From positions 1 to 64,000 of the forward strand of contig NZ_AOLM01000012.1 of assembly GCF_000337835.1 (NCBI RefSeq): DNA of 64,000 nt. The letters are read 5' to 3'. The DNA is from Haloferax sulfurifontis ATCC BAA-897 (GTDB lineage: Archaea > Halobacteriota > Halobacteria > Halobacteriales > Haloferacaceae). Below the pieces are notes generated by a model. That model was not told the origin of the DNA, ran no database searches, and saw only the letters and a program-made list of their open reading frames with translations. Positions within the stretch are counted from its first letter, which is position 1; each line of letters begins with the position of its first letter. Position numbers and translations under genes: made by a program. Shown here piece after piece: positions 1 through 64,000 of this stretch.

Positions 1-511
1 CGTCGCGGGTCGAGACGGCGATTTCGGGGAGGCAGGCGACGAGCGGGATGTCGGCGTCGACGGTCGTCACGCCCTCGTCGGTCGCGACGGTGAAGCCGCC
101 GAGGAGCGCGGGCGCGACGTTGTCGGCGTGGGCCTCGCCGGAGACGACCGCCTCGCCCTCGGCGGCGACGGGGACGAGTTCCTCGCGGGAGAGGCCGCGG
201 TCGTACAGTTCGTTCAGCGCGACGGCGGCGGCGGCGGAACTCGCCGCCGACGACCCGAGTCCGGACGACGGGCGGACGCCCTTGTCGATGCGGATGTGCG
301 CGGGGGCGTCGAGCGCCTCCGCGACCGCGCCGACGACGTTCCGGTCGGGGTCGGTCGGGATGTACTGGCTTCCGACGCCGGTCACTTCGATTGTCGTCCG
401 GTCCGCCCGTTCGACGTGCACGATGTCGGCGGGGCGGTCGAGAGCCACGCCGAAGACATCGAACCCACTTCCGAGGTTGGCGCTCGTGGCGGGTGCGCGG
501 ACCGTAACCAT
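1..511 (-). CDS. thrB: Homoserine kinase (partial, C-terminus outside window)
   Basis: GHMP-family kinase that phosphorylates homoserine to O-phosphohomoserine in threonine biosynthesis (cytosolic). The first 170 codons are visible. The protein starts MVTVRAPATSANLGSGFDVF, the usual N-terminus of archaeal and bacterial ThrB. The GHMP ATP-binding motif PSSGLGSSAASS is at residues 81-92, and a GEAHADN segment follows near residue 128. The ATG is at 509-511. The gene runs leftward and is cut by the window edge, so its length and stop cannot be judged. Family identity is firm; homoserine rather than another GHMP substrate is inferred from the N-terminal signature. Confidence 0.93.
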   Translation of the reverse strand, partial: MVTVRAPATSANLGSGFDVFGVALDRPADIVHVERADRTTIEVTGVGSQYIPTDPDRNVVGAVAEALDAPAHIRIDKGVRPSSGLGSSAASSAAAAVALNELYDRGLSREELVPVAAEGEAVVSGEAHADNVAPALLGGFTVATDEGVTTVDADIPLVACLPEIAVSTRD

Positions 512-676
512 GCCCCGCTGTTGCCTTATCGCAGATAAAAATGTGGCGAACGTCGCAACCGACCCCCGTCTCGGTCGCTCGGCGACCGCGACGATGCGCC
601 CCGCGGTCGCCGGCTCCGACGGCGGCGGAACCGGCCAATCAGAAAGGACTTTCCACCCGACGCCGAACCTCGGGGC

Positions 677-1990
677 ATGATAGGCATCGTCGGCGGCGGC
701 ATCGCGGGCCTCGCCGCGGCGTACCGACTCCAGAACCGGGGTCACGACGTTCGAGTCTTCGAGGCGGCCGACTCTCTCGGCGGTCTCGCGGCGACCTACG
801 AGACGAACGGCGACGACATCGAGAAGTTCTACCACCACCTCTCGAAGTCCGAAGAGACCATCGTCGAACTCGCCGGGGAACTCGGCCTCGGAGACGACTT
901 GGAGTGGCGCATCGGCAAGAACGCCTACTACGTAGACGGCGTCGTCCACCCGCTGGACACCGCGTGGCAAATCGCCGCGTACCCCCACATGAGCCTCTAC
1001 GACAAGTTCCGCCTCGGGATGCTCACCCTCGGCGTCGACGTGCGCGGGGGCGTCCCCGACTTCGACGCCTACGAGGAGCTCGCCGAGTACGAACACACGC
1101 CCATCGAGGAGTTCGTCGTCGAGCACACCACCCGCGGCGTCTACGACAACTTCGTCGACCCGCTCCTCGACGGGAAGTTCGGCGAGCGCAAACACGACGT
1201 GTCGGCGTCGTGGTTCCTCGGACGGGTGCGCTTCCGCGGCGAGCGCGACCTGCTCCGCGGCGAGAAACTCGGCTACTTCGACGGCGGCTTCGCCCCCTTC
1301 ATCGACGCGCTCGTCTCCGCGGTCGGCCGCGAGCACATCGAGACCGGCGCGCGCGTGACCGAACTCGACACCGCCGGCGAGGCGGTCTCGTCGCTGACCG
1401 TCGAGACCGACGACGGGACCGAGACCCACGAGGTCGAGTCGGTCGTCGTGGCGACGATGCCGAACGTGCTCGAAGACCTCACGGGCTTCCCCTGCGACAT
1501 CGACTTCCAGGGCGCGGTCTGCGGGCTGGCGACCATGTCGGAGTCGCTGATGGACACCTACTGGCTCAACATCGCCCGCGACGCGCCGTTCGGGTCGCTC
1601 ATCGAGCACACGAACTTCGTGCCGAAAGAGCGCTACGGCGGCGACCACCTGCTGTACGTCGCGAGCTACGTGCAGGGGCCGCACGAAGAGCTCTGGCAGA
1701 TGAGCGACGAGGAAGTCGAAGACGCGTGGTTCGACGAAATCGAGGACATGTTCCCCGACTTCGACCGCTCGGCGGTCGAGGAGTTCGAAATCGCTCGCAA
1801 CCCGCGGGCTGGCCCGGTGTACGAACGCGGCTACCTCGACCTCGTGGTGCCGTACGACCTCGGCGACGACGTGGCCGAGGGGGTCTACTACGCGGGGATG
1901 GCGTCGGAAGCGCAGTATCCCGAGCGGTCGCTCAACGGCGGCATCGTCGCCGGCTACGAGGTCGCAGACCGAATCGACCGGAGCCTGTAG
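677..1990 (+). CDS. FAD-dependent oxidoreductase, amine oxidase/protoporphyrinogen oxidase-like
   Basis: 437-residue flavoprotein. An N-terminal Rossmann FAD-binding motif, GGGIAGLAAAYRL, lies at residues 6-18, followed by the glutamate that normally binds the ribose (VFEAAD). A C-terminal FAD-contact segment reads YPERSLNGGIVAGYEVA near the end. This layout belongs to the flavin amine oxidase/HemY/UDP-galactopyranose mutase-like superfamily. No membrane segment or signal peptide is evident, so it is probably cytosolic. The substrate cannot be read from the sequence. Relatives in archaea often sit near polysaccharide genes, but no such genes are adjacent here. It stands alone between divergent thrB and the TetR-MATE pair. 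Confidence 0.85.
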   Translation: MIGIVGGGIAGLAAAYRLQNRGHDVRVFEAADSLGGLAATYETNGDDIEKFYHHLSKSEETIVELAGELGLGDDLEWRIGKNAYYVDGVVHPLDTAWQIAAYPHMSLYDKFRLGMLTLGVDVRGGVPDFDAYEELAEYEHTPIEEFVVEHTTRGVYDNFVDPLLDGKFGERKHDVSASWFLGRVRFRGERDLLRGEKLGYFDGGFAPFIDALVSAVGREHIETGARVTELDTAGEAVSSLTVETDDGTETHEVESVVVATMPNVLEDLTGFPCDIDFQGAVCGLATMSESLMDTYWLNIARDAPFGSLIEHTNFVPKERYGGDHLLYVASYVQGPHEELWQMSDEEVEDAWFDEIEDMFPDFDRSAVEEFEIARNPRAGPVYERGYLDLVVPYDLGDDVAEGVYYAGMASEAQYPERSLNGGIVAGYEVADRIDRSL

Positions 1991-2109
1991 CGACCCGGCT
2001 CCGAGTTTCGAGGCTCTTCTCACCCGCTCGCGGCGCTCGCGCCGTGCCGCGTGCTCTCGTGCCGACAGATGGCACACTTACCGGCAAACCGTTTCTCGTC
2101 CGCAACTGC

Positions 2110-2117
2110 TTTTTAAG
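2110..2117 (+). promoter_or_regulatory. TATA-like element for the TetR-MATE operon
   Basis: The T/A-rich octamer tttttaag lies 23-30 bp before the GTG start at 2140. That is the spacing expected for a leaderless haloarchaeal transcript. The palindrome at 2124-2137 lies between this element and the start codon. Confidence 0.55.
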
Positions 2118-2120
2118 TAG

Positions 2121-2140
2121 CTGACTGACTAGTCAGTTAG
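2121..2140. promoter_or_regulatory. Palindromic candidate operator for the adjacent TetR regulator
   Basis: A perfect 14-bp palindrome, actgactagtcagt, occupies 2124-2137. It extends imperfectly to 2121-2140 with one mismatch per arm. It sits between the TATA-like box and the GTG start of the TetR gene, overlapping the predicted transcription start. A bound dimer here would block initiation, which fits autorepression of the regulator and its co-transcribed MATE transporter. Binding is inferred from position and symmetry. Confidence 0.7.
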
Positions 2141-2799
2141 TGAGTGCAGACGAAACGCCGGACCAGTCGGTCCCCGACGAGGTCCACGAAGAACTGATGG
2201 CCGCGACCTACCGGGCGCTGTGCGCCCACGGCTACGCAGACCTGACGATGCAACGAATCGCGGACGAGGCCGGAAAGAGCAAGTCCCTCCTCCACTACCA
2301 CTACGGGACGAAACAGGAACTGCTCGTCGCCTTTCTCGGCTACCTGTTCGACCGCTTCGAAGCGCGGGTCGCCGCGACCGAGGGCGACGCCCCCGAGACG
2401 CGCCTCCGGGTGCTCCTCGACAAGATGGTCCCCGGCGCGGACGACGACCGCGACTACGACCGCTTCGGTCTGGCGCTCAACGAACTGCGGACGCAGGCCC
2501 CCTACGTCGAGGCCTACCGCGAGCAGATCGCCCGCAACGAGGCGGTCATCCGCCGCCGGCTCGCCGACATCATCCGCGAGGGCGTCGAGAAGGGGGACTT
2601 CCGCGAGGTCGACGCCGACCGGACCGCGTCGCTCCTCTTCGCCGCGCTCGACGGCGCGCGCCTCCAGCGCGTCGCGGTGACCGACCCCTCGGGCACCGAG
2701 ACGGCGAGTCAGTCCGCCTTCGACGCGCCGACCGAGGTCCGCGCCGCGCTCGACGAGTTCGTCGTCGAGAAGCTCGTGCGCGAGGGGGGCGACGAATGA
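2140..2799 (+). CDS. TetR/AcrR-family transcriptional regulator
   Basis: 219-residue regulator with an N-terminal helix-turn-helix at about residues 35-62 (LTMQRIADEAGKSKSLLHYH, then YGTKQELL), the hallmark of TetR/AcrR proteins. The remaining helical region would bind a ligand and dimerise. The start is a GTG directly behind a 20-bp palindrome and a TATA-like box, so the mRNA is probably leaderless and the gene autoregulated. Its stop overlaps the ATG of the following MATE transporter (ATGA), so the two are almost certainly one operon. The simplest reading is a drug- or metabolite-responsive repressor of that pump. The ligand is unknown. Confidence 0.92.
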   Translation: MSADETPDQSVPDEVHEELMAATYRALCAHGYADLTMQRIADEAGKSKSLLHYHYGTKQELLVAFLGYLFDRFEARVAATEGDAPETRLRVLLDKMVPGADDDRDYDRFGLALNELRTQAPYVEAYREQIARNEAVIRRRLADIIREGVEKGDFREVDADRTASLLFAALDGARLQRVAVTDPSGTETASQSAFDAPTEVRAALDEFVVEKLVREGGDE

Positions 2800-4280
2800 G
2801 CGCGAAGGCCCGGGACGTCAACCTCGTCGACGGCGACCTCGTCAAGCCGATGTTGGTGCTGTCGCTCCCGCTCGTCTTCTCGCAGATCATGCAGGTGGCG
2901 TACAACCTCGCCGACACCTTCTGGGTCGGCCGCGTCGGCTCCGAGGCCGTCTCGGCGCTGTCGTTTTCGTGGCCGCTCGTCTTCCTCATGATCTCGTTCG
3001 GCGGCGGCTTCACCGTCGCGGGGACCGTCCTCGTCGCCCAGAACAAGGGCGCGGGCAACCACGACGAGGTCGACCACGCCGCCGGCCAGACCCTCGGGTT
3101 CGTCATCCTGCTCTCGGCCGGGTTCGCGGTCATCGGCTACCTCCTGACGCCGATACTGCTCCCGCTCATCGGGACGACGCCCGGCACGGAAGTCCACCAG
3201 TTGGCGGTCGAGTACACCCGCACCATCTTCCTCGGCGTCGCGTTCATGTTCGGCTTCTTCATCTTCCAGGCGCTCCTCCGCGGGTGGGGCGACACGAGGA
3301 CGCCGATGTACCTGATGGCGCTCGGCGTCGTCATCAACGTCTTCCTCGACCCGTTTCTCATCCTCGGGTTCAACTCGAACCCGATATTCGGCCTCGTCGG
3401 CCTCGAAGGCCTCGGGCAGTCGCTTTTCGCCGCGACCGGCTTCACCGGCTTCGGCGTGCAGGGCGCGGCCATCGCCACGGTGTTCTCCCGCGGCGTCGGC
3501 GCGCTCGTCGGCTTCTGGCTCCTGCTTTCGGGTCGGGTCGGCATCAGCCTCTCGCCGCGCGACCTGATTCCGGAGCGCGAGACGGTCGAGCGCATCGTCC
3601 GCATCGGCGCGCCGTCGAGCATCGAGCAGTCGACCCGCGCGCTCGGCGTGACCGCCCTCACGGCGCTCGTCGCCTACGCCGCCGTCAACGCCGGCGGGGC
3701 CAGCACCGAAACCGCGGTCGCCGCGTTCGGTATCGGCAACCGCCTCAACTCGCTCGTCTTCCTGCCGGCCATCGGCCTCGCGCAGGGGACCTCGACGGTC
3801 GTCGGCCAGAACCTCGGCGCGGACCAGCCGGACCGCGCCGAACGCGCCGTGTTCTTGGGTATCGGCATCATCGTCTCCGCGCTGGTGTTCGTCTCCGCCG
3901 CCGCGTACCTGTTCGCCGAACCCATCGTCTCGGTGTTCATCCCCGGCGAGGCGGAGGTCATCGCCATCGGCGTCGACTACCTCCGCATCATCGGCCCGAC
4001 GTTCCTGTTCCTCGGGGCGTTCAACGTCGTCAACGGCGGCTTCCGCGGAAGCGGCTCGACCCGGACGGCGATGGTGTTCTCGCTCATCTCGCTGTGGGTG
4101 CTTCGCATCCCCGCGGCGTTCGTCCTCGTGGAGTTCTTCTCCATGGGGCCGACCGGCATCTGGTACGGCATCGCCTTCTCGAACGTCGGGGTGGCGCTTC
4201 TCGCGTTCGCGTGGTTCACCCGCGGCACGTGGAAAAACAGCGTCGTCGACGTCGGCCCCGCCGTGCCGACCGACGATTAA
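2796..4280 (+). CDS. MATE-family efflux transporter
   Basis: 494-residue integral membrane protein with about twelve hydrophobic helices in two similar halves. It begins with the typical MATE N-terminus (DLVKPMLVLSLPLVFSQIMQ, then VAYNLADTFWVGRVGSEAV). The C-terminal half repeats the pattern with GIGNRLNSLVFLPAIGLAQG and the VGQNLGA motif. MATE proteins expel cationic drugs or metabolites using Na+ or H+ gradients; the substrate here is not determined. The ATG overlaps the stop of the upstream TetR gene by 4 bp, indicating translational coupling and shared control through the palindromic operator. Confidence 0.93.
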   Translation: MSAKARDVNLVDGDLVKPMLVLSLPLVFSQIMQVAYNLADTFWVGRVGSEAVSALSFSWPLVFLMISFGGGFTVAGTVLVAQNKGAGNHDEVDHAAGQTLGFVILLSAGFAVIGYLLTPILLPLIGTTPGTEVHQLAVEYTRTIFLGVAFMFGFFIFQALLRGWGDTRTPMYLMALGVVINVFLDPFLILGFNSNPIFGLVGLEGLGQSLFAATGFTGFGVQGAAIATVFSRGVGALVGFWLLLSGRVGISLSPRDLIPERETVERIVRIGAPSSIEQSTRALGVTALTALVAYAAVNAGGASTETAVAAFGIGNRLNSLVFLPAIGLAQGTSTVVGQNLGADQPDRAERAVFLGIGIIVSALVFVSAAAYLFAEPIVSVFIPGEAEVIAIGVDYLRIIGPTFLFLGAFNVVNGGFRGSGSTRTAMVFSLISLWVLRIPAAFVLVEFFSMGPTGIWYGIAFSNVGVALLAFAWFTRGTWKNSVVDVGPAVPTDD

Positions 4281-4307
4281 GCAAGAAACGACTTCGCGCG
4301 GCCCCTT

Positions 4308-4910
4308 TTAGGCGGTCTTCTCGTCGGTGCGGTCGACGTCCTGCATCCCCGGCGCGGCCGACACGTCTACGTCCTCGGGCTCGTCGGTCCCGCCGACGCC
4401 GACCTCGCCGGAGTCGTCTTCGACGTACACGTCGTCGGCGAAGCCGCCCTCCGCGTGGGGGTGGTCCGGGTCGTCGAGCTTGTCGAGCGTCGCGGGCGCG
4501 TCCGGGATGTCGATGGTGCGGAACTCGCCGAGCGGCTCCGCGATGTCGATGCCGTGGCGCTCGAAGAACTCCTCGTAGCGCTCGTAGTGGGCCTCGATTT
4601 CGTCGACCGGAATCTCCATCATCTCGGTCCAGCCGTGGTTGTAGAAGTCGAAGTTGGCCTGGACGTGGGTTATCTCGCGGGCCTCGGCCTCGGGGTAGCC
4701 CGCGTCGAGCGCCGCGAGGTAGGTGTCGAACGTGCACTCGAAGAACGCCGCCATGTGGTCCTCGCGCTCGTCTCTGCGGTCCGGGTCCGCGCGCTCGCCG
4801 AAGATGCGAACGTGGAGGTCCACCATCTTCTCGGTGGCGATGTCGCCGATGACCGGCATGGTGAGCGCCTTCTTCGTCGCGAAGTGGCGGATGTTCTGGC
4901 GAATCTTCAT
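4308..4910 (-). CDS. Conserved haloarchaeal protein of unknown function (DUF6149-like)
   Basis: About 200 residues, acidic, with no membrane segment. The N-terminal half is compact (MKIRQNIRHFATKKALTMPV...), and HAEGGFADD near residue 150 begins a low-complexity acidic tail. From memory it resembles the haloarchaeal DUF6149 group; no function is known to me. The ATG at 4908-4910 (MKIRQN) is preferred over an in-frame codon 39 bp upstream because conservation should begin at MKIRQN. It converges with the MATE gene, ending 28 bp beyond it, and is divergent from the winged-helix gene at 5078. Confidence 0.7.
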   Translation of the reverse strand: MKIRQNIRHFATKKALTMPVIGDIATEKMVDLHVRIFGERADPDRRDEREDHMAAFFECTFDTYLAALDAGYPEAEAREITHVQANFDFYNHGWTEMMEIPVDEIEAHYERYEEFFERHGIDIAEPLGEFRTIDIPDAPATLDKLDDPDHPHAEGGFADDVYVEDDSGEVGVGGTDEPEDVDVSAAPGMQDVDRTDEKTA

Positions 4911-5077
4911 TTCGTCGTCCGCTTCGGGTCGGATACACGTAAAGACCACGTCTCCGGGGGCGTCGGTGTCGCGCGTCCCGCGGGCGACGCCTGTCCGGCG
5001 CGACGCGGGCGCGAGTCGGGCCTCCCGAACGAGATTTGACGACGTGATTTAATGCGGTTCGCCCGCATGTGGGTGCT

Positions 5078-5986
5078 ATGAGCGACTCCGCATCCGTCCG
5101 CGAGGACTCGGTCCTCGAATGCGACGACTGCATCTCTCCGGCCGAAGCGTTCGGCATCGTCGCCGACGAGACCCGACTCACAATCCTCGAAGCGCTCTGG
5201 GAGTCACCCGACCGCCCCGTCCCCTTCTCCGAACTCCGCCGACGGGTCGGCGTCGACGACAGCGCCCGCTTCAACTACCATCTCGGAAAGCTCCGCGGCC
5301 AGTTCGTCCGCAAGACCGACGAGGGCTACGACTTCCGGCACGCCGGCGAGAAGGTCGTCCGCGCCGTGCTCGCGGGGACGTTCAACGAGGACCCCGTCCT
5401 CCCCGCCTTTCCGGCTCCCGGCTCCTGCGTCGCCTGCGGTGGCTCGCTCGAAGCCGACTACGGCGACGAGAAACTCACCATCTCCTGTGCCGACTGCGCG
5501 CGCACCCACGCCCACGAGGAGTTCCCGCCCGGCGGTCTCGAAGGCCGCTCGTCGGAGGCGCTCCTGTCGGCGTTCGACCAGCGCGTGCGACACCTCCACT
5601 GCCTCGCCGCCGACGGCGTCTGCCCCGAGTGCGGCGGGACGACGAGCACCTCGCTGTCCCGCGACGCCGACCCGTTCGACGTCGACGTGGTCGTGACCCA
5701 CCGCTGTGCCCAGTGCGCTTACGAGGCCGTCTCGCCCGTTGGACTGGTGCTTCTCGACGAGTCGACGGTCCTCGGCTTTCTCTCCTCGCGGGGCGAAGAC
5801 GTGTGCGGGACGCCGTTCTGGCGGTTCCCGTGGGTCGTCGGCGACGACGCGCTCACCGTCGTCTCGGAGGAGCCGTGGCGCATCCGCGTCCGCATCGAAC
5901 AGGACGACGAGGCGCTCGTCGTCGAACTCGACGGCGACCTGTCGGTCGTCGACTCCGCGGTCGAACCCGTCGAGAAGATTGCATAA
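5078..5986 (+). CDS. ArsR-like winged-helix protein with two zinc ribbons
   Basis: 302 residues. Residues about 20-95 form an ArsR-like winged helix (PAEAFGIVADETRLTILEAL, then FNYHLGKLRGQFV). Two Cys4 zinc-binding pairs follow: C117/C120 with C137/C140, and C182/C185 with C210/C213. The C-terminal third is beta-rich and acidic. It is a probable DNA-binding regulator of a type expanded in haloarchaea (the DUF7351-like architecture, from memory). Target genes are unknown. The ATG at 5078 follows a weaker in-frame GTG at 5069; the ATG gives the cleaner N-terminus. Confidence 0.78.
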   Translation: MSDSASVREDSVLECDDCISPAEAFGIVADETRLTILEALWESPDRPVPFSELRRRVGVDDSARFNYHLGKLRGQFVRKTDEGYDFRHAGEKVVRAVLAGTFNEDPVLPAFPAPGSCVACGGSLEADYGDEKLTISCADCARTHAHEEFPPGGLEGRSSEALLSAFDQRVRHLHCLAADGVCPECGGTTSTSLSRDADPFDVDVVVTHRCAQCAYEAVSPVGLVLLDESTVLGFLSSRGEDVCGTPFWRFPWVVGDDALTVVSEEPWRIRVRIEQDDEALVVELDGDLSVVDSAVEPVEKIA

Positions 5987-6074
5987 GCGCGCTACAGTAA
6001 GCCCGCTTACAGAAATGTAATTCAGATTACTATTTTGGTGTCGGCGGTCGTCCCTCCAAACGAGGAGAACGACC

Positions 6075-6461
6075 ATGTTCGACGATATTCACTTCGGCCG
6101 CGACGACGTACGAGAGACGGTCCCGAGTCGGTTCAGAACGCTCTCAGAGACGGCGCTCGTCGCGCTCGCGGCCGTTATCGGCGTCCTCGCGGCGACCGCC
6201 GTCGCGACGCTCGTCGCCCCGCTCGCCCCCGGCCTCGGTCTCGTAGCGCTGTTCCTCGGGTGGCCGCTCGGCTTCGCGGCCGGCATCGCCGTCGTCCGCG
6301 GGGCTGTCGGTATCGTCGCTACCAGCGGTGTTCCCGGCCGCGTCCGTGACCTCGCCCGCGATGCGCCCGCTCGCGGCGACGGCGACGCGGCGTCGGCACC
6401 GTCGGAGTGCCCTGTCGCCGCCGACGGCGGCTTCGACGAGCGGGTCGGTGAGACGCAGTAA
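6075..6461 (+). CDS. Small membrane protein, unknown function
   Basis: 128 residues. A hydrophobic stretch at about residues 24-73 is long enough for two membrane helices separated by a short turn (VAPLAPGLGLVALFLGW). A hydrophilic Asp/Ala-rich tail of about 45 residues follows, probably cytosolic. No family was recognised. It lies alone between the zinc-ribbon regulator and the oxidoreductase, on the same strand as both. Confidence 0.6.
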   Translation: MFDDIHFGRDDVRETVPSRFRTLSETALVALAAVIGVLAATAVATLVAPLAPGLGLVALFLGWPLGFAAGIAVVRGAVGIVATSGVPGRVRDLARDAPARGDGDAASAPSECPVAADGGFDERVGETQ

Positions 6462-6568
6462 CACCCACGATTCGGCTCCTGTCTCCCCATCTCGCCCCGA
6501 TTTCCGACTGCGAAACAATCATGAGGGAGATAGCAATCCACATTAACCCCGAATACAAACGTCGGGTC

Positions 6569-7810
6569 ATGAGCCAATCGTACGTGATCGTCGGCGACGG
6601 TATCGCCGGGGCCTCAGCGGCTGAGACACTCCGCGAAGAGGAACCCGACGCCGACATCACCATCATCACGGACGAGGGCGAACCGCTGTACAACCGCATT
6701 CTCATCAAGGAATTCGCCAAGGGCAAACTGCCCGAGGCACCCATCTCCATCCACGACGAGTCGTGGTACGACGACCGCGACGTGGACCTCGAACTCGACA
6801 CGCTCGTCACGAACATCGACCCCGAGGGCCACACCGTCACCGCCCACGACGGCACCGAGTACGACTACGACAAACTCCTCCTCGCCATCGGCGGCACGCC
6901 GACCCAACTCCCCGTCGAGAACTCCGACGCCGAGGGCATCCACCACTTCTGGACGTTCCAGGACGCCCGCGACATCAAAGAGCACATCGAGGGCGCGGAC
7001 AGCTCCGTCGTCATCGGCGCGGGTCTGCTCGGCATCGACCTCGCGGCCATCACGGCCGCACAGGAGGTCGAGGGCAAGTACCTCATGCGCGGCAAGGCGT
7101 GGTGGCGCTACGCGCTCTCCGAGGAGGGCGCGGAAATCATCCACGAGGCGCTCCGCGAGCGCAACGTCGAACCCGTCTTCGACTCCGGCGTCGACCACTT
7201 CGAGGTCGACGAGAACGACCGCGTCACGACCGCCGTCGACCCCAACGGCGACCGCTACGACGCCGACTTCGTCGGCATCGCCATCGGCCTCAACTTCAAC
7301 ACGGAGATTCTCGGTGGCACCGACATCGAGTACGACAACGGCATCTACACGGACGAGTTCATGCGGACGAACCACGACGACATCTTCGCGGCCGGTGACA
7401 TCACCGAGTTCCACGACCTCATCCTCGGCGACCGCGCCCAGAACGGCGCGTGGGGCTCCGCCAAAGAGCAGGGCACCATCGCGGCCAAGAACATGGTCGA
7501 CTACGGCTCCGAGGAGTTCCGCTGGGTCTCGTCGTACTCCATCACCCACTTCGACTTCCCGTTCCTCTCGTTCGGCCACCCGACGCTCGGCGACGACCAC
7601 GTCGAGGCCAAGTACTCCGACACCGAGTGGCGGCGCCTCGCCATCAAGGACGGCAAAATCGTCGGCGGCGTCCTCATCGGCGACCTCTCGCCGCAGACGA
7701 AGTACAAGAAGCTCATGCGCGAACAGGTCGACGTGAGCGGCCAGAAGGAGGTCCTCGTCAAGCAGGACTTCCAGCTCGACGACCTCGAAGGCGCGGCGGC
7801 CGAACAGTAA
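6569..7810 (+). CDS. FAD/NAD(P)-dependent oxidoreductase (pyridine nucleotide-disulfide type)
   Basis: 413 residues with the two-dinucleotide fold. An FAD motif, GDGIAGASAAE, lies at residues 9-19. The family segment YNRILIKEFAKG follows near 41-52. The NAD(P) motif VVIGAGLLGIDLA is at about 147-159, and a second FAD contact, DDIFAAGD, sits near residue 272. The early YNRILI region resembles the FAD subunits of NADH:rubredoxin/nitrite reductase-type enzymes, and there is no CxxxxC redox-active disulfide. Electron acceptor and physiological role are unknown. The ATG at 6569 (MSQSYVIVGDG) places the Rossmann strand at the very N-terminus, so longer starts are unlikely. An acidic, Gln-ending tail closes the protein. 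Confidence 0.88.
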   Translation: MSQSYVIVGDGIAGASAAETLREEEPDADITIITDEGEPLYNRILIKEFAKGKLPEAPISIHDESWYDDRDVDLELDTLVTNIDPEGHTVTAHDGTEYDYDKLLLAIGGTPTQLPVENSDAEGIHHFWTFQDARDIKEHIEGADSSVVIGAGLLGIDLAAITAAQEVEGKYLMRGKAWWRYALSEEGAEIIHEALRERNVEPVFDSGVDHFEVDENDRVTTAVDPNGDRYDADFVGIAIGLNFNTEILGGTDIEYDNGIYTDEFMRTNHDDIFAAGDITEFHDLILGDRAQNGAWGSAKEQGTIAAKNMVDYGSEEFRWVSSYSITHFDFPFLSFGHPTLGDDHVEAKYSDTEWRRLAIKDGKIVGGVLIGDLSPQTKYKKLMREQVDVSGQKEVLVKQDFQLDDLEGAAAEQ

Positions 7811-7991
7811 CCCGGGACCCGCTCCCGCTGTTTTCACCCGGCCAGCCGCGTCTGCGCGTGTTCCGCCCGGTCCGGCTCGGGCCCGACCGCGTCCGCGGTT
7901 CGCTCGCTTCCGTTTTGGCTCTCTTTCGTCCGGCGCGCTCACCGTCGCCAGCCCTCCCGTTCCCTCGTCGTCCCACGCCCCAACGGCCAAA

Positions 7992-7999
7992 CATTTATC
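7992..7999 (+). promoter_or_regulatory. TATA-like element for the small gene at 8024
   Basis: catttatc lies 25-32 bp upstream of the ATG at 8024, the spacing of a leaderless haloarchaeal promoter. Confidence 0.5.
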
Positions 8000-8023
8000 T
8001 CCCTCCATGAAGTGTGTTACCAC

Positions 8024-8263
8024 ATGTCATCAAAAGACGGACAGCAACCGTCTTCTCCGGACGCCACCGCGCCGCCGACCGTCGCCCCCGTCTCCGACGT
8101 CCCGCCCGGTGCACGGGTTCACCACTTCGACGAGTTGAGCGAGCGGACCCAACACGCGCTTGCGACCGCCAGCCCCGCCGGGTCGCTCGATATCGACCCG
8201 GCCACCTCGCGGCTCTCGCGGGGCGACGTCGTGGTGTTCACCGACTACGTTCGCGTCAAGTAA
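8024..8263 (+). CDS. Small conserved haloarchaeal protein, unknown function
   Basis: 79-residue acidic soluble protein. The N-terminal third is Pro/Ala/Ser-rich and probably disordered. The remainder (HHFDELSERTQHALATA ... SRLSRGDVVVFTDYVRV) looks folded and ends with a beta-like strand. The ATG at 8024 is supported by a TATA-like element 25-32 bp upstream. It has no recognised domain. I am fairly confident it is a real gene because of codon use and the promoter. Confidence 0.65.
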   Translation: MSSKDGQQPSSPDATAPPTVAPVSDVPPGARVHHFDELSERTQHALATASPAGSLDIDPATSRLSRGDVVVFTDYVRVK

Positions 8264-8389
8264 TTCCTCTGTGCACGCCCCGTCGCCCGCGTTCGCAACC
8301 CGTCTCGGTCGCCGCCGAGCCGTCGGTCTCCCGCTCGCGGACGGCCGGGACCGAAGTCGTTTTCCACGCGTCGCCGCCTATCGCCGGGT

Positions 8390-8812
8390 ATGGCAACAGG
8401 TGGCGGCCAAGGAACGATGACGCTCGCGTTCGAACTCTCCGCGCTCAAGCGGCTCGGCGACCCGAACGCGGCGTTTTCGGACGCGCGGACGTGGACGAAG
8501 TACATCGGCGTGGTGAGCGAGAAGCCGACCTACGTCGTGACGAATTTCACCCGGAAAGAGCGCATCCGGCAGGACTTCTTCTCCGGACCGCGCGGGGTCA
8601 AAGAGAGCCTCGAAAACGTGATGCGCCAGTTCGACACCGACCGGCACGTCTTCGTCGGCACGTCCGACGAGGACCGCGCGGTGGCCGAAGAAATCGGCTG
8701 GGAGTACCTCCCCGTCGAGGACGCCGCCGAGGCCGCCGAGTGGGTGCTCGCCGGCGACGACGACGCCCCCGCCGACCCCTTCGAGGACGAGGGCCGCGAC
8801 GACTGGCCCTAG
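8390..8812 (+). CDS. Conserved haloarchaeal protein (DUF7124-like)
   Basis: 140 residues, acidic and soluble. The central part (WTKYIGVVSEKPTYVVTNFT, a FFSGPRG turn, then RHVFVGTSDEDRAVAEEIGW) alternates beta strands and helices as in a small alpha/beta domain. The tail is acidic and probably disordered. From memory it resembles a haloarchaeal family of unknown function often found beside mptA. It ends about 80 bp before mptA on the same strand, so they may be co-transcribed, but no functional link is demonstrated. Confidence 0.65.
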   Translation: MATGGGQGTMTLAFELSALKRLGDPNAAFSDARTWTKYIGVVSEKPTYVVTNFTRKERIRQDFFSGPRGVKESLENVMRQFDTDRHVFVGTSDEDRAVAEEIGWEYLPVEDAAEAAEWVLAGDDDAPADPFEDEGRDDWP

Positions 8813-8893
8813 TCGGAACACAGCGGCGCGTTCGCCCGCGATTCCGTTCCCCTATCGAAAGCACTAATCAGCAACGGCACTTCTTATTCTCCG

Positions 8894-9820
8894 ATGAGTC
8901 ACCAGTTGCCTGACGTACAGGCCTCCCAGCCGGACGTGACCGTCGGGCTGAGCCAGGTCGGCGTCACGGGCGTCGAGAAGCTCGTCAAGATAGCTCGCGA
9001 CGGGAAGCGACCCCTCGTCTTGATGGCGGAGTTCGAAGTGTTCGTCGACCTCCCCGGCGGCCGCAAGGGCATCGACATGAGCCGAAATATGCAGGTCATC
9101 GACGAGGTCCTCGAAGCCGCCGTCTCCGAGCCGGCCTACCGCGTCGAGGACATGTGCGGCGACGCCGCCGAGCGCCTCCTCGCCAAACACGAGTACACGA
9201 CGACCGCCGAGGTCAGCATGACCGCCGAGCTCGTCGTCCGCGAGGACACCCCCGCCAGCGGCCTGTCCACCCAGAGCACCGCCCAAATCATCGCCAGCGC
9301 CACCGCGACCGACGAGGGAACCCGCGAGGAAATCGGCGCGGAAGTGGTCGGCATGACCGTCTGTCCCTGCTCGCAGGGTATGTCCGCCTCCCGCGCCCGC
9401 GACGTGTTACAGGACCTCTCCGTGGACGACGACACCATCGAGGAGTTCCTCGACAAGGTGCCCCAGCCGGGGCACTCCCAGCGCGGCCACGCCACGCTCA
9501 CCGTCGAGACGGAGGGCTCGCCCGAGGTCGACCTCATGGACCTCATCGACATCGCCCGCGACTCGATGTCGGCGCGCATCTACAACCTCGCCAAGCGCCC
9601 CGACGAGGACCACATGACCTACCACGCCCACGCGAACGCGAAGTTCGTCGAGGACTGCGTCCGCTCGATGGCCGAGATGTCCGTCGACGCGCTCGACCAC
9701 CTCGGCGACGACGCGGTGGTCCACATGAAACAGTCGAACGACGAGTCGATTCACCAGCACAACGCGCACGCCGAGCGCGAGGTGACGCTGGGACAGCTCC
9801 GCGACGAGCTCGACGCCTGA
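8894..9820 (+). CDS. mptA: GTP cyclohydrolase MptA (tetrahydromethanopterin/folate-type pterin synthesis)
   Basis: 308-residue member of the GTP cyclohydrolase IB/MptA family. MptA converts GTP to 7,8-dihydroneopterin 2',3'-cyclic phosphate, the first committed step of archaeal pterin synthesis, and uses a catalytic divalent metal. Diagnostic features are the N-terminal DVQASQPDV, the conserved active-site [12 protein letters not shown] at residues 157-168 (Cys157 expected as ligand or catalytic residue), GHSQRGHA at 193-200 and a [10 protein letters not shown] segment near the C-terminus. Length matches the archaeal family. In haloarchaea this enzyme also supplies the precursor for archaeosine and folate-like cofactors. 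Confidence 0.95.
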
Positions 9821-9870
9821 ACGCTCTCGACGCCCGAGACGCTCGCGTTTCGAATCCCGTCCCGTACTCG

Positions 9871-9875
9871 TTTTT
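9871..9875 (+). terminator. T-tract terminator after mptA
   Basis: A run of five T lies about 50 bp after the mptA stop in the short convergent gap before the TrmB gene. Oligo-T tracts are the usual archaeal termination signal; no strong hairpin is seen. Confidence 0.35.
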
Positions 9876-9903
9876 CAGTTCCCGTTTCCGCCGCCGCGAG
9901 CCG

Positions 9904-10707
9904 CTACAGCGAGAGCGGTGCCGCCTCCTCCCAGCGCGGGTCGAACGTCGCTCGGAGGTCGGCGGCGAACTCGGGGTCTTTCAGGTCTATCATGGCGAAC
10001 GCCCGCCCGGGGTCGAGGGGGTTCGGCACCTCGATACAGACCTCCACGTCGTCGATGAGGTTGAACACGCCCGTGACGTTCTCCGCGGTACGCGCGTGGA
10101 AGTTCGGCGTGCTCGACAGCCGGTTCACGTAGCTCTGGTTGACGCTCTCGGGCAGGCTGTCGACGAGGCCGGGCGACATGAGCATCGACACTTCGACCCC
10201 GCGGTCGAGCGCGGCTTCGAGTTCGTCGACGACGAGGTCGCCGACGGCGTCGAGGTCGAACTGCGGCGAGGGCGTCCCGGCGACCATCACGAGCGAGTCG
10301 TCGGCCGCCGCGAGGCGCTCGACGAGCAGGTCGATGGTCTCGTCCGCGCCGACCGCGGCCGTCCAGAACTGGTCGTGGACCGGCTCCGCGGCGTCGAGTT
10401 CGTCGGTCAGCTCGTCGACGACGTTCTCGTACTGTTCGGCCTTCTCGGCCAGCTCTTGGCGCTTCGATTCGAGCAGGCGGTCCAGCGCCGTGTCGGGCTC
10501 GACGGCGACGTACTTCTTCGGCCGGCTGGCCGCCTGACTCCGGATGAGGTGGTACTGTTCGAGGCTGTTCAGCACGTCGTAGACGCGGCCCATGGGAACG
10601 TCGCTGGCGCGGGATAACTCCTTGGCCGTCGTCGCCCCCGTCCGCAGGAGCGCGCGGTAGGCCCGGGCCTCGTACTCGGACAGCCCGAGGTCTCGCAGAC
10701 TGGTCAT
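9904..10707 (-). CDS. TrmB-family transcriptional regulator
   Basis: 267 residues. Residues 1-70 carry the TrmB winged helix (LRDLGLSEYEARAYRALLRT, then MGRVYDVLNSLEQYHLI). A coiled-coil-like segment, SKRQELAEKAEQYENVVDEL, comes next. The C-terminal half is a ligand-sensing domain with the PLD-like layout of TrmB proteins (DETIDLLVERLAAADDSLVMV). TrmB proteins usually sense sugars or other metabolites; this ligand is unknown. The ATG at 10,705-10,707 starts directly at the helix-turn-helix domain, so an upstream in-frame start adding 11 residues is less likely. It is convergent with mptA. Confidence 0.87.
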   Translation of the reverse strand: MTSLRDLGLSEYEARAYRALLRTGATTAKELSRASDVPMGRVYDVLNSLEQYHLIRSQAASRPKKYVAVEPDTALDRLLESKRQELAEKAEQYENVVDELTDELDAAEPVHDQFWTAAVGADETIDLLVERLAAADDSLVMVAGTPSPQFDLDAVGDLVVDELEAALDRGVEVSMLMSPGLVDSLPESVNQSYVNRLSSTPNFHARTAENVTGVFNLIDDVEVCIEVPNPLDPGRAFAMIDLKDPEFAADLRATFDPRWEEAAPLSL

Positions 10708-10794
10708 GCACCGTCCGTCACGTTTCTCCTTGATAAACAAACCGGATGTTTACACCCGAGTTCGGTTGCCGCCGGTCGCGGTCAGGGGGTGGAG

Positions 10795-12453
10795 TCAGGC
10801 GTCGGGCGTGACTGAAGACACCGCCTGCATCAACTCCTCGGGAGTGGTTGCCTCCACCGCCGTCTCGCCGGCGCTGACGCGCGCGGTCCCGGCGGCGAGG
10901 TCGGCGGCGTCGGCCTCGGGGACGACGAGCGCCTCGTGGTCCGCGACGCGGAGCGCCGCCCTGTGGAGGTCGGAGCCGACCCCGTCGTTGAGTTCGACGA
11001 GAAGCGGGTCGCGGAGCAGTCGCGCCGCCGCGGTCCCGTAGGCGGCGACCTGCACGCCGATGCGGTCCCACGCGCCCGCGAACGCGGCGATGGTCTCCCG
11101 TGCCACCTCGCGGTAGCGCTCGTCGTCCGTGAGCGCCGCGAGGTCGAGAAGCGCGTTCGCCATCTCCACGTTCCCGTCCAGCGGGCGGAGCGGCGACGAC
11201 AGGAGCGCCTCGCCGCTCGCGGGGCCGTCGAGGAACGAGCCCTCGTCGAACAGTTCGTCGATGGCGGCGTCGGCGACCGCGGCGGCGAGTTCGAGGACCG
11301 GTTCGCCCGCCACCGACTCGTCGCCGAGCACCTGCCGGGCGCGACAGGCCGCGGCGACCACGCGCGCTTGGTCTTCGAGCAGGAGGTCCTCACCCGCGTC
11401 GCCGCCGGACCGGAAGTGGGTCACGACGCCGTCGTCGACGAGGTCCTCGGCGACTCGCGCGAGCGCGCGAGAGCCGAACTCGCGGGCCCGCTCGTCGTCG
11501 GTGAGCCCCGCCAGCACCAACAGTGCGTCCGCGGCGAGGGCGTTGCCGCCGGCGTACACCGTGAGGTCGGTCCGCGGGCCGGGGGCGTTGTCGCGGCCCT
11601 CCTCTCCGAGGAGGTAGTAGTCGGTCCCCGCGGCGGGACCCATGCTCCCGGCGAAGCCGGTTCCGGTCCACAGCGAGTCCACGAGGAAGTCGGCGGTCCC
11701 CGCCGCCGGGTCGAGGTAGGCGTCCTCGCCGGTGTAGCGGTAGCCGTTTGCGAACGCCCGCAGGAGCGCGGCGTTCGATTCGAGCGTCTTCTCGCGGTTC
11801 GGCTTCGACCACGCGGCGTCGTCGGCGTAGCGGAAGAAGCCGCCCTCGACGGGGTCGTACAGGCCGTCGCGAATCGCGTCGAGCGACCGGAGCGCCCGGC
11901 TTCGGTCGCGCTTCAGCGCGAACTCGACGGTCCGCGGGAGCGGGAACTTCGCGGCGTCGCCCCACCCGCCGTGGGCCTCGTCGAAGGCGACTTCCAACTG
12001 GCCGGCGAGGTGCGATTCGATTTGCGGCGAAACCTCGCCCGCGGGCGGGAGGTCGCCCCTGAGCGCCCGCGGGAGCCGCCCGGCATCTGCGCCCTTCTTC
12101 TCCCAGACCTCGCGCACGCGGTCGATGACCTTCCGCATGCCGTCGGGGCCGATGAACGTCGCGCCCGTGATGGGGTGGCCGTCGGGCGCGAGGAAGACGG
12201 TCGAGGGGAAGCCGCCCATGTTGTACCGCTCGCGGATGCGCGGCTGGCGGTCCACGTTCACCCGAATCGGGACGAAGCCGTCGTTGAGATTGGCCGCGAT
12301 GCGCGGCTCGGCGTACGTCTCGGCGTCCATCTCGTGACAGTCCTCGCACCACGTCGCCGACAGCGAAAGCAGAATCGGCTTGTCCGCCGCTCGCGCCTCG
12401 GCGAACGCGTCGGGGCCCCACTCTCGCCATTCGACGCGCGTCTCGTCGGTCAT
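10795..12453 (-). CDS. Thioredoxin-fold DUF255/YyaL-type protein
   Basis: 552 residues. An N-terminal thioredoxin-like domain (about 1-130) has a CxxC motif, WCEDC, with cysteines at 36 and 39, and a PSTVFLAPDG strand. A long alpha/alpha-toroid of the six-hairpin glycosidase fold follows. This architecture is that of YyaL/SPATA20 proteins, whose biochemical role is unclear; the protein is somewhat shorter than the usual 650-700 residues, missing part of the C-terminus or inter-domain loops. The ATG at 12,451-12,453 starts just before the thioredoxin strand. It stands alone, facing the FxsA-like gene. Confidence 0.85.
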   Translation of the reverse strand: MTDETRVEWREWGPDAFAEARAADKPILLSLSATWCEDCHEMDAETYAEPRIAANLNDGFVPIRVNVDRQPRIRERYNMGGFPSTVFLAPDGHPITGATFIGPDGMRKVIDRVREVWEKKGADAGRLPRALRGDLPPAGEVSPQIESHLAGQLEVAFDEAHGGWGDAAKFPLPRTVEFALKRDRSRALRSLDAIRDGLYDPVEGGFFRYADDAAWSKPNREKTLESNAALLRAFANGYRYTGEDAYLDPAAGTADFLVDSLWTGTGFAGSMGPAAGTDYYLLGEEGRDNAPGPRTDLTVYAGGNALAADALLVLAGLTDDERAREFGSRALARVAEDLVDDGVVTHFRSGGDAGEDLLLEDQARVVAAACRARQVLGDESVAGEPVLELAAAVADAAIDELFDEGSFLDGPASGEALLSSPLRPLDGNVEMANALLDLAALTDDERYREVARETIAAFAGAWDRIGVQVAAYGTAAARLLRDPLLVELNDGVGSDLHRAALRVADHEALVVPEADAADLAAGTARVSAGETAVEATTPEELMQAVSSVTPDA

Positions 12454-12624
12454 GTCCACCCATCCGCGGTGGACGCGGGTAAGCGCTTCGAGCCCTCGTG
12501 GCACGACCGGTCGCCGTCGGCGGGTCGCGCGAGCTCCTCGACGACCGTCGCGGCCGGATTCGGGAGACCGACGCGCCGCGGGCGGGACAAAAGGGCTATG
12601 GGCCGCGACCCGGTAGTGTCGCCC

Positions 12625-13206
12625 ATGCGAACGCGCACGCTGATGGCGCTCTTGCTCCTCATCCCCCTCTCCGACGCGTTGCTACTCGTGGTCGTCGCGC
12701 AGTACATCAACCTCGTGCCGACCGTCGCGCTCGTCGTCCTGACCGGGCTCGTCGGGATGCTCATCGTCCGCGCCGAGGGGCGACACACCCTCAGAAGCCT
12801 CCAGTCGAAGTTCGCCGGGGGCGACCTCCCAACGAACGAGGTCATGGACGGCGGCCTGCTCATCGCCGCGGGCGCGTTCCTCCTCACGCCGGGGCTCGTC
12901 ACCGACACCATCGGCTTCCTGCTCGCCATCCCCGTGACTCGGTACCCCATCCGCGAGGTGCTCAAGCGCTTCGTCGTCAAGCCGTATCTCGACAAGCGCG
13001 CCGACGGCTTCGTCACCGGCAACGTCTGGACGACCGGCTTCCCACAGGGCGACTTCGGTCCCGGCGGCCCCGGCGGCTCGCCCGGCCCGAGCGGCGGGAG
13101 CGGTTCCGGCGGGAGCGGCAGTAGCGGGAGTAGCGGTGGCGACGGCGTCTACGACGCCGACCCCGACTCCTACCGCTTCGACGGTGACCGCAACGACTCC
13201 ACGTAA
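12625..13206 (+). CDS. fxsA: FxsA-family membrane protein
   Basis: 193 residues. Two or three N-terminal hydrophobic helices (TLMALLLLIPLSDALLLVVV; VALVVLTGLVGMLIV) precede the FxsA signature region, with LLIAAGAFLLTPGLVTDTIG and PIREVLKRFVVKPYL. The tail is Gly/Ser/Pro-rich and low-complexity (about residues 145-170). FxsA in E. coli is a membrane protein linked to relief of phage exclusion; its molecular role in archaea is unknown. ATG 12,625 puts the first helix at the N-terminus as in other family members; an in-frame ATG at 12,598 would add nine residues. Confidence 0.82.
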   Translation: MRTRTLMALLLLIPLSDALLLVVVAQYINLVPTVALVVLTGLVGMLIVRAEGRHTLRSLQSKFAGGDLPTNEVMDGGLLIAAGAFLLTPGLVTDTIGFLLAIPVTRYPIREVLKRFVVKPYLDKRADGFVTGNVWTTGFPQGDFGPGGPGGSPGPSGGSGSGGSGSSGSSGGDGVYDADPDSYRFDGDRNDST

Positions 13207-13345
13207 CGCGTCTTCTCCGCTCTCGCGTCGGCTGTTCCGGTGTTTCATCCGCGTAGCCACGCGATTGGCCCGCGTTTCGAGCCCCGCAATCGACCGACAG
13301 CGACGACATTCACTAACACGCACCAACGCGCCTCCGAAAAGAAAG

Positions 13346-13354
13346 TCTTAAAAT
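13346..13354 (+). promoter_or_regulatory. TATA-like element of the tRNA-Ile gene
   Basis: tcttaaaat lies about 33-40 bp upstream of the first tRNA base. This is consistent with a short 5' leader before the mature tRNA. Confidence 0.5.
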
Positions 13355-13386
13355 CAACAGCGCACAACGAGTGAATGCGCTTACCT

Positions 13387-13460
13387 GGGCCAATAGCTCA
13401 GTCAGGTTGAGCGCTCGGCTGATAACCGGGAGGCCCGCGGTTCAAATCCGCGTTGGCCCA
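13387..13460 (+). tRNA. tRNA-Ile (GAU anticodon)
   Basis: A 74-nt cloverleaf. The acceptor stem pairs GGGCCAA (13,387-13,393) with TTGGCCC (13,453-13,459), with discriminator A at 13,460. A D-arm (AGCTCAGTCAGG...) is present. The anticodon stem CTCGG/CCGGG encloses the loop CTGATAA, with the GAT anticodon at 13,421-13,423. The T-arm contains GGTTCAAATCC. CCA is not encoded. No intron is present. A TATA-like element precedes it. Confidence 0.97.
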
Positions 13461-13787
13461 CTCGCGTCGATAACGATTCGTTGCCGACGCGTGTCAGGGG
13501 CTCAAACTCCCCGGCCACCCAACTTCTGCGGATACCACTGACCGAGAGAACGTTCGGTCTGTCGTTCGTGCCGTCGGGACGAATCAGCGACGAAGCCTCG
13601 ACTCCGCCGACCGAGCGGCGACTGTCTCGGCACAGAGAATCACTAATGTCTGACCCAAATACCTGCTTATTCAGCTCAATTCCGGCCCTATTTGCACAGA
13701 ATCGTCTGCATTTACCGGCACATGACTGGTCGAACGAGCGAATACAGAGAAAGCTATATCACGCGATAGATTGTGGTACCGAATAAC
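13461..13787. other. Gene-poor stretch downstream of tRNA-Ile
   Basis: No convincing gene is present. The right half is less GC-rich than the surroundings (for example around 13,640-13,790) and contains the TATA-like box of the next small gene. A repeated tRNA 3' end, as expected for an integration site, is not visible in this window. Confidence 0.5.
13754..13761 (+). promoter_or_regulatory. TATA-like element for the small Cys/His protein at 13,788
   Basis: ctatatca lies 27-34 bp upstream of the ATG at 13,788, so a leaderless or near-leaderless transcript is expected. Confidence 0.55.
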
Positions 13788-13976
13788 ATGGAATACGAAC
13801 TCACCTGTCTGTACGGGTGCGGCCACACCTCCACGGCCGACTCCCGCGAGAGCGTCGGCGTTCTCGTGATGGAACACATGAACGACGAACACGACACGCC
13901 CGTCGACCCGCTCGAAGCGGGCGAACTCGCGTTGAAGCGCTTCGACGGCGCGTCGCTCCGGCAGGCGCGGCAGTAG
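13788..13976 (+). CDS. Small Cys/His-containing protein (DUF1059-like)
   Basis: 62 residues. The N-terminus MEYELTCLYGCGHTS holds two cysteines and a histidine, and HMNDEHD follows about 20 residues later, so a single metal site (Cys2His2-like) is possible. The layout recalls small DUF1059-type proteins, which also start with a short Cys-containing strand followed by a helix ending near a histidine pair. Function is unknown. The start is supported by the TATA-like box at 13,754. Confidence 0.65.
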   Translation: MEYELTCLYGCGHTSTADSRESVGVLVMEHMNDEHDTPVDPLEAGELALKRFDGASLRQARQ

Positions 13977-14125
13977 CGAACATTCCGATTTCTGTCACGT
14001 CTTCCAATCCGAGTTTCTCTCGGAGACAACCGTCTCACGAGCCAGAGCGGCGGCGCTGTCTTCCGATTTCTCGATTCGAGGTCCCGCGGCCTCGGATAAA
14101 TTTACTCAGTTCTGTATCCCAGTAG

Positions 14126-14133
14126 TATTAAAT
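14126..14133 (+). promoter_or_regulatory. TATA-like element for the 42-residue gene at 14,158
   Basis: tattaaat lies 25-32 bp before the ATG at 14,158. It is the best TATA match in the surrounding 200 bp. Confidence 0.55.
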
Positions 14134-14157
14134 CCGTACACGCCATACGTGTTGGTG

Positions 14158-14286
14158 ATGCCAACCATCGACGTCTCCGAACACCTGTACCGCCAGATTG
14201 AGTCCGCCGCCGACGGCGAGGACCTCGACGCGGCGATGTGGAAGATGGTCGGCCGGTACCAGCGCGGTAACACGCCCGGCGACTAA
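14158..14286 (+). CDS. 42-residue protein, possible ribbon-helix-helix/antitoxin-like
   Basis: Short gene, MPTIDVSEHLYRQIESAADG..., ending QRGNTPGD. It begins with a beta-strand-like segment (TIDVSEHLYRQIE), followed by helix-forming residues (DLDAAMWKMVGRY), a pattern seen in small ribbon-helix-helix proteins such as VapB-type antitoxins and haloarchaeal DUF7557 proteins. No toxin gene lies next to it, so an antitoxin role is doubtful. A well-placed TATA-like box and typical codon use support it as real despite its size. Confidence 0.6.
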   Translation: MPTIDVSEHLYRQIESAADGEDLDAAMWKMVGRYQRGNTPGD

Positions 14287-14471
14287 CAGGATTCGGACCG
14301 CCCCCGACCCCCCGACTGCGCGTGCAGTCGTCATCAACCTCGCTCGCCGCGACTGCCCTTTCCGCGGCGAGTCCGTTTTCCGTTTTCTGAGCGACTGCTC
14401 CCGAGAGTGGCTTCGATATCCGACTCCCGTCGGCCTCGTCCTTCTTTAGCGACGCGTTCGTACTCCCTTAC

Positions 14472-16155
14472 GTGTTCGACGCCGAACCCCCCGGAACCCT
14501 CGGGAAGTTCGCGGAGACGATGCGCGTGTTCGCCGAGCGGCGGCCGTCAGTCCGCGACCTGTTGCGCAGTCGAACCGGCTCGCTCGACCGCGTCCACGCG
14601 GTCCTCCCGTCGACCGTCGCCGTCGGTGAATCTCTCGGCCTCACGGTGCAGGTGTGGGACGAGTACGAGCGGCTTCACGGCGCGTACGACGGCGACCTGC
14701 GGGTGTCTGCGACCGACGATAACGCGACGTATCCCGACCGCGTCTCCCTCGCCGGCGACGACGAGGGGTACGTCAGACTCGCCGACGCCGTCTCCTTCGA
14801 GACGCCCGGCGTCCACTACCTGACCTTCTCGCGGCCCGGCTTCGATGAGCGGTACGTCTCGAACCCCGTTTCCGTCTCCGCCGACCCCCCCCGACGAGCG
14901 CGTCTACTGGGGCGACATCCACCTGCACTCGCGGCTCTCGGACGGGACGGGGAGCCTGCGGAAGGGCTATCGGTTCGGCCGTGACGCGATGGACCTCGAC
15001 GTAGTCGCCTACACCGACCACGACACGATGGGGTTTTTCATCCCGCCGTCGCTCCAGCGCGCCCTCATGCACGGGTGGTACTTCGACCGCTCGCGCCGCG
15101 TCGCCGAGCGGTTCAACGACCCCGGCGAGTTCGTGACGCTCGTCGGCTACGAGTGGACGAAACAGCCCAACTGCGGCGGCCACGTCAACGTCTACTTCGA
15201 GGACTCCGACGACGCCGTCCTTCTGGACTCCCGCGGCGGGACGACCGACACCTACGAGAAGCTCTGGAGCCGACTCCGCGAGTTCGAGTCGACCCGCGAC
15301 TCGCGGGTCGTGACGATTCCGCACCACCCGACCGAGCGCATGTATCCGTTCGATTTCTCGGCCGTCGAGTACGACGACGAACTCGCGCCGCTCGTCGAGG
15401 TGTACTCGCAGTGGGGGTCCGGCGAACTCCCGGGCGACGAGGGGAACCCGTTCCCGCTGGCGATGGGCCGCGGCGAGGCCGACGAGCCGGGTCACTTCGT
15501 CCGCGACGCGCTCTCGATGGGCCACCGAGTCGGTCTCGTCGCGGGCGCGGACTACCACGGCCCGCACCCCGGCCACTCGCTCATCCACGCCGACCCGCAC
15601 CTTCCCTCGGTCCGCGAGTGGGTCGACGACGGCGTCGGCTGGTCGAGCATCTGGCGCGTCTGGAACGAGCGGAGCTATCCCGGCGGTCTCTCGGCGTTCC
15701 GAGCGCCCGAACTCACCCGCGAGGCGGTGTTCGAGAGCCTCCGAAGTCGCCGCGTCTACGGGACGACCCAGCCGCACCGCATCCTCGCGTCCCTCTCTGT
15801 CGGCGGCGTCGAACCCGGCGAAAACGACAGTTCGCTCCGCCTCGCCGCCCGCGACGAACCCCGTAAGGTCGAAGTTGAGGTCGCGGGGACCGCCCCGCTC
15901 GAACGCGTCGAAATGGTCAAAAACGGAGAGACGTGGCGGTCGCACGCGATTACCTCGGACCCCGACGCGCCGCTTTCGGCGTACACGGCGACCGTCTCGT
16001 GGACCGACGACGACCCGGTCGAGGGAACGGTCTGGGACGACGACCGGCGCTCGGCGGCCGACGCGTACTATCTCCGGGTCACGCAGGTCCCGCGTGACTG
16101 CGAGTTCCCCGGGACCGCGTGGGCGGGCCCGGTCTGGGTCGAACCGCCGGACTGA
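14472..16155 (+). pseudogene. PHP-domain (DUF3604-like) protein, frameshifted at a run of eight C
   Basis: Two overlapping reading frames together make one protein of about 560 residues. The first part (from GTG 14,472) is an N-terminal beta-rich domain ending VSNPVSVSADPP. The second frame continues DERVYWGDIHLHSRLSDGTG, the start of a PHP phosphoesterase-like domain. Further metal-ligand motifs are YTDHDTMGF, TIPHHPTE and AGADYHGPHPGH. The frame switch falls at the C8 run 14,885-14,892; seven C would restore one frame. PHP proteins hydrolyse phosphoesters using bound metals; the substrate is unknown. The break may be a real mutation, a phase-variable tract or a sequence error. Confidence 0.8.
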
Positions 16156-16195
16156 GCCGACGTCGCGGCGGTCGCGCTCGCGACCGGTCGGCCTC

Positions 16196-17218
16196 TCAGC
16201 CGAGGACGCTCGTCACGCCGAGGCTTTCGGCGACCAGCCACGCGACGAACAGCGCGTAGGTCCCGAGAAGGACGTACGACTCGCCGCGTGTCAGTGCCAT
16301 CTCGGTCCGGAGGACGGCGAAGAAGACGACCGACGCGCCCGTGAGGAAACTCATCATCGGCACGACCTCCTCGAAGTTGATGACCGCGCCACCGGCGACG
16401 AGGATGCCGACCGGGAGGGCGACGAGGAGCGCGAAGACGTTGCTCCCGAAGACGTTGGCGAGGCTCATCGGCGCGTTGCCCTGCCGTGCGGCCGCGACGC
16501 TGACGAACGTGTCCGGCAGGCTCGTACCGGCGGCGACGACCGTCAGCCCCCAGAGGAACGGCGACGTGCCGAAGGCGTCGCCGAGGCCGACCGCCGCGCG
16601 GACGAGCAGTTCGGCCCCGACGAGGATGACCGCGAGCGACCCCACGAGCGCGAGCCACTCGCGGGCCGGGCTCACGTCGTTGACGACGGCGGTGAGTCCC
16701 GCGCGGTGCTCCAGCGTGTCGTGGTACTGCATGAACAGATACAGCCCGTACAGCCCGAGCGGGATGAGCGCCAGCGGGCGCGTGACGAACCCGTCGAGGC
16801 CCGCGGTGTCGGCGGCGGGGCTGTAGATGACCGCGAGCGAGAAGGTGAGCACGAGGACGGCGATAGAAAGCAGGTAGAACTGCGCTTCCTTGTAGACGAG
16901 GTCGCGGTTCGACGCGAGGCGCTGGCCCTCGCCGACGAGCGCCGACACCGCCGGGATGATGAGGATGTTGTAGACGGCGGAGCCGACGACCGCGCCGACG
17001 CCGATGTCGAACGACTGGTACCGGAGCGTGGCGATGACGATGCTCGATAGCTCGGGGAAACTCGACCCGACGGCGGCGATGATGGCCCCCTGCACGATGG
17101 CGGGAAGCCCGTAGTACGCGCCCAAACGGTCCGAGGCCTGCACGAGCATGTCGCCGCCCTTCCACGCGAGAATCGCGCCGGCGACTGTGAATCCGACGAG
17201 AATCGGAACTGATGCCAC
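16196..17218 (-). CDS. Sodium/calcium exchanger-family membrane antiporter
   Basis: 340 residues, about ten membrane helices in two inverted halves as in CaCA/YrbG-type exchangers. The first alpha-repeat is GSSFPELSS followed by GAVVGSAVYNILII. The second is GTSLPDTFVSV followed by LANVFGSNVFALLVALP. These repeats form the cation site. The first keeps the conserved Glu (PE), whereas the second has Asp (PD) where Glu is usual, which could alter ion selectivity. It likely exchanges Ca2+ (or another cation) against Na+ or H+. It converges with the PHP gene. Confidence 0.88.
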   Translation of the reverse strand: MASVPILVGFTVAGAILAWKGGDMLVQASDRLGAYYGLPAIVQGAIIAAVGSSFPELSSIVIATLRYQSFDIGVGAVVGSAVYNILIIPAVSALVGEGQRLASNRDLVYKEAQFYLLSIAVLVLTFSLAVIYSPAADTAGLDGFVTRPLALIPLGLYGLYLFMQYHDTLEHRAGLTAVVNDVSPAREWLALVGSLAVILVGAELLVRAAVGLGDAFGTSPFLWGLTVVAAGTSLPDTFVSVAAARQGNAPMSLANVFGSNVFALLVALPVGILVAGGAVINFEEVVPMMSFLTGASVVFFAVLRTEMALTRGESYVLLGTYALFVAWLVAESLGVTSVLG

Positions 17219-17287
17219 GCCCGGACTTCGGCGGCCGGTGAGAAAAAACCCGACCCGGTCGGGTGGCGGGCTCGACGCTCCGCTCGC

Positions 17288-18510
17288 TCAGAACCCCTCG
17301 CGCAGGTAGCGGTCCCGCTCTGTGAACACCGAGGCGAGGGCGTCGGCCGCCTCCGCATCAGCGACCGAGAGTCGGTCGGTGCGGGCGAGCGCCTCGACGG
17401 CCCGCGCGCCGACGAGGAGTTGCGAGAGCGCCCCGATTTCGACGGTCGCGTCGGGGTCGGCGTCGCGGCCGACCGATTCGACGCTCGCCGTGCCGTCGGT
17501 GACGACGAGGCTGAACGGGCCGTTGTTCCAGTCGCATCGGCCGTCTTCGACCGCGAGGACGAGGTCACAGGCGGCGTCGGCGGGGAACGTGACGGCTTCG
17601 AGGGCCGCCGGCACGTCCACGATTCGGACCATCGGGCCGGGCTTGAGTTCGACCGTCGCCGCCCGCGGGTCGGTCAGGTCGTCGATGAGCCGGGTCGATT
17701 CGCGTTCCGACGAGAGGACGACCTCGTCGACCTGTGAGTCGTGGTCCCGCAGGAACCGAAACAGCTGAGCGCGGGCCTCGGCGTCGACGGCAACGAGTTC
17801 GCTCACGGACAGCGTCCGCGACTCCCGGTCGCCGGTCACGGCATAGACGACGTAGCCGCGGAGGTCGCCGTCTCGCTCCCAGCCGTAGACGAACGGGTCG
17901 TCTTCCCACCCGCGGAACAGCCGGTGGCGAATCCAGCCCTCGCTTCGGTCTACTGCGAGGTCCTCGGTCGCCGCGGCCGCGTACACGTCTTTGACCCGTT
18001 CCCAGTCGTCGGCGTCGAGTCGGACGAACTCCCCGGCCGGGTCGGCGGCGACCGCCCCGAGTTCGTCGGGCGGCACCGTCGTCTTCGCGTAGTTGTTCGC
18101 GGTCGCCCAGCCGAATCGGCGGTAGAAGGCGTACTCGAACGGCCAAAGCGCCGAGAGGTACCGACCGGTGTCGCGGAACTCCGCGAGGAGGTCGTCGAGC
18201 ATCGCGGCGACGTGGCCCTGTCGGCGCGCCTCCGGGGGTGACGCGACCGCCGAGACACCGGGGAGCGGGTGCCACTCGCCGCGGACGCGAGCCGTGAAGT
18301 CGTAGAAGGCACAGACCGTCCGGAGGTCGGCCGCGTCGGGGTCCTCGACAGCCGCGTCGGGCGGGGCGTCGTAGAACCCCCGCGGGCGGTGGTTCTCCGG
18401 GTCGGGCAGTCGCTCGTTCGACCAGTCGGGGCCGTTCTCGGGGCGGAAGGCGTAGTTGAGGAACTCGCGGTAGTCTCGCGGTGCTCCTCGGGCAGGGGAC
18501 GGAGATGCAT
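17288..18510 (-). pseudogene. GNAT-family (Eis-like) acetyltransferase with N-terminal frameshift
   Basis: The main frame (from 18,202 down) encodes about 300 residues of an Eis-like acetyltransferase: a YRRFGWATANNYAKTT segment, a second GNAT-like part and a C-terminal sterol-carrier-like domain (DATVEIGALSQLLVGARAVE). Upstream of 18,202 the same frame continues with family-like sequence (FLNYAFRPENGPDW..., and PPEARRQGHVAAML for the acetyl-CoA loop) but has no start codon. The expected start, MHLRPLPEEHRE at 18,510, is in another frame. A single missing base near 18,474 reconciles them (GAGACTAC where GAGGACTAC is expected). Substrate is unknown. Confidence 0.75.
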
Positions 18511-18649
18511 ACCCGCGGTGCGTCGGGGGACGATATAGGTTTTCGGTGCCGCGGGCGCGCAGTCGAGCGATTCGGGCGCGTCGGGACCGGGGTTCGGGGT
18601 CGCTCTCAGAACCGTGCGATTCACGTCACCTCGGCCCCGAGTGGCGCTC

Positions 18650-18871
18650 ATGAGCGAGACGAAGCAGTCGTTTCTGTCGCGGGGGAACCTCCTTCTCGCG
18701 GCGGTCGTGACGCTCGGCATCGTCCTCCCGGGGGTGGCGCGCCGCCTACTCGGCGAGGCCGGCTACAACGGTCTCGGGATGCTCGTGTTCACGCTCGGAT
18801 ACGCGGGGATGGTCTTTATCGTCTGGTACGGGTGGCTTCGGCCGCTCGACATCACCGGCCCGTCCGGGTAG
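18650..18871 (+). CDS. Small membrane protein, unknown function
   Basis: 73 residues with two membrane helices (LLLAAVVTLGIVLPGVA; GLGMLVFTLGYAGMVFIVWY) joined by a short charged loop and followed by a brief tail. No family was recognised. The ATG at 18,650 begins MSETKQSFLSRG; an earlier in-frame codon at 18,614 is less likely. Codon use is typical of the neighbourhood. Confidence 0.6.
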   Translation: MSETKQSFLSRGNLLLAAVVTLGIVLPGVARRLLGEAGYNGLGMLVFTLGYAGMVFIVWYGWLRPLDITGPSG

Positions 18872-19036
18872 TCCGCCGCCGCGCGCCGGCCGTCACCCCG
18901 CGTCGACAGCGGTGTTCGCCGCGCGTCGGGACCGCACCGACCCCCCGGCGGCCCCAATATCCGGGGGTTCGACCGCCGGTTTCCAACGAGAATAACGGAA
19001 CTTTGATAGTCGATTCGAACCGACCGAGAAAACAAG

Positions 19037-19288
19037 ATGCTTCCCCTTCAGCTCGTAGACACCTTCCTGCTCGACTACAACATCGGGCAGGCGCTGTTGC
19101 TCGTGTTCATCCTGTCGACGGTCGGAACCCTACCGCTGAAGTCCCGGCACGTCCTCGGCATCAACGCCACGCTGTTCGGGCTCATCTTCCTTCTGACCCC
19201 GGTGACGCTGGCCAAGCCGCACTATCTGTTCCTCGGCATCACGCTCCTCATCGTCGGTCCCATCGTCTACGTCTCGGGCCGTCGCTGA
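19037..19288 (+). CDS. Small membrane protein, unknown function
   Basis: 83 residues, mostly hydrophobic, with three likely membrane helices (QALLLVFILSTVGTLPL; INATLFGLIFLLTPVTL; YLFLGITLLIVGPIVYV). The C-terminus is SGRR. It resembles a group of small haloarchaeal membrane proteins of unknown role. Its neighbour at 18,650 is also a small membrane protein on the same strand, 165 bp upstream. Confidence 0.65.
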   Translation: MLPLQLVDTFLLDYNIGQALLLVFILSTVGTLPLKSRHVLGINATLFGLIFLLTPVTLAKPHYLFLGITLLIVGPIVYVSGRR

Positions 19289-19417
19289 GGGGACGCCCGC
19301 CGCGCGTTTCGCATCGAGCCGCCGCCGTTTTTCGCCGACAGTACGACGGACCGACCGACCGCGACTGACCTTCCGTGTTATCTCGTTCTGCGCGCGCCGA
19401 TTCCGAAGAACGCGACG

Positions 19418-19424
19418 TTTAAAC
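19418..19424 (+). promoter_or_regulatory. TATA-like element for the DUF5815-like gene
   Basis: tttaaac lies 24-30 bp before the ATG at 19,448. Confidence 0.5.
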
Positions 19425-19447
19425 GGCGAGAACCGCAACCCACGGGT

Positions 19448-19978
19448 ATGTCTGAACCGAGCGTTCCCGGCGGCCGCGGGGCCGTCTTGGACCTCCCCTG
19501 CGGCGAGACGAAGCGCGTCCGGGAACTCGACTTGGGCAAACGGGAGTTCGACTGTCCGTGCGGCGACAGCCACGCCGTCGTCATGGACGTCCACCCGCCC
19601 GACCGCTTCCTCCCGGAGTTCCTCGTCGAAATCCTCCAGGAGACCATCGAGACCACGAGCGACGACATGCCCGAGTTCGGGACGGCCCACCTCATGGGCA
19701 TCGTCTTGGAGGAGTTCCCCGAGGCCGTCGTCTCCGAGGACGTCTCCGAGGACGGCGAACTCGGCGCGGGCATCGTCTGGGTGACCGATTTCGATTCTCG
19801 AAGGCTCCACGAGATAATCGTCGAACTCGTCGTGGAACTCATGGAACACGCCGTCAGCCACGCCGACGACGACGACGTCGTCTCGGAGTTCGAGTCGAAG
19901 ATGCTCCAGTTCGACGTGAGCGAGTTCGTCGACCAGTACCGCGCCCAGCGCGACCTCGACCCCGAACCGTACATGTAG
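19448..19978 (+). CDS. DUF5815-like conserved haloarchaeal protein
   Basis: 176 residues, acidic and soluble. Near the N-terminus are cysteines in LPCGETK and FDCPCGDSH, which could bind a metal. The rest is mainly alpha-helical (LPEFLVEILQETIETT; RRLHEIIVELVVELMEHAV). From memory this matches the haloarchaeal DUF5815 family; function is unknown. A TATA-like element 24-30 bp upstream supports the ATG at 19,448. Confidence 0.72.
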   Translation: MSEPSVPGGRGAVLDLPCGETKRVRELDLGKREFDCPCGDSHAVVMDVHPPDRFLPEFLVEILQETIETTSDDMPEFGTAHLMGIVLEEFPEAVVSEDVSEDGELGAGIVWVTDFDSRRLHEIIVELVVELMEHAVSHADDDDVVSEFESKMLQFDVSEFVDQYRAQRDLDPEPYM

Positions 19979-20003
19979 CGCCCGGGCGGGAACGCCCCGC
20001 TTT

Positions 20004-21026
20004 TCAGTCGATTCGAAGCCGGCCGACCGCCGGGTCCAGCGTCGCCTTCGCGCCGAGCGGGAGCGGCACCGCCGGGTCGGCGTGGCCGAACTCCACGTCG
20101 AACACCGCCGTCGCGTCGGGGTTGTACGCGTCGAGGACCGACAGCACCTCCGCGCGAAGCTGTGCGCCGTAGTCGGCCGGCGGCTCCCACTCTAGCCCGG
20201 GCGAGTACGTCCGCGGCCGACCCATCAGGAGGCCGTCGAAGCGTTCTAACAGCCCGCGTTCGCCCATCGCCCGCAGGGTGTAGCGGACCTCGCGCGGGAG
20301 CGGCACGTCCTCCGAGGTTTCGAGCGCGAGCACCGCGCCCTCGAGGTCGTCGGGGTCGGGGAGGTAACGCCCCGTCTGGAGGTGCCACTTCACGACGCTG
20401 AAGTTGCCGCCCCAGAGTCGCCCGGTCACGCGCTCGTCGCCCCGCCACGTCCGACCCGGATTGTCGCGCCACTCCCGCGGTGCTTCGGTGTCGAAGTCGA
20501 ACCAGTCGTCGGTCCACTCGGGCGCGGGTTCGACGACGCCGATGGAGCGCTCGAAGAACGCCCGCCGGAGGTAGCGCTCGACGTACGGGTGCAACTCCGG
20601 GTCCACGGTGAGCGTCGGGTGGAGCGTCGCGCCGTAGCTCACGACGCCGTGGTTCCAGAGGAACAGCCGGAGGTTGTCGTTGTCGCTGAAGCCGAAGAAC
20701 CGCGTCGGCGACGCGGTCAGTCTGGTCGGGTCGAGATGCGGGAGCACCCGCAGTTGGTCGTCGCCGCCGGTGACCGCGATGACGCCGCGTATCGACGGGT
20801 CCTCGAAGGCCTCCATCACGTCCGCCGCCCGCGCCGCCGGGTTGTCCCGGAGCCACTCCCAGTCGCGCCGGGCCGACTCGAAGACGACCGGGTCGAGCGA
20901 GAACACGTCGCGGAGTCGCGCGCACGCACGGTCCAAATGCGATTCGTCGATGGGCCGCGACGGCGCGACGACCGCCACCCGGCTCCCGGCGTCGAGCGGC
21001 GGCGGTGTGGTGAATACCGCGGGCAT
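20004..21026 (-). CDS. S66-family peptidase (LD-carboxypeptidase/MccF-like)
   Basis: 340 residues of the S66 serine peptidase fold. The N-terminus is GSRVAVVAPSRPIDESHLDR. The nucleophile elbow is GFSDNDN, whose Ser matches the GxSD motif. The catalytic Glu lies in LALETSEDV and the His in FGHADP near the C-terminus. Family members cleave LD-peptide bonds of murein or inactivate microcin C-type nucleotide-peptides (MccF). Archaea have no murein, so an MccF-like detoxifying or peptide-recycling role is more likely; this is inference. The gene is divergent from carB. Confidence 0.87.
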   Translation of the reverse strand: MPAVFTTPPPLDAGSRVAVVAPSRPIDESHLDRACARLRDVFSLDPVVFESARRDWEWLRDNPAARAADVMEAFEDPSIRGVIAVTGGDDQLRVLPHLDPTRLTASPTRFFGFSDNDNLRLFLWNHGVVSYGATLHPTLTVDPELHPYVERYLRRAFFERSIGVVEPAPEWTDDWFDFDTEAPREWRDNPGRTWRGDERVTGRLWGGNFSVVKWHLQTGRYLPDPDDLEGAVLALETSEDVPLPREVRYTLRAMGERGLLERFDGLLMGRPRTYSPGLEWEPPADYGAQLRAEVLSVLDAYNPDATAVFDVEFGHADPAVPLPLGAKATLDPAVGRLRID

Positions 21027-21139
21027 GCGTAGCCGCTACTCAGATACCCCTCAAAAGCCTTCCCCGGCCGCGACACGGTCGTTCGGCGAGCTTTTCGAAA
21101 TTCGCAATCGAGTTTCGGACCTCGTAATTTTTCGCCGGA

Positions 21140-21147
21140 CTTATTAC
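21140..21147 (+). promoter_or_regulatory. TATA-like element of carB
   Basis: cttattac lies 24-31 bp before the ATG at 21,171, consistent with a leaderless carB mRNA. Confidence 0.55.
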
Positions 21148-21170
21148 GATGTGCGGATTGGATTCCGACG

Positions 21171-24100
21171 ATGACTGACGAGGACACTTCGACCGGGTCT
21201 CAGGAAACCACAGAGGACCGGACGATTCTGCTCATCGGAAGCGGCCCGATCCAGATCGGACAGGCGGCGGAATTCGACTACTCCGGCGCGCAGGCCTGCC
21301 GCGCGCTCCGAGAGGAAGGCGCGCGAGTTGTCCTCGTCAACTCGAACCCCGCGACCATCATGACCGACCCCGAGATGGCCGACAAGGTCTACATCGAGCC
21401 CATCACGACCGAGGCCATCTCCGAGATTATCGAGCGCGAGCGCCCCGACGGCGTCATCGCCGGACTTGGCGGGCAGACCGGCCTCAACGTCACGGCCGAA
21501 CTCGCGGAGGAGGGCGTCTTAGAGGAGTTCGACGTGGACATCATGGGCACGCCGCTCGACACCATCTACGCGACGGAGGACCGCGACCTGTTCCGCCAGC
21601 GCATGGAGAAAATCGGCCAGCCCGTCCCGAAGTCGACGACCATCTCGCTGGAGGAAGGCGAGGCGGTCGAGAACATCACCGAAGAAGCCCTCGAAGAGCG
21701 CGTCGAAGACTCCGTCGACGCCGTCGGCGGCCTGCCGGTAATCTCGCGGACGACGTACACGCTCGGCGGCTCCGGGTCGGGCGTCGTCCACGAGATGGAC
21801 GAACTCGTCTCCCGCGTCCGCAAGGGCCTGCGCCTCTCGCGCAACAGCGAAGTCCTCATCACGGAGTCCATCTCCGGCTGGGTCGAACTCGAATACGAGG
21901 TGATGCGCGACGCCGACGACTCGTGTATCATCATCTGCAACATGGAGAACATCGACCCGATGGGGATTCACACCGGCGAGTCCACCGTCGTCACGCCCTC
22001 GCAGGTCATCCCCGACGAGGGCCACCAGGAGATGCGCGACGCCGCGCTCGGAGTCATCCGCGAACTCGGCATTCAGGGCGGCTGTAACATCCAGTTCGCG
22101 TGGCACGACGACGGCACCCCCGGCGGCGAGTACCGCGTCGTCGAAGTGAACCCGCGCGTCTCGCGGTCGTCGGCGCTCGCCTCGAAGGCGACCGGCTACC
22201 CCATCGCCCGCGTCACGGCGAAGGTCGCCCTCGGCAAGCGCCTCCACGAGATTACCAACGAAATCACCGGCGAGACCACCGCCGCCTTCGAGCCCGCAAT
22301 CGACTACGTGGTCACGAAGGTGCCGCGGTGGCCCAAGGACAAGTTCACCGACGTTGACTTCGAGCTCTCGACGGCCATGAAGTCCACCGGCGAGGCGATG
22401 TCCATCGGGCGCACTTTCGAGGAGTCGCTTCTGAAGGCGCTTCGGTCGTCCGAGTACGACCCCGCCGCCGACTGGGACGAGGTGTCCGACGAGGAGCTCG
22501 AAGCCGACTACCTCGAAACGCCGACGCCCGACCGTCCGTACGCCATCTTCGAGGCGTTCGAGCGCGGCTACACCACGGAGGACGTGGTCGAACTGACCGA
22601 CATCCACGAGTGGTACGTCGAGCGCTTCGGCCGCGTCGTCGAGGCGGTCGAGGCCGCCTCCGAGGGCGACTTCGCCGCCGCCGCCTCCGCCGGCCACACC
22701 AACGCCAGCATCGCCGCGGCGACCGGCACGAGCGTCGGCGAGGTCGAACAGAACGTCCCCGGCCGCACCTACAAGCAGGTCGACACCTGCGCCGGCGAGT
22801 TCGCCGCGCAGACGCCGTACTACTACTCCGCGCGCAAGCCCGAGTTCTTCCGCGGCCCCTTCGAGGGCGACTCGGCGGGTAACGAACTCCGCGTCGACCG
22901 CGACATGGAGAGCGTCGTCGTCGTCGGCGGCGGCCCCATCCGCATCGGGCAGGGCGTCGAGTTCGACTACTGTTCGGTCCACGCGGTGCAGGCGCTCCGC
23001 GACATGGGCATCGACGCGCACGTCGTCAACAACAACCCCGAGACGGTGTCGACCGACTACGACACCTCCGACGGCCTCTTTTTCGAGCCAATCACGGCAG
23101 AAGAGGTCGCCGACGTCATCGAGGCCATCGACGCCGACGGCGTCATGCTCCAGTTCGGCGGGCAGACCTCGGTCAACATCGGCCACCCGCTCGAATCCGA
23201 ACTCGACCGCCGCGGCGTCGACTGCGAGATTCTCGGCACGACCATCGACGCGATGGACCTCGCCGAGGACCGCGACCGCTTCAACCGCCTGATGGACGAC
23301 CTCGGCATCCTCCAGCCCGAAGGCGGCTCCGCGACGAGCGAAAAAGAGGCGCTCGACCTCGCCAACGACCTCGGCTACCCCGTGTTGGTCCGCCCGTCGT
23401 ACGTCCTCGGCGGCCGCGCGATGGAAATCGTCCACTCCGACGAGGACCTCAAGGAGTACATCGAGGAGGCCGTCCGCGTCTCCCCCGACAAGCCCATCCT
23501 CATCGACGAGTTCCTCGCCGACGGCGTCGAACTCGACGTGGACGCCGTCTCCGACGGCGAAGACGTCCTCATCGGCGGCGTGATGGAACACGTCGAGGCC
23601 GCGGGCGTCCACTCCGGCGACTCCGCGTGTATGGTTCCGCCGCGCTCGCTCGACGACGAGACGATGGCCCGCGTCCGCGAAGTCACGGAGGACATCGCCA
23701 GCGCCCTCGACACGGTCGGCCTGATGAACGTCCAACTCGCGGTCAAGAAAAACGAGGGCGGCTCGAACGACGTGTACGTCCTCGAAGCCAACCCGCGGTC
23801 GTCCCGGACCGTCCCGTTCGTCTCGAAGGCGACGGGCGTCCCAATCGCCAAGCTCGCGGCGAAGGTCATGGCCGGCAACTCGATTGCCGACCTCGGCGTG
23901 AGCGAGCAGATTCCCGAGCAGGTGTCGGTCAAGGAGGTCGTCCTCCCGTTCGACCGCCTGCCGGGTTCGGACCCGCGTCTCGGCCCGGAGATGAAGTCCA
24001 CGGGCGAGGTCATGGGCACCGCGACCACGTTCGGCAAGGCCTACGAGAAGGCCCAGTCGGCCGCGAACGACCCGATTCCGGCCGGCGGCACCGTCTACGT

Positions 24101-24419
24101 CGACCTCGCTGACCCCGAGTTCCCCGACGCCGACAGCGAGGCCGGACAGGAACTGCTCGACGCCTTCGGCGAGTACTACGAGGTGCTCACGCCCGAGGAC
24201 GTCGACGACTTCCTCACGATGCTCCGCGAGGGCGACTTCGACTTCGTCGTCTCCCGCGACCGCGACACGCTCATCGACTGCGTCGAAGAGGAGGTCAGCT
24301 ACTTCTCGACGTACGCCTCCGCGAAGGCGGCCCTCGAAGCGCGCGGCGCGGCCGACGAGGACATCGACGTCCTCCCGGTCGGCGAGCGCCCCCGCGTCGT
24401 CGCCAACTGGGGCCAGTAA
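21171..24419 (+). CDS. carB: Carbamoyl-phosphate synthase large subunit
   Basis: 1082 residues, the normal length of CarB. The two homologous halves each hold an ATP-grasp domain: GSGPIQIGQAAEFDYSG near residue 25 and GGGPIRIGQGVEFDYCS near residue 586, with a C-terminal MGS-like domain near the end. CarB uses ammonia from the CarA glutaminase, bicarbonate and two ATP to form carbamoyl phosphate for pyrimidine and arginine synthesis. carA is not adjacent here. A TATA-like box 24-31 bp upstream indicates its own leaderless transcript. Confidence 0.97.
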   Translation: MTDEDTSTGSQETTEDRTILLIGSGPIQIGQAAEFDYSGAQACRALREEGARVVLVNSNPATIMTDPEMADKVYIEPITTEAISEIIERERPDGVIAGLGGQTGLNVTAELAEEGVLEEFDVDIMGTPLDTIYATEDRDLFRQRMEKIGQPVPKSTTISLEEGEAVENITEEALEERVEDSVDAVGGLPVISRTTYTLGGSGSGVVHEMDELVSRVRKGLRLSRNSEVLITESISGWVELEYEVMRDADDSCIIICNMENIDPMGIHTGESTVVTPSQVIPDEGHQEMRDAALGVIRELGIQGGCNIQFAWHDDGTPGGEYRVVEVNPRVSRSSALASKATGYPIARVTAKVALGKRLHEITNEITGETTAAFEPAIDYVVTKVPRWPKDKFTDVDFELSTAMKSTGEAMSIGRTFEESLLKALRSSEYDPAADWDEVSDEELEADYLETPTPDRPYAIFEAFERGYTTEDVVELTDIHEWYVERFGRVVEAVEAASEGDFAAAASAGHTNASIAAATGTSVGEVEQNVPGRTYKQVDTCAGEFAAQTPYYYSARKPEFFRGPFEGDSAGNELRVDRDMESVVVVGGGPIRIGQGVEFDYCSVHAVQALRDMGIDAHVVNNNPETVSTDYDTSDGLFFEPITAEEVADVIEAIDADGVMLQFGGQTSVNIGHPLESELDRRGVDCEILGTTIDAMDLAEDRDRFNRLMDDLGILQPEGGSATSEKEALDLANDLGYPVLVRPSYVLGGRAMEIVHSDEDLKEYIEEAVRVSPDKPILIDEFLADGVELDVDAVSDGEDVLIGGVMEHVEAAGVHSGDSACMVPPRSLDDETMARVREVTEDIASALDTVGLMNVQLAVKKNEGGSNDVYVLEANPRSSRTVPFVSKATGVPIAKLAAKVMAGNSIADLGVSEQIPEQVSVKEVVLPFDRLPGSDPRLGPEMKSTGEVMGTATTFGKAYEKAQSAANDPIPAGGTVYVDLADPEFPDADSEAGQELLDAFGEYYEVLTPEDVDDFLTMLREGDFDFVVSRDRDTLIDCVEEEVSYFSTYASAKAALEARGAADEDIDVLPVGERPRVVANWGQ

Positions 24420-24550
24420 GGAGCCAGAACGGCGCGCGACATTCGACTCGCCGCCGACCCGATTCTCCGTTCTCCCGGCCGGTGACCGCCGCCGACCCGG
24501 ACTTTTGACGCGTTCCCGAAGGTTATTGAGCCGCGCCCCCATGCGCGGGT

Positions 24551-25315
24551 ATGGCACGCAATCGCGGTCGCGTCCTCCTCGCCGGTGCGACGGGTCGGAC
24601 GGGCCGACACGTCCTCGACGCGCTGGCCGAGACGCCCCTCGTCGTCAGGGCGCTGACCCGCGACGCCGACGCCGAACCCGACCTCAGAGCGCGCGGCGCG
24701 GACGAGGTCGTCGTCGGCGACCTCCTCGACCCCGACGACGCCCGCCGGGCGGTCCTCGACGCCGACGCCGTCGTCTCCGCGGTCGGCGTCTCCGCCGGAC
24801 TGGAAACCATCCGCGGCGACCTCGTCGACGGCGCGGGCGTCGTGAACCTCGTGGACGCCGCGACCGCCTCCGGCGCACAGCGGTTCGTCCTCATGTCCTC
24901 TATCGGCGTCGGCGACTCGAAGGGCGGACTCCCGCTGTCGCTCCGCGCGATTCTCACCGCGTCGGGCGTCCTCTCGGCGAAGGAACGAAGCGAAACCCGA
25001 CTCCGGGACGCGCCGCTCGACCACACGATTGTCAGGCCCGGCGCGCTCACCGACGCCCCCGCGACCGCCGACGTGGTCGTCGGCGAGGGCGGCGACTCCG
25101 TCCGCGGGAGCATCCCCCGCGCCGACGTGGCGAACGTCCTCGCGCACTCCCTTTTCACCCGCGAGACGGAAAACCGGACGTTCGAGGTCGTCTCCCGTAC
25201 CGGACTCCGCGACCGGGCGGACAACGTGGTCGATATCGACTGGACGCCGCTCCCTCGGGCCGAGGCCGCGGGCGGCGAGGGCGACCAAGAACGAGAGCGA
25301 GAACTCGCGGAGTAG
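24551..25315 (+). CDS. Atypical short-chain dehydrogenase/NAD(P)-binding protein
   Basis: 254 residues of the NAD(P)-binding Rossmann type (NmrA/SDR5-like). It has LLAGATGRTGRHVL at the N-terminus and GDLLDPDDARRAV in the second strand region, with VSAVGVSA, FVLMSSIGV and HTIVRPGALTD following. These match the SDR_a5-like NAD(P)H-binding family, which often lacks a canonical catalytic Tyr-x-x-x-Lys. The substrate is unknown. It is convergent with NAD kinase, their ends 13 bp apart. The C-terminus is acidic and probably disordered. Confidence 0.85.
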   Translation: MARNRGRVLLAGATGRTGRHVLDALAETPLVVRALTRDADAEPDLRARGADEVVVGDLLDPDDARRAVLDADAVVSAVGVSAGLETIRGDLVDGAGVVNLVDAATASGAQRFVLMSSIGVGDSKGGLPLSLRAILTASGVLSAKERSETRLRDAPLDHTIVRPGALTDAPATADVVVGEGGDSVRGSIPRADVANVLAHSLFTRETENRTFEVVSRTGLRDRADNVVDIDWTPLPRAEAAGGEGDQERERELAE

Positions 25316-25328
25316 TTAGCGGTGGCGT

Positions 25329-26150
25329 TCAGTCGAGTTTGCCGAGCGCTTCGAAGAAGTCGGAGGTCGGCCCGGCGAGCCGAACCGGCGAGTCGGACCG
25401 CTCGATGCGAATCTCCGTCGGTGGCGACACCGTCCGACGGGTCCGGCCGTCGCCGACGACGACCGCCGACGCCGCGTCGGTGACGGTGACTGTCACGGCG
25501 GCGTCCAGCGGGACGACGAGCGGCGGCATCCCCTCGTCGGCCGCCATCTCGGTGACGACGAGCCCCTCGACGCCGGGGTGGACGAGCGGGCCGCCCTCGC
25601 TGAGGTTGTAGGCGGAACTCCCCGCGGGCGTCGTGACGAGCACGCCGTCGGCGTGGCTCCCGGAGTACAGCGAGCCGTTCACGCGGACTTCCAAGCTCGC
25701 ACCGCCGCCGTGACCCCGTCGCGGGCCGTGGACGACGACCTCGTTCATCGACGAGTCCATCTCCCAGTCGTCGCCCGTGGCGACGATGCGGGGCACCTCT
25801 CGAACCGACTGGCCCCCCTCGCGGAACGCGGCCACCTCGGCCAACACCTCGTCGATGGCGTCGTCGGGCGAGACGGCGTTCAGGAAGCCGACCTCGCCGA
25901 GGTTCACGCCGAGAATGGGGACGCCGTCGGCACCGCGGGCGGCGTAGAGAAACGTCCCGTCGCCGCCGATGCTCACCACGAGGTCACAGGAGTCGAACGA
26001 CTCGACGGGGACGCCCTCGACGCCCAACTCCTCGGCGGTCGCCGCGTCGACGACCGCCTCGGCGTCGACCTCTGCGAGCGCCTCGCTCGTGTCAGCGGCG
26101 AGGTACGCGGCCCGGCTGTTGCCCTTCTGTGCGACGATGCCGACCTTCAT
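25329..26150 (-). CDS. nadK: NAD kinase (ATP/polyphosphate-dependent, NadK)
   Basis: 273 residues. The GGDG motif of the NAD kinase/diacylglycerol kinase fold is at residues 62-65 (SIGGDGTFLYA). GVNLGEVGFLN follows, and the TPAGSSAYNLSEGGPLV segment corresponds to the TPTGSTAYxxSxGGP signature. A C-terminal beta-rich region follows. The enzyme phosphorylates NAD to NADP in the cytosol. The ATG at 26,148-26,150 (MKVGIVAQKGN) is chosen because family proteins start at that strand. Confidence 0.93.
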   Translation of the reverse strand: MKVGIVAQKGNSRAAYLAADTSEALAEVDAEAVVDAATAEELGVEGVPVESFDSCDLVVSIGGDGTFLYAARGADGVPILGVNLGEVGFLNAVSPDDAIDEVLAEVAAFREGGQSVREVPRIVATGDDWEMDSSMNEVVVHGPRRGHGGGASLEVRVNGSLYSGSHADGVLVTTPAGSSAYNLSEGGPLVHPGVEGLVVTEMAADEGMPPLVVPLDAAVTVTVTDAASAVVVGDGRTRRTVSPPTEIRIERSDSPVRLAGPTSDFFEALGKLD

Positions 26151-26329
26151 GCCCCGCGGTTTGGCGTCCCCGGGCAAAAGCCCACCGTCACGTCGCCCGG
26201 TCTCGGTTCGTCTCGATGCCTCGCGCGCTTCACCCGGCGCGCACGGGAAACGTTCATCACGACGCCTGCCCACCATGAGGTGATGGCAGGCACGGACGCC
26301 GGCCGCGCTGTCGTTCGGTGGTGGCTCCC

Positions 26330-27526
26330 GTGAGTGACGACGACGACTGGTTCGAGCGGGCGCTCCGCGACCGCGACGACAGCGAGACCGACGCAGACGA
26401 CGCGGACCCGGACGAACGCGAGCAGAGCGACGACAGCGAGACCGACGAGCCGGCGGGTCGCGGTGGGGCCGCGGGCTCGGACTCGGACTCGGACTCGGAC
26501 CCGAACCCGGACTCGCCGGACGCGTCGGTGTCGGGTGGAACCGACTCCGAGACCGAACGGGGCGGACCCGAGGAGACAGACGCGGCCGAAGACGAGGGGG
26601 AACCGCTCTCGTTCGGCGACGACGGCCCGTTCGGTGGAGGTGCGGTCGACGACGCCCCGACAGACGACGACCCGTTTTCGACCGACTTCGCCAGTGCGTT
26701 CGAGAACGCGCCGACGCCCGACGCGGGCGGCGGGTTCGGCGGCGAGTCGCCCGGCGACGACTTCGGGTTCGCCCCCGGCCCGGAGGGGTCGGACCCGCCG
26801 ACGTTCGACGACGAGGAGTTCGACTCCGACATCGACCGCATCGACATCGGCATCGAGGGGCTCGACGACATGATTCTCGGCGGCGTCCCCGAGCGGTCGC
26901 TCATGGTGGCCATCGGGAGCGCCGGGACCGGCAAGACGACGTTCGGCCTGCAGTTCCTCCGGAAGGCGCTCGATGACGGCGGGAGCGGCGTCTACATCAC
27001 GCTCGAAGAGAGCCGCGAGCGCATCCTCGACACGGCCGACGAGAAGGGGTGGGAGTTCTCGAAACACGAGGCTGACGGCCGGTTGGCCGTCGTGGACCTC
27101 GACCCCGTCGAGATGGCTAACAGCCTGTCGAGCATCCGCAACGACCTCCCGCGGCTGGTCGAGGAGTTCGGTGCCGACCGGCTCGTCCTCGACTCCGTCT
27201 CGCTTCTGGAGATGATGTACGACCACCCCTCGAAGCGCCGAAGCGAGGTGTTCAACTTCACGCGGTCGCTGAAAGACGCCGGCGTGACGACGATGCTCAC
27301 CTCCGAGGCGGACCAGTCGACCCCCTACGTCTCCCGACACGGCATCGTCGAGTACCTCTCGGACGCCGTGTTCGTCCTCCAGTACGTCCGCGGCGACGAC
27401 TTCCGGGAGACCCGGCTCGCAATCGAGATTCAGAAGATACGCGACGCGAACCACTCCCGGGAGACCAAGCCCTACGAACTCACGAACGAGGGCCTCAGCG
27501 TCTACCAGCAGGCGAACATCTTCTGA
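26330..27526 (+). CDS. KaiC-like RecA-fold ATPase with long acidic N-terminal region
   Basis: About 398 residues. Residues 1-170 are strongly acidic and low-complexity (Asp/Ser/Gly/Pro-rich). The rest is a single KaiC/RadA-type ATPase domain: IDIGIEGLDDMILGGVP, Walker A GSAGTGKTTFG, and Walker B-like DRLVLDSVSLLEMM. Two KaiC domains are not present. Haloarchaea have many such proteins (often called HTR-like), commonly with signalling roles; no target is known. Start choice: GTG at 26,330 is preferred, with GTG 26,318 and 26,321 also in frame. It is divergent from NAD kinase. Confidence 0.82.
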   Translation: MSDDDDWFERALRDRDDSETDADDADPDEREQSDDSETDEPAGRGGAAGSDSDSDSDPNPDSPDASVSGGTDSETERGGPEETDAAEDEGEPLSFGDDGPFGGGAVDDAPTDDDPFSTDFASAFENAPTPDAGGGFGGESPGDDFGFAPGPEGSDPPTFDDEEFDSDIDRIDIGIEGLDDMILGGVPERSLMVAIGSAGTGKTTFGLQFLRKALDDGGSGVYITLEESRERILDTADEKGWEFSKHEADGRLAVVDLDPVEMANSLSSIRNDLPRLVEEFGADRLVLDSVSLLEMMYDHPSKRRSEVFNFTRSLKDAGVTTMLTSEADQSTPYVSRHGIVEYLSDAVFVLQYVRGDDFRETRLAIEIQKIRDANHSRETKPYELTNEGLSVYQQANIF

Positions 27527-27589
27527 CCCCGCGTTCTGCGTTCTACGTTCCGGCGGCGTCAGCCTCGGACACGCGCCTCCGCGGCGAGG

Positions 27590-27595
27590 AAAAAA
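27590..27595 (-). terminator. Oligo-T terminator downstream of the nitroreductase gene
   Basis: A run of six A on the top strand (T on the coding strand) is about 45 bp beyond the stop of the leftward nitroreductase. It is the typical archaeal oligo-T signal. Confidence 0.4.
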
Positions 27596-27639
27596 GCGTC
27601 GTTGGAAGTATCGTCGGAAGCGTCGTCGGCGTCGATAGC

Positions 27640-28308
27640 TCAGTCGTCCGCGGGCGCGGGCTCCGCCGACTGCTCCTCGAAGCCTTCGAAGTGAACGACT
27701 TCGTCGACCGGGCGGCGGTATTTGCGCTCCGCCCGCAACTCGCCGGCGTCGTCGGCGGGGATGCCCATCGTCAGGAGCATCACGGGCTCGTAGCGCTCGC
27801 CGTCGATGTCGAACGCGTCGAGGACGGCGTCGGCGTCGAAGCCGCCGACGGGACAGGAGGCCACGCCCTCGTCCCACGCGGCGTACATGAGCGACATGGC
27901 GACCAGCGACGTCGAGCGGACGGTCCAGACGCGGCGCTCCTGTTCGGGGAGGTCGGCCATGCCGGCGATGTTTTCGAGGATGCCGTCGCGGACCTCCTCG
28001 TTGGGCAGGTAGCCCTTCTCCAGCATGTCGTCGGCGACGGTCTCGGCGTGCGCCTCGGGGTCCTTGTTGCCGAGCACGATGACGGACGCGGCGGCTCCGG
28101 TGACGTGTTCCTGGTCGTAGGCCGCCTCGCGGAGCAGTTGTTGGGTTTCGTCTTCGCGCAGTACGACGAACTCCCACGGCTGGAGGTTGTAGCTCGACGG
28201 GGCCTGTACGGCGTTCTCGAAAATCGTCCGGAGGGTCTCGTCGCCGATCGACTCGTCGGCGTACTCGTGAATCGAACGGCGGGTCGTCACGACCTCTGTG
28301 AACTCCAT
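27640..28308 (-). CDS. Nitroreductase-family flavoprotein
   Basis: 222 residues, FMN-binding nitroreductase fold. The N-terminus MEFTEVVTTRRSIHEYADE carries the RRS motif contacting FMN phosphate, and NAVQAPSSYNLQPWEFVVL is the classic second motif. GYLPNEEVRDG and CPVGGFDADAVL cover the C-terminal FMN contact. An acidic tail is present. These enzymes reduce nitro compounds, quinones or enones with NAD(P)H; the physiological substrate is unknown. It stands alone and is divergent from the decarboxylase. Confidence 0.9.
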   Translation of the reverse strand: MEFTEVVTTRRSIHEYADESIGDETLRTIFENAVQAPSSYNLQPWEFVVLREDETQQLLREAAYDQEHVTGAAASVIVLGNKDPEAHAETVADDMLEKGYLPNEEVRDGILENIAGMADLPEQERRVWTVRSTSLVAMSLMYAAWDEGVASCPVGGFDADAVLDAFDIDGERYEPVMLLTMGIPADDAGELRAERKYRRPVDEVVHFEGFEEQSAEPAPADD

Positions 28309-28483
28309 CGATTCCCGGGACGGACGGCGTACAGATAGGGCGTTGTAATCCGGGTGAATCGGCCGATTCCGGTGTGTTCGCAGTTCTCGTTCCAGTCATT
28401 TCATCAGGTTACACTCGTGTTACTGGTGCCGGCGAACCGACACAACGAGATACGGCTATCGTACGTGAGTGCGTTTGTCTAGC

Positions 28484-30022
28484 ATGGTCGCCACAGCAGA
28501 CGCCCACCCATCTGACTTCGACCCCGACGAGTTTCGCGACCTCGGCTATCGGACGGTCGACATCATCGCGGAGTACTTCGAACACGTAGACGAACTGCCG
28601 GTCTTTCCGGGCAAACCGCAGTCCGTGGTCGAGTCGGTGTTCGACGAACCACTGCCAGAGAGGGGACAACCTCCACGCGAGATTCTGGACGCGTGGCCGG
28701 AGCGGATTCTCCCGAACTCGACGCACGTGGGTTCGCCGCGGTACTTCGGGTACGTCATGGGCTCCGGGACGACGATGGGCGTCCTCGCGGACGCGCTCGC
28801 CGCCTCGGTCAACGTGAACGCCGGCGGGTGGAAACCGGCACCGGCGGCGACCGAAATCGAACGGCAGACTATCGAGTGGGTCGCCGAGATGATCGGCTAT
28901 CCCACCGACTGCGGTGGCCTGTTCACGAGCGGAGGAACGATGGCGAACCTGACGGGGATTCTCACTGGCCTCCGTTCGACGGCGGGGTACGATACGAAAT
29001 CTCGCGGCCTCCAAGCGGACGACCGCCCGGGGCGATTCACGATATACATGTCCGACCACGAGGGGCATTCGTCTATCTACCGAGTCGCAGAACTCCTCGG
29101 CCTCGGCGCGGACGCGGTTCGACTCGTTCCGAGTCACGACGATTTCACGATGGATGTGGACGCCCTCGCCGAGCGACTCGACCGTGACGAGGCCGACGGC
29201 GACGTGCCGTTCTGCGTCGTCGCGCAGGTCGGGTCCATCAACGTCGGCGCAATCGACCCGCTGGAGGCGATTGCTGACGTCTGCGAAGCACGCGATATCT
29301 GGTTCCACGCCGACGGTGCGTGCGGGGCAGTCGGCGCGATGCTCCCCGAGAAGCGCCCGCAGTACGCCGGATTGGACCGCGCGGACTCGGTCACGCTGGA
29401 CCCACACAAGTGGCTGTCAATCCCCTACGAGTGCGGCTGTGTCCTCGTGCGTGACCCCTCGGCGATGGAACGGTCGTTCGCGATGCACGCCTCCTACCTG
29501 GAGGGGACAGCTCGAACCCCCTACGAGGGACTGGATTACTACGAACTCGGCCCGCAGATGTCGCGTGGCTTCCGGGCGCTGAAGGTGTGGATGAGTGTGA
29601 AACACCTCGGTGTCGAAGGATACCGGGCGCGTCTCTCACAGACTGTTCAGTGTACGGCGCACCTCGACGCCCGCGTCCGCGACGCCGACGACTTCGTGGC
29701 ACTCCACGAACCGAACCTGTACCTGTACTCGTTCCAGTACGCCCCACCGGACCTCCAGATGGCCGCCGCGGCGGATGCAAACGTCCACGACGCAGTCGAT
29801 GAGTACCTCGACGCGCTCAACCAGCGAATCGCAGACGAAATCCAACTCAGCGACGTCGCGTTCGTCATGACGACGTCGATACACGACAGGACGGTCCTTC
29901 GATTGTCCATCTGTAGCCACCGAACCACGACCGACGATATCGACCGCACGTTCGAGACGCTTCGCGACATCGGCGAACGTGAGGACGCGACGCTCCGAGA
30001 GACGTTCGAGATTGCGAGGTAG
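28484..30022 (+). CDS. Pyridoxal-phosphate-dependent decarboxylase (group II, DDC-like)
   Basis: 512 residues of the aromatic-L-amino-acid/glutamate decarboxylase superfamily. Conserved GYVMGSGT and VGSINVGAIDP segments precede FHADGACGA near residue 275. The PLP-binding lysine lies in DPHKW (Lys309). The residues specifying an aromatic, glutamate or 2,4-diaminobutyrate substrate are not decidable by eye. A serine-rich DHEGHSSIYRVAELLG stretch matches family members. Third codon positions look somewhat less G/C-biased than neighbouring genes, a weak hint of different origin. An archaeal MfnA-type tyrosine decarboxylase role is less likely because that family is shorter. Confidence 0.88.
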   Translation: MVATADAHPSDFDPDEFRDLGYRTVDIIAEYFEHVDELPVFPGKPQSVVESVFDEPLPERGQPPREILDAWPERILPNSTHVGSPRYFGYVMGSGTTMGVLADALAASVNVNAGGWKPAPAATEIERQTIEWVAEMIGYPTDCGGLFTSGGTMANLTGILTGLRSTAGYDTKSRGLQADDRPGRFTIYMSDHEGHSSIYRVAELLGLGADAVRLVPSHDDFTMDVDALAERLDRDEADGDVPFCVVAQVGSINVGAIDPLEAIADVCEARDIWFHADGACGAVGAMLPEKRPQYAGLDRADSVTLDPHKWLSIPYECGCVLVRDPSAMERSFAMHASYLEGTARTPYEGLDYYELGPQMSRGFRALKVWMSVKHLGVEGYRARLSQTVQCTAHLDARVRDADDFVALHEPNLYLYSFQYAPPDLQMAAAADANVHDAVDEYLDALNQRIADEIQLSDVAFVMTTSIHDRTVLRLSICSHRTTTDDIDRTFETLRDIGEREDATLRETFEIAR

Positions 30023-30063
30023 CCTGTCTCCGACGAGTCGTCCGCTCTCGAATCGCTCCGAAC

Positions 30064-30498
30064 CTATCTGACGATGGTCACCGGCACGGGCGACCGCCGG
30101 AGGACCTCCTCCGCGACGCTCCCGAGCAGGATGCGCGAGACGCCGGTCCGGCCGTGGCTCCCCATCACGACGTGGTCGTAGTCGGCGTCGTCGCCGCCCA
30201 GCACCTCGACGATGACCTTCTGGGGACTGCCGACTTCGATGCGGTCGGTCACCGCCCTGTCGGCGTCGACGATTCCGACCTCGGCTTTCACCTCGGCGAA
30301 CGTCTCTCTCGCCTTTCGTTTCTCCGCTTGGAACCACTCTTCGGAGCCGCTGAGCGCCCGCTCTCTGTAGTCGGCGTCGGCGGGGTTGATGACGTTCAAG
30401 AGCGTGAGTTCGGCGGCGGGCCACTCCGAGGCCGCGAAGCGAACCGCGGCGACCGACTGCGGCGACCCGTCGGTCGGAACGAGCACGTGTTCGGCCAT
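30064..30498 (-). CDS. Universal stress protein (UspA-family, ATP-binding type)
   Basis: 144 residues with one Usp domain. It begins HVLVPTDGSPQSVAAV and ends with the nucleotide-binding signature G-2x-G-9x-G-S (Gly113, Gly116, Gly126-Ser127; GSHGRTGVSRILLGS), so it belongs to the ATP-binding subgroup. It is probably a homodimer in the cytosol. Its specific stress role is unknown. It is convergent with the decarboxylase gene. Confidence 0.92.
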   Translation of the reverse strand: MAEHVLVPTDGSPQSVAAVRFAASEWPAAELTLLNVINPADADYRERALSGSEEWFQAEKRKARETFAEVKAEVGIVDADRAVTDRIEVGSPQKVIVEVLGGDDADYDHVVMGSHGRTGVSRILLGSVAEEVLRRSPVPVTIVR

Positions 30499-30603
30499 GT
30501 CGCGGACTACTCGGCCGACCGCTAAAAAGCCGCCCGGCGAGCGCGCCGGGTCGGGGGCACCCCGACCCGGATGAACTGCGGTCGGCGCGCCGCGTCGCGG
30601 CCG

Positions 30604-32589
30604 TCAGTCGCCGTGTCGCGTCACGCAGGTCGAAAGCCCCGTCAGTTCGACGGGTTCCGAGTTGTCGGGCGAGTAGACGACCATCTGCCCTTTCTCCATG
30701 TACGGCACCTTGTCTTCGAGGTTCGGCGGGATGTTGACGCTCTTGATGGCGTCCTCGTCGCCGAGGTTGAGCACGACCTTCGTGTTCACCTGCTTGAACA
30801 CCGGGTCGGCGATGTCCTGTGGGTCCTGCGTGATGAGAAACAGCCCGAGGCGCTCCTTTCGGCCCTGTTTGGCCGCCTCGGTGAACTTCTGGATGACCTT
30901 CCGCGCCTGCACCGAGTCGGCGTCGGTGAGGAAGTTGTGCGCCTCGTCCATCCCGAGGACGACCGGCGTCTCCTTGATGCGGTCGCTCGACGGGTCGTTC
31001 GAGAGCTTGTCGTCGATGAGAAGCGCCGACACCGCGAGGACGAACAGCTCTTTCGCCCGGCTCGACGAGAGGTGGTAGGTCGGCACGACCGTCAGCCCGC
31101 CCGGGCGGACGAGCTGGTGGTCGAGTTCGGTTATCGGGCGGGCGTCCTGATCGAACACGCCGCTCGGGACGCCGCGGACCCGACGCTTCACCGCGTCGAA
31201 GGTCGCCTCGTGGACCCGCCCCGACTCGTGGAGCTCCTCTTTCAGCGCCGGGTCGTCGAGGAACCGGAGGAACTGCTTGTACGTCCCCGAGTCGCCGTAG
31301 TTCCGGAAGAAGCGGTTCAGGAGCTCGACGAGCGCCGGGTACTGGTTGTCGTTGAGACTACTCCCGGCGACGAGCCACGGGAGGTCACGCGCCATCGAGA
31401 AGGGGATGGTGAACTCCAACTGCTCGGCGCGGTGGTTCGCGCCCGGATACGACGACCCGGCCATCTTGGGCACGAGCGCGACGGTGTCGTCGTGGCCGCC
31501 GTGGGCGACGCCCTCGCGCTCGTAGCGTCGGGCCGTCTCGGCGTCCATGTCCGGGTTGTCGTCGTGCATCTGGGCGTACTCGTCCTGCGGGTCGAACTGG
31601 ACGACCGCGGTCTCGACCTCGCGGCCGTCGTCCATCTCGTAGCTCCGCTCCCCCGAGAGGTACTGCCGCAGGATGTTCTTCGAGGCGTGGGTCTTGCCCG
31701 ACCCGGTGCCGCCGGCGACGAGCGTGTGGCGGAACACGAGGGGGTCGCCGTCGGTGTAGTCGTCTTTCAGTCGGTAGTCGATGGTCGGCGGCCGGGCCGC
31801 GGTCCGGACCTTCTCGCCGCCGACCGAGAGGTGGCCGAGGAAGACGCCCGCCTCGGGTATCTTCAGGCCGGTCTTAATCTGGGTCGCGTCGGTGGCCTCG
31901 CCGACCGTCGCCTGCGGTTTCGGCACGCGGTCGACCATCCGACGCTTGAGTTCGCCGCGGTCGGAAAACAGGACGGCGATGGGTTCGAGTTCGGCCATGA
32001 ACTTGAAATCGCGCTCCTCGAACTCGTCGGCCGGGCGGCGCATGGCCCGGCGGGCGTGAATCTCCGTCGCGTCGTCGGCCTGAAACTCCTGGGCGTACTC
32101 CAGGCCGACGATGCGGCAGAACAGCAGTTCGTCGTCGGGGTAGGGGACGACGAGGTACTTCCCGAGGCGGACGCGCTCGCGGTTGCCCGCGGTCACGAAC
32201 GCCCGGAGCGCCGTCCGGTCTGGGTCCTCCGACACGCGCAGGCCCGGCGAGACCGCAATCGCGCCGACGCCCCGCTCGTCGCCGACGGGGTCGGCGTCGT
32301 ACTCGTCGAACTGCAGGTCGTCCGCGTCGTCGGTCGCGCCGGCCGCGCTGGTCGTACCGGTCGAACCGCCGTCGCGGCGTTCGTCGCGGCCGTCGCGGTC
32401 GGTTTCGACACCGTCGCCGTCGACGCTGTCCCCGTCGGCCGAACTCGCGGCGGTCGCGCTCTCGCCCTCCGAGGCGGGTTCGGAGCGCCCGTTTCCGGCG
32501 GCTTCGGCTCCTCGGTCCTCTTGACCCGCGTCCGACGAGTCGTCGGGGTCGTCGCCGGCGAAGTCGCTGAAGTCCCCCAGGTCGGTCAT
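30604..32589 (-). CDS. herA: HerA-type hexameric DNA helicase/ATPase
   Basis: 661 residues. An acidic, low-complexity N-terminal region (about 1-100) precedes a HAS-barrel-like beta domain and the FtsK/HerA ATPase core. Walker A is GGTGSGKT near 293-300. VVLGMDEAHNFL is the Walker B region and QGRKERLGLFLITQDP a sensor segment. HerA works with the NurA nuclease in DNA end resection and motor activity; a NurA-domain gene lies 600 bp away on the same strand, separated by one small opposite-strand gene. Mre11/Rad50 are not in the window. Confidence 0.87.
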   Translation of the reverse strand: MTDLGDFSDFAGDDPDDSSDAGQEDRGAEAAGNGRSEPASEGESATAASSADGDSVDGDGVETDRDGRDERRDGGSTGTTSAAGATDDADDLQFDEYDADPVGDERGVGAIAVSPGLRVSEDPDRTALRAFVTAGNRERVRLGKYLVVPYPDDELLFCRIVGLEYAQEFQADDATEIHARRAMRRPADEFEERDFKFMAELEPIAVLFSDRGELKRRMVDRVPKPQATVGEATDATQIKTGLKIPEAGVFLGHLSVGGEKVRTAARPPTIDYRLKDDYTDGDPLVFRHTLVAGGTGSGKTHASKNILRQYLSGERSYEMDDGREVETAVVQFDPQDEYAQMHDDNPDMDAETARRYEREGVAHGGHDDTVALVPKMAGSSYPGANHRAEQLEFTIPFSMARDLPWLVAGSSLNDNQYPALVELLNRFFRNYGDSGTYKQFLRFLDDPALKEELHESGRVHEATFDAVKRRVRGVPSGVFDQDARPITELDHQLVRPGGLTVVPTYHLSSSRAKELFVLAVSALLIDDKLSNDPSSDRIKETPVVLGMDEAHNFLTDADSVQARKVIQKFTEAAKQGRKERLGLFLITQDPQDIADPVFKQVNTKVVLNLGDEDAIKSVNIPPNLEDKVPYMEKGQMVVYSPDNSEPVELTGLSTCVTRHGD

Positions 32590-32723
32590 GTTCCAACGCT
32601 TGCGGGCGGCGAGTAAAAAGCCACGCGTCGGCGACGGCGCTCGGTCCCGTGTCGGGCGGTCCCGTATCCCGCGGTCTCGGGCCGTCGCGTACGACTTTTC
32701 CGTGTCGCGCCCCTAGCCCGGCT

Positions 32724-33146
32724 ATGTTATTGGTCCGCGGTCACGGCGGCGGCACGGCACTCACCGGCACGATATTCGAACGGGGGGAGCAAGCGCCGAC
32801 CTACCGCGGCGCGCCGAACGAGGACGCCCCCTACGTCTGGGTCTGCGACGAGTTCTACGAGGTCGAAAGCGGCGGCTCGGAGACCGAAATCGACGGGCGG
32901 ACGATTCGCGTCGCCTTCGACACGCCGCTTCCCCGCGGCTTCGACACCCGCGAGCAGGCGCTGTCGGCGGCGAAAGAACACGTCAGGACGCAGTTCGCGC
33001 GGGTCGGCGTCCCCGCCGACGACGTGCGGGTCGAGGTCGTCCGACCCGAAGAGGAGGGGACGCCGGAGGACGAACAGTCGGACGCGGCGGGCCGCTCCGC
33101 CGACGAGGGCTCTCCCGAGGGCGACGCGTCGGACGCGTCGCGCTGA
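32724..33146 (+). CDS. DUF7113-like small acidic protein
   Basis: 140 residues. The folded part (MLLVRGHGGGTALTGTIFER, then AFDTPLPRGFDTREQALSAA) is probably alpha/beta; the last 40 residues are low-complexity Glu/Asp/Ser. From memory it resembles a haloarchaeal family of unknown function. It sits between herA and nurA on the opposite strand. The ATG at 32,724 begins a compact strand; codons further upstream are unlikely. Confidence 0.65.
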   Translation: MLLVRGHGGGTALTGTIFERGEQAPTYRGAPNEDAPYVWVCDEFYEVESGGSETEIDGRTIRVAFDTPLPRGFDTREQALSAAKEHVRTQFARVGVPADDVRVEVVRPEEEGTPEDEQSDAAGRSADEGSPEGDASDASR

Positions 33147-33188
33147 GGCCAGCCACCGACTCGTTTTGCGCCCTCTCGCGAGAGGGCC

Positions 33189-34463
33189 TCACTCGTCGGC
33201 GTCGACCCAGCGGATGTTGTCGTAGCTCTTCATCGGGTCCGAGTCGAGTTTCTCGGAGAGTTTGCGCCTGAGCGCGGCCTTCTCGCCGATGCTCACCCGC
33301 GCGAGTTCGTCCGCCTTCTCGACCGCCAGCGGCGGCCCGCGCGTGGCGGCCACGTCGCGGACGACGTGGTGCATTAGATCCGCCCGGGTCTCCGGGTCCT
33401 TCGTGAACGCGTAGGGCGCTTCGACCCGGTAGCACACGTCGGTTCGGGGGTCGTACAGCACGAAGAACGTCACCGTGTACGCTTCGGGGTCGAGGTTGCG
33501 CTCGATGCCGAACGCCTCGCCCTCGGCGCTCAGTTGGCGGTCCGACCCGCCGCGCGAGGCGAACCAGCTCGTGAACGTGAGTTCGTCGGTGCGGCGCTCG
33601 TCGCCGTCGGGGCCCTCCCGGCGTTCGAGCAGGTTGACGAAGAAGGCGGCGTCGTCGACCCACGGCCGCCGGCCGGCGTCTGTCCCGTCGAGCTGTTTCC
33701 TGACCGTGCGGACGACGTGTTTCGCGCCGGGGTTCTTCACGAAGCCGGCGAGGGGGACGCCGCGCTCGACGAAGCGCTCGACGAGTCGGACGTAGTTCTC
33801 CACGACGGCCTTCGGCTTCGCGTCGCGCGCGAGGTCCTTCAGTTCGGCGTCGCGGTCGCGCCAGTTCAGGAGTTCCTTCGGGTACACCGGCCCGTCGAGG
33901 ATGAGGAGGTCGGCGACGGCGTCGGCGTGTTCGAGCGCGTGGGCGCTCTCGGCGAGGTAGAGCGCGAGCGCGTGGACGACGCCCTCGGCGTAGCGGTTGA
34001 CCCGCGGGACGCTCAGCACGCGCCGCCGGCCGTAGCCCTCGTCGGAGTGGAGCCACTCGTCGGTGTCGAAGAAGGGAACCGGGTCGTGGGTGTGCGCCGC
34101 CATGACGATAGAGCGGTGGCGGTGGAGGTCGAGGTCAGAGGGTTCGGCGGCCATCGCGGCGTGGGCCACGTCGAGGACGAGCCCGTTTTTGAACGTCGTC
34201 GGGTTGATGGTCCCCGAGTCGAGGCCGTGGACGGTCGGAAACGGCGACTCCGTGAGCGCCACGTCATCGATGTCCGCGGCGTGGAGCTGTTTTTCGCCGA
34301 GCGGTTCGACGATTGGGGGTCCCCCGTCGGGCGATTCGAGGGGGTCGAGCCACGACTCCCAGACCGTCCGCGCGAGGTCGTCGTAGTCGGCGTCGTCGAC
34401 CGAGTCCGCGATGGTGCTCGCCATGGACGCGATGTCGTCCACGTGGACGGGGTCGAGGGTCAT
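33189..34463 (-). CDS. nurA: NurA-domain nuclease
   Basis: 424 residues. A NurA 5'-3' nuclease domain is suggested by the early GLDSGTINP strand with an acidic residue (Asp82) and the later ADLLILDGPVYPKELL segment (about residue 195-210) with a second Asp. RNase H-like folds of this family place metal-binding acids at these points. NurA acts with HerA on DNA ends; the herA gene here is on the same strand about 0.6 kb downstream. The protein begins MTLDPVHVDDIASM; the ATG at 34,461-34,463 is chosen because upstream codons run into non-conserved sequence. Confidence 0.82.
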   Translation of the reverse strand: MTLDPVHVDDIASMASTIADSVDDADYDDLARTVWESWLDPLESPDGGPPIVEPLGEKQLHAADIDDVALTESPFPTVHGLDSGTINPTTFKNGLVLDVAHAAMAAEPSDLDLHRHRSIVMAAHTHDPVPFFDTDEWLHSDEGYGRRRVLSVPRVNRYAEGVVHALALYLAESAHALEHADAVADLLILDGPVYPKELLNWRDRDAELKDLARDAKPKAVVENYVRLVERFVERGVPLAGFVKNPGAKHVVRTVRKQLDGTDAGRRPWVDDAAFFVNLLERREGPDGDERRTDELTFTSWFASRGGSDRQLSAEGEAFGIERNLDPEAYTVTFFVLYDPRTDVCYRVEAPYAFTKDPETRADLMHHVVRDVAATRGPPLAVEKADELARVSIGEKAALRRKLSEKLDSDPMKSYDNIRWVDADE

Positions 34464-34612
34464 ACCTCGCCGTCGTCGCCGACAAGTATAGTGGTTGTCG
34501 TCGTCGGTGGGAGCCACCCCGACGGGGCCGACGCGAGCAGGCGCGGGACGGCTCGTCCCCTCGACAGGTCCCGGCACGCTCATACCGCTCCGTTGCCAAC
34601 GCTTCACCGACG

Positions 34613-35272
34613 ATGTCAGTCAGCGCGGTCGGGTTCGACCTCGACTACACACTCGCGGTGCCGACGCGGGACCGCGAGACGATTCTCTCGGAGGCGGCGG
34701 CGGCGGCGGGCGCGCCCCCGCTGACCCGAGAGGCGTATCTCCGGGCACACCAAGAGAACCTCACGCGCGAGACCCGCGCGCCCATCTTCGAGGCCCTCCT
34801 CGACGAGCACGGCTCCCCCGTCGACCCGGAGCGCGTCGCGACGGCGTACAGAGAGCGAATCACCGACGCGGTCGTCCCCGTCGAGGGCGTCGAGGCGATG
34901 CTCGCCGGCCTGCGGACGACCTACCGCGTCGGCCTCCTCACCAACGGGCCGGTCGTGGCCCAGGAGGCGAAAATCGACAAACTCGGGTGGCGCGACCACT
35001 TCGATACGGCCCTCGTGACGGGCGCGCTCCCCGCCGGCAAGCCGGACGAGCGGGCGTTCGAGGCCCTGCTCGACAGCCTCGGAACCGCGCCCGACGAGAC
35101 CGTCTACGTCGGCGACAGCGTCCACCACGACATCGCCGGCGCGCACGACGCCGGGATGCTCCCGGTGCAGGTGCTCGGGAAGGGCTGTGACGACCCCGAC
35201 CCGCGGGCGGTCGCGCACATCCACCACGACGACCTGCCGACGGCGCTTCCGGAACTCGTCGCGGACCTCTGA
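34613..35272 (+). CDS. HAD-superfamily hydrolase
   Basis: 219 residues with all four HAD motifs: nucleophile FDLDYTL (Asp9/Asp11), LLTNGP for motif II, a Lys in GKPDER for motif III and YVGDSVHHDIAGA for motif IV. The cap inserted after motif I is helical (C1 type). It is likely a small phosphatase or phosphoglycolate phosphatase-like enzyme; the substrate is not clear. It is divergent from the NurA gene. Confidence 0.9.
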   Translation: MSVSAVGFDLDYTLAVPTRDRETILSEAAAAAGAPPLTREAYLRAHQENLTRETRAPIFEALLDEHGSPVDPERVATAYRERITDAVVPVEGVEAMLAGLRTTYRVGLLTNGPVVAQEAKIDKLGWRDHFDTALVTGALPAGKPDERAFEALLDSLGTAPDETVYVGDSVHHDIAGAHDAGMLPVQVLGKGCDDPDPRAVAHIHHDDLPTALPELVADL

Positions 35273-35301
35273 ACCGGTCGCGCGACGGCCGGCTCTCTCC
35301 T

Positions 35302-35697
35302 CTATTCCTCGCGGTCCCCGGCGTCGAGCGCCGCGACCAGCGCGCGGAACGCCGGGAGCGTCCACTTCACCTGCGCGCCGTCCTCGACGAACACGAGCGT
35401 CCGCGGCGGGCGGACCGCCTTCGGGCGCACGCGAAGCCCCGCTTCGGACGCGGCGTCGGCGGTCACGTCGAGGTGGGCGATGAACTCGACGCGGGCGCGG
35501 TCGGGCTGGACGTACACCTCGGCGACGCGCTCGCCGTCGGCGGCGACCGCGTAGGCGAGCGCGCCGTCGTCGGTCGGTTCCACGTCGGCGTCGGCGTCGA
35601 CGACGGAGAGAACCGAGAAGGCGTCCTCGTGGCCCGTGACCTCCGAGGCGAGCAGTTGGGCGATGCGTGTCCCGTCGGAGAGCGAATCGACGACCAT
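35302..35697 (-). CDS. Conserved haloarchaeal protein, unknown function
   Basis: 131 residues, soluble and acidic. The centre is beta-rich (FSVLSVVDADADV; ALAYAVAADGERVAEVYVQPD; VRPKAVRPPRTLVFVEDG). The C-terminal helix is VKWTLPAFRALVAALDA. No known family was recognised with confidence. It is convergent with the HAD gene, ending 30 bp from its stop. Confidence 0.65.
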   Translation of the reverse strand: MVVDSLSDGTRIAQLLASEVTGHEDAFSVLSVVDADADVEPTDDGALAYAVAADGERVAEVYVQPDRARVEFIAHLDVTADAASEAGLRVRPKAVRPPRTLVFVEDGAQVKWTLPAFRALVAALDAGDREE

Positions 35698-35772
35698 GCC
35701 GGGCGTTCGCGCCCGGACGGTTTCGGGGTGTCGCTTCGCGGCGGGCGGAAGGCGGAAAAGAGAGATTGGGCG

Positions 35773-36219
35773 CTACTCGGCCAGCGAGCGCGTTGCCTTC
35801 TCGGCCGCGTCGTCGACGTTCACGTCGTTCGCGCGCGCGAAGAGGACCGCGGCGGCCTCGGCGGTGATCCCGAGCCGCGACTGCCGCTCGTTGATGCCGG
35901 CGACGGCGGCCTGCTTTTCGACGCCGGCGGCGACGCAGGCGTCGAGAATCTGCTCGAACGCCGACTGCTCGCGGAGGACGGAGGCGTCGGGTTCGAACTC
36001 CTCGGGTATCTGCACCTCGGCGGGGTCGAACGTCGCGACAACCTCGCCGTCGTCGCGTTCGACGAGGCCGCGGCCCGCCGCGAGGTCGATGAGGCGCTTG
36101 GCCTGGTCCGGGGAGAACCAGTCGCGGTCGAGCGACAGGGCGACGACGAACTCGCCTTCGCCGAGGCGGGTCGAGCCGTGTTGCCGGAAGGGGACGGCGA
36201 CGGTGACGTCGAGACTCAT
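35773..36219 (-). CDS. DUF2240-family archaeal protein
   Basis: 148 residues. MSLDVTVAVPFRQHGS... is followed by a helix-turn region (DWFSPDQAKRLIDLAAGRGL) resembling a small winged-helix domain, then EVVATFDPAEVQIPEEFEPD and a helical C-terminus (EKQAAVAGINERQSRLG). This pattern fits DUF2240, an archaeal family of unknown function. It sits in the opposite orientation to rps8e, about 130 bp upstream. The start at 36,217-36,219 is the first ATG before a conserved strand. Confidence 0.75.
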   Translation of the reverse strand: MSLDVTVAVPFRQHGSTRLGEGEFVVALSLDRDWFSPDQAKRLIDLAAGRGLVERDDGEVVATFDPAEVQIPEEFEPDASVLREQSAFEQILDACVAAGVEKQAAVAGINERQSRLGITAEAAAVLFARANDVNVDDAAEKATRSLAE

Positions 36220-36348
36220 CGGTTCGACGGCGGGCGCGGGCGAACTAAACGGTTTGCGTTGCCATCGCCTCCGAGAGACGTGGTGGCACCCGTCTCCGCC
36301 GAGCACCGATTCGAGCGATTCAAGTAGTCACCGAGGTTTTTACCCCGT

Positions 36349-36726
36349 ATGAAGGACCAAGGACGCTCCAAGCGGAAGCGGACCGGCGGTCGGCGCAAGC
36401 CGTCCCGAAACAAGAAGCGCTACCAGCTGGGCCGCGAACCCGCCGCCACGACGGTCGGCGAGCCCCGGTTCCAGATTATCGACTCCCGCGGGAACAACGA
36501 GAAGCTCCGCGCCCTCTCGACGAACGTCGCGCAGGTCGCAGACGGTGCCGACGTGACGCAGGCCGACATCGAAGGCGTCGTCGACAACCCGTCGAACGTC
36601 AACTACGCCCGCCGGAACATCATCACGAAGGGCTCCATCATCGACACAAGCGCCGGCCGCGCCCGCGTCACCTCCCGCCCCGGTCAGGACGGGCAGGTCA
36701 ACGCCGTCGTCGTCGACGAAGAGTAA
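36349..36726 (+). CDS. rps8e: 30S ribosomal protein S8e
   Basis: 125 residues. The basic N-terminus (KDQGRSKRKRTGGRRKPSRN) and the body with NVNYARRNIITKGSIID match archaeal eS8, a component of the small ribosomal subunit binding 16S rRNA. Length is as expected for archaea. It stands alone, flanked by a DUF2240 gene and the PhoU-like regulator. Confidence 0.96.
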   Translation: MKDQGRSKRKRTGGRRKPSRNKKRYQLGREPAATTVGEPRFQIIDSRGNNEKLRALSTNVAQVADGADVTQADIEGVVDNPSNVNYARRNIITKGSIIDTSAGRARVTSRPGQDGQVNAVVVDEE

Positions 36727-36888
36727 GTTCTCTCCCCGCGTCGTCGTTTCGGCGCGGTCCGACTGTTTATCCCCGTGAGCCCCGCGGCCGTCGCTCGCGG
36801 GGGTGTGTGGTCGAAGTCGAAAACGAGACTGGACGATACCGAATCGAACCGCGCGACGGACCGACCGGCGGGTCGGCCGGTCAGGGCG

Positions 36889-37890
36889 TCAGGGCGTCGG
36901 CGCGGCCTTCTGAAGCGCCGTCTCGGCGATGTTACCGCCGTAGTCGGCGCTCCGCGAGACGGAGTCGACGATGAGGCCGAGCAGTTGCGCGCGCGCCGGG
37001 TCGAGGTCCCGGAGGAGTTCGTCGATGCCGCGGGCGCTCGCGTCGATGGCCTGAACGGCCTCGCGGGACTCGTTGGCGAGGCGGCTCGCCTCGTCGCTCT
37101 CCTCGGCGAACAGCGCGTCCATCCCGCCGTTGACGACGGCCTTCGCCTCCTCGAACAGCGCCTGAATCGCCTCGACGATTTCGTCGTCGACCGGTTCCTC
37201 GAAGTTCAAAGAGAGGTGGGCGATTTTGGTCGCGTGGTCGCCGATGCGCTCCAGTTGCCGGGCGGCGGACTGGTAGTCGAAGCAGATTTCGCGGGGGAGA
37301 CCGAGTTCCTCGGCGGCCTTCGGGGTCCGGAGCGTCGCCCGGAAGATGCGGGAGACGACCATCCAGAGGCGGTCGACGTCGTCGTCGCGCTGGATGACGT
37401 CGCGGGCCATGTCGTCGTCCTGCTCGGCGATGGCCGCGATGGCGTCTTCGAGCATCGAAAGCGAGATGAGCCGCATCCGGGTGACCGCGTTGTGGATGGA
37501 GAGCTCGGAGGAGTCGAGCAGGTCCCGGATGACGACCCGGTCGCGCGTCTCTTCGAGCACTTCGAGGCCGACGAGGCTCTGGGTCGCCTCGCGGATGGTC
37601 CGGCGCTGGTCGGTCGTGATGCGCGAACTCTCCAGGGCGATGATGTCGAACCCGCTCACGTACATCGTCATGACGGCGCGCGTGAGCTCGTCGCCTTCGA
37701 GGGTCGCGATGTCGAGGGTGCCCTCGGTGCGTTCTTCTTCCGAGCGGGGCGTCAAGAACAGCGAGTCGCCCTCCGGGTAGAACTCGACTTCGCTCCCCGC
37801 CGAGACGCCGTTGTCCGTCGCCCAGTCTTTAGGAATCGAGACGGTGTAGGTGGAACCGCCCGTCACCTGCACCTTTCGGGTTTCGACCAT
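36889..37890 (-). CDS. PhoU-like phosphate regulator with N-terminal AbrB/SpoVT DNA-binding domain
   Basis: 333 residues. The N-terminus (MVETRKVQVTGGSTYTVSIP then KDWATDNGVSAGSEVEF) is a swapped-hairpin AbrB/SpoVT DNA-binding domain. The remainder carries two PhoU helical repeats (ERIGDHATKIAHLSL near residue 216). Unlike classical PhoU, it can therefore bind DNA directly. It is divergent from pstS, so a role as phosphate-responsive regulator of the pst operon is likely. The intergenic region of 346 bp would hold both promoters. Confidence 0.88.
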   Translation of the reverse strand: MVETRKVQVTGGSTYTVSIPKDWATDNGVSAGSEVEFYPEGDSLFLTPRSEEERTEGTLDIATLEGDELTRAVMTMYVSGFDIIALESSRITTDQRRTIREATQSLVGLEVLEETRDRVVIRDLLDSSELSIHNAVTRMRLISLSMLEDAIAAIAEQDDDMARDVIQRDDDVDRLWMVVSRIFRATLRTPKAAEELGLPREICFDYQSAARQLERIGDHATKIAHLSLNFEEPVDDEIVEAIQALFEEAKAVVNGGMDALFAEESDEASRLANESREAVQAIDASARGIDELLRDLDPARAQLLGLIVDSVSRSADYGGNIAETALQKAAPTP

Positions 37891-38153
37891 GTCCGTGGGT
37901 GGTCCTCAATACACAATAAAACTGTCTATCTCTATATATCGAGCTCAGTTTTTATGTGGTGGACGTGACCGAACGCGACTCGTGACGGTTCGGAGGCGAA
38001 ACGACGCTCACTCAGTAGTCATCTCGCGCCGTGTCCGTCGGCCCGCGAGCCCCGAATTTCCTGACATATCGGAGAAAGTTCGCACACGAAACGGCCTATG
38101 ATGGGGTAATCGTCTGTTTTCGCCGGTTTCGACCCGTTCTTGTCACACGTTAC

Positions 38154-38178
38154 CATTCGTTGGGGACATACCGGAATG
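38154..38178. promoter_or_regulatory. Candidate operator: inverted repeat CATTC-15-GAATG before pstS
   Basis: Arms CATTC (38,154-38,158) and GAATG (38,174-38,178) are exact inverses, separated by 15 bp, and lie directly upstream of the TATA-like element at 38,184. That is where a haloarchaeal activator would bind. The arms are only 5 bp, so chance is not excluded. Confidence 0.35.
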
Positions 38179-38183
38179 TATCA

Positions 38184-38191
38184 CTATATAG
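38184..38191 (+). promoter_or_regulatory. TATA-like element before pstS
   Basis: ctatatag lies about 46-53 bp before the pstS ATG, so a 5' leader of roughly 20 nt is expected. An alternative is the AT-rich tattta at 38,205-38,210, which would give a leaderless mRNA. Confidence 0.45.
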
Positions 38192-38236
38192 TCGTCATAG
38201 CAGGGTATTTACGCAAAAATCGGCTCCTCAAAATCG

Positions 38237-39304
38237 ATGACGCGTAACTCGGACAGCGTTCTTTCGCGGCGTAAGTTCCTGATTGCCTCGGGCGCGACCG
38301 GTCTCGCTGGACTCGCCGGGTGTACGGAGAACAACACCGGCGACTCCGGTGGAGACTCCGGCGGCGATTCCGGCGGCGACTCCGGCGGCGACTCCGAGGG
38401 AACAGACTCGTCGGGCGACGGGAGCAACGAGCTCTCGGGAACCATCGACATCGCCGGTTCCTCGACGGTGTTCCCGCTCGCGACCGCGATGGGCGAGCGC
38501 TTCCAGAGTGAGCACTCCGAGGTCAACATCAACCTCCAGTCCACCGGCTCCGGTGGCGGCTTCGCGAACTACTTCTGTACGGGCCAGACCGACTTCAACA
38601 ACGCCTCGCGCCCGATTCAGCCCGACGAGGAAGAACAGTGCGCGAGCAACGACGTGACGCCCGTCGAACTCAAAGTCGCCACCGACGCCCTGACGGTCGT
38701 CGTCAACAACGACAACGACTTCATCGGCGAGGGCCTCACCACCGAACAGCTCCAGACCATCTTCTCGGCCGAGTCGGCCCCGACGACGTGGGCGGACGTC
38801 AACTCCGAGTGGCCCGACGAGGAAATCGAGATTTACGGTCCCACCGACGCCTCCGGTACCTACGACTACTTCATCGAGGCCATCATCGGCGAGGACGGCC
38901 CGGGCCACCGCCAGGACTACTCCGCGACCGAGCAGGACCGCACCATCATCCAGGGCGTCCAGGGCTCCGAGTACGCGATTGGCTATCTCGGCTTCGCGTA
39001 CTACAGCGAGAGCACCGACTCCGTGCAGGCGGTCCCCATCGAGAACGACGCCGGCGAGTTCGTCGAACCGTCGCTCGACACGGCGCTGTCCGGCGAGTAC
39101 AACCCGCTTTCCCGCCCGCTGTTTACCTACCCCGCCCGCGAGTCGCTCGCGGAGGACCACATCGCCGAGTTCGCCCGCTACTGGATGGAGAACTCCACCA
39201 GCCGCGAAATCGTCGCCGACGAGGTCGGCTACGTCCCGCTCGGCGAGGACGAGCAACAGGAGATGCTCGACACCCTCAACGCCGCCATCGAGGAAGCTAA
39301 CTAG
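38237..39304 (+). CDS. pstS: Phosphate ABC transporter, substrate-binding lipoprotein PstS
   Basis: 355 residues. A Tat signal (SRRKFL at 10-15) is followed by a lipobox LAGC with Cys29, so the mature protein is a lipid-anchored extracytoplasmic lipoprotein. A low-complexity linker of GGDS repeats (about residues 36-52) precedes the phosphate-binding domain with the GSSTVFPLA, STGSGGGF and PTDASGTYDYF loops typical of PstS. It captures phosphate and passes it to the PstC-PstA channel encoded downstream. Confidence 0.96.
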   Translation: MTRNSDSVLSRRKFLIASGATGLAGLAGCTENNTGDSGGDSGGDSGGDSGGDSEGTDSSGDGSNELSGTIDIAGSSTVFPLATAMGERFQSEHSEVNINLQSTGSGGGFANYFCTGQTDFNNASRPIQPDEEEQCASNDVTPVELKVATDALTVVVNNDNDFIGEGLTTEQLQTIFSAESAPTTWADVNSEWPDEEIEIYGPTDASGTYDYFIEAIIGEDGPGHRQDYSATEQDRTIIQGVQGSEYAIGYLGFAYYSESTDSVQAVPIENDAGEFVEPSLDTALSGEYNPLSRPLFTYPARESLAEDHIAEFARYWMENSTSREIVADEVGYVPLGEDEQQEMLDTLNAAIEEAN

Positions 39305-39367
39305 CCGCTTTCTCGACACAATCAGCTAACGAAGCGCTTTTTCATACACCACGATTCAATCCAACCA

Positions 39368-40327
39368 ATGAGCACAGATGACCTCGAAACCGACCTCACG
39401 CGGAACACGGAGAACTCTCCGCGTGAGCTACTGACGCGGTCGTTCTTCTTCCTGTGCGCGGCGCTGTCCGTCGTGACGACCCTCAGTATCGTCGGGCTCC
39501 TCATCACGGAGGCGGCCAAGTTCTTCACGCTGACAGCCTCGCTGATGGGAGTGACGGGAGAGACGGCGTCTATCGTCGACTTCCTCACCGGTACCACGTG
39601 GCAGATACACAGCCAGGAGTTCGGCGTGCTGGCGCTCGTGTCGGCGACGTTGATGGTCACCATCGGGTCGGCCGTCATCGCGCTCCCGCTCGGCGTCGCG
39701 ACCGCCATCTACCTCAGCGAGTACGCGAGCGCGCAGGCTCGGTCGGTTCTCAAGCCCGCGCTGGAAATCCTCGCGGGCGTCCCGACCGTCGTCTACGGCT
39801 TCTTCGCGCTCATCTACATCACCCCGGCGCTGGAAGTCGTCTTCCCCGACATCGGGACGTTCAACATGCTGTCTGCGAGCATCGTCGTCGGCATCATGAT
39901 CATCCCGATGGTCGCCTCCATCAGCGAGGACGCGATGTCCGCCGTCCCCGACGAACTCCGGCAGGCGGGCTACGGCATGGGCGCGACGAAGTTCGACGTG
40001 TCGACCGGCATCGTCGTTCCCGCCGCGCTGTCCGGCATCTTCTCTTCGTTCATCCTCGCAATCTCGCGCGCCATCGGCGAGACGATGGCCGTCACCGTCG
40101 CCGCGGGCGCGCAGGCGAAGTTCCTCAACCCGCTGAACCCCGCGTCGTACCTCGAAGGCGCGCTGCCCATGACCGCCGCGATGGTCCAGCTTCTCACCGG
40201 TGACATCACCGGCGGCGGGCTGGCCTACCGCAGTCTGTTCGCCATCGGCCTCGTGCTCTTCGTCATCACACTCATCATGAACGTTATCAGCGACTACGTC
40301 TCGCGGCGCTACCGGGAGGCCTACTGA
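39368..40327 (+). CDS. pstC: Phosphate ABC transporter permease PstC
   Basis: 319 residues, about six membrane helices. The cytoplasmic EAA-like loop SEDAMSAVPDELRQAGYGMG (then ATKFD) contacts PstB. Helices before and after it match PstC. It pairs with PstA to form the phosphate channel. The gene lies 63 bp after pstS and ends one base before the ATG of pstA, so it is part of one operon. Confidence 0.95.
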   Translation: MSTDDLETDLTRNTENSPRELLTRSFFFLCAALSVVTTLSIVGLLITEAAKFFTLTASLMGVTGETASIVDFLTGTTWQIHSQEFGVLALVSATLMVTIGSAVIALPLGVATAIYLSEYASAQARSVLKPALEILAGVPTVVYGFFALIYITPALEVVFPDIGTFNMLSASIVVGIMIIPMVASISEDAMSAVPDELRQAGYGMGATKFDVSTGIVVPAALSGIFSSFILAISRAIGETMAVTVAAGAQAKFLNPLNPASYLEGALPMTAAMVQLLTGDITGGGLAYRSLFAIGLVLFVITLIMNVISDYVSRRYREAY

Positions 40328-40328
40328 G

Positions 40329-41957
40329 ATGGCGACCGACACCGACTCCGGCTACATCGACGGCTTCGGACAGGTCAGTCGAACCACCGGAACCATCTTC
40401 CGGTACCTGCTTTTGGCCGCGACGATGTTCGGCATCGTCACGCTCGCCGTCCTCCTCGTCTACGTCGCAAACGACGCGATTCGCCCGCTCACCGCCGACC
40501 TCGGCTGGCATCTCACCTTCTTCCTGACGCTCGTCGTCCCCACGGCGGTCGTCGGCGGTTACCTCGCCCGGCGCAACGTGCCGGCGCTCAAACTCGGCGG
40601 CATGGTCGTCGGGATGCTCGCCGTCTCCCTGCTGTTCAGCGGCGGCGTGGCAATCGTCTTCGTCGACATCATCCCGCCGCTGACCGGCCTCTCGTACGTC
40701 GTCGGCCTCCTCGTGCCGGCGGCGCTCGTCGTCGTCCTGACGAAGTACGAACAGCAGATTCCGTTCACCCTCCGCGTCGCCGCGACCGGGGCCGCGTTCG
40801 TCCTCTCGCTCGTCGGCGTTCCGGGCTACTTCCACAGTATCCCCGAAATCGTCCGCCAACTTCCCGTGGTCCCCGCCGACTGGATGGTTCTGACGCTCGT
40901 CCTCGGCGGCGTGGCCGCGGTCGTCGTCGGCCAGTACGTCGCTCGAATCCGCGAAGACACCACGGCCGGCCTCGCGGCGGGCGCGTCCGCGCTCCTCCTG
41001 ACCGGTCTCGCGGCCGTCGTCGGCCCGGCACTGGGCGTCGACGCGAACGCCGCCGCCGTCGTCACGTCGGTCGCGTTCGTTCCCACGGTGGCCTACGCCG
41101 GGGGCGCGGCGGTCACCCGCGAACGGGAGCGAATCGGCCTCCTGCTCGCGGCCGTCGTCATCGGCGGCTCGCTCGTCGGCGCGGCCGCGGTCGACGCGCT
41201 CGGCTTCGCCGGCCCGCAGTCGTGGGTCGACTGGCAGTTCCTCACGAGCGCCCACAGCGGGTCCGCGGAGAACGCCGGTCTCTACCCGGCTATCGGCGGC
41301 TCCATCCTGCTGATGGCGACGGTCGCCGCCCTCTCGTTCCCGCTCGGCGTCGGCGCGGCGGTGTACCTCGAAGAGTACGCCCCCGACAACGCCTTCACCC
41401 GGTTTATCGACGTTAACATCTCGAACCTCGCCGGCGTCCCCTCGGTCGTCTACGGGCTGCTCGGGCTCGGCGTGTTCGTCACCTACCTCGGCCAGCCCAC
41501 GGGAACGGTCATCATCGGCGGCGCGACGCTCGCGCTCCTCATCTTGCCCATCGTCATCATCTCCTCGCGCGAGGCGATTCGCTCGGTCCCCAGCGATATG
41601 CGGCAGGCGTCCTACGGCATGGGCGCGACGCGCTGGCAGACCGTGAAGAACGTCGTCCTCCCGGAGGCGTTCCCCGGCATCCTGACCGGGACCATCCTCG
41701 CGCTCGGCCGCGCCATCGGCGAGACCGCGCCGCTCATCATGATCGGCGCGCCGAACGTCCTTTTCACCCTGCCGACCGAGCTCACCTCGAAGGTGAGCGC
41801 GATGCCCCTGCAGGTGTACGCGTGGTCCAGCCTGTTCGCCAGCGAGGACTTCTACACGAAGGCCGTCCCGGCGGGCGTCGTCGTCCTCCTGGCGGTCCTC
41901 CTCGCGATGAACTCCATCGCCATCGTCCTGCGCAACAAGTTCGAAAGCGGAAACTGA
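40329..41957 (+). CDS. pstA: Phosphate ABC transporter permease PstA with long N-terminal membrane extension
   Basis: 542 residues, roughly twice the usual 280-300. The C-terminal ~290 residues hold the permease with the EAA loop SREAIRSVPSDMRQASYGMG (then ATRWQT). The first ~235 residues add about seven extra hydrophobic helices (TIFRYLLLAATMFGIVTLAV; GGMVVGMLAVSLLFSGGVA; WMVLTLVLGGVAAVVVGQYV; LLLAAVVIGGSLVGAAAV). This extension is not part of standard PstA and its role is unknown. It begins one base after the pstC stop, so translation is probably coupled. Confidence 0.93.
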   Translation: MATDTDSGYIDGFGQVSRTTGTIFRYLLLAATMFGIVTLAVLLVYVANDAIRPLTADLGWHLTFFLTLVVPTAVVGGYLARRNVPALKLGGMVVGMLAVSLLFSGGVAIVFVDIIPPLTGLSYVVGLLVPAALVVVLTKYEQQIPFTLRVAATGAAFVLSLVGVPGYFHSIPEIVRQLPVVPADWMVLTLVLGGVAAVVVGQYVARIREDTTAGLAAGASALLLTGLAAVVGPALGVDANAAAVVTSVAFVPTVAYAGGAAVTRERERIGLLLAAVVIGGSLVGAAAVDALGFAGPQSWVDWQFLTSAHSGSAENAGLYPAIGGSILLMATVAALSFPLGVGAAVYLEEYAPDNAFTRFIDVNISNLAGVPSVVYGLLGLGVFVTYLGQPTGTVIIGGATLALLILPIVIISSREAIRSVPSDMRQASYGMGATRWQTVKNVVLPEAFPGILTGTILALGRAIGETAPLIMIGAPNVLFTLPTELTSKVSAMPLQVYAWSSLFASEDFYTKAVPAGVVVLLAVLLAMNSIAIVLRNKFESGN

Positions 41958-41966
41958 ACGTTACCA

Positions 41967-42857
41967 ATGAGCCAAAGAGACAAAGCACCCGAGGGAGAAC
42001 AGCAAGCCATGAACGGAACAGAGGACCCGACGAACGATGAGATGCTCGTCGAAACCGACGTGAGCGACGGGCTCTCTGCGTCGGCGAACTCGGTGAGTCG
42101 GGACGCCGAGACCGTCATCAGCTCGGAGAACATCAACGTCTGGTACGGTGACGACCACGCGCTCACCGACATCACGATGGATATCCCCGAAAACAGCGTG
42201 ACCGCCATGATCGGTCCCTCCGGCTGTGGGAAGTCCACGTTCCTTCGCTGTATCAACCGCATGAACGACCTCATCGACGTCGCCCGCGTCGAGGGCCGAC
42301 TCACGCTCCGCGGCAAGAACGTCTACGACGACGACGTCGACCCCGTCGCCCTCCGCCGCCGCGTCGGCATGGTGTTCCAGAAGCCGAACCCGTTCCCGAA
42401 GAGCATCTACGAGAACGTCGTCTACGGCCTGAAGATTCAGGGCATCGACGCCGACTACGACGAGGTCGTCGAGGAGTCGCTCAAGCGCGCCGCCCTCTGG
42501 GACGAGGTGAAAGACCGCCTCCACGAGTCCGGACTCGACCTCTCCGGCGGCCAACAACAGCGCCTCTGTATCGCCCGCGCCATCGCCACCGACCCCGAGG
42601 TGCTCCTCATGGACGAGCCGGCGTCGGCGCTCGACCCCGTGGCGACCTCCCAGATCGAAGACCTCGTCGAAGAGCTCGCCGAGGACTACACGGTCGTCAT
42701 CGTCACGCACAACATGCAACAGGCGGCGCGCATCTCCGACAAGACCGCCGTCTTCCTCACCGGCGGCGAACTCGTCGAGTTCGACGACACCCAGAAAATC
42801 TTCGAGAACCCCGAGAGCCAGCGCGTCGAAGACTACATCACCGGCAAGTTCGGATAG
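41967..42857 (+). CDS. pstB: Phosphate ABC transporter ATP-binding protein PstB
   Basis: 296 residues. The N-terminal ~45 residues are acidic and variable. The ATPase core has Walker [10 protein letters not shown], the ABC signature LSGGQQQRL, and Walker [13 protein letters not shown]. The family-typical [15 protein letters not shown] and [10 protein letters not shown] segments identify PstB. It powers phosphate uptake through PstCA. It starts 9 bp after pstA. Confidence 0.97.
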
Positions 42858-43033
42858 TCCTCGTCCGCGCTCGCGCGCTCTCGGGTCGCTTCTGCGAGCC
42901 GTTCGATTCGCGCCCTCGGAGCGACGCCCGCGCCCCGCCGTCGCGCATTCGACACGGTCGTTCGGGACGTACCGCCGACTCGACCACCGGAACCATCACA
43001 AGGAATTTCACTTCGCCTGTCGGAACGTCACGT

Positions 43034-43714
43034 ATGGCCAGAAACACGTACCAGTCTCGCCTCAATCAGCTCGAAGAGGACGTGTTGTATCTCAGCGAAC
43101 TCGCCGCCGAACGGGTCCGGTTCGCCCTCGACGCGCTCGAAGACAAAGACGAGCGGAAGGCACAGGAAGTCATCGAGGGAGACCACGAGATAAACCGCAT
43201 CTACCTCGACTTAGAACAGGACTGCATCGACCTGCTGGCGCTCCAACAGCCGGTCGCTGGCGACCTGCGGTTCATCGCGGCGTCGTTCAAGATTATCACC
43301 GACCTCGAACGCATCGGCGACCTCGCGACCAACCTCGCGCAGTACGCCATCGACGCCGAAAACGACGTGTACGCGGAGGTCGACATCCGCCGCATCGGCG
43401 ACGCCGCCCTCGATATGGTCGACCAGGCGATGGACGCCTACGAGACCGAAGACACCGACCTCTGTCGCTCCGTGGCCGAGCGCGACGACGACCTCGACGC
43501 GATGTGCGACGCCGCCTCGGAGAGCATCGTCCGCGACCTCATGACCGGCGACGACTTCGAGGGCGACGGCGACCTCGACCCCGAAAGCGCCCTCGTGGAC
43601 GTGCGCCGACTCCTGCTTACGGTGCGCGACCTCGAACGCATCGGCGACCACGCCGTCAACGTCGCGGCGCGGACGCTCTACATGATAGACAACGACGACT
43701 CACTGCTGTTCTGA
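43034..43714 (+). CDS. phoU: Phosphate signalling protein PhoU
   Basis: 226 residues of two PhoU three-helix repeats. Metal-binding signatures are LERIGDLATNLAQYA in the first repeat and LERIGDHAVNVAARTLYM in the second. PhoU represses phosphate uptake by acting on PstB and a signal partner. It follows pstB by 176 bp, so it may be expressed from the same or a nearby promoter. A second PhoU-like protein, with an AbrB domain, lies upstream. Confidence 0.94.
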   Translation: MARNTYQSRLNQLEEDVLYLSELAAERVRFALDALEDKDERKAQEVIEGDHEINRIYLDLEQDCIDLLALQQPVAGDLRFIAASFKIITDLERIGDLATNLAQYAIDAENDVYAEVDIRRIGDAALDMVDQAMDAYETEDTDLCRSVAERDDDLDAMCDAASESIVRDLMTGDDFEGDGDLDPESALVDVRRLLLTVRDLERIGDHAVNVAARTLYMIDNDDSLLF

Positions 43715-43762
43715 GCGGGCGTCTCACGCCGACGCGTCAGTGACGCGTCGCTCGCTTCTTCG

Positions 43763-43767
43763 AAAAA
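43763..43767 (-). terminator. Oligo-T tract after the cdc48 gene
   Basis: Five A on the top strand (T on the coding strand) about 40 bp beyond the stop of the leftward cdc48 gene, in a convergent gap with phoU. It may terminate cdc48. Confidence 0.35.
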
Positions 43768-43806
43768 CGAGAGAAAGACACGACCGCAGAGCGCCGACCG
43801 TCCGGC

Positions 43807-46038
43807 TTACTGGAAGCCGATGCGGCCGCCGTCGCGGGTGTCGGGCGACAGCCCCTCGCGGGAGCCGCCTTTGAACTGGTCTTGGATGTCCTCGTAGTAG
43901 CGCATCAGTTCCTCGGTGATGGTCGGGCGGACCGATTCCATCGCCTTGCGGAAGTGGCGCATCTCGATTTCCTCGGCGTCGGAGTCCTCGCGGAGCGCCT
44001 CGATGGCCGCCTCGCGGCAGATGGATTCGAGGTCGGAGCCGACGTAGCCGTCGGTTATCTCCGCGATTTCGCGGAGGCTCACGTCGGGCGCGAGCGGGCT
44101 CTGCTGGGTGTGGATGTCGAGAATCTGCTCGCGGCCCTCCTCTTCGGGCTGGCCGATGAGCACGAGGCGGTCGAACCGCCCCGAGCGGATGAGCGCGGGG
44201 TCGATCATGTCCGGGCGGTTGGTCGCCGCGATGACCATGACGTTGCCCGCGTCTTCGAGGCCGTCCAACTCCGTCAGGAGCTGGTTGACGACGCGCTCGG
44301 AGACGTTGTTACCCATGTCGTTGCCGCGGGCCGGGGCGAGCGCGTCGAGCTCGTCGAAGAAGATGATGGTCGGCGAGACCTGCCGAGCCTTGCGGAACGT
44401 CTGCCGAATCGCCTTCTCCGACTCGCCGACCCACTTCGACAGCAGCTGCGGGCCGCGCACCGAGATGAAGTTCGCGTTCGTCTCGTTGGCGACGGCCTTC
44501 GCTATCAGGGTCTTCCCCGTGCCGGGCGGCCCGTAGAGGAGCACGCCCTTCGGGGCCTCGATGCCCATCCGCTGGAACTTCTCGGGCGTGGTCAGCGGCC
44601 ACTCGACGCTCTCTTGGACCTTCTGTTTCGGCCCTTCGAGCCCGCCGACGTCGTTCCACGTGACCTTCGGAATCTCGACGAGCACCTCGCGCATCGCCGA
44701 GGGTTCGACCTCGCCGAGCGCGCCGCCGAAGTCGTCGTTCTTGACGACCATGCGGTCGATGAGGCTCGGCGGGATGTCCTCCCTGTCGAGGTCGATCTCG
44801 GGGAGGTAGCGTCGGAGCGCCTTCATCGCGGCCTCCTTGGTCAGCGCCTCGATGTCCGCGCCGACGAAGCCGTGGGTGTCGTCGGCGAGGTCGTCGAGGT
44901 CCACGTCGTCCGAAAGCGGCATCCCGCGGGTGTGAATCTGGAGGATTTCCTTGCGGCCCTCCTCGTCGGGCACGCCGATTTCGATTTCGCGGTCGAACCG
45001 ACCGGGGCGGCGGAGCGCGGGGTCCACCGAGTCGACGCGGTTGGTCGCCGCGATGACGATGACCTGTCCGCGGGCTTCGAGCCCGTCCATCATCGTCAAG
45101 AGTTGGGCGACGACGCGGCGTTCGACCTCGCCGGTCACGTCCTCGCGCTTGGGCGCGATGGAGTCGAGCTCGTCGATGAAGATGATGCTCGGCGACTCCT
45201 CTTTGGCGTCCTCGAATATCTCGCGGAGCTGTTGTTCGGACTCGCCGTAGTACTTCGAGATGATTTCCGGCCCCGCGATAGAGAAGAAACTCGCCGAAGT
45301 CTCGTTGGCGACCGCGCGGGCGAGAAGCGTCTTCCCGGTGCCCGGCGGCCCGTGAAGCAACACCCCCTGCGGGGGCTCGATGCCCAGCTTCTTGAATATC
45401 TGGGGGTGTTTCATCGGCAGTTCGACCATCTCGCGGACGCGCTGAATCTCGTTGGTCAGGCCGCCAATGTCCTCGTAGGTGATGCCGCCGCCGGCCTTCT
45501 CGAAGCCCGAGATGGGCTCCTCGCGGAGTTCGACGTCGGTGTCCTCGGTGACGAGGACGACGCCGTCGGGCTTCGTCTCGACGGCGATGAGCGGAATCGC
45601 CTGTCCGGGCGACCGCATAAACGGGTGGTTCGTGCTCGACATCACCGGGACGATGTCGCGTTCGACCACGGGCCGCTTGAGAATCTGCCGTTTGACCATG
45701 CCGGCCGCGTCGGACCCGAACTGCACGCTCGCCTCCTCCGGCGGCGCAAGCACGAGTTTGTCGGCCTTCGTGGCCTCTGCCTTGCGGATGGTGACCCGCT
45801 CGCCGATGCCCACGTCGGCGTTCTGCCGCGTGAACCCGTCGATGCGGACCGTATCCGTGTTCCAGTCCTGCCGGTCTGCCCGCCACACCTTCGCGGCGGT
45901 CGTTTTTCCTCCCTCGATCTCGATGATGTCTCCCGGCGAGAGCTTGAGATGGAGCAAGGTGTCCGGATCAAGACGGGCGATGCCGCGCCCCGAGTCGTTC
46001 GGGTACGCTTTCGCCACTTCGAGTTGGACTTCGTTCAT
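43807..46038 (-). CDS. cdc48: CDC48/VCP-type AAA ATPase (two AAA domains)
   Basis: 743 residues. An N-terminal CDC48 double-psi barrel plus cap (about 1-180) precedes two AAA modules: D1 Walker A GPPGTGKT at residues 230-237, Walker B FIDELD near 287-292; D2 Walker A GPPGTGKT at 503-510. The C-terminus RDGGRIGFQ is reminiscent of the C-terminal peptide of archaeal VAT-like proteins. It unfolds proteins for degradation and complex disassembly in the cytosol. ATG 46,036-46,038 is chosen because [20 protein letters not shown] is the conserved N-terminus. Confidence 0.95.
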
Positions 46039-46231
46039 GATTACCTCGCGGGGATGCTGATACCTGTGAGAGGCCATCGGATAAGTCCTTCCCCGGTCTG
46101 CCCGGGGCACCGTCCTCTCGTGGTTACAGCCTAGCACACCGTAGGGCGGGCGGCTACTAATCCCTACCGACTGGACAGGGGACGGCGCGTCGATGGCTGG
46201 CGTTTTTACGCTCGAACACGACGGTTCACGC

Positions 46232-47683
46232 ATGCGACTCCTCGCGTTCGACGGCCGGATGGGTGCCAGCGGCGACATGCTCCTCGGCGCGCTCGTCGCC
46301 GCCGGTGCCGACCCGTCCGTCCTCTCGCCCGTCGAAGACGCTCTCGACGTGACCTACCGCGTCCACGAGGTCGACAAAAACGGCATCCTCGCGACCAAGG
46401 TGGACGTGCTCCTCGCGGAGGCCGACGGGGGCGAACCCCGCGGCGAGGGCCACGGCGACGACCACCGACGCCAGCCCGAACCCGAGAGCGGCGACGGCGA
46501 CGACGGGGGAGACTCCGACGACGCTGACGGTGACGACGAAGACGAGCACAGCAACCAACACCAGTACCGTCACCACGACCATTCACACGACCACGCACAC
46601 TCCCACGACCACGACCATTCACACGACCACGCACACTCCCACGACCACGACCATTCACACGACCACACCCACGCCGAGGGCCACGGCCCGCACCGGACCT
46701 ACCCCGAGGTGGTCGACCTCGTCGAGTCGATGGGCTTGCCCGCGGGCGTCGTCGAGGACGCGACGGCCATCTTCCGCGTGCTCGGCGAGGCGGAAGCCGA
46801 GGTCCACGGCACGGACCTCGACGCGACGCACTTCCACGAGGTCGGCGCGGACGACGCCATCGCCGACGTGGTCGGGGTCTGTCTCCTCCTGGAGGACCTC
46901 GGCGTCGACCGCGTCGTCACCGGCCCGGTCGCCGTCGGCGGCGGCGAGACCGAGATGAGCCACGGGACCTACCCGGTCCCCGCGCCCGCCGTGGTCAACA
47001 TCACCGCGGCGGCCGGCTGGTCGGTCCGCGGCGGCCCCGTCGAGGCCGAACTGCTCACCCCCACGGGCGCGGCCATCCTCGCGCACCTCGCCGAGGGCGT
47101 CGAGTCGCTCCCGTCGATGTCGGTCGAGTCGTCCGGCTACGGGGCCGGCGGCTGGGACTTTTCGGACCGTCCGAACGTCCTCCGCGCGGTCGTCGGCGAC
47201 GGCGGCTCGCGGCTCGTCCGCGACGAGATTACCGTCCTCGAAACGAACCTCGACGACGCCACGCCCGAGGTCCTCGGCGGGCTTCAGGAGACCCTGAAGG
47301 ACGCCGGCGCGCGCGACGTGACCATCGTCCCGACGACGATGAAGAAATCCCGCCCAGGTCACCTCGTCAAGGTCGTCGTCAGGCCGGAAGACGCCGAGCG
47401 CGTCGCCTACCGCCTCGCGGTCGAAACGGGCACGCTCGGAATCCGCGAGCACGGCGCGGGCCACCGCTGGACCGCCCGCCGCGAGTTCGAGACGGCGACG
47501 CTCGACGTCGACGGCGACGACTACGAGGTGAGCGTGAAGGTCGGAAGCGACGCCGACGGCGTCGTCTACGACCGAAGCGCCGAGTACGACGACGCGCTGG
47601 CGGTGGCGAACGAGACGGGCCTGCCGGTCCGCGAGGTCATGCGCCGCGCCGTCGACGCGGTGGCGTCGGACGACGCCGAGTGA
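46232..47683 (+). CDS. larC: LarC-type nickel-pincer cofactor protein with His-rich repeat insert
   Basis: 483 residues. An N-terminal LarC1-type domain ([19 protein letters not shown]) and a C-terminal LarC2-type region with the [14 protein letters not shown] signature are read in one uninterrupted frame. Between them lies a low-complexity Asp-rich stretch and a His/Asp repeat ([12 protein letters not shown]...) at about residues 114-146, probably metal-binding. LarC inserts nickel into the lactate racemase pincer cofactor, with LarB and LarE; those and larA are not seen in this window. It is divergent from cdc48. Confidence 0.88.
46574..46667 (+). repeat. 36-bp tandem repeat within larC encoding a His-rich segment
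   Basis: A 36-bp unit beginning cacgaccattcacacgac recurs with starts at 46,574, 46,610 and 46,646; the third copy is partial. It encodes the [10 protein letters not shown] repeats. The near identity of the copies suggests recent tandem expansion. Confidence 0.8.
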
Positions 47684-47720
47684 GCGGTTCGCGGGGCTCT
47701 TCGCCCGAGACGCTTCGCCG

Positions 47721-47726
47721 AAAAAA
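47721..47726 (-). terminator. Oligo-T terminator of the Tat-secreted protein gene
   Basis: Six A on the top strand (T on the coding strand) 24 bp beyond the stop of the leftward gene at 47,750. It lies in the convergent gap with larC. Confidence 0.4.
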
Positions 47727-47749
47727 CCGTTCGCGGCCGCCCCGTCAGG

Positions 47750-48289
47750 TCACTTCTCGTTGAACTGTGGTCGGGAGTTGAACGGCGCGAACGTCCCGTC
47801 GGGGTTGTTCACGTGGACCCACGCGTGGAGGCCCCAGTGGCCGCCGGCGAAGCCCCACATGCCGTCGTCGCCGTCGCCGTGGAACAGGTCCGGGAACGGG
47901 CCGGCGTACGCCTCTATCTCGTCGAACAGGTACTCGGCCGCGCCGAGGACGAGCGTTTCCCTGCCGTTGCCCTCGTTTTTCCCGTAGACGAGCGCGGCGG
48001 GTTTCGTGAGGTCGACCTCGTCGTCGTAGTTCTCGATGACGTAGTCGTGGTTCACGTAGTGGTAGCCCATGCCCGGGATGAACGGACTTTCGAGGACGTA
48101 GCCGTCTTCGATGGCCTTCCGAACGTCGGCGTACTTCGACGTGGCCGCCCGGACCGACGCGATTTCGCGCTGGAGCGCCCCGCGGTGCGCCGCCGCGGGC
48201 GCGGCGAACGCGCCGACCGAGAGCGCACCGACGCCGAGTGCCTTCAGATACGTCCGTCGCCCGACCGTAGGGTTGCGTGATGTGCTCAT
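47750..48289 (-). CDS. Tat-exported protein, unknown function
   Basis: 179 residues. A twin-arginine signal (GRRTYLKALGVGALSVGAFA, then APAAAH) indicates export of a folded protein, with likely signal peptidase cleavage after AAA near residue 34. The mature part is rich in aromatic and His residues (FIPGMGYHYVNHDYV; WGFAGGHWGLHAWVHVNN) and could bind a metal or cofactor. No family was recognised. It is convergent with larC. Confidence 0.72.
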   Translation of the reverse strand: MSTSRNPTVGRRTYLKALGVGALSVGAFAAPAAAHRGALQREIASVRAATSKYADVRKAIEDGYVLESPFIPGMGYHYVNHDYVIENYDDEVDLTKPAALVYGKNEGNGRETLVLGAAEYLFDEIEAYAGPFPDLFHGDGDDGMWGFAGGHWGLHAWVHVNNPDGTFAPFNSRPQFNEK

Positions 48290-48472
48290 GCGACATGCGA
48301 TACGCGTCGGTGGAACGTAGGTATGATTCGGGCACGGCGCGTCCCATAAACCGAGAGTCGCGTTACGAGCGTTCTTTTCGGCCCGACCACTCGAAGCGCG
48401 GGCACCCTCCGCCGGTCGCGGAGCGCCACGTTAGGCGGCCGTTAACGGCGTCGAAACCGCCGCCGCCGACAC

Positions 48473-49219
48473 TCACTCCTCGCGCGAGCGGTGTTCGTCC
48501 AGCGCCTCGTCGATGCTCAGCTCGCCGTCGGCGACGCGCCGGGCGAGCGCCTCGTCGATGGTGCGGTTGTCCTCGGACGCCTCCCGCGAGCGCGCCTTGA
48601 TGCGCGTGAGCTCGCCCTCGGTCGGTTCTATCTCGCGGGACTCGATGCGCTCGCCGTCCCGACGAGCGATGTTCACCGCGGCGAGCACGTCGCCCATCCC
48701 GCGCGCTCCGGTGCCGAGGTAGGGCGTCGTCCCGGTTTCGTCGACGAGTTCGACCGCGACGCCGTCGAGTTCGTTGATGAGCTTCGCGCCCTGTAAGCGC
48801 GCGCCGTCGCCGATGCGGACCACGGGGTCGACCGCGTCGTCGGTCTCCTCTCGGATGACCTCGACGGCGTCCGAAAGCGGGACGTGGAACGCGGCGACGA
48901 CCGTCTCGCCGGAGAGGACCGCGACGCCCGGTCTGGTTCCGGGGTCGACGCCGACGACGGTCTGTCCGCCGTCGCCGCGGAGGCTCGCGAGCGCCTCGTC
49001 GACGGCGCGGCGCACGTCGTCGCCCGTCGCGGTCACGCGGGTCACGTTCCCGTCGGAGCCCGTGCCGCCGAGGTCGTCGTCGGGGCCGGTGAGGAGGACC
49101 TCCGCCCGTTCGGGCAGGGGGTCGCCCGGCTCGACGGTCGTAAAGGCGACTCCTCGGCTCCGCAGTTCGGACACGGCCTCGTGGTAGAGGTCGAAATCGG
49201 CGGTGGCGACGACTATCAC
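48473..49219 (-). CDS. RuvC/YqgF-like RNase H-fold protein
   Basis: 248 residues. After an N-terminal alpha/beta segment, a RuvC-like core begins VVGVDPGTRPGVAVLSG, with a catalytic-type Asp at 92. A strand ending VELVDETGTT holds Glu161, and a helix GMGDVLAAVNIA carries Asp177. These match the acidic residues of RuvC/YqgF nucleases in order and spacing. Helix-rich C-terminal repeats with Glu/Arg follow. No experimental function is known to me. It is divergent from radB, 162 bp apart, so a recombination or repair role is plausible. Confidence 0.68.
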   Translation of the reverse strand: MIVVATADFDLYHEAVSELRSRGVAFTTVEPGDPLPERAEVLLTGPDDDLGGTGSDGNVTRVTATGDDVRRAVDEALASLRGDGGQTVVGVDPGTRPGVAVLSGETVVAAFHVPLSDAVEVIREETDDAVDPVVRIGDGARLQGAKLINELDGVAVELVDETGTTPYLGTGARGMGDVLAAVNIARRDGERIESREIEPTEGELTRIKARSREASEDNRTIDEALARRVADGELSIDEALDEHRSREE

Positions 49220-49381
49220 GGGGGTCCCTTGGCGGCGGCGACGAATAAAGCGTCGTGCGCGAGTCGCCGTGGCGGCCGCGGGTCGGCGTCGAGGCGGCGG
49301 GCGGTCGCGCGACCGCGAGTGCGTCCGAGGCCGTCCGCGGCGACCGGGGTCTTTTTCGGCCGGTGGCGCCCACCACCTGAC

Positions 49382-50071
49382 GTGACAGAGTCAGTCTCCA
49401 CCGGCTGTGACGCGCTCGACGACCTCCTCGACGGCGGGTTCGAACGCGGCACCGTCACGCAGGTGTACGGTCCCTCCGCGGCCGGCAAGACGAACGTCGC
49501 GCTCTCGGCGGCGGTCCGGGTCGCCGCCGCGGGCGGCACCGTCGTCTACATCGACACCGAGGGCCTGTCGGTCGACCGCTTCCAGCAACTCGCGGAGGCG
49601 GTCGCCCCCGAGGACGTGGAGTCTGTGACCTCGCGGCTGATGATAAGCGAGGCGTACGACTTCGAGGACCAAGAACAGGCCGTCCGCGACGCCGAGGAGT
49701 TCGCCGCCAGCGCCGACCTCATCGTCCTCGATTCGGCGACCGGCTTCTACCGGCTGGAACGGACCGCCGAGGGCGACGGCGGCGAGGCGCTTCGCCGGGT
49801 GGCACGGCAGGTCACGCACCTGCTGTCGCTCGCGCGCAAACACGACCTCGCGGTCGTCCTGACGAACCAGGTGTACGCCGACCCCGACACCGACCGGACG
49901 CGCGCGCTCGGCGGCCACACCCTCGAACACTGGACCGGCACCGTCGTCCGCCTCGACCGCTTCCGCGGCGGCAACCGCCGGGCGACGCTGGAGAAACACC
50001 GCGCGAAACCCGCCGGGGAGACGGCGACGTTCAAGATAACGGACCGCGGGCTCTCCGCGGCGGACGTGTAG
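49382..50071 (+). CDS. radB: DNA repair and recombination protein RadB
   Basis: 229 residues. It is a RecA-family core without the N-terminal domain of RadA. It begins TGCDALDDLLDGGFERGTVT with Walker A GPSAAGKT at residues 30-37, and LIVLDSATGFYRLE is Walker B. The length matches RadB (about 220-235). RadB is a recombination mediator assisting RadA. The start is a GTG. It is divergent from the RuvC-like gene and convergent with the CBS-domain gene. Confidence 0.93.
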   Translation: MTESVSTGCDALDDLLDGGFERGTVTQVYGPSAAGKTNVALSAAVRVAAAGGTVVYIDTEGLSVDRFQQLAEAVAPEDVESVTSRLMISEAYDFEDQEQAVRDAEEFAASADLIVLDSATGFYRLERTAEGDGGEALRRVARQVTHLLSLARKHDLAVVLTNQVYADPDTDRTRALGGHTLEHWTGTVVRLDRFRGGNRRATLEKHRAKPAGETATFKITDRGLSAADV

Positions 50072-50172
50072 AAAAAGGTCGACGCGGCCGGGCGGACGGC
50101 CCGGCCGAATCCCGCTCCTGTCTTCAGTTCGTGTTTCCTCTCGGGCGCGCCGGTGAGCCCCGGGCGACTGCG

Positions 50173-51315
50173 TTACAGGTCGTTGAGCTTCCGGAGGAGC
50201 TGGCCGCGGTAGCGCTCGTCGGCCTCGAAGCCCTTGACTTCGAGCACGTTGCGTTCGAGCTTGTCGAGGGCGACGTGGAACGCGTGTTCGGCGCCGTAGC
50301 CCTCGCCGCTTCCGGCCAGTTGGCCGTGGCTCGTGCGGAGCCGAATCTGGCACTGGATGAGCGGCGTGCCGCGGAGTTTCTCCTTGTGCTCGTGGAAGCG
50401 GACGTGAGCGTGAAGCACGCTCATCCGCTGGTACTTGTCCGCGACCTCGGTGATAGCCGAGTTGATGTCGGCGCGGCTCAGCGTTTCGAGGAGGCCGATG
50501 TTCGTGACCTGCACGTCCATCTGCTCTTCTTCGGTGTAGGTGAGCGCGCGGAGCACGTCGGTCTTGGTCACCACGCCGAGGACCTCGCCGTCGTCGTCGG
50601 CGGGCGTGACGACCAGCCCGGCGATGTTGTGTTCCAGCATGCGCGCGACCGCGTCGCGCACGCTCTCTTCGGGCGTCGCCGTGCGCGCCGGGCTGGTCAT
50701 CAGGTCGTAGACCGGGAGGTCGAGCATCCGGTCGGTGTCGCCGCGGCGGTCCTGTTTGCCCTGCCGACCCTCGTCGCGCACCATGAACTCGACGAGGTCG
50801 TAGGTGGTCAGGATACCTTCGAGGCGGCCCTCGTCGTTGACGACCGGCAACCGCGAGACGCCGTGTTCGCGGAGGCGGTTGATGGCCTGCCCGAGGTGGT
50901 CGCGCTCGCCGACGGTGACCACGTCGTCGGTGTAAATCTGCTCGACGGTCAGCGCGTCGAGGTTGTCGAGGACGGCTTCGAGGATGGCGTCCTGCGTGAT
51001 GATGCCGTACTGTTTTTCGCCCTCGTAGACCGGCGCGACCTTCGTGTCGCCCTCGACGAGCATGCGCGCGACCTCGCGCACGTTCTCGTGACGGTCTATC
51101 TTGGGGACGGCCTTCGTCAGCGCGGCCGCTTTGGTGTTGTCTTCGACGTGCGAGTTGATGAGCTGTTTCTCACCGATGACGCCCGCGTACTCGCCGTCGT
51201 CCTGAACGATGATGCCCTTAGGGTTTTCCCGCTCGAAGATGGAGCGGACTTTGCCTAATCGCTCGTCAACGTCGACCTCGATGAAATCAGGAGTGGCGAT
51301 ATCAGCAATATCCAT
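50173..51315 (-). CDS. Four-CBS-domain protein with C-terminal hibernation-factor-like domain
   Basis: 380 residues. CBS domains lie at about 1-62, 63-122, 123-185 and 200-270, the usual Bateman modules that bind adenine nucleotides. The C-terminal ~105 residues (ADINSAITEVADKYQRMSVL; HVRFHEHKEKLRGTPLIQCQ; GYGAEHAFHVALDKLERNVL) look like the HPF/RaiA ribosome hibernation fold, with the typical DKLER helix. A nucleotide-sensing ribosome or RNA regulator is a reasonable inference. The ATG at 51,313-51,315 starts directly at the first CBS domain. Confidence 0.82.
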   Translation of the reverse strand: MDIADIATPDFIEVDVDERLGKVRSIFERENPKGIIVQDDGEYAGVIGEKQLINSHVEDNTKAAALTKAVPKIDRHENVREVARMLVEGDTKVAPVYEGEKQYGIITQDAILEAVLDNLDALTVEQIYTDDVVTVGERDHLGQAINRLREHGVSRLPVVNDEGRLEGILTTYDLVEFMVRDEGRQGKQDRRGDTDRMLDLPVYDLMTSPARTATPEESVRDAVARMLEHNIAGLVVTPADDDGEVLGVVTKTDVLRALTYTEEEQMDVQVTNIGLLETLSRADINSAITEVADKYQRMSVLHAHVRFHEHKEKLRGTPLIQCQIRLRTSHGQLAGSGEGYGAEHAFHVALDKLERNVLEVKGFEADERYRGQLLRKLNDL

Positions 51316-51705
51316 AATACATCCTTACATACAACGCCTCGTCTCTTGAAGGTTCGTCCCGTTTCCACCCGCTAGGAAGGACCGAAATCGCAAGGCCACG
51401 ACGGGGCTGAAGGGGCGAATTCCGCCGGCAGACGGCCTATGTCTATTGTTAACACTCCAATTCCGCTGAATGTCGCCGTTTCTCGCCGACGCGTCGGCCG
51501 GGGACGCCGGCCGCGAGGGGCAGTACTCTCAGTCGGTTGTCAGCCCTCGCCGGGTCATCTCGGGAGCGTTCCGGTCTAACTCCCCCGCCGAACGCGACCC
51601 AGTTATATCCCTGTATTCGGCGGTAGTCCCGGCCTAACCTGCCGATTTCGAACATCTAGTCGCTCCATACTTACAGCCGTTCCTACCGTTCAGTATTTCC
51701 AGAGA
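51316..51705. other. Intergenic region between the CBS gene and pilB
   Basis: 390 bp with no convincing gene on either strand. It is AT-richer than its surroundings near 51,320-51,345, 51,440-51,465 and 51,600-51,690, and probably holds the divergent promoters of the CBS-domain gene and the pil operon. A TATA-like ttatatcc occurs at 51,603-51,610 and catactta near 51,666. Confidence 0.55.
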
Positions 51706-53955
51706 ATGGCGTCTCCTGACAAGAACTCCCAGACTGACCGCCGCGATGGCGAAGAATCGTTCCGAGCAGACGGTGGCACCGCCGAACTGGTCCCCACGAC
51801 CGGTCCGCAGGCGATGGCCGCCCGCGCGAGTGAGCTTCCGGTCCCCGCGTCGGACCGCATCGAGTACGGCCCCGCCGACGACCTCGTCGAAGACGAGACG
51901 GACGAAGACCGCCCGGAGACGCTCCGGGAGGCCGTCCTCCGCGAGGTGAAGGCGTTCTTCGCCGCCATCGACGACGAGACGGCGTTCGCGCCCGCGCCCT
52001 CCGAGGCGTTCATCGAAGACAAGTTCTTCGACTTCGCGTTCCTCGACGGCGTCGAGGCCGTCGAACACTACTGGGTGAACAAGCCCTTCGCGTTCGTCTC
52101 CATCCTGTACGACCACGAGAAGCGCGAACACCGGTACCACGTGAGCGAGCCGCGCCTCGACCCCTTCGAGGACTTCGTGCGCGAGGACCTGACGAAGATT
52201 CTGCGCAACAGCCTGCTGTACCGCGACCTCGACGCCGACGGCGACCGCGAGGACGTCTTCGACGAGGAGGCCCGCGAGATAATCTCCGAACACGCCGCGA
52301 CGGTCGAAGAGGGGTCGCTCTGGAAGCTGTTTTACTTCCTGCTTCGGGACTTCATCCACTTCGGCCGCATCGACCCCGTGATGCGCGACCCCGGCATCGA
52401 AGACATCTCCTGTGACGGCGACGACGTGCCCGTCTACGTCTTCCACAGCGTCTACCGGGACGTGCCGACGAACGTCGTCTTCGACGACGGCGACCTCTCG
52501 TCGTTCACCATCCGCCTCGCGCAACGCGCGGGCAAGCAGGTCACCGTCTCCGACCCGCTCGTGGACGCGAGCCTCCCGGACGGCTCTCGCGTCCAGTTAA
52601 CCCTCGGCTCTGACATCGCCACCCGCGGGTCGAACTTCACCATCCGGAAGTTCTCGGACGTGCCGCTGTCGCCGGTCGACCTCGTGCGCTGGAACACCTT
52701 CAGCGTCGAGCAGATGGCGTACTTCTGGCTCGCCATCGAGAACAACCGCTCTCTCATCTTCGCGGGCGGCACGGGCTCCGGGAAGACCACCTCGATGAAC
52801 GCGGTGTCCTTCTTCGTCCCCGGCCACGCGAAGGTCGTCTCCATCGAGGACACCCGCGAAATCACCCTCCCGCACGACAACTGGATTCAGTCGGTCACCC
52901 GCGACACGTTCACGGCCGACGGCCGCGGCGAGGTGTCGATGTACGCGCTCCTGCAGGCCGCGCTCCGACAGCGCCCCGAGTACCTGCTGGTCGGCGAGAT
53001 TCGCACGGAAGAGCGCGTCGCGCTGACGTTCTTCCACTCCATCGCCACGGGCCACACCGCGTACACGACGTTCCACGCCGACTCCTCGGAGGGCGTGGTC
53101 CACCGCATGCGCAACGAGCCCCTCGGCGTGCCCGCCCAGATGCTCTCGGACCTCGACATCATCTCGGTCCAAAAGCAGATTCACCTCGACGGCGACCGGA
53201 CCCGCCGGAACATCGCCGTCACCGAAATCGCCGGCGTCGACGACGACGGCGAGGTCGAACTCCGCGACGTGTTCAAGCGCAACCCCGAAAACGACGCCCA
53301 CGAGCGCGTCGGCGACTCCGTCGTCCTCGACGAAATCGCCGCCGAGCGCGGCTGGACGAAGGCCGACCTCAAGTACGAACTCGACATCCGCGCCGACGTG
53401 CTCCGGTACATCGCCGCCTCGGGCGTCGACGACTACCTGACGGTGTCGGCGATGATTCGCCGCTTCGAGCGCGACCGCGAGGGCCTCCTCGCGCACGTCT
53501 ACGCCGAGACCTCGCTGGTCTCCGTCGACGACGAGGCCGACGAACACGACGACGACGCGGCCGACGAGGCTGACGCCCCGGCCGACGAACACGACGACGA
53601 CGAAATCGAGGTCTCGCCCGAGACCGAGCGGCTCCTCGCGGACCTGTTCGACATCGAGTTAGACGACGACGCTGACGGCGACGAAACGCCCGACTCCGCC
53701 GAGGCGGAGGCCGCCCCCGAACCCGCGCCCGCCGCCGAAAGCGACGACGCTGATGCCGGCGCAGACGACGCGGAAGCCGATTCCGCTGTCGTCGCAGACG
53801 CCGTCGAGTTCGACGATGTCGCGGAGGCCGGCCCCGCGCCGGCCGATGACGCCTCGGACGCCGACGAAACCGACGAAACCGACGAAACCGACGAAACCGA
53901 CGACTCCGAATCCGTGACCGACGACGACGACCGGGAGGCCGACGATGCCCGCTGA
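51706..53955 (+). CDS. pilB: Type IV pilus assembly/secretion ATPase PilB
   Basis: 749 residues of the VirB11/GspE-type secretion ATPase family. A variable N-terminal region precedes IEDISCDGDDVPVYVFH, an N-domain segment. Walker A is AGGTGSGKTTSMN near residue 353, the Asp box is VVSIEDTREITLP and Walker B EYLLVGEIRTEE. The last ~165 residues are Asp/Glu-rich with a DET repeat near the end, characteristic of halophile disordered tails. It powers pilus assembly in concert with PilC. Its stop overlaps the pilC start by 11 bp. Confidence 0.95.
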   Translation: MASPDKNSQTDRRDGEESFRADGGTAELVPTTGPQAMAARASELPVPASDRIEYGPADDLVEDETDEDRPETLREAVLREVKAFFAAIDDETAFAPAPSEAFIEDKFFDFAFLDGVEAVEHYWVNKPFAFVSILYDHEKREHRYHVSEPRLDPFEDFVREDLTKILRNSLLYRDLDADGDREDVFDEEAREIISEHAATVEEGSLWKLFYFLLRDFIHFGRIDPVMRDPGIEDISCDGDDVPVYVFHSVYRDVPTNVVFDDGDLSSFTIRLAQRAGKQVTVSDPLVDASLPDGSRVQLTLGSDIATRGSNFTIRKFSDVPLSPVDLVRWNTFSVEQMAYFWLAIENNRSLIFAGGTGSGKTTSMNAVSFFVPGHAKVVSIEDTREITLPHDNWIQSVTRDTFTADGRGEVSMYALLQAALRQRPEYLLVGEIRTEERVALTFFHSIATGHTAYTTFHADSSEGVVHRMRNEPLGVPAQMLSDLDIISVQKQIHLDGDRTRRNIAVTEIAGVDDDGEVELRDVFKRNPENDAHERVGDSVVLDEIAAERGWTKADLKYELDIRADVLRYIAASGVDDYLTVSAMIRRFERDREGLLAHVYAETSLVSVDDEADEHDDDAADEADAPADEHDDDEIEVSPETERLLADLFDIELDDDADGDETPDSAEAEAAPEPAPAAESDDADAGADDAEADSAVVADAVEFDDVAEAGPAPADDASDADETDETDETDETDDSESVTDDDDREADDAR

Positions 53956-56071
53956 CTCGTCGGCGTCGGTTCCCCTGCCCGACTACGAGGTCGAGCAGTA
54001 CTTCCCGCGCGAACACTTCGACGAGTCGCCCGAGGAGGTCGAGCGACTCCGCCAGCGCTACGGCTACGTCCGCACGTACTTCAAGCGCCACCCGGCGGGC
54101 CACCGCGACCTCCAACGCTGGCTGAACCAGACCCGCGTGGGCACGACCTACGACCTGTATCTCACCCAGTCGATTAAGCTGGCGGCCGTCACCGCGGCGT
54201 TCGGCTCGCTCGTCGGGCTCGCGCTCACGTTCGTCCTCGCCCGCACGGGCGTGCTGGCGAACGCGTCGAGCCCCGTTAGCCTCGGCATCGCGGCGCGGTA
54301 CGTCGCCCCGCTCACCCCCTACAAGGTGCCCATCCTCGGCGTGGTCCTCGTCGGCCTCGTCGGCGGGTTAGCGGCCGCCGGGACCTACTACGCCCGGTAC
54401 TACCTCCCCAAGAGCCGCGCCGAGATGCGCGGCCGGAGCATCGACATCCTGCTCCCGCACGCCATCGTCTACATGTACGCGCTCAGCCACGGCGGGATGA
54501 GCTTCCTCGAAGTCATCCGCTCGGTCGCCGACGCGCCCGACTACGGCGAGGTGTCCCGCGAGTTCGAGATGATCGCCCGCGACATGGACCTGTTCGGTAA
54601 CGACCTGTTCACGGCGCTCCGCAACTCCCGGAACCTGACGCCCTCGATCAACTTCGAGCAGTTCCTCGACGACTTGCTGTCGGTCCTCGACTCCGGCGGC
54701 GACGTGACCGCCTTCCTCGACCGCGAGTCCGCGACCTACCTCGAAGAGGCCCGCGACGAACAGGAGGACTTCATCGAGACGCTGTCGATGCTCTCGGAGG
54801 TGTTCGTCGCCGCGTTCGTCGCCGCGCCGCTCTTGCTCATCGTCACCCTGATGGTCATCAGCTTCCTCGGCGGCGACACGCTCGTCCAGCTGTACGCGCT
54901 GAACTACCTCATCTTCCCGCTCGGGATGGGGCTGTTCTTACTCCTCGTGGACGTGCTCTCCTCGCCGTACACCCAGGACACGGTCCGGACGAAACACGAC
55001 GTGACCGTCCTCGAAGAGATTCGGACGGTCGCGGTCGACTTCCTCGGCGCGATGCGCCGCGAGGTCCAGCGCGCCCGCGAGGCCCGCTGGGGAAGCGACG
55101 GAATCGCCTCCGACGGCGGCTTCGTCGACGAGCGACTCGACGACTACCGCCTCGAAAACGCGGTGTACGAGCTTCGGACGCTCATCGGCGACCCGCTCGA
55201 CATCATGCGCCGCCAGCCGTACCTCTCGGCGGCCTTCACGGTGCCCGTCGCGCTCCTGTCGGTCGTCGCCGTCTACGCGCTCGGCCTCGCGACGCCGAGC
55301 CTCGACGCCATGCTCGCCGACCCGTACAACACGACGGTCTGGTTCGTGGTCCTCCCGTTCGCCATCGTGGCGGTCCCGCTGACGGTGTTCCACGAGCTTC
55401 GGACCCGCCGCGAGCGCACCCTCGAACGGCGCTTCCCCGACACGCTGAACCTGCTGTCGAGCGCCAACCAGATGGGCATCTCGCTGGTCGAGTCGCTCGC
55501 GCTCGTCTCCCGCTGGTCGAACGGCGCGCTCGCGGACGAACTCCGCGCGCTCCGCAACGACATCCGCTGGAACCACGACGCCCACGCGGCGCTCATGGCG
55601 TTCGCCACCCGGCTCAACGTCCCGCAACTCTCGCGGGTCATCCGGCTCATCGCCAGCGGCGGCCGCACCAGCGGCGACCTCTCGCGCGTCCTCAGCGTCG
55701 CCGCCGAAGACACGCGCAACCGCTACAAACTGGAGAAGTCCCGCCGTCGCGCGATGGGCTCGTACATCGCCATCGTCGTCATCGGGTACTTCGTCTACCT
55801 GTTCGTCATCCTGATGCTCGGCGCGAGCTACCTCGCCCCGCTCGCCGAGATGACCGCGCCCACGACGGCGTCGAACGGGCAGGCGCTCCCCATCGGTATC
55901 GGCTCCGTCCCGCTGGCGAACTTCCACGTGGTGTTCTTCCACTCCGCGCTGATTCAGGCGGTCGGAAGCGGGCTCCTCGCCGGCAAACTCGCCGACAACA
56001 GCGCCCTCAGCGGGCTGAAGTACGCCCTCGGACTGTCCGCGCTGGCGCTCGTCGCCTTCGCACTGGTGTAA
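53945..56071 (+). CDS. pilC: Type IV pilus membrane platform protein PilC
   Basis: 708 residues, two TadC/GspF-like halves, each with conserved cytoplasmic helical domains and membrane helices (IKLAAVTAAFGSLVGLALTF; APLLLIVTLMVISFLGGDT; TVPVALLSVVAVYALGL; ALGLSALALVAFALV at the end). Motifs include SHGGMSFLEVIRSVADAPDY, typical of archaeal PilC. It anchors the pilus ATPase in the membrane. The start overlaps pilB by 11 bp, and the stop is 4 bp before the first pilin-like gene, so all are one operon. Confidence 0.94.
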   Translation: MPADSSASVPLPDYEVEQYFPREHFDESPEEVERLRQRYGYVRTYFKRHPAGHRDLQRWLNQTRVGTTYDLYLTQSIKLAAVTAAFGSLVGLALTFVLARTGVLANASSPVSLGIAARYVAPLTPYKVPILGVVLVGLVGGLAAAGTYYARYYLPKSRAEMRGRSIDILLPHAIVYMYALSHGGMSFLEVIRSVADAPDYGEVSREFEMIARDMDLFGNDLFTALRNSRNLTPSINFEQFLDDLLSVLDSGGDVTAFLDRESATYLEEARDEQEDFIETLSMLSEVFVAAFVAAPLLLIVTLMVISFLGGDTLVQLYALNYLIFPLGMGLFLLLVDVLSSPYTQDTVRTKHDVTVLEEIRTVAVDFLGAMRREVQRAREARWGSDGIASDGGFVDERLDDYRLENAVYELRTLIGDPLDIMRRQPYLSAAFTVPVALLSVVAVYALGLATPSLDAMLADPYNTTVWFVVLPFAIVAVPLTVFHELRTRRERTLERRFPDTLNLLSSANQMGISLVESLALVSRWSNGALADELRALRNDIRWNHDAHAALMAFATRLNVPQLSRVIRLIASGGRTSGDLSRVLSVAAEDTRNRYKLEKSRRRAMGSYIAIVVIGYFVYLFVILMLGASYLAPLAEMTAPTTASNGQALPIGIGSVPLANFHVVFFHSALIQAVGSGLLAGKLADNSALSGLKYALGLSALALVAFALV

Positions 56072-56075
56072 GGCC

Positions 56076-58253
56076 ATGACTCACAACACTCCCAACAACA
56101 CCCAATACACACAATCGCCCCTCAGGCACGTACTGCGCGGGCTCGTCGCGGGCGCGGCCCGCCGCGGCTCGCACCTCCGCGGTGACCGCCGCGGGGCCTC
56201 GGCCATCCTCGGCACGATGCTCGCGTTCGCGCTCGTCGTCTCGCTCGTCGCGATGGTGCAGGTCTCGGCGGTCCCCGCGTGGAACCAACAGACCGAGTTC
56301 GAACACCTCACGGCCGCCGAGACCGACTTCGCCGCGTTCGACGAGAGCGTTGCGAAGGCCGTCGACGGCCGGCAGACCCGCGCGACCCTCGACGCCGGCG
56401 TCGACTACCCGACCCGCGCGCTGTTCGTCTCGCCCGCCGCCGGCTCCGGAAGCCTCCGGACGACCGACCCCGCGACGGCCCGCATCTCCGGGGCGGTCGC
56501 GACCGGCGAGACCGGCACCTACTGGGACGGCTCCGAACACGCGTTCGACACCCAGCAGTTCGTCTACCGCCCCGACTACCGGTACCTCCAGAGCGAGCCC
56601 TCGCTCGTCCACGAGGGGACCGCGCAGTACACCGCCTACGCGGGGAGCGAGGTCGGCGCGACCCAGTCGCTCGTCGACGGCACCAAGGTCTCTCTCGTCT
56701 TCCTCGAAGGCGACATCGACACCGCGACGAGCGAGGCGACCACCTTCGGCGTCGTCCCCCTGAGCGCCGGCACCGACTACATCACGGTCACCGACGCGGG
56801 CACGCCCATCACCATCTCGGTCCCCACTCGGCTCTCCGAAGACACGTGGCGCGACCTGCTGGCCGACGAACCCAACGTCCGCTCTATCGCCTACGCGACC
56901 GGCACCGACTACAACACGCTGACGGTCGAACTCGCGCCCGGCAAGACCTACGACCTGCGTCTCTCGCGGGTCGGCATCGACACCCCCGGCGCGCTCCAAG
57001 CGCCCGCCTACATCGTCGACGTCGAGGGCGACAACGCCGTCGTCCCGCCCGGTTCGAGCCACCGCGCCGTCGTCGAGGTCCGCGACGCGCAGAACAACCC
57101 CGTCCCCAACGCGGTCGTCAAGGCCAGCCCCGGCCTGACCGCCGAAAGCGGGCGGGTCGTCGCGCGCGACACCGACACCGTCTCGACCGTCACCGATTCG
57201 GACGGCCGCGCGACGTTCGTCTACACCGCGACCGGGAGCATCGACGGCGTCGTCAACGACGAGTTCGACGTGGTCGTCGAGGACGCCGCGGGCGCGACCG
57301 TCGACCGCGTGACCTTCGACGTACAGCTCCGCGAGGGCGGCGTCACCGACCCGCTCCGCGGGCTCGTGGCCGCCGTCGACGACCCCGGCTTCGTCTACGC
57401 CGACGTGGACGGCAACGGCGAGTTCGACGGCGCGGACTACCGCGTCAACGACACCGGCACGGGCGGCGACGTGAAATACGACGCCGGTACCGACCGGCTC
57501 GTCGTCCCGCCGAGCACCGGGACCATCGTCTCCGACCGCGACATCACCCTCGCGGGCGACGGGGTCTCGCTCCACGTCGACGTCGTCGCCACCGGATCGA
57601 ACAGCCGGGTCGACGTCGACGCCGGAAGCGGCTCGCTGGCCGCGGTCGGCGTCAGCGTCACCTCGGTGTCGGGGAAGGACATCACCGTGACCGCGGGCGA
57701 CGAAATCGACCTCTCGGGCGCGTCGGTCACGCAGGGAAGCAAAGCCGGCCTCTCCATCGAGGCCGGCGGCGACGTCGACCTCGACAACGCCGGGGTGACG
57801 GTCGCACAGGACAGCAACAGCCTCCGCATCGTCTCGACGGACGGCTTCGTCAGCGCCCGGAGCGCCGACATCAGCGGGAAGGGCGACATCCGCATCGACG
57901 GCACGGACGGCGTCGACCTCGCCGGGGCCGGCCTCTCGGGGGTCAAGGACAACGGCGCGCTCGACGTCGTCTCCGCGCGCGGCGGAGTCAACCTCAACGG
58001 CGTGGTCATGCTCGGCGACGGCGACATCGTCGTCGACGCCGAGGGCAACGTCTTCGTCGTCGGCGCGAACATCGCCTCGACCAAGACGGACGTGGTGATA
58101 ACCTCCGACGGCGGGATGGTCAGCGGCCGCGAGGCCGCCATCTCCGCCGAGGACGACGTGACGATCACCGCGGCGGTCCGCATCTACCTGCCCGACTCCT
58201 CTATCGAAGACGAGGACACGCCCGAACTGAACGCGCCCGAGAAGGAGGTCTGA
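56076..58253 (+). CDS. Giant pilin-like surface protein 1 (Ig-like domain and beta-solenoid-like tail)
   Basis: 725 residues. A charged leader of about 40 residues ends DRRG, followed by a hydrophobic helix (ASAILGTMLAFALVVSLVAM) at 41-66. This matches a class III prepilin signal with cleavage after Arg-Gly. The ectodomain begins with a region shared with the next gene (VDYPTRALFVSPAAGSG; SEDTWRDLLADEPNVRS). A big-1-type Ig-like domain follows (HRAVVEVRDAQNNPVPNAVV). From about residue 470 on are repeated short strands (GDVDLDNAGVTV; GDIRIDGTDGVDLAGAGL; GDIVVDAEGNVFVVGANI) that look like a beta-solenoid. It is far larger than normal pilins; a pilus-tip or cell-surface adhesin role is inferred. 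Confidence 0.85.
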   Translation: MTHNTPNNTQYTQSPLRHVLRGLVAGAARRGSHLRGDRRGASAILGTMLAFALVVSLVAMVQVSAVPAWNQQTEFEHLTAAETDFAAFDESVAKAVDGRQTRATLDAGVDYPTRALFVSPAAGSGSLRTTDPATARISGAVATGETGTYWDGSEHAFDTQQFVYRPDYRYLQSEPSLVHEGTAQYTAYAGSEVGATQSLVDGTKVSLVFLEGDIDTATSEATTFGVVPLSAGTDYITVTDAGTPITISVPTRLSEDTWRDLLADEPNVRSIAYATGTDYNTLTVELAPGKTYDLRLSRVGIDTPGALQAPAYIVDVEGDNAVVPPGSSHRAVVEVRDAQNNPVPNAVVKASPGLTAESGRVVARDTDTVSTVTDSDGRATFVYTATGSIDGVVNDEFDVVVEDAAGATVDRVTFDVQLREGGVTDPLRGLVAAVDDPGFVYADVDGNGEFDGADYRVNDTGTGGDVKYDAGTDRLVVPPSTGTIVSDRDITLAGDGVSLHVDVVATGSNSRVDVDAGSGSLAAVGVSVTSVSGKDITVTAGDEIDLSGASVTQGSKAGLSIEAGGDVDLDNAGVTVAQDSNSLRIVSTDGFVSARSADISGKGDIRIDGTDGVDLAGAGLSGVKDNGALDVVSARGGVNLNGVVMLGDGDIVVDAEGNVFVVGANIASTKTDVVITSDGGMVSGREAAISAEDDVTITAAVRIYLPDSSIEDEDTPELNAPEKEV
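58243..58249 (+). promoter_or_regulatory. Strong Shine-Dalgarno site for the second giant pilin
   Basis: aggaggt is a full anti-16S match, seven bases before the GTG at 58,257, overlapping the end of the upstream gene. Strong SD sites are uncommon in haloarchaea, and this one supports the GTG start. Confidence 0.7.
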
Positions 58254-58256
58254 GCC

Positions 58257-59984
58257 GTGTCTCGCCTCTCTCTCGACTCCCGCGGCGTCTCGGAAATCCT
58301 CGGGTTGGTCTTCGCGTTCGGGCTGGTCGTGTCGGTCATCGCGGTGGTCCAACTCGCGGGCACGCCCGTCTGGACCGCCGGCGACGAGGCCGACCACAGC
58401 GCCAGCGTCTCGACCGACCTCGCGTCGCTCGACTCGCAGGTCTTCCGCGCCTCCGGCGCCGAGTCCGGCAGTCGCGTCGCGGTCGACTCGGACGTGTCGT
58501 ACCCCGAGCGGTACCTCGTGGTCTCGCCGCCCGACAGCGCCGGGACCTTCCGGGTCGACGGCGCGGACGCCGTGACGGTCACGGGCGTCTCCGCGGTCGG
58601 TCCCGAAGCGGTGTTCTGGGACGGCACGACCCGCACCTACGAGACCGGTGCCATCGTCTACGAGGCCAACTACGCCGAGCGCGACCAGGCGCGGATGGTT
58701 CTCGAAAGCGGCGTCTCGTACCTCGAAACCGACGGGAACCCCGTCGTCCACCGCCAGTCGCTCGTCCGCGGCACGACCGTCACGCTCGTGTTCTTCGAGG
58801 GCGACCTCGACGGCCACACGACCGCCGGCGACACCGTGGCGCTCGCGCCCATCTCCGTGCGCTCGGAGTCGCTCCCGGTGTACAACGCCACCGACCCGGT
58901 TCGCATCTCGGTGCCGACCTACCTCTCGGAGGACGCGTGGGTCGGCCTCATGGCCGAGGAACCCCACGCGCGGGTCGTCTCCCACGTCGCCAGCGGCGAC
59001 CACGCGGTCGTCACTATCGAACTCGACGCGGGCGTCCGCTACGACTTCCGCGTCGCCCGCCTCGGCGTCGGCGAGGCCGTCGAACCCGACCCCGCCGCCT
59101 ACGCCATCGCGGTCGAAGGCGAGGACGCCGCGGTCCCCTCGGGCGGCCGCGAGACGCTCACTGTCCGCGCGTTCGACCGCTACGGCGCGCCCGCCGCGGG
59201 CGCGACGCTGACCGTCAGCCCGTCGACCCCGCTCGGCGGCACCGTCGCCCCGACCGCCGGGGCGACCGCCGTCACCGACGAGTCCGGCCGCGCGAGCTTC
59301 ACGTACACCGCGCCCGACGACGTGACCGATATCGAACACGACTCGGTCACCGTCACCCTCGACGGGGCGTCCGGCCCCGGCGCGACGGTCACCCTCCCGC
59401 TGGAAGTCCGCGGGACGGGCGAGACCTACGAGGTCAGAAACACCACCCCGTCGACGCCGGAGCCCGAAGACGACTTCAGCATCGACGACGGCGAGGTCGT
59501 CCCGTCGGACGACTTCACGGGGGAGTTCAAACTGCTCGGGAGCGCCATCTCGGACGGGTGGCACGATGTCCCCGTCTCCGTCACCTTCGTCGTCGACGGC
59601 GAGTCGCACCACTCCGCGGACTGGGACAACGTGAACGACCGCCGGTCCCACTCGTTCAGCGTGACTGGCGACTCCGGTGACACGCTCTCCATCGTCGCCG
59701 CCACCGACGGCTACGTCACGGCCGACTCGTCGGTCGACCACCGACAGGTCGCAGTCCTCCGCGACGGCGACCGGGTCCCGAGGATACGGGGCTACAACGG
59801 ACAGGACGACGCCGCCGAGTTCGTCGCCCCCTACATCAGCGACGACGGGCGCACCATGGACCTCGCCGACAACCAGGCCATCTTCCTGTTCGAACTCGGA
59901 ACGACCGACACGGACAGTCCGGCCTTCGACATGCAGGACGTGGTCATCCTCGTGACCCTCTGGGAAGACGGGGGTGAGCGCTGA
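58257..59984 (+). CDS. Giant pilin-like surface protein 2 (Ig-like domain)
   Basis: 575 residues. A short leader, MSRLSLDSRG, is followed by the hydrophobic segment VSEILGLVFAFGLVVSVIAV, a class III prepilin signal. The ectodomain is homologous to that of the upstream gene (SYPERYLVVSPPDSAG; VYEANYAERDQARMVLESG; LSEDAWVGLMAEEPHARV). A big-1-like domain follows (TLTVRAFDRYGAPAAGATLT). After an acidic linker near residues 395-415, a third beta-rich segment ends VILVTLWEDGGER. No beta-solenoid tail is present, which differs from protein 1. The GTG start is supported by a strong Shine-Dalgarno site. Confidence 0.85.
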   Translation: MSRLSLDSRGVSEILGLVFAFGLVVSVIAVVQLAGTPVWTAGDEADHSASVSTDLASLDSQVFRASGAESGSRVAVDSDVSYPERYLVVSPPDSAGTFRVDGADAVTVTGVSAVGPEAVFWDGTTRTYETGAIVYEANYAERDQARMVLESGVSYLETDGNPVVHRQSLVRGTTVTLVFFEGDLDGHTTAGDTVALAPISVRSESLPVYNATDPVRISVPTYLSEDAWVGLMAEEPHARVVSHVASGDHAVVTIELDAGVRYDFRVARLGVGEAVEPDPAAYAIAVEGEDAAVPSGGRETLTVRAFDRYGAPAAGATLTVSPSTPLGGTVAPTAGATAVTDESGRASFTYTAPDDVTDIEHDSVTVTLDGASGPGATVTLPLEVRGTGETYEVRNTTPSTPEPEDDFSIDDGEVVPSDDFTGEFKLLGSAISDGWHDVPVSVTFVVDGESHHSADWDNVNDRRSHSFSVTGDSGDTLSIVAATDGYVTADSSVDHRQVAVLRDGDRVPRIRGYNGQDDAAEFVAPYISDDGRTMDLADNQAIFLFELGTTDTDSPAFDMQDVVILVTLWEDGGER

Positions 59985-60037
59985 GGACGCCGACCCGCCG
60001 CCGCGCTCGTCAGGAGCGCCGACCCATTCTTTCGGTC

Positions 60038-60043
60038 TTTTTT
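60038..60043 (+). terminator. Oligo-T terminator of the pil operon
   Basis: Six T (tctttttt context) about 54 bp after the stop of the second giant pilin. It is the first T-tract downstream of the operon. Confidence 0.5.
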
Positions 60044-60101
60044 CCCGTCGCGTCCGCGCGACCGCCGTATCGTTAACACCCGCGCCGCCGTAGGGCCGCG
60101 T

Positions 60102-60806
60102 ATGTCGTTCGACCCCGACCGCGTCTCGACGGTCACGTTCGACTCGTACAGCACCCTCGTCGACGTCGACGCCGCCGAGAAGGCGCTCGCCGAGCGCGTC
60201 GCCGACCCCGAACCCGTCTCGAAGCTGTGGCGGTCGCGGTCGCTCGAATACACGTTCGTCGGCAACCAAATCGACGAGTACGAGCCCTTCTACGAGGTCA
60301 ACCGCGCGGCGCTCCAGTACGCGCTGGACGCCCACGACGTGTCGGTCCCGGCGAGCGAGCGCGACGAGATCCTCTCGGTCTATCACGAACTCGACGTGTT
60401 CGACGACGTGCGCGACGCGGTCGGCCGCCTCCGCGACGCCGGCTACGACTGCTACGTCGTCTCCAACGGGAACCCCGAGATGCTCGATTCGATGGTCGAC
60501 CACGCCGACATCCGCGACCTCCTCGACGGCGTCGTCAGCGCCGACGAGGTCGGGGTGTTCAAACCCGACGCGGAGCTCTACCGCCACGCGGCCGCCCGAA
60601 CCGGGACGCCCATCGACGAAATCGCCCACTCGACCGCCGGCTGGTTCGACGTGATGGGGGCGCAACACGCCGGAATGCAGGGCGTCTGGGTCGACCGCAA
60701 GGACTCGCCGTGGGAACCGTTCGGGCCGGAACCCGACCTCACCGTCCCCGACCTCACGACGCTCGTTGACACGCTCGTCGGCGACGGACGCGAGGCGACG
60801 GACTGA
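60102..60806 (+). CDS. HAD-superfamily (S)-2-haloacid dehalogenase-like protein
   Basis: 234 residues. The nucleophile Asp lies in VTFDSYSTLVDVDAAEKAL, the position used by L-2-haloacid dehalogenases (FDAYGTL). An Arg in LWRSRSLEYTFVG fits the halide/carboxylate site. SNGNPEML and a Lys in VFKPDAELY supply motifs II and III; AGWFDVMGAQHAG is motif IV with one acidic residue. It may dehalogenate 2-haloacids or act as a phosphatase of the same branch; this is not resolved. It is a single gene downstream of the pil operon. Confidence 0.86.
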   Translation: MSFDPDRVSTVTFDSYSTLVDVDAAEKALAERVADPEPVSKLWRSRSLEYTFVGNQIDEYEPFYEVNRAALQYALDAHDVSVPASERDEILSVYHELDVFDDVRDAVGRLRDAGYDCYVVSNGNPEMLDSMVDHADIRDLLDGVVSADEVGVFKPDAELYRHAAARTGTPIDEIAHSTAGWFDVMGAQHAGMQGVWVDRKDSPWEPFGPEPDLTVPDLTTLVDTLVGDGREATD

Positions 60807-60884
60807 CGCGCCCCGGCATGATTCCCAGCACGCGGTGTGTTATCTGCTCACAATACTGATGTTACTGGCCGTCCATCTAGTGGG

Positions 60885-61256
60885 ATGGAACGGCGGCGCG
60901 TGAAAGGTGGGATTCTGGCCGCCATCGGGTTCATTCTGTCTCCGCTTTCGTGGTGGAACGACCTCGTGGTCAACCTCCCGCTGGCCTACGCGTTCGGCGT
61001 CGCGGTGAGCCTCATCTCCCGAAGCTGGTTTCTCCCGGGGGTCGTCGCGGGCTACTGGCTGACGAACGTGGTCGGGTTCGTGTTGCTCCACAAGGGCGCG
61101 GTCGACGCGGTATCGGCCGAATCACACCCGTACACCCGCCGGCGATTCGCCAAGGACTTCGCCATCTCCATCGGGTACACCGCGCTCGTGGTGCTTTTGA
61201 TATGGTTCGGCTTCCTCAGCGTTCCCGACGGCCTGCTCGCGGCGCTCGGTCGCTGA
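60885..61256 (+). CDS. Small membrane protein, unknown function
   Basis: 123 residues with about three membrane helices (GGILAAIGFILSPLSWWNDL; FLPGVVAGYWLTNVVGFVLL; FAISIGYTALVVLLIWFGF). The basic N-terminus, MERRRVKGG, suggests it is cytosolic. No family was recognised. The ATG at 60,885 precedes the first helix directly; an in-frame ATG 48 bp upstream is less likely. Confidence 0.65.
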   Translation: MERRRVKGGILAAIGFILSPLSWWNDLVVNLPLAYAFGVAVSLISRSWFLPGVVAGYWLTNVVGFVLLHKGAVDAVSAESHPYTRRRFAKDFAISIGYTALVVLLIWFGFLSVPDGLLAALGR

Positions 61257-61346
61257 GTTCGGTCGGCCGGTCGGGCCGGCGCTCGCCGTCAAAAATAGCT
61301 CCGAGCCGACCCGGTGGTGGGTCCGAGTCGGCCGGTAGTCGGCGGC

Positions 61347-62402
61347 TCAGTTCTCCGTTTCGTTGTGGATGGGCGTCTCCGTCGGTGGCGGAGTCTCACT
61401 CATCGGTTCGTCAGTAGTCGTTTCGTCGTCAGTGGTCGTTGTCTCGTCGTCAGTGGTCGTTGTCTCCGGTTCGTCAGTAGTCGTGGTCTCTGGTTCGTCA
61501 GTAGTCGTGGTCTCTGGCTCGTCGGTCGTCGTTGTCTCCGGTTCGTCAGTAGTCGGTTCCTCCGTCGTCGGTTCCTCACCGACAGTCACGACTGCGTCGT
61601 CGGTGACGGGCGTGCCGTTCATCGTGTACGGACCGTCTTCGGTTCCGTTAGACGTGAGGAAGTCGAGCGTCTGGTTGTCGTTGGTGTCGAGATGCGCCTG
61701 CGCGGTCAGGTTGGCGCTCTCGTTCAGCGGTTCGAGAAGCGGCACGGTGACGTTCTCCTGCGGACCGGATTCGAGGTAGTCGGTTGCGCCGATGACCGAG
61801 CCGTTCTCGTCGAGGATGGCGATGTAGCCACCTTCGGAGAGGTTCGCGCTCGCGACGGTCACGTTACTGCCGTCGGACTCCTGGTCGTCGAACTGGAGCG
61901 TCGCGTTCGGCTCCTCGGGTTCGGGCTGTTCGCCCACGGTGAGCGTCGTCAGCTCGCCGAAGTCGCGCGTCTCGATACCGTGGATGTACGTCCCGTCTTC
62001 GAGACCCGTCGTGTTGACGTCGAACGCGATGGTCTCCGTCTCGTTCGGGTTCAGCGCCCAGCCGGTTCGGACGACCACGTCGCCTTCGAGCCGGAACTCG
62101 ACGCACTGAATCATCGGCACGTCGTTCGGGTTGGTGATGTCCGCCGACACCGTCACTTCCTCGCCGGGTTCGACGTCGGACGGGGCGGAGAGGTTGCTCA
62201 CCCCGAACGACTCGTAGGTCCCGTTGCTCGGATACGTACAGTACTGCGTCTGTGTCTGCGTCTGCGTTTGTGTCTGTGTCTGGGTCGGTTGTTCTACCTG
62301 TGCCTGCTGTGTGTCGACCGCCGCCAGTCCGGTCCCCGTCGCCGCCGCCGCGACGAGAGCGACGACGACGAGGACGCCGGCGATACGTGTTCGTGTGCTC
62401 AT
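61347..62402 (-). CDS. Secreted repeat-rich protein (DUF7282-like), probably cell-surface
   Basis: 351 residues. A Sec-type signal peptide with a hydrophobic core (RIAGVLVVVALVAAAATGTG) ends near residue 28. A Gln/Thr repeat (QTQTQTQ) follows at about 40-53, then two beta-rich domains (EEVTVSADITNPNDVP; NVTVASANLSEGGYIAILDE). The C-terminal 80 residues are TTTTDEPE repeats, which may be heavily O-glycosylated. No C-terminal membrane anchor is seen. Several N-x-S/T sites are present, typical of haloarchaeal surface glycoproteins. Function is unknown. Confidence 0.78.
   Translation of the reverse strand: MSTRTRIAGVLVVVALVAAAATGTGLAAVDTQQAQVEQPTQTQTQTQTQTQTQYCTYPSNGTYESFGVSNLSAPSDVEPGEEVTVSADITNPNDVPMIQCVEFRLEGDVVVRTGWALNPNETETIAFDVNTTGLEDGTYIHGIETRDFGELTTLTVGEQPEPEEPNATLQFDDQESDGSNVTVASANLSEGGYIAILDENGSVIGATDYLESGPQENVTVPLLEPLNESANLTAQAHLDTNDNQTLDFLTSNGTEDGPYTMNGTPVTDDAVVTVGEEPTTEEPTTDEPETTTTDEPETTTTDEPETTTTDEPETTTTDDETTTTDDETTTDEPMSETPPPTETPIHNETEN
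61400..61560 (-). repeat. Approx. 24-bp tandem repeats encoding TTTTDEPE
   Basis: A roughly 24-bp unit, based on gttcgtcagtagtcgtggtc, recurs about five times with small variations in the C-terminal part of the secreted protein. It encodes the Thr-rich acidic repeat. Confidence 0.75.
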
Positions 62403-62902
62403 GTATCTGCAATGACAATCTACCGACGCCGCCGGCAAAAGGTGACGAGATAGTTTCAATAGTTTCGCGCGCGGGCTGTCAGTTTACCTGACGGTGTAGA
62501 CGGTTATTCTGTCTCTGATTCCGATACTGGTGGCCTCTTGACCGATTTTCTCGCAACAGTTCACGACACACGACATTTCACGCGAGACGCTATTCCTTAA
62601 CTGTCAGAAAAGCGAGTAAGTCGCCGAAGCTAACGGGGTAGTCTCTCGTTTATTCGAACGTCTTGACAGTTTGAGTGACGGGAGCGACTGAGCGTTTCGA
62701 AACCGGGACGGTGTCCCGTCGGCGACGGTCTCGGGAACCGCCCCGAACCCCCATTCCAGACTTCCCACTCGGGTATCGATTAGCTCCTGACGTTGAGTAG
62801 TGCGAATCACAATCGGTATTGGCGTGACATTCGGGCCCGAATATGAGGAATCACACTCACAATATCCAAAACTTCTTGTACCCGTGTCGTATTTGGTCGT
62901 GT
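62403..62902. other. Intergenic stretch of about 500 bp, no gene found
   Basis: No convincing gene on either strand; the composition is clearly more AT-rich than neighbouring genes. A short hairpin, GTCAG-5-CTGAC, occurs at 62,478-62,492. A long open frame on the minus strand around 62,604-63,119 lacks the usual codon bias and antisenses two better-supported genes. The right end probably contains the promoter of the small zinc-finger gene. Confidence 0.55.
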
Positions 62903-63052
62903 ATGAGCGAATCCAACGAGAATTCGCGGATTGCACCGTACACGGAGTACTCGCGCACCCGTTCTCGGTGCCCTCGATGCGGGACCACGGTCCCGACGGA
63001 GGCGGTCGGCGACGCGCTGTGTGCGAGTTGCAAGACGGACGTCTCCATCTGA
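62903..63052 (+). CDS. 49-residue zinc-ribbon protein
   Basis: Very small protein, MSESNENSRIAPYTEYSRTR..., with CPRCGTT and CASCKTD, two CxxC knuckles spaced about 15 residues apart. This is a typical single zinc ribbon as found in many small haloarchaeal proteins. Its TGA stop shares one base with the ATG of the next gene (TGATG), indicating translational coupling. Role is unknown; it could bind nucleic acid or a partner protein. Confidence 0.7.
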   Translation: MSESNENSRIAPYTEYSRTRSRCPRCGTTVPTEAVGDALCASCKTDVSI

Positions 63053-63240
63053 TGAGTACGGCCGCACCCCACAGTTCCGGCGAACTGGCGGACGCACCCG
63101 TGTTCGACCTCGAATGCATCTACGACGACCCGGAGAACCCGACCGAACTGACGGTCTTCTCCCCGAAGTCGGAGGAGTTGACCACCTCGTGGATTACGGT
63201 CGACCGCGGGAGCGCCGTCTCGCTGGACGATATCGCGTAG
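63052..63240 (+). CDS. 62-residue DUF7511-like protein, coupled to the zinc-ribbon gene
   Basis: Starts MSTAAPHSSGELADAP and continues with a compact beta-rich body (FDLECIYDDPENPTELTVFS; TTSWITVDRGSAVSLDD). From memory it resembles a haloarchaeal DUF7511 group. No enzymatic motif is present. It overlaps the stop of the zinc-ribbon gene by one base. Its function is unknown; the coupled arrangement suggests that the two proteins act together. Confidence 0.68.
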   Translation: MSTAAPHSSGELADAPVFDLECIYDDPENPTELTVFSPKSEELTTSWITVDRGSAVSLDDIA

Positions 63241-63322
63241 GGGGTCGGGGCGGAGTTGTTGGTTTTTGATGTTTGTCGAGTAAGTCGTCTAATCAGGGTG
63301 CTTGAGAGTTTCGTACCACGCT
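63241..63322. other. Abrupt drop in GC content, left edge of a probable acquired island
   Basis: Base composition changes here: the preceding gene is GC-rich, whereas from about 63,245 to the window edge the sequence is visibly AT-richer, with codons ending in A and T much more often. No gene lies in this short gap; an integration scar or insertion sequence end was not seen. Confidence 0.6.
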
Positions 63323-64000
63323 TCAAACGTCATTAGGAAACACTTCGTTGAGAACCTGATTTCTATAGTTCTGATTGACTGCCGCTTGATAGACAAGTGG
63401 TTGATGAGAACTTTGATGGATAGAGCCAGAGGCTCTTTGAGCCTCACATATTGCGGCTTTCATCCACTCTCGGCGGAAAGTTGGGGTCAACATACGCTCA
63501 GGAGTTCCTTCGTATTCCACCCAATGGGGTGTCTTCTCTTCATCTTCTCCAGTGTTAGCTGAAAAATCAAGGTATCCATCTGCTTTTTCAATCAACTCAT
63601 CGAGGTTCTCGGTCTCCTCTCCGATAATGAATCCAGTCTTGGCTTTCCCTGTAAAGAAGGCACCTAATACCATACGTCGGTTAATAGAGATACTGATTCG
63701 TTTCTTTTGAGGGATTGCTGTGACCAACTCCGAATCATCCTCAGTTAGTCCCGTAGCGGCTATCAAGTCGCTCAGAAGATCGAAGAAGGAATCAGCCCAC
63801 TCCCGGCTTGGAGCCAATTGAACGCGATTCACTAGCGCTCTGTGTCCGTCGTCATCCACTTCTATGCTTCCCGCTATTGGTGGTTCAGTATCTTGTACGA
63901 AACTCGCGTTTACCCTTGGAGCATCAGAAGTAAGGGATGTAGGCCGTGAGTGGGTTGAAGAGCCAGACGGCGATGTATGGATAAGTTCATCAAGTTCTTC
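63323..64000 (-). CDS. Unrecognised protein, 5' end outside window, low-GC gene
   Basis: At least 225 codons. The frame stays open from the stop at 63,323 to the window edge, so the start lies outside; a GTG at 63,859 could start a shorter version but upstream codons are also open. The visible C-terminal part has mixed alpha/beta character (KKRISISINRRMVLGAFFTG; KAKTGFIIGEETENLDELIE). The Ser/Pro-rich beginning (HTSPSGSSTHSRPTSLTSDA) looks like a linker, implying another domain further upstream. Codon use is AT-rich compared with the window, pointing to recent transfer. No family could be named; a defence or mobile-element gene would fit this composition but is speculation. Confidence 0.6.
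   Translation of the reverse strand, partial: EELDELIHTSPSGSSTHSRPTSLTSDAPRVNASFVQDTEPPIAGSIEVDDDGHRALVNRVQLAPSREWADSFFDLLSDLIAATGLTEDDSELVTAIPQKKRISISINRRMVLGAFFTGKAKTGFIIGEETENLDELIEKADGYLDFSANTGEDEEKTPHWVEYEGTPERMLTPTFRREWMKAAICEAQRASGSIHQSSHQPLVYQAAVNQNYRNQVLNEVFPNDV

Follow-up and report, generated by a model that had tools for sequence, protein, structure and literature searches.

Genes and features of the locus

We analyzed a window of 64,000 nucleotides from Haloferax sulfurifontis ATCC BAA-897 (contig NZ_AOLM01000012.1, positions 1 to 64,000). One of its open reading frames starts with ATG, has no internal stops, and encodes a protein of 380 amino acids (Table 1), which we call HibA1. 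The GC content at its three codon positions (0.71, 0.35, and 0.88) follows the pattern expected for haloarchaeal coding DNA. The protein has a computed mass of 42,520 Da and a computed pI of 4.87, and Haloferax denitrificans has a 100% identical copy. A sequence-only reading of this DNA had described four CBS domains followed by a region that resembles the hibernation factors HPF and RaiA, and had placed the end of the protein at HVALDKLERNVLE. That end was wrong: the protein continues for 21 more residues (VKGFEADERYRGQLLRKLNDL).

The gene lies tail to tail with radB, about 100 bp away. We are confident in the radB call, which scores 424 bits with the NCBIfam model (cut-off, 278 bits).

Table 1. 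Features of the hibA locus (positions within the window)
Feature	Positions	Strand	Basis
hibA (HibA1 type), 380 aa plus stop	50173..51315	-	Open frame; full-length match to 9sr9_H
CBS1, approximately residues 1-57, degenerate adenylate motif (GEKQ)	51145..51315	-	Pfam CBS, motif counts; approximate boundary
CBS2, approximately residues 64-117, degenerate adenylate motif (TQDA)	50965..51126	-	Pfam CBS, motif counts; approximate boundary
CBS3, approximately residues 122-182, T170-x-x-D173 conserved	50770..50952	-	Pfam CBS; S/T170 and D173 in 80/80 relatives
Residues 182-199, aligned with the "PTC loop" of P. abyssi HibA (190-207)	50719..50772	-	Alignment
CBS4, approximately residues 200-260, T250-x-x-D253 invariant	50536..50718	-	Pfam CBS 202-258; 80/80
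C-terminal HPF/RaiA-like domain, residues 267-380	50176..50517	-	Profile and fold searches, secondary structure β-α-β-β-β-α
radB, tail-to-tail neighbor of hibA, possible functional partner	49379..50071	+	NCBIfam RadB equivalog NF006861

Several other genes are nearby. A 248-amino-acid protein that adjoins radB (48473 to 49219, reverse strand) has no match in Pfam or NCBIfam and is found beside radB in several families; its stretch VVGVDPGTRPGVAVLSG may be similar to the initial strand of nucleases of the RuvC/RNase H-like type. Farther along, positions 46193 to 47683 (forward strand) encode a nickel insertion protein of the LarC type (E = 1e-126 with Pfam Ni_insertion), whose long histidine- and aspartate-rich insert probably binds metal. 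Upstream of hibA, positions 51706 to 56071 (forward strand) encode a PilB3-like T2SSE ATPase and a T2SSF membrane protein, which make up an assembly pair for the archaeal type IV pilus.

Identification as HibA

When compared with HibA from P. abyssi (PDB 9sr9_H) by phmmer, residues 3 to 377 of the protein aligned with residues 6 to 388 (E = 5.4e-49, 171 bits). HibA was published in April 2026 (Nat Commun) as a family that is widespread in Archaea (PMC13324472). In P. abyssi, its C-terminal domain sits in the mRNA channel of the 30S subunit, and its CBS module is found in three positions on the 50S subunit (PMC13324472). HibA inhibits translation and is abundant on native 70S ribosomes from P. 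abyssi; in T. barophilus, deleting hibA lowered stationary-phase 70S by about 60% and lengthened the lag (PMC13324472).

A haloarchaeal member has also been described. HVO_2384 from Haloferax volcanii was reported in 2025 (mBio) to combine tandem CBS domains with a hibernation-factor domain; it has a mass of 42,521 Da and a pI of 4.87, and it co-purified with an inactive variant of the acetyltransferase Pat2 (PMC12607858). As judged by published description, mass, and pI, HVO_2384 has the same architecture as our protein and possibly does not differ from it. The architecture and the role of this gene are already known (PMC13324472, PMC12607858). Since the family assignment holds and has independent confirmation, the gene can be annotated as hibA instead of "CBS domain protein." In the literature, we found no measurement of ribosome binding for a haloarchaeal protein of the HibA1 type.

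The C-terminal domain

Pfam's Ribosomal_S30AE (PF02482) matches residues 284 to 361 with E = 0.0009 and 20.4 bits when the whole protein is scanned, or 21.8 bits for the domain alone, which is just below the gathering cut-off of 23.7 bits. When 35 relatives were scanned one by one, 26 had a weak S30AE/HPF match. A search of the H. sulfurifontis genome with PF02482 gave no match; the haloarchaeal domain scores just below the cut-off. Relative to the stand-alone bacterial HPF/RaiA proteins (PF02482), HibA1 has the HPF fold but a score below the Pfam cut-off.

We also built a profile from 33 C-terminal regions and compared it with all sequences in the PDB (E up to 1). Thirteen chains were found, led by 9l96_a (E = 7e-41) and P. 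abyssi HibA (9sr9_H, E = 5e-23); the other 11 are 10 hibernation factors and one unrelated UPF0339 protein. As a control, the reversed sequence had no match. In the papers available to us, we found none on 9L96 or on structures of hibernating haloarchaeal ribosomes or their factors.

AlphaFold2 predicted a β-α-β-β-β-α topology for the C-terminal region, both within the whole protein (mean pLDDT 79, pTM 0.62) and for the domain alone (pLDDT 82, pTM 0.70), which was modeled separately because CBS proteins fill the fold search for the whole protein. The sequence-only reading had suggested comparing a predicted structure of this region with HPF/RaiA, and this comparison puts HPF/YfiA proteins nearest: with the model of the domain, the top 28 rows from Foldseek (E from 2e-5 to 2e-3) and the top 33 rows from VIA-align (Z from 12.4 to 7.4) are all HPF/YfiA/pY. 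The best row from VIA-align is HPF from E. coli (6h4n_x; Z = 12.4, 94 residues, 2.2 Å), and families other than HPF begin at Z of about 7. The fold library ends at 2026-04-08, so the absence of 9sr9 and 9l96 from these lists says nothing about similarity. The resemblance to HPF/RaiA is borne out by the sequence profile, the predicted topology, and both fold searches.

The domain has strongly conserved residues in every HibA1 that we aligned. P. abyssi HibA has two archaeal insertions in this domain: the second, KFRGVHL (324 to 330), corresponds to KLRGTPL here, with R315, G316, P318, and L319 invariant, and the region of the first insertion (SAL, 283 to 285 in P. abyssi) aligns but is one residue shorter.

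The CBS module and the adenylate site

The four CBS domains of the sequence-only reading were confirmed: Pfam CBS matches four stretches (E = 2e-43), and the model of the module matches four-CBS discs. Its structural matches at Z of 19 to 23 include SriD, SriA/B, and Dri, which were solved in complex with ribosomes, as well as MJ1225 and the structure of SSO3205 with AMP. In the papers available to us, we found none on SriA/SriB. The computed pI of the module is 4.5; acidic proteins are usual in halophiles.

The [ST]xxD motif is kept in CBS3 (T/S170 and D173) and CBS4 (T250 and D253) in all 80 haloarchaeal proteins, while CBS1 and CBS2 are degenerate. P. abyssi HibA has a single site for AMP or ATP, at CBS3/4, and its CBS module binds AMP with a Kd of 12 µM, ADP with 65 µM, and ATP with 113 µM (PMC13324472). 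The motif pattern agrees with this site, and on the basis of these residues, adenylate binding is predicted for HibA1.

The loop between CBS3 and CBS4 is also conserved. In P. abyssi, it (190 to 207) enters the peptidyl-transferase center (PMC13324472). The CBS3-CBS4 spacing is 28 in 49 of 50 HibA1 proteins, the same as in P. abyssi HibA, and R190, G192, R196, L198, and D199 are invariant in the HibA1 alignment. The tip of the loop (184 to 189) has pLDDT below 50 in the AlphaFold2 model.

Distribution and a second paralog

Full-length matches of the HibA1 type are present in 143 of 145 genomes of Halobacteria. Of the two exceptions, G129 has only a paralog, HibA2, and G131 (96% complete) has neither type; these are natural test cases for redundancy. 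H. sulfurifontis itself encodes a HibA2 (contig C11, 9296 to 10498) with 401 amino acids, 42% identity to HibA1, and a long loop, rich in glycine, that joins CBS3 to CBS4. More generally, the loop of HibA2 is 15 to 25 residues longer than that of HibA1 and is often glycine rich (spacing of 43 to 53 versus 28). HibA2 is patchy: by our own count, it is in about 44 of 141 genomes, with several copies in some. In several genomes with few contigs, HibA2 is not on contig C1.

Three groups in a phylogenetic tree (HibA1, HibA2, and the outgroups) are each set apart from the rest by a branch that has 100% bootstrap support. Within HibA2, families are intermingled in the tree, a pattern that suggests transfer. 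By its scores, the solved chain 9l96_a belongs to the HibA2 type (385 bits with the HibA2 query, 239 bits with HibA1).

Association with radB

The tail-to-tail pair of hibA and radB recurs across many genera, always in an identical arrangement: 43 of the 80 named haloarchaeal loci have it. Among 20 loci that were picked to span families, 11 have the pair, while the genes on the other side of hibA (pilB and pilC) are never kept there. None of 20 loci outside Halobacteria has radB adjacent, and the Haloarcula loci also lack this adjacency. There are reports of physical association as well: RadB, a Sir2 deacylase, GINS23, and GAN were recovered together when Pab0961 (P. abyssi HibA) was purified, and the same paper cites a personal communication that Hvo_2384 interacts with RadA and RadB (PMC3820547).

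The near-universality of HibA1, the patchy long-loop paralog, and the pairing of hibA with radB are new, but modest, additions to what has been published.

Proposed role and alternatives

We think that the protein is a haloarchaeal HibA of the HVO_2384 type that acts in ribosome hibernation, with a probability of roughly 87%. When growth stops, the C-terminal HPF/RaiA domain (about 267 to 380) would enter the small subunit's mRNA/tRNA channel. The four-CBS module would then fill the large subunit's vacant tRNA sites, and its loop at 182 to 199 could reach the peptidyl-transferase center. HibA on the ribosome would block translation and protect the 70S ribosome until regrowth. An adenylate, preferably AMP, would be expected only at the CBS3/CBS4 site. 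By homology, we infer that the Haloferax protein plugs ribosomes as the HibA proteins of P. abyssi and T. barophilus do. Several points count against hibernation: the S30AE score of HibA1 is below the Pfam cut-off; the cytosol of a halophile, with molar KCl, is unlike the conditions in Pyrococcus; and the reported RadB/RadA interactions of the family suggest a possible job besides hibernation.

The shape of the C-terminal domain need not imply a ribosomal target: a CBS adenylate sensor might use an HPF-shaped domain to act on another RNA or protein, much as dsRBD proteins do with a partly shared fold. The S30AE score would fit with this, as would the dsRBD chains lower in the fold lists (Z of 6 to 7). 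But in VIA-align every HPF ranks above the dsRBDs, whose alignments span just 70 to 80 or so of the 118 residues, the sequence profile matches HPFs and not dsRBDs, and the homology to ribosome-bound HibA extends over the whole length, so we consider this the least credible alternative. It is hardly more plausible that HibA2 is the working hibernation factor of haloarchaea and that HibA1 has drifted to another task. Although the solved chain 9l96_a falls into the HibA2 group and not into that of HibA1, it is HibA1 that is nearly universal, that keeps the loop spacing of P. abyssi HibA, and that is more similar to that protein (171 bits, versus 131 bits for HibA2).

The association with radB bears on another set of alternatives. 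If the main job in haloarchaea were DNA recombination or replication, then the CBS module might sense AMP and tune RadB/RadA, and ribosome binding would be secondary or a form of storage. Both the kept adjacency and the reported interactions favor this idea, yet the HPF domain is conserved in every aligned HibA1, full-length matches are nearly universal, the adjacency is absent from Haloarcula and from the loci outside Halobacteria, convergent genes are not co-transcribed, and native P. abyssi ribosomes carry abundant HibA (PMC13324472); we view this as quite improbable. The link to radB does fit with the reported RadB/RadA binding, and a second role in recombination, alongside hibernation, is possible but doubtful. 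We are equally skeptical of a more specific version, in which idle ribosomes and the RadA/RadB machinery would draw on one AMP-binding protein, HibA1, with the energy state setting the split between the part on ribosomes and the part that restrains or assists recombination. Such a switch is consistent with the kept hibA-radB pair and with the RadB/RadA interactions reported in two archaeal lineages.

The sequence-only reading had also proposed that this one protein could couple the energy state of the cell to the inactivation of ribosomes. Its CBS module and HPF/RaiA fold stand and correspond to the published HibA family, but the energy-state link is unproven: AMP and ATP caused no major change in the conformations of P. 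abyssi HibA on the ribosome and left its binding largely unchanged (PMC13324472). The authors of the HibA study suggested that AMP/ATP might matter for engagement or for release, or might regulate a sequestering partner (PMC13324472). The implied novelty also fails, because the family and the haloarchaeal protein had already been described. The hibA gene of Haloferax does offer a genetically tractable haloarchaeal system for studying the effect of AMP on hibernation and the reason for the radB adjacency and the interactions with recombination proteins. These points about radB and AMP leave the picture of the published HibA family unchanged.

Comparison with known systems

The closest characterized relatives are the HibA proteins of P. 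abyssi and Thermococcus barophilus (Pab0961 and TERMP_00697; PDB 9sr9 and others; PMC13324472), which have four CBS domains and a C-terminal HPF/RaiA domain and are colinear with HibA1 over the full length. The CBS3-CBS4 loop spacing and the [ST]xxD motifs of CBS3/4 are common to P. abyssi HibA and haloarchaeal HibA1. However, the haloarchaeal proteins are distant in sequence, have an acidic CBS module, and are accompanied by a second paralog, and the neighboring gene is radB instead of GINS23.

Bacterial HPF/RaiA/YfiA proteins share the fold of the C-terminal domain (Z of 10 to 12), but they lack a CBS module, are only about 10 to 20% identical in sequence, and lack an archaeal insertion that the HibA1 domain probably has. 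Conversely, the ribosome inhibitors Dri (Pyrobaculum) and SriA-D (Methanosarcina) consist of CBS domains alone (9e6q, 9e7f, 9znf, 9zng, and 9zni): their CBS modules are built like that of HibA1 and were seen on archaeal ribosomes, but they have no HPF domain, and Dri has two fused four-CBS modules where HibA1 has one module and an HPF domain. MJ1225, SSO3205, and AMPK gamma have a four-CBS, adenylate-binding disc like that of HibA1, but without a ribosome-binding domain.

Follow-up and report, generated by a model that had tools for sequence, protein, structure and literature searches.

Two large pilin-like proteins encoded with PilB and PilC in Haloferax are candidate modular minor pilins

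Haloferax pili are best known from small PilA adhesion pilins. What, then, might two unusually large pilin-like proteins do when they are encoded directly behind the genes for a pilus motor? This question is raised by a tight four-gene unit in a Haloferax genome, located in the 64,000-nucleotide stretch of DNA analysed here (the window); all window coordinates given below are on the forward strand. The unit comprises pilB (51706..53955, 749 aa), pilC (53945..56071, 708 aa) and the genes for the two proteins, P1 (56076..58253, 725 aa) and P2 (58257..59984, 575 aa). The coordinates bear out the 11-bp overlap of pilB with pilC and the 4-bp gap from pilC to P1 described in an earlier note on this DNA, and a further gap of 3 bp separates P1 from P2. 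A T-rich stretch that starts 46 bp past P2 (60030..60043) is a possible transcription end.

PilB is a type II/IV secretion ATPase with PilB3_N and PilB3_C domains and an acidic C-terminal tail (Pfam T2SSE 109.6 bits, PilB3_C 39.3, PilB3_N 32.7 against a cut-off of 27); it reaches 376 of 550 bits, below the cut-off, with the NCBIfam model of the archaellum motor FlaI. PilC is a membrane platform protein with two T2SSF stretches (Pfam, 131.9 bits). P1 and P2 are co-encoded with PilB and PilC partners, as is expected of archaeal type IV pilins. The genome contains one prepilin peptidase domain (Peptidase_A24, 50.4 bits, cut-off 26.5) and nine Pilin_N proteins, all of the latter elsewhere. No major pilin is present in the operon, so that any filament partner named for P1 and P2 is a guess.

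Both proteins have a class III prepilin-like motif followed by a hydrophobic helix. Our own rule, which stands in for FlaFind, looks for [KR][GA] within 60 residues and then an uncharged hydrophobic 18-mer; among 174 mechanical open reading frames in the window (≥120 aa) it selects exactly two, P1 and P2, in agreement with the earlier description of two proteins with such starts. An earlier variant, in which the 18-mer began one residue sooner, selected only P1. In P1 the motif (Arg-Arg-Gly) and helix (56187..56270) follow a leader of ∼38 residues, which cannot be shortened with an ATG, GTG or TTG start because its ATG is the sole such codon before the helix in the open frame; a long leader is also found in the aligned orthologues. 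In P2 the motif is Arg-Gly (58278..58358). The Arg is kept in all 20 aligned P1/P2 orthologues, with Gly following in 19 and Ala in one, and our motif rules find a prepilin-like motif in 19/19 linked proteins, that is, those encoded beside pilB/pilC. Neither P1 nor P2 matches Pfam Pilin_N (PilA type) at E up to 10, and in a search of Pfam alone neither matches the bacterial pilin motif (IPR012902) at that threshold; four linked relatives score 21.9–22.8 bits with Pilin_N and L106 scores 23.7, the cut-off being 25.2.

P1 and P2 have a common block of ∼380 residues (E 4.8e-64, 35%), which confirms the shared ectodomain noted earlier. Its first ∼253 columns align by hhalign with DUF7289 (PF23960; 97.9%, E 4e-13, 221 columns), and in P1 the corresponding pilin module occupies the first ∼252 residues of the block (56187..56942). 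With 18.5 bits for P1 and 26.7 for P2, both fall under the curated cut-off of 27 bits, which counts against a minor-pilin reading; a linked relative (L076) passes it at 31.2. On this sequence evidence the pilin module is a relative of DUF7289 over most of the family's length and is not filed as a member. The ten best DUF7289 matches are in frames of 251–322 aa, with some lower ones in frames of >800 aa, and a copy in the genome's other pil locus has no Ig domain or tail, whereas P1 and P2 add an Ig domain and further parts. A pilin base with an extra module is also what characterises bacterial modular pilins, a likeness of architecture only. A sequence search of solved structures with the block gave a best E of 0.64, PHROGs gave no match, and literature searches found nothing on DUF7289 and a single paper on arCOG02911, a proposed minor pilin considered below.

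Structure prediction of both proteins, which the earlier note had proposed, was informative for their Ig domains and for the C-terminal part of P1, but the pilin modules have pLDDT values mostly <50, so that the pilin fold remains putative; this counts against a minor-pilin reading. Helices are predicted at residues 41–65 and 71–96 of P1 and 8–34 and 41–67 of P2. The P1 Ig domain (residues 306–422; 56991..57341) is of the invasin/intimin type, with structural matches at Z 9.2–11.6; Pfam Big_1 has no match in P1 itself, though it is present in relatives. The P2 Ig domain (residues 277–387; 59085..59417) is Big_1-like, by a Pfam match below the cut-off (E 4.6e-6, 27.1 bits against 34.9) and by structural matches at Z 9.2–11.7. 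Beyond it lie a linker, of varying length and Thr-Pro rich in some orthologues, and a C-terminal part without a named family (59418..59981).

The C-terminal region of P1 (residues 449–725; 57420..58250) is modelled as a right-handed β-helix, with ten-residue mean pLDDT values of 70–97. DNA repeats in this region are weak short copies at most. A Foldseek list for P1 was set aside, since a single match had E ≤0.001 and most overlaps were poor. The best structural matches of the β-helix are GH28 and GH87 enzymes (Z 15.9–16.2, rmsd 4.3–4.8, 268–278 residues aligned), at an identity of 6–8% and in a repeat fold that matches easily. These matches would suit a role in capturing or handling polysaccharides, in which the two proteins build a short pseudopilus close to the membrane, or an array like a bindosome, and the β-helix of P1 binds glycans or acts on them. 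We consider this improbable: identity of 6–8% is uninformative on catalysis, no substrate-binding domain is among the Pfam matches of either protein, and the NCBIfam models of the bindosome proteins BasE and BasF score 195.4 of 1000 and 51.3 of 1300 bits, far below their cut-offs.

The reading that we prefer, with a probability of about 0.6, is that the unit encodes a PilB/PilC motor together with two modular minor pilins displayed on a type IV filament. The N-terminal helix would hold P1 and P2 in the membrane, the prepilin peptidase would cut them, and the PilB and PilC of this unit would load them onto a filament whose bulk is probably made of PilA-type pilins encoded elsewhere. Beyond the pilin module, the Ig stalk shown by domain and fold matches would be displayed, bearing C-terminal modules that differ, a predicted β-helix in P1 and the unnamed part in P2. 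To judge from relatives and by analogy, they probably serve to attach the cell to surfaces, glycans or other cells.

The gene order pilB-pilC-P1-P2 is found in 9/9 named Haloferax loci. A survey of PilB and the block from match coordinates shows, in 15/15 Haloferax genomes, a PilB with a tandem pair of blocks behind it, the first of them 2.2–2.5 kb further on; in one genome (G148) the PilB is in two pieces. The stop-to-stop frames of the tandem pair vary from 428 to 833 aa across these genomes. Differing, bulky C-terminal parts on homologous bases suit display rather than a uniform lattice, and the nine Pilin_N proteins encoded elsewhere could be the major pilins. We therefore think it unlikely that P1 and P2 are themselves the major subunits of a thick, giant-pilin filament built by this PilB and PilC, even though they are the only prepilin-like frames in the window by our rule and Myxococcus xanthus is reported to have a pilus made of large pilins. 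A fibre of giant subunits, the leading idea of the earlier note, accordingly gives way to displayed minor pilins.

Outside Haloferax, this type of PilB occurs in at least 13 of the 143 genomes of the order, at least 11 of which have a block relative just downstream. Among all the matches listed, a block relative lies 2.1–2.3 kb downstream in 13/16 PilB genes of this type (13/15 genomes); these order-wide counts may be low, up to 17, 13 and 7 first-look candidates per genome having been scored in the DUF7289, block and PilB searches respectively. In G006, and at one of the two PilB genes of G008, PilB and PilC are present with no block within the stretch examined, which counts against the preferred reading; the contig with the second G008 gene stops within pilC.

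Viewed from the block, the linkage is looser. Of 60 loci hand-picked from block matches to spread genera, a choice that makes the 10 linked ones no rate, 50 had no pilB/pilC within the stretch examined, and the idea that block relatives always adjoin these genes is rejected. Further linked loci lie outside the 60 (G033 contig 49, G064, G135 and G140). A third paralogue in this genome, P3, is 31 kb downstream of P2 and far from the genome's PilB matches. Two linked blocks (G003 and G046) adjoin a PilB4-like ATPase, which counts against the minor-pilin reading.

In the PilB tree, from which three long rows (L008, L009, L146) were dropped, nine block-linked PilBs form one clade (support 100/99); its label omits L136 and L137, linked PilBs of family f3 that fall with the PilB4-like clade. 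In a first tree that included the long rows, long branches had left the linked PilBs without resolution. In the block tree, with 19 linked rows (10 from Haloferax), the linked label requires 4 changes against 17.1 in shuffles, none of 500 being as low, and most proteins from the chosen loci without pilB/pilC lie outside the group containing the linked proteins. A single origin of the linked rows was seen in 0/200 bootstrap trees, and the starred branches force at least two changes, which counts against the preferred reading. The truncated row L072 was left out of this tree and of the Pfam scan but counted among the 56 proteins of a signature survey, in which Gln-Ile/Val-Gly follows the cleavage site in 41/56 unlinked and 0/19 linked proteins. 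The P1 and P2 sequences form sister clades (10 rows, 100/96) and look like copies that arose by tandem duplication, within Haloferax or before it, and whose C-terminal modules then diverged.

The 50 loci without pilB/pilC would be expected if P1 and P2 were simply surface proteins on a pilin-like helix, cut or uncut, whose place beside pilBC is historical. We judge this very unlikely, given that several haloarchaeal families preserve the linkage to one PilB type and that the linked proteins cluster. The tie between block and pilB/pilC on which the earlier note had staked its interpretation thus holds for a group of relatives and fails as a general rule; likewise, its type IV pilus-like system with a dedicated PilB/PilC and unusually large subunits is supported by the operon and by the tie of the pair to its own PilB type, and less so as giant proteins that build the fibre.

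The relatives suggest what may be displayed. Pfam matches in 55 unlinked relatives include Big_1 (25), CarboxypepD_reg (5), CARDB (4), PKD_4 (3), a ConA-like lectin domain (Laminin_G_3, 2) and PA14 (2). One P1 orthologue has a hemagglutinin-repeat match (22.1 bits, cut-off 22). Three observations here weigh against modular minor pilins at this unit: the seven scanned linked relatives outside Haloferax have Ig-type and pilin matches only, L096 has almost no tail, and the named lectin-type modules were found among unlinked relatives. Tentatively, and at slightly less than even odds, we propose that haloarchaea, independently of bacteria, made the DUF7289-type pilin a general display platform, with a pilin base, an invasin-like Ig stalk and exchangeable lectin, PA14, PKD or β-helix modules. 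Two lines of it would exist, one with a dedicated PilB/PilC and another, more common, that is served in trans; the Gln-Ile/Val-Gly signature would distinguish them.

Published systems offer several points of comparison, drawn here from excerpts of their descriptions. arCOG02911, proposed as a minor pilin of euryarchaeal clade 2 type IV pili, is FlaFind-positive, all-β, Ig-like, duplication-prone and variable in length, at loci with a PilB-type ATPase and TadC (Makarova et al. 2016, PMC4858521). By published description only, P1 and P2 resemble it in being prepilin-like, Ig-like, duplicated and at a PilB locus, but arCOG02911 proteins span ∼250–550 aa, a range that P1 and P2 exceed, and P1 and P2 carry an Ig domain plus C-terminal parts. 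The PilB4-PilC4 system of Haloferax volcanii, in the same genus, has 'two relatively large pilins' (PMC4371748) and so resembles the unit in combining PilB and PilC with two large pilin-like genes, FlaFind-positive in H. volcanii; PilB4 itself (HVO_1160), which has additional domains at both its N- and C-termini (PMC4858521), resembles the genome's other locus (C3:136537, a 1096-aa frame) rather than the PilB described here. In H. volcanii, pilB3-C3 in trans rescues a pilB1-C1 deletion (PMC6491452), a precedent for the use of pilins from another locus. Bacterial modular pilins are reported to carry lectin, PF13620 and PA14 modules (PMC8179133), and S. sanguinis PilC combines a pilin, an Ig-like part and a ConA-like lectin (PMC9934059). 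Like P1 and P2, the S. sanguinis PilB and PilC pilins have a pilin base and an Ig-like part, with two different modular pilins per system, and ligand-binding modules occur both on bacterial modular pilins and on relatives of P1 and P2, a likeness at the level of architecture only.

Minor pilins that are large, duplicated and Ig-like have already been published for euryarchaeal pil loci, and it is the modular design that seems little described in archaea. If P1 and P2 are modular pilins, haloarchaeal pili would gain specific, swappable binding heads, and pil operons of obscure role would gain a purpose. They would also be adhesins that can be tested in a genus amenable to genetics, and archaeal and bacterial pili would have one design in common.

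The source genome is that of a Haloferax (3.81 Mb in 29 contigs), in which pilB (51706–53955), pilC (53945–56071) and the genes for two large proteins, P1 (56076–58253, 725 residues) and P2 (58257–59984, 575 residues), follow one another on the forward strand. Gene coordinates bear out the four-gene arrangement described in the earlier note, with pilB and pilC overlapping by 11 bp and P1 lying 4 bp past pilC; P1 and P2 are spaced by 3 bp. A T-rich stretch lies 3' of P2, and a 390-bp gap upstream separates the operon from a divergent CBS-domain gene. Among 174 mechanical ORFs of at least 120 residues in the window, P1 and P2 are the only two that fit a prepilin-like rule, and P1 alone fits the version in which the hydrophobic stretch starts one residue earlier. 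The PilB C-terminus (53539–53952) carries an acidic, Asp-Glu-Ala-rich tail of ∼138 residues with a DET repeat; alignments suggest that its length varies among Haloferax species. On the reverse strand, 61347–62459 encodes a DUF7282 protein (120.2 bits) that contains, close to its C-terminus, a Thr-rich repeat of the TTTTDEPE type.

P1 and P2 share a block of ∼380 residues (alignment A3), columns 1–253 of which align with seven proteins of DUF7289 (PF23960), a family related to the pilin module (hhalign 97.9%, E 4e-13); P1 and P2 themselves fall below Pfam's DUF7289 cut-off. Structure models of their N-terminal pilin modules are of low confidence, so that a pilin fold is putative. The module is followed by an Ig domain (P1 306–422, Z 9.2–11.6; P2 277–387, Z 9.2–11.7), whose structural matches include domains of intimin, invasin E and the S-layer protein SbsC, and also Ig domains of beta-galactosidases and complement proteins. 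The C-terminus of P1 (449–725) is a predicted right-handed beta-helix (ten-residue mean pLDDT 70–97), for which the best structural rows have Z 15.9–16.2 and rmsd 4.3–4.8 over 268–278 aligned residues at 6–8% identity. P2 instead has a length-variable linker and then a segment of no named family, for which model confidence is low to middling.

The order pilB, pilC, P1, P2 is kept in all nine named Haloferax loci, with identities over best segments of 55–98% for P1 and 56–97% for P2; the nearest P2 among the named loci found is that of Haloferax denitrificans (97%). By coordinates, all 15 Haloferax genomes, which overlap the nine named loci, hold this PilB (E up to 1e-165) and a tandem block pair 2.2–2.5 kb past it, a count covering PilB and block rather than pilC. 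The frame of the second gene of the pair is shorter in G148 (428 residues) and G151 (442 residues). Some pilB genes are apparently interrupted, by an in-frame TAA in G124 (L096, L131) and as two pieces in G148 (C19).

Across the order, searches that scored part of the first-look candidates, so that counts may be low, found the block (A3, E up to 1e-40) in at least 114 of 145 genomes, usually as a single copy, and in at least 38 of 49 genera, and DUF7289 (E up to 0.001) in at least 140, above cut-off in at least 136. The window's PilB type, at a threshold that we set (E up to 1e-165), is rarer: at least 16 genes in at least 15 of the 145 genomes and nine genera. Seen from the PilB side, 13 of these 16 genes have a block 2.1–2.3 kb downstream on the same strand. 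Among 60 block loci hand-picked to spread genera, pilB and pilC lie directly upstream in 10, and neither occurs within the fetched ∼7 kb per side in 50. Two of the three exceptional PilB genes have PilC without a block in the fetched stretch (G006; G008 contig 87), and in the third (G008 contig 68) the contig terminates within pilC. One genome, G071, has three tandem block relatives without pilB/pilC in the fetched stretch (L084:7014–11703), and two further copies elsewhere, one of which (L085) adjoins pilB/pilC.

In a block tree of 74 proteins, the 19 linked rows, those beside pilB/pilC, share one fork with five unlinked rows (88/96, not starred). The linked label needs four changes; in shuffles the figure is 17.1, and none of the 500 comes so low. 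Since 10 of the 19 linked rows are Haloferax, the independent cases are fewer. Starred branches force at least two changes, and a single origin of the linked rows appears in 0 of 200 bootstrap trees. The P1 and P2 clades are sisters (10 rows, 100/96), the pattern that a duplication within Haloferax or earlier would give. In the PilB tree, computed without three long rows, the nine PilBs linked to a block group together (100/99), apart from the clades of the genome's C3:15435 and C3:136537, which we read from the literature as PilB3-like and PilB4-like. At two linked f3 loci the ATPase is PilB4-like, so a block gene can adjoin another PilB type.

Elsewhere, the genome has one prepilin peptidase domain and nine Pilin_N proteins above cut-off, none within the operon and two farther along its contig, at about 117 kb. 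Another pil locus (L025:1196–11534, on contig C3) contains a PilB frame of 1096 residues, PilC, ORFs of 211, 344 and 171 residues that are pilin-like by eye, and a DUF7289 gene whose frame ends about four codons past the match, hence without Ig domain or tail; a 504-residue pilin-like ORF lies on the opposite strand. A third block paralogue, P3 (L004:8927–10624, equivalent to C12:90926–92623), carries Big_1 (51.3 bits, above cut-off) and falls outside the fork holding the linked rows. No PilB match lies near P3, and an ORF resembling elongation factor 1-alpha is located upstream.

The motif [KR][GA]-x4-[VIL]-[GSD] occurs in 19/19 linked and 54/56 other proteins, being shifted in L103 and missed in the truncated L072. 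A Gln-Ile/Val-Gly signature is present in 41/56 unlinked and 0/19 linked proteins. Modules found in 55 unlinked relatives (E up to 1e-4), nine long ones being additionally scanned singly, are Big_1 (25), CarboxypepD_reg (5), CARDB (4), PKD_4 (3), ConA-like lectin (2) and PA14 (2). No lectin-type module was found in the ten other proteins scanned, namely seven linked proteins outside Haloferax, H. profundi P1 and P2, and P3, a set that excludes L096, L114 and the remaining Haloferax rows; an adhesive reading is therefore based on unlinked relatives and analogy. In H. profundi P1, a hemagglutinin-repeat match scores 22.1 bits, level with its cut-off of 22.

The family arCOG02911, common to clade 2 pil systems, is duplicated, Ig-like, ∼250–550 residues long and a proposed minor pilin (Makarova et al. 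2016, PMC4858521); a pair of relatively large pilins accompanies PilB4-PilC4, and proteins predicted to be of class III range from <150 to well over 1000 residues (Pohlschroder and Esquivel 2015, PMC4371748). In H. volcanii, PilB1 and PilB4 were detected only in GMM-grown cells (PMC7305310), and pilB1-C1 deletion is rescued by pilB3-C3 in trans, while the reverse fails (PMC6491452); in H. gibbonsii, pilB4 and pilC4 decrease upon HFTV1 infection (PMC12542753). Since the genome's PilB3-like and PilB4-like loci are distinct from the window operon, elimination points to the latter as a candidate PilB5. The closest design to P1 and P2 is that of bacterial modular pilins (PMC8179133, PMC9934059, PMC10191384); passages of the last two mention no archaeal modular pilin, and titles from wider literature searches name none, which does not prove absence in print.

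We conclude that the operon pilB-pilC-P1-P2 is genuine and conserved and represents a known kind of type IV pilus system, in which the modular form of the large pilins is apparently under-described. The earlier note saw P1 and P2 as giant subunits of a fibre or adhesin built by a dedicated PilB/PilC; we suggest that they would be cleaved by the prepilin peptidase PibD, loaded onto a filament of small PilA-type pilins and displayed at its tip, where they may act in adhesion.

Follow-up and report, generated by a model that had tools for sequence, protein, structure and literature searches.

A probable giant pilin of Haloferax sulfurifontis with a predicted C-terminal beta-helix of adhesin type, and exchange of this end among haloarchaeal relatives

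The window, the whole stretch of 64,000 nucleotides analysed here from Haloferax sulfurifontis ATCC BAA-897 (contig NZ_AOLM01000012.1, positions 1 to 64,000), holds four genes arranged head to tail, encoding PilB, PilC, a giant modular pilin (P1) and its paralogue (P2). PilB powers pilus assembly and PilC anchors it. Comparison shows that the order is kept in all ten Haloferax loci examined, each linking P1 to the assembly genes. PilB and PilC also adjoin a gene with a related giant-pilin head at six of 36 loci compared (L073-L077 and L084), all outside Haloferax, and neither is present at the remaining 30. A second PilB locus of the same genome (L066) has other pilins. A supposed broken PilB paralogue was dismissed, the apparent stop being that gene's own end. 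The window's PilB ends in a stretch of about 150 residues (53503-53955), past the ATPase and PilB3_C domains, that is highly acidic (Asp/Glu/Ala, with DETDETDETDET). Coordinates are collected in Table 1.

Table 1. Genes of the PilB-PilC-P1-P2 operon and parts of P1, in window positions
Feature	Position	Strand	Evidence
PilB-type assembly ATPase, 749 aa	51706..53955	+	Pfam T2SSE E 1.8e-31, PilB3_C, PilB3_N
PilC/TadC-type platform protein, 708 aa	53945..56071	+	Pfam T2SSF, two stretches, E 1.6e-38
Protein 1 (P1), giant modular pilin, 725 aa	56076..58253	+	ORF; operon orthologue in 10/10 Haloferax loci; dN/dS <1
P1 leader up to RRGAS (residues 38-42), class III/prepilin-type signal motif	56076..56192	+	sequence; putative cleavage
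P1 long N-terminal helix (pilin stem), residues 40-96	56193..56363	+	AlphaFold2 model: single helix
P1 beta-rich pilin head, residues 97-307	56364..56996	+	strands in AlphaFold2 model
P1 Ig-like domain (Big_1/SbsC/intimin-type), residues 308-421	56997..57338	+	VIA-align
P1 beta-helix N-terminal cap DPGFVYADVDGNGEFDGADYRV, Asp/Asn/Gly-rich	57381..57461	+	from residue 436; motif recurs in relatives on other pilins
P1 predicted right-handed beta-helix, residues 463-725, ~11 coils of 22-24 residues	57462..58250	+	AlphaFold2, VIA-align, periodicity
Protein 2 (P2), paralogue of P1, 575 aa	58257..59984	+	35% identity to P1 residues 32-446; Big_1 E 4.6e-6

Proteins of H. denitrificans and H. massiliensis share 97-98% identity with P1. 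Antisense and shifted frames across the region are also long and open, and evidence of selection on the P1 frame matters for that reason: dN/dS lies below 1 in all five regions in nine of nine comparisons with other Haloferax. Judged by these substitution patterns, the P1 frame is genuine and under purifying selection. An antisense open frame of 1553 aa (56007-60668, minus strand) spans P1 and P2 together; because selection is seen on the P1 frame, we regard it as a by-product of high GC.

The N-terminus of P1 has the makings of a class III signal, with RRGAS at residues 38-42 and a helix that opens with a hydrophobic run; by eye, RRGAS can be likened to the PilA motifs DAVS and RAVS quoted in PMC4371748. 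No curated pilin family of Pfam is matched above its cut-off by P1 or P2, nor is there an NCBIfam match for either. The family DUF7289 scores below its cut-off of 27 bits on both, at 18.5 bits on P1 (E 0.0015, starting at residue 39) and 26.7 bits on P2. The AlphaFold2 model of full-length P1 (44 sequences, mean pLDDT 83.0, pTM 0.48) consists of the helix, the beta-rich head, the Ig-like domain and a tail of repeated strands predicted with high confidence. Residues 1-41 and 421-434 fall below pLDDT 50, so that the model leaves the placement of the domains relative to one another undefined. The Ig-like domain aligns with the S-layer protein SbsC (Z 11.8) and with intimin D0 (Z 10.9) in VIA-align.

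The original prediction, made from the DNA letters and their translations, described a beta-solenoid-like tail from about residue 470 (57480) to 58253, built of strands around two quoted units. Both are present, GDVDLDNAGVTV at residue 565 (57768) and GDIRIDGTDGV at residue 603 (57882). The proposed end is correct, 58253 being the last base of the stop codon, and the start has to be moved about 100 bases upstream, to the first residue of the module at 436 (57381). The repetition itself is real: BLOSUM62 autocorrelation over residues 466-725 peaks at lag 46, or two coils of about 23 residues, with a z of 6.0 reached by none of 2000 shuffles. Under the same null, the control regions are negative, with 930 of 2000 shuffles as strong for the P1 head and 1343 of 2000 for the Ig-like domain. 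Hydrophobic residues of the tail gave no support in a Fourier test (1988 of 2000 shuffles were equally strong), and the tail contains no tandem array at the DNA level, as is expected of diverged repeats.

Modelled alone from 17 sequences, residues 436-725 give a solenoid with pLDDT 95.4 and pTM 0.92, neither disordered nor globular. In the full model, ten-residue blocks from about residue 470 have pLDDT 88-97, with a few at 80-87. On the strength of these models the P1 tail is a right-handed beta-helix, whose coils were counted by eye. The cap in front of it has two positions, D8 and G13, that are invariant in the module alignment A3; its acidic, Gly-rich spacing led us to guess, by eye, that it may possibly bind calcium.

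Foldseek with the tail alone returned nothing at E <= 0.001, the best match being HxuA at 0.045, and the Z values given here come from a second look at this weak list with VIA-align. The tail aligned with the repeat region of EtpA (Z 26.0, rmsd 3.0, 262 residues, 14% identity), with the EtpA secretion domain (Z 24.4, 255 residues), with HxuA (Z 20.9, 212 residues) and with the secretion domain of filamentous haemagglutinin, FHA (Z 17.7, 206 residues). The resemblance to adhesins and haemagglutinins that had been proposed from the repeats is borne out by these matches; bactofilin, proposed for comparison alongside them, is absent from the fold matches shown for the tail, which excludes nothing. 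EtpA, HxuA and FHA are adhesins of two-partner secretion (TpsA) and have in common with the P1 tail, as modelled, a right-handed beta-helix. P1 differs from them in that its beta-helix is covalently part of a pilin, in an archaeal cell, and that no haemagglutinin Pfam family matches it at E <= 1; EtpA, by contrast, is a separate secreted protein. Haloarchaea are not known to have an outer membrane of the bacterial type. Sequence searches of solved structures with P1 gave nothing at E <= 10, and in BFVD nothing matched at E <= 0.001. Searched against solved structures, the tail profile A2 hit adenovirus fibre (2e-4) and, more weakly, fibre, TamB and other entries, which we read as a sharing of short-strand repeats rather than kinship. 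Foldseek with the full model returned mostly multi-domain and Ig-rich proteins.

A fold in common with adhesins shows no function, and the matches extend to enzymes and phage proteins. Alginate epimerase AlgG (Z 20.3, 273 residues), AlgE6 (Z 19.6) and phage tailspikes (Z about 19) align with the tail, and GH28 and GH87 enzymes match the full model, as might be expected if the beta-helix were a polysaccharide-active enzyme of lyase or epimerase type, carried on a pilus and acting on extracellular polymers. We consider this very unlikely. The enzyme alignments begin at Z 20.3, below both EtpA alignments, and no enzyme family of Pfam matches P1. Among 12 P1 orthologues, 15% of the 225 solenoid positions are invariant, and the charged or aromatic residues among them, candidates for catalytic residues of pectate-lyase-like type, come to five (H500, D502, D545, D598 and D648) and lie scattered.

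The head and the tail of P1 are very differently distributed. Of 293 genomes of the order, 243 have a match to the head region (residues 1-310); the tail finds matches in 11 of the 293 as a single sequence and in 38, from 19 of 87 genera, as profile A2 (E <= 1e-6). The 57 matches to this profile correspond to 43 open frames. Twenty of these frames carry the giant-pilin head (head profile E 2.8e-52 or better), and sorting by eye assigned eight to short archaeal pilin N-termini, eight to SipW-type signals and seven to other export signals. Comparison thus places the module behind a pilin N-terminus in 28 of the 43; it is not specific to pilins, since the other 15 are exported proteins with no recognised pilin N-terminus. 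Pfam and NCBIfam concur only in part with the sorting by eye, calling Pilin_N in nine of the 43, DUF7289 in eight (E <= 0.01), arch_flag_Nterm in six and cognate_SipW in three. Fil_haemagg_2 occurs in five (E <= 0.01; best 3.9e-7). In a phylum-wide sample the module was found in 10 of 344 genomes, one of which (G422) lies outside the order and encodes it in a frame of 1536 residues whose N-terminus is pilin-like.

The module and the giant-pilin head also occur in other arrangements. At one locus (L072, in genome G216) the module is absent from a giant pilin and present on the short pilin encoded next to it. Plasmid pHsi204 of Haloarcula sinaiiensis encodes WP_229380517.1, which like P1 combines the head with the cap and beta-helix; unlike P1 it is annotated from its repeats alone, as a 'hemagglutinin repeat-containing protein' and not as a pilin, and no PilB or PilC is annotated nearby. 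Other giant pilins have different domains: a Laminin_G_3 lectin domain in L079 (E 3.3e-37), a PKD domain in L083, or other beta domains. The L079 protein (8303-12418), of 1372 residues, has a CarboxypepD_reg domain besides its lectin domain and is encoded directly behind another giant pilin.

The presence of the module on exported proteins that are not pilins, the very large ectodomain of P1 and the absence of PilB and PilC, in the stretches examined, from around solenoid-bearing giant pilins that fall outside the P1 clade could all be accommodated if P1 were a surface protein with a pilin-like signal, membrane-held or released, that never enters a filament. This we judge distinctly unlikely, given that P1 and P2 lie directly behind PilB and PilC in ten of ten Haloferax loci and that the helix and motif of P1 are of pilin type. 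P1 and P2 have the same giant head and Ig-like domain, and both therefore look like bulky minor pilins, where roles such as tip and shaft had been suggested for the pair.

The original prediction also held that P2 lacks the tail, and it does: profile A2 gives a single match in the window's own genome at E <= 1e-6, and the C-terminal domain of P2, which it does not match at that threshold, differs from that of P1. We rejected the idea that P2 keeps an ancestral tail common to giant pilins, as a jackhmmer search with its last 110 residues returned, from the set searched, Haloferax P2 orthologues only. Two P2 orthologues (L009 and L057) lack the C-terminal part of P2. A tree was built from 55 heads, 22 of them belonging to proteins with the module, after three of 58 rows had been removed as copies. 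In it P1 and P2 are sisters (99, starred), next to giant pilins of other families, linked to PilB/PilC, that gave no match to the tail. The tree is a quick one with flagged long branches, and three of its long-branch joins come with a warning. Because the sister P2 and the neighbouring giant pilins have no tail match, the module was most likely acquired by P1 once the duplication into P1 and P2 had taken place, a direction read from the tree.

Elsewhere on this tree the tail state, scored as a profile match at E <= 1e-6 so that diverged solenoids may be missed, changes at least nine times, seven of these being forced by starred branches; shuffles give 17.5. Close comparisons of loci agree with such changes. 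At a second giant-pilin locus, a genome with the module (G196) aligns with the window's genome and with G192, neither of which has it, through flanks and head at about 75-89% DNA identity; the heads are 67-77% identical, and the tail segment (L116, 4883-6169) is left unaligned against both L067 and L115. Between G092 and G149 (L123 versus L082) flanks and head likewise align, the heads being 80% identical, and 3873-4543 of L123 does not. A third pair, G124 and G066, differs in tail state with heads 89% identical. As flanks and heads align and the tail segment does not at two loci, the tail behaves as an exchangeable cassette, and comparison of sequences shows it to be exchanged at fixed loci. 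L067 itself (G000:C12, at about 90.9-93.6 kb, outside the window) encodes the third giant pilin of the window's genome in what appears to be a split gene: its frame stops where the orthologue in G126 runs into a PKD domain, and the next open frame holds that part.

Within P1, comparison also shows that the tail protein evolves faster than the head. In an alignment with 11 orthologues besides the window's, solenoid dN/dS exceeds head dN/dS in all nine pairs listed (0.24-0.68 versus 0.10-0.42), always staying below 1. Among the 12 orthologues, 38% of head positions and 64% of helix positions (37 of the 58 positions 39-96) are invariant, compared with the solenoid figure given above. Beta-helices are stiff and stable, and the tail might be a passive structural element with no ligand, namely a rigid spacer or a domain that caps the filament or initiates its assembly. 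Assembly is started by certain minor pilins of large size, CofB among them. Trimers formed at the tip by such pilins, again with CofB as the example, are described in PMC8179133. Relatives of P1 swap the tail for Ig, PKD or other domains. We hold a purely structural tail to be unlikely, for a contact made in initiation ought to be the conserved part of the protein, and a tail that changes faster than the head and is exchanged as a whole is easier to reconcile with a partner that changes than with a structural contact that is fixed.

The reading we prefer, and think fairly probable, is that P1 is a modular minor pilin of tip type, assembled by the adjacent PilB and PilC and displaying an adhesin-like beta-helix, with a function that is inferred. 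Because relatives exchange the end piece like a cassette, what the beta-helix represents is probably not a structure of a new kind but an adhesive tip that can be swapped. A prepilin peptidase would probably cut the leader, to judge from the RRGAS motif. Judging by operon and family, the helix would enter the membrane first and afterwards the core of a filament built by the operon's PilB and PilC. The bulk of the ectodomain, with its head, Ig spacer, cap and 11-coil beta-helix, would suit a tip or sparse minor subunit better than the shaft. Pointing outward, the beta-helix might bind a surface polysaccharide, a glycoprotein or another cell, in the manner of adhesins of the EtpA and FHA type. 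A wider version of this proposal, which we think rather unlikely, is a combinatorial adhesin system of haloarchaea. A single giant-pilin carrier would swap its C-terminal end, be it a beta-helix, lectin-like, PKD/Ig or other, at fixed chromosomal sites, and this end would diversify to set which surfaces, partner cells (mating partners, for example) or viruses the filament tip recognises.

The original prediction knew of no pilins with such tails. That pilins lack a module of this type is not supported: the module is common on haloarchaeal pilin N-termini, and both modular pilins and the beta-solenoid pilin ComZ appear in the account of Raynaud et al. (2021, PMC8179133), which makes the P1 tail less surprising. 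Their account describes bacterial pilins with grafted adhesive or functional modules in many architectures, likely at the tip; the word 'archaea' does not occur in its main text. As described there, PilB and PilC of S. sanguinis resemble P1 in joining a pilin module to a large C-terminal module that is also found outside pilins, and the P1 module likewise occurs outside pilins and has a fold in common with TpsA adhesins. P1 differs in its archaeal head of another family, its several beta domains and its predicted FHA/EtpA-type beta-helix. ComZ of Thermus thermophilus, a minor pilin cited in the same source, is like P1 a pilin with a large beta-solenoid; the solenoid of ComZ lies inside the pilin beta-sheet and is thought to bind DNA, whereas that of P1 is C-terminal, behind the Ig-like domain and cap. 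EtpA, as summarised in PMC10284417, binds flagellar tips and bridges them to glycans.

The euryarchaeal minor pilin arCOG02911 (Makarova et al. 2016, PMC4858521) is of variable length, prone to duplication, all-beta with Ig-like folds and common to clade 2 systems; compared by its description, it differs from P1 in its size of about 250-550 aa, and the section on it mentions no beta-helix. In H. volcanii, PilB4-PilC4 is noted to be co-regulated with 'two relatively large pilins' (Pohlschroder and Esquivel 2015, PMC4371748), an arrangement like that of the window, for genes left unnumbered in that text. PilB1 and PilB4 are reported in one medium only, GMM (PMC7305310), and pilB4-pilC4 is described as down-regulated upon HFTV1 infection (PMC12542753); neither report is tied to the window's locus. 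PilB4 and PilB5 are both candidate names for the window's PilB. Titles and abstract beginnings in the open-access literature searched gave no description of an archaeal beta-helix pilin of this kind. As far as this search shows, what is new is a giant-pilin carrier in archaea whose C-terminal cassette is FHA/EtpA-like and is swapped at fixed loci. It extends to archaea the modular-pilin idea worked out on bacteria, with a large family of carriers that most of the sampled haloarchaeal genomes possess and a beta-helix cassette that moves from one pilin type to another. Where PilB/PilC operons have no assigned role, it also provides a concrete and testable idea of what they display, and of the way in which surfaces or partner cells are chosen by haloarchaea, or haloarchaea are recognised by viruses.

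Some further proteins deserve mention. Eight frames with SipW-type signals (L097, L100, L102, L104, L105, L108, L109 and L124), of 314-415 aa, consist almost entirely of cap and beta-helix, and these small haloarchaeal proteins are possible fibre or matrix proteins. A second beta-helix protein, its N-terminus of Sec type, is encoded in three Haloferax genomes (L117, L118 and L119) and has no match in the window's genome at E <= 1e-6. Within the window, 61347-62459 on the minus strand encodes an exported protein, probably a surface glycoprotein, with a stalk of Thr/Asp/Glu-Pro repeats (TTTTDEPE units). Finally, GC content falls to 54.7% at 62001-64000, against 63-72% in the other 2-kb steps of the window, which may mark a foreign segment.
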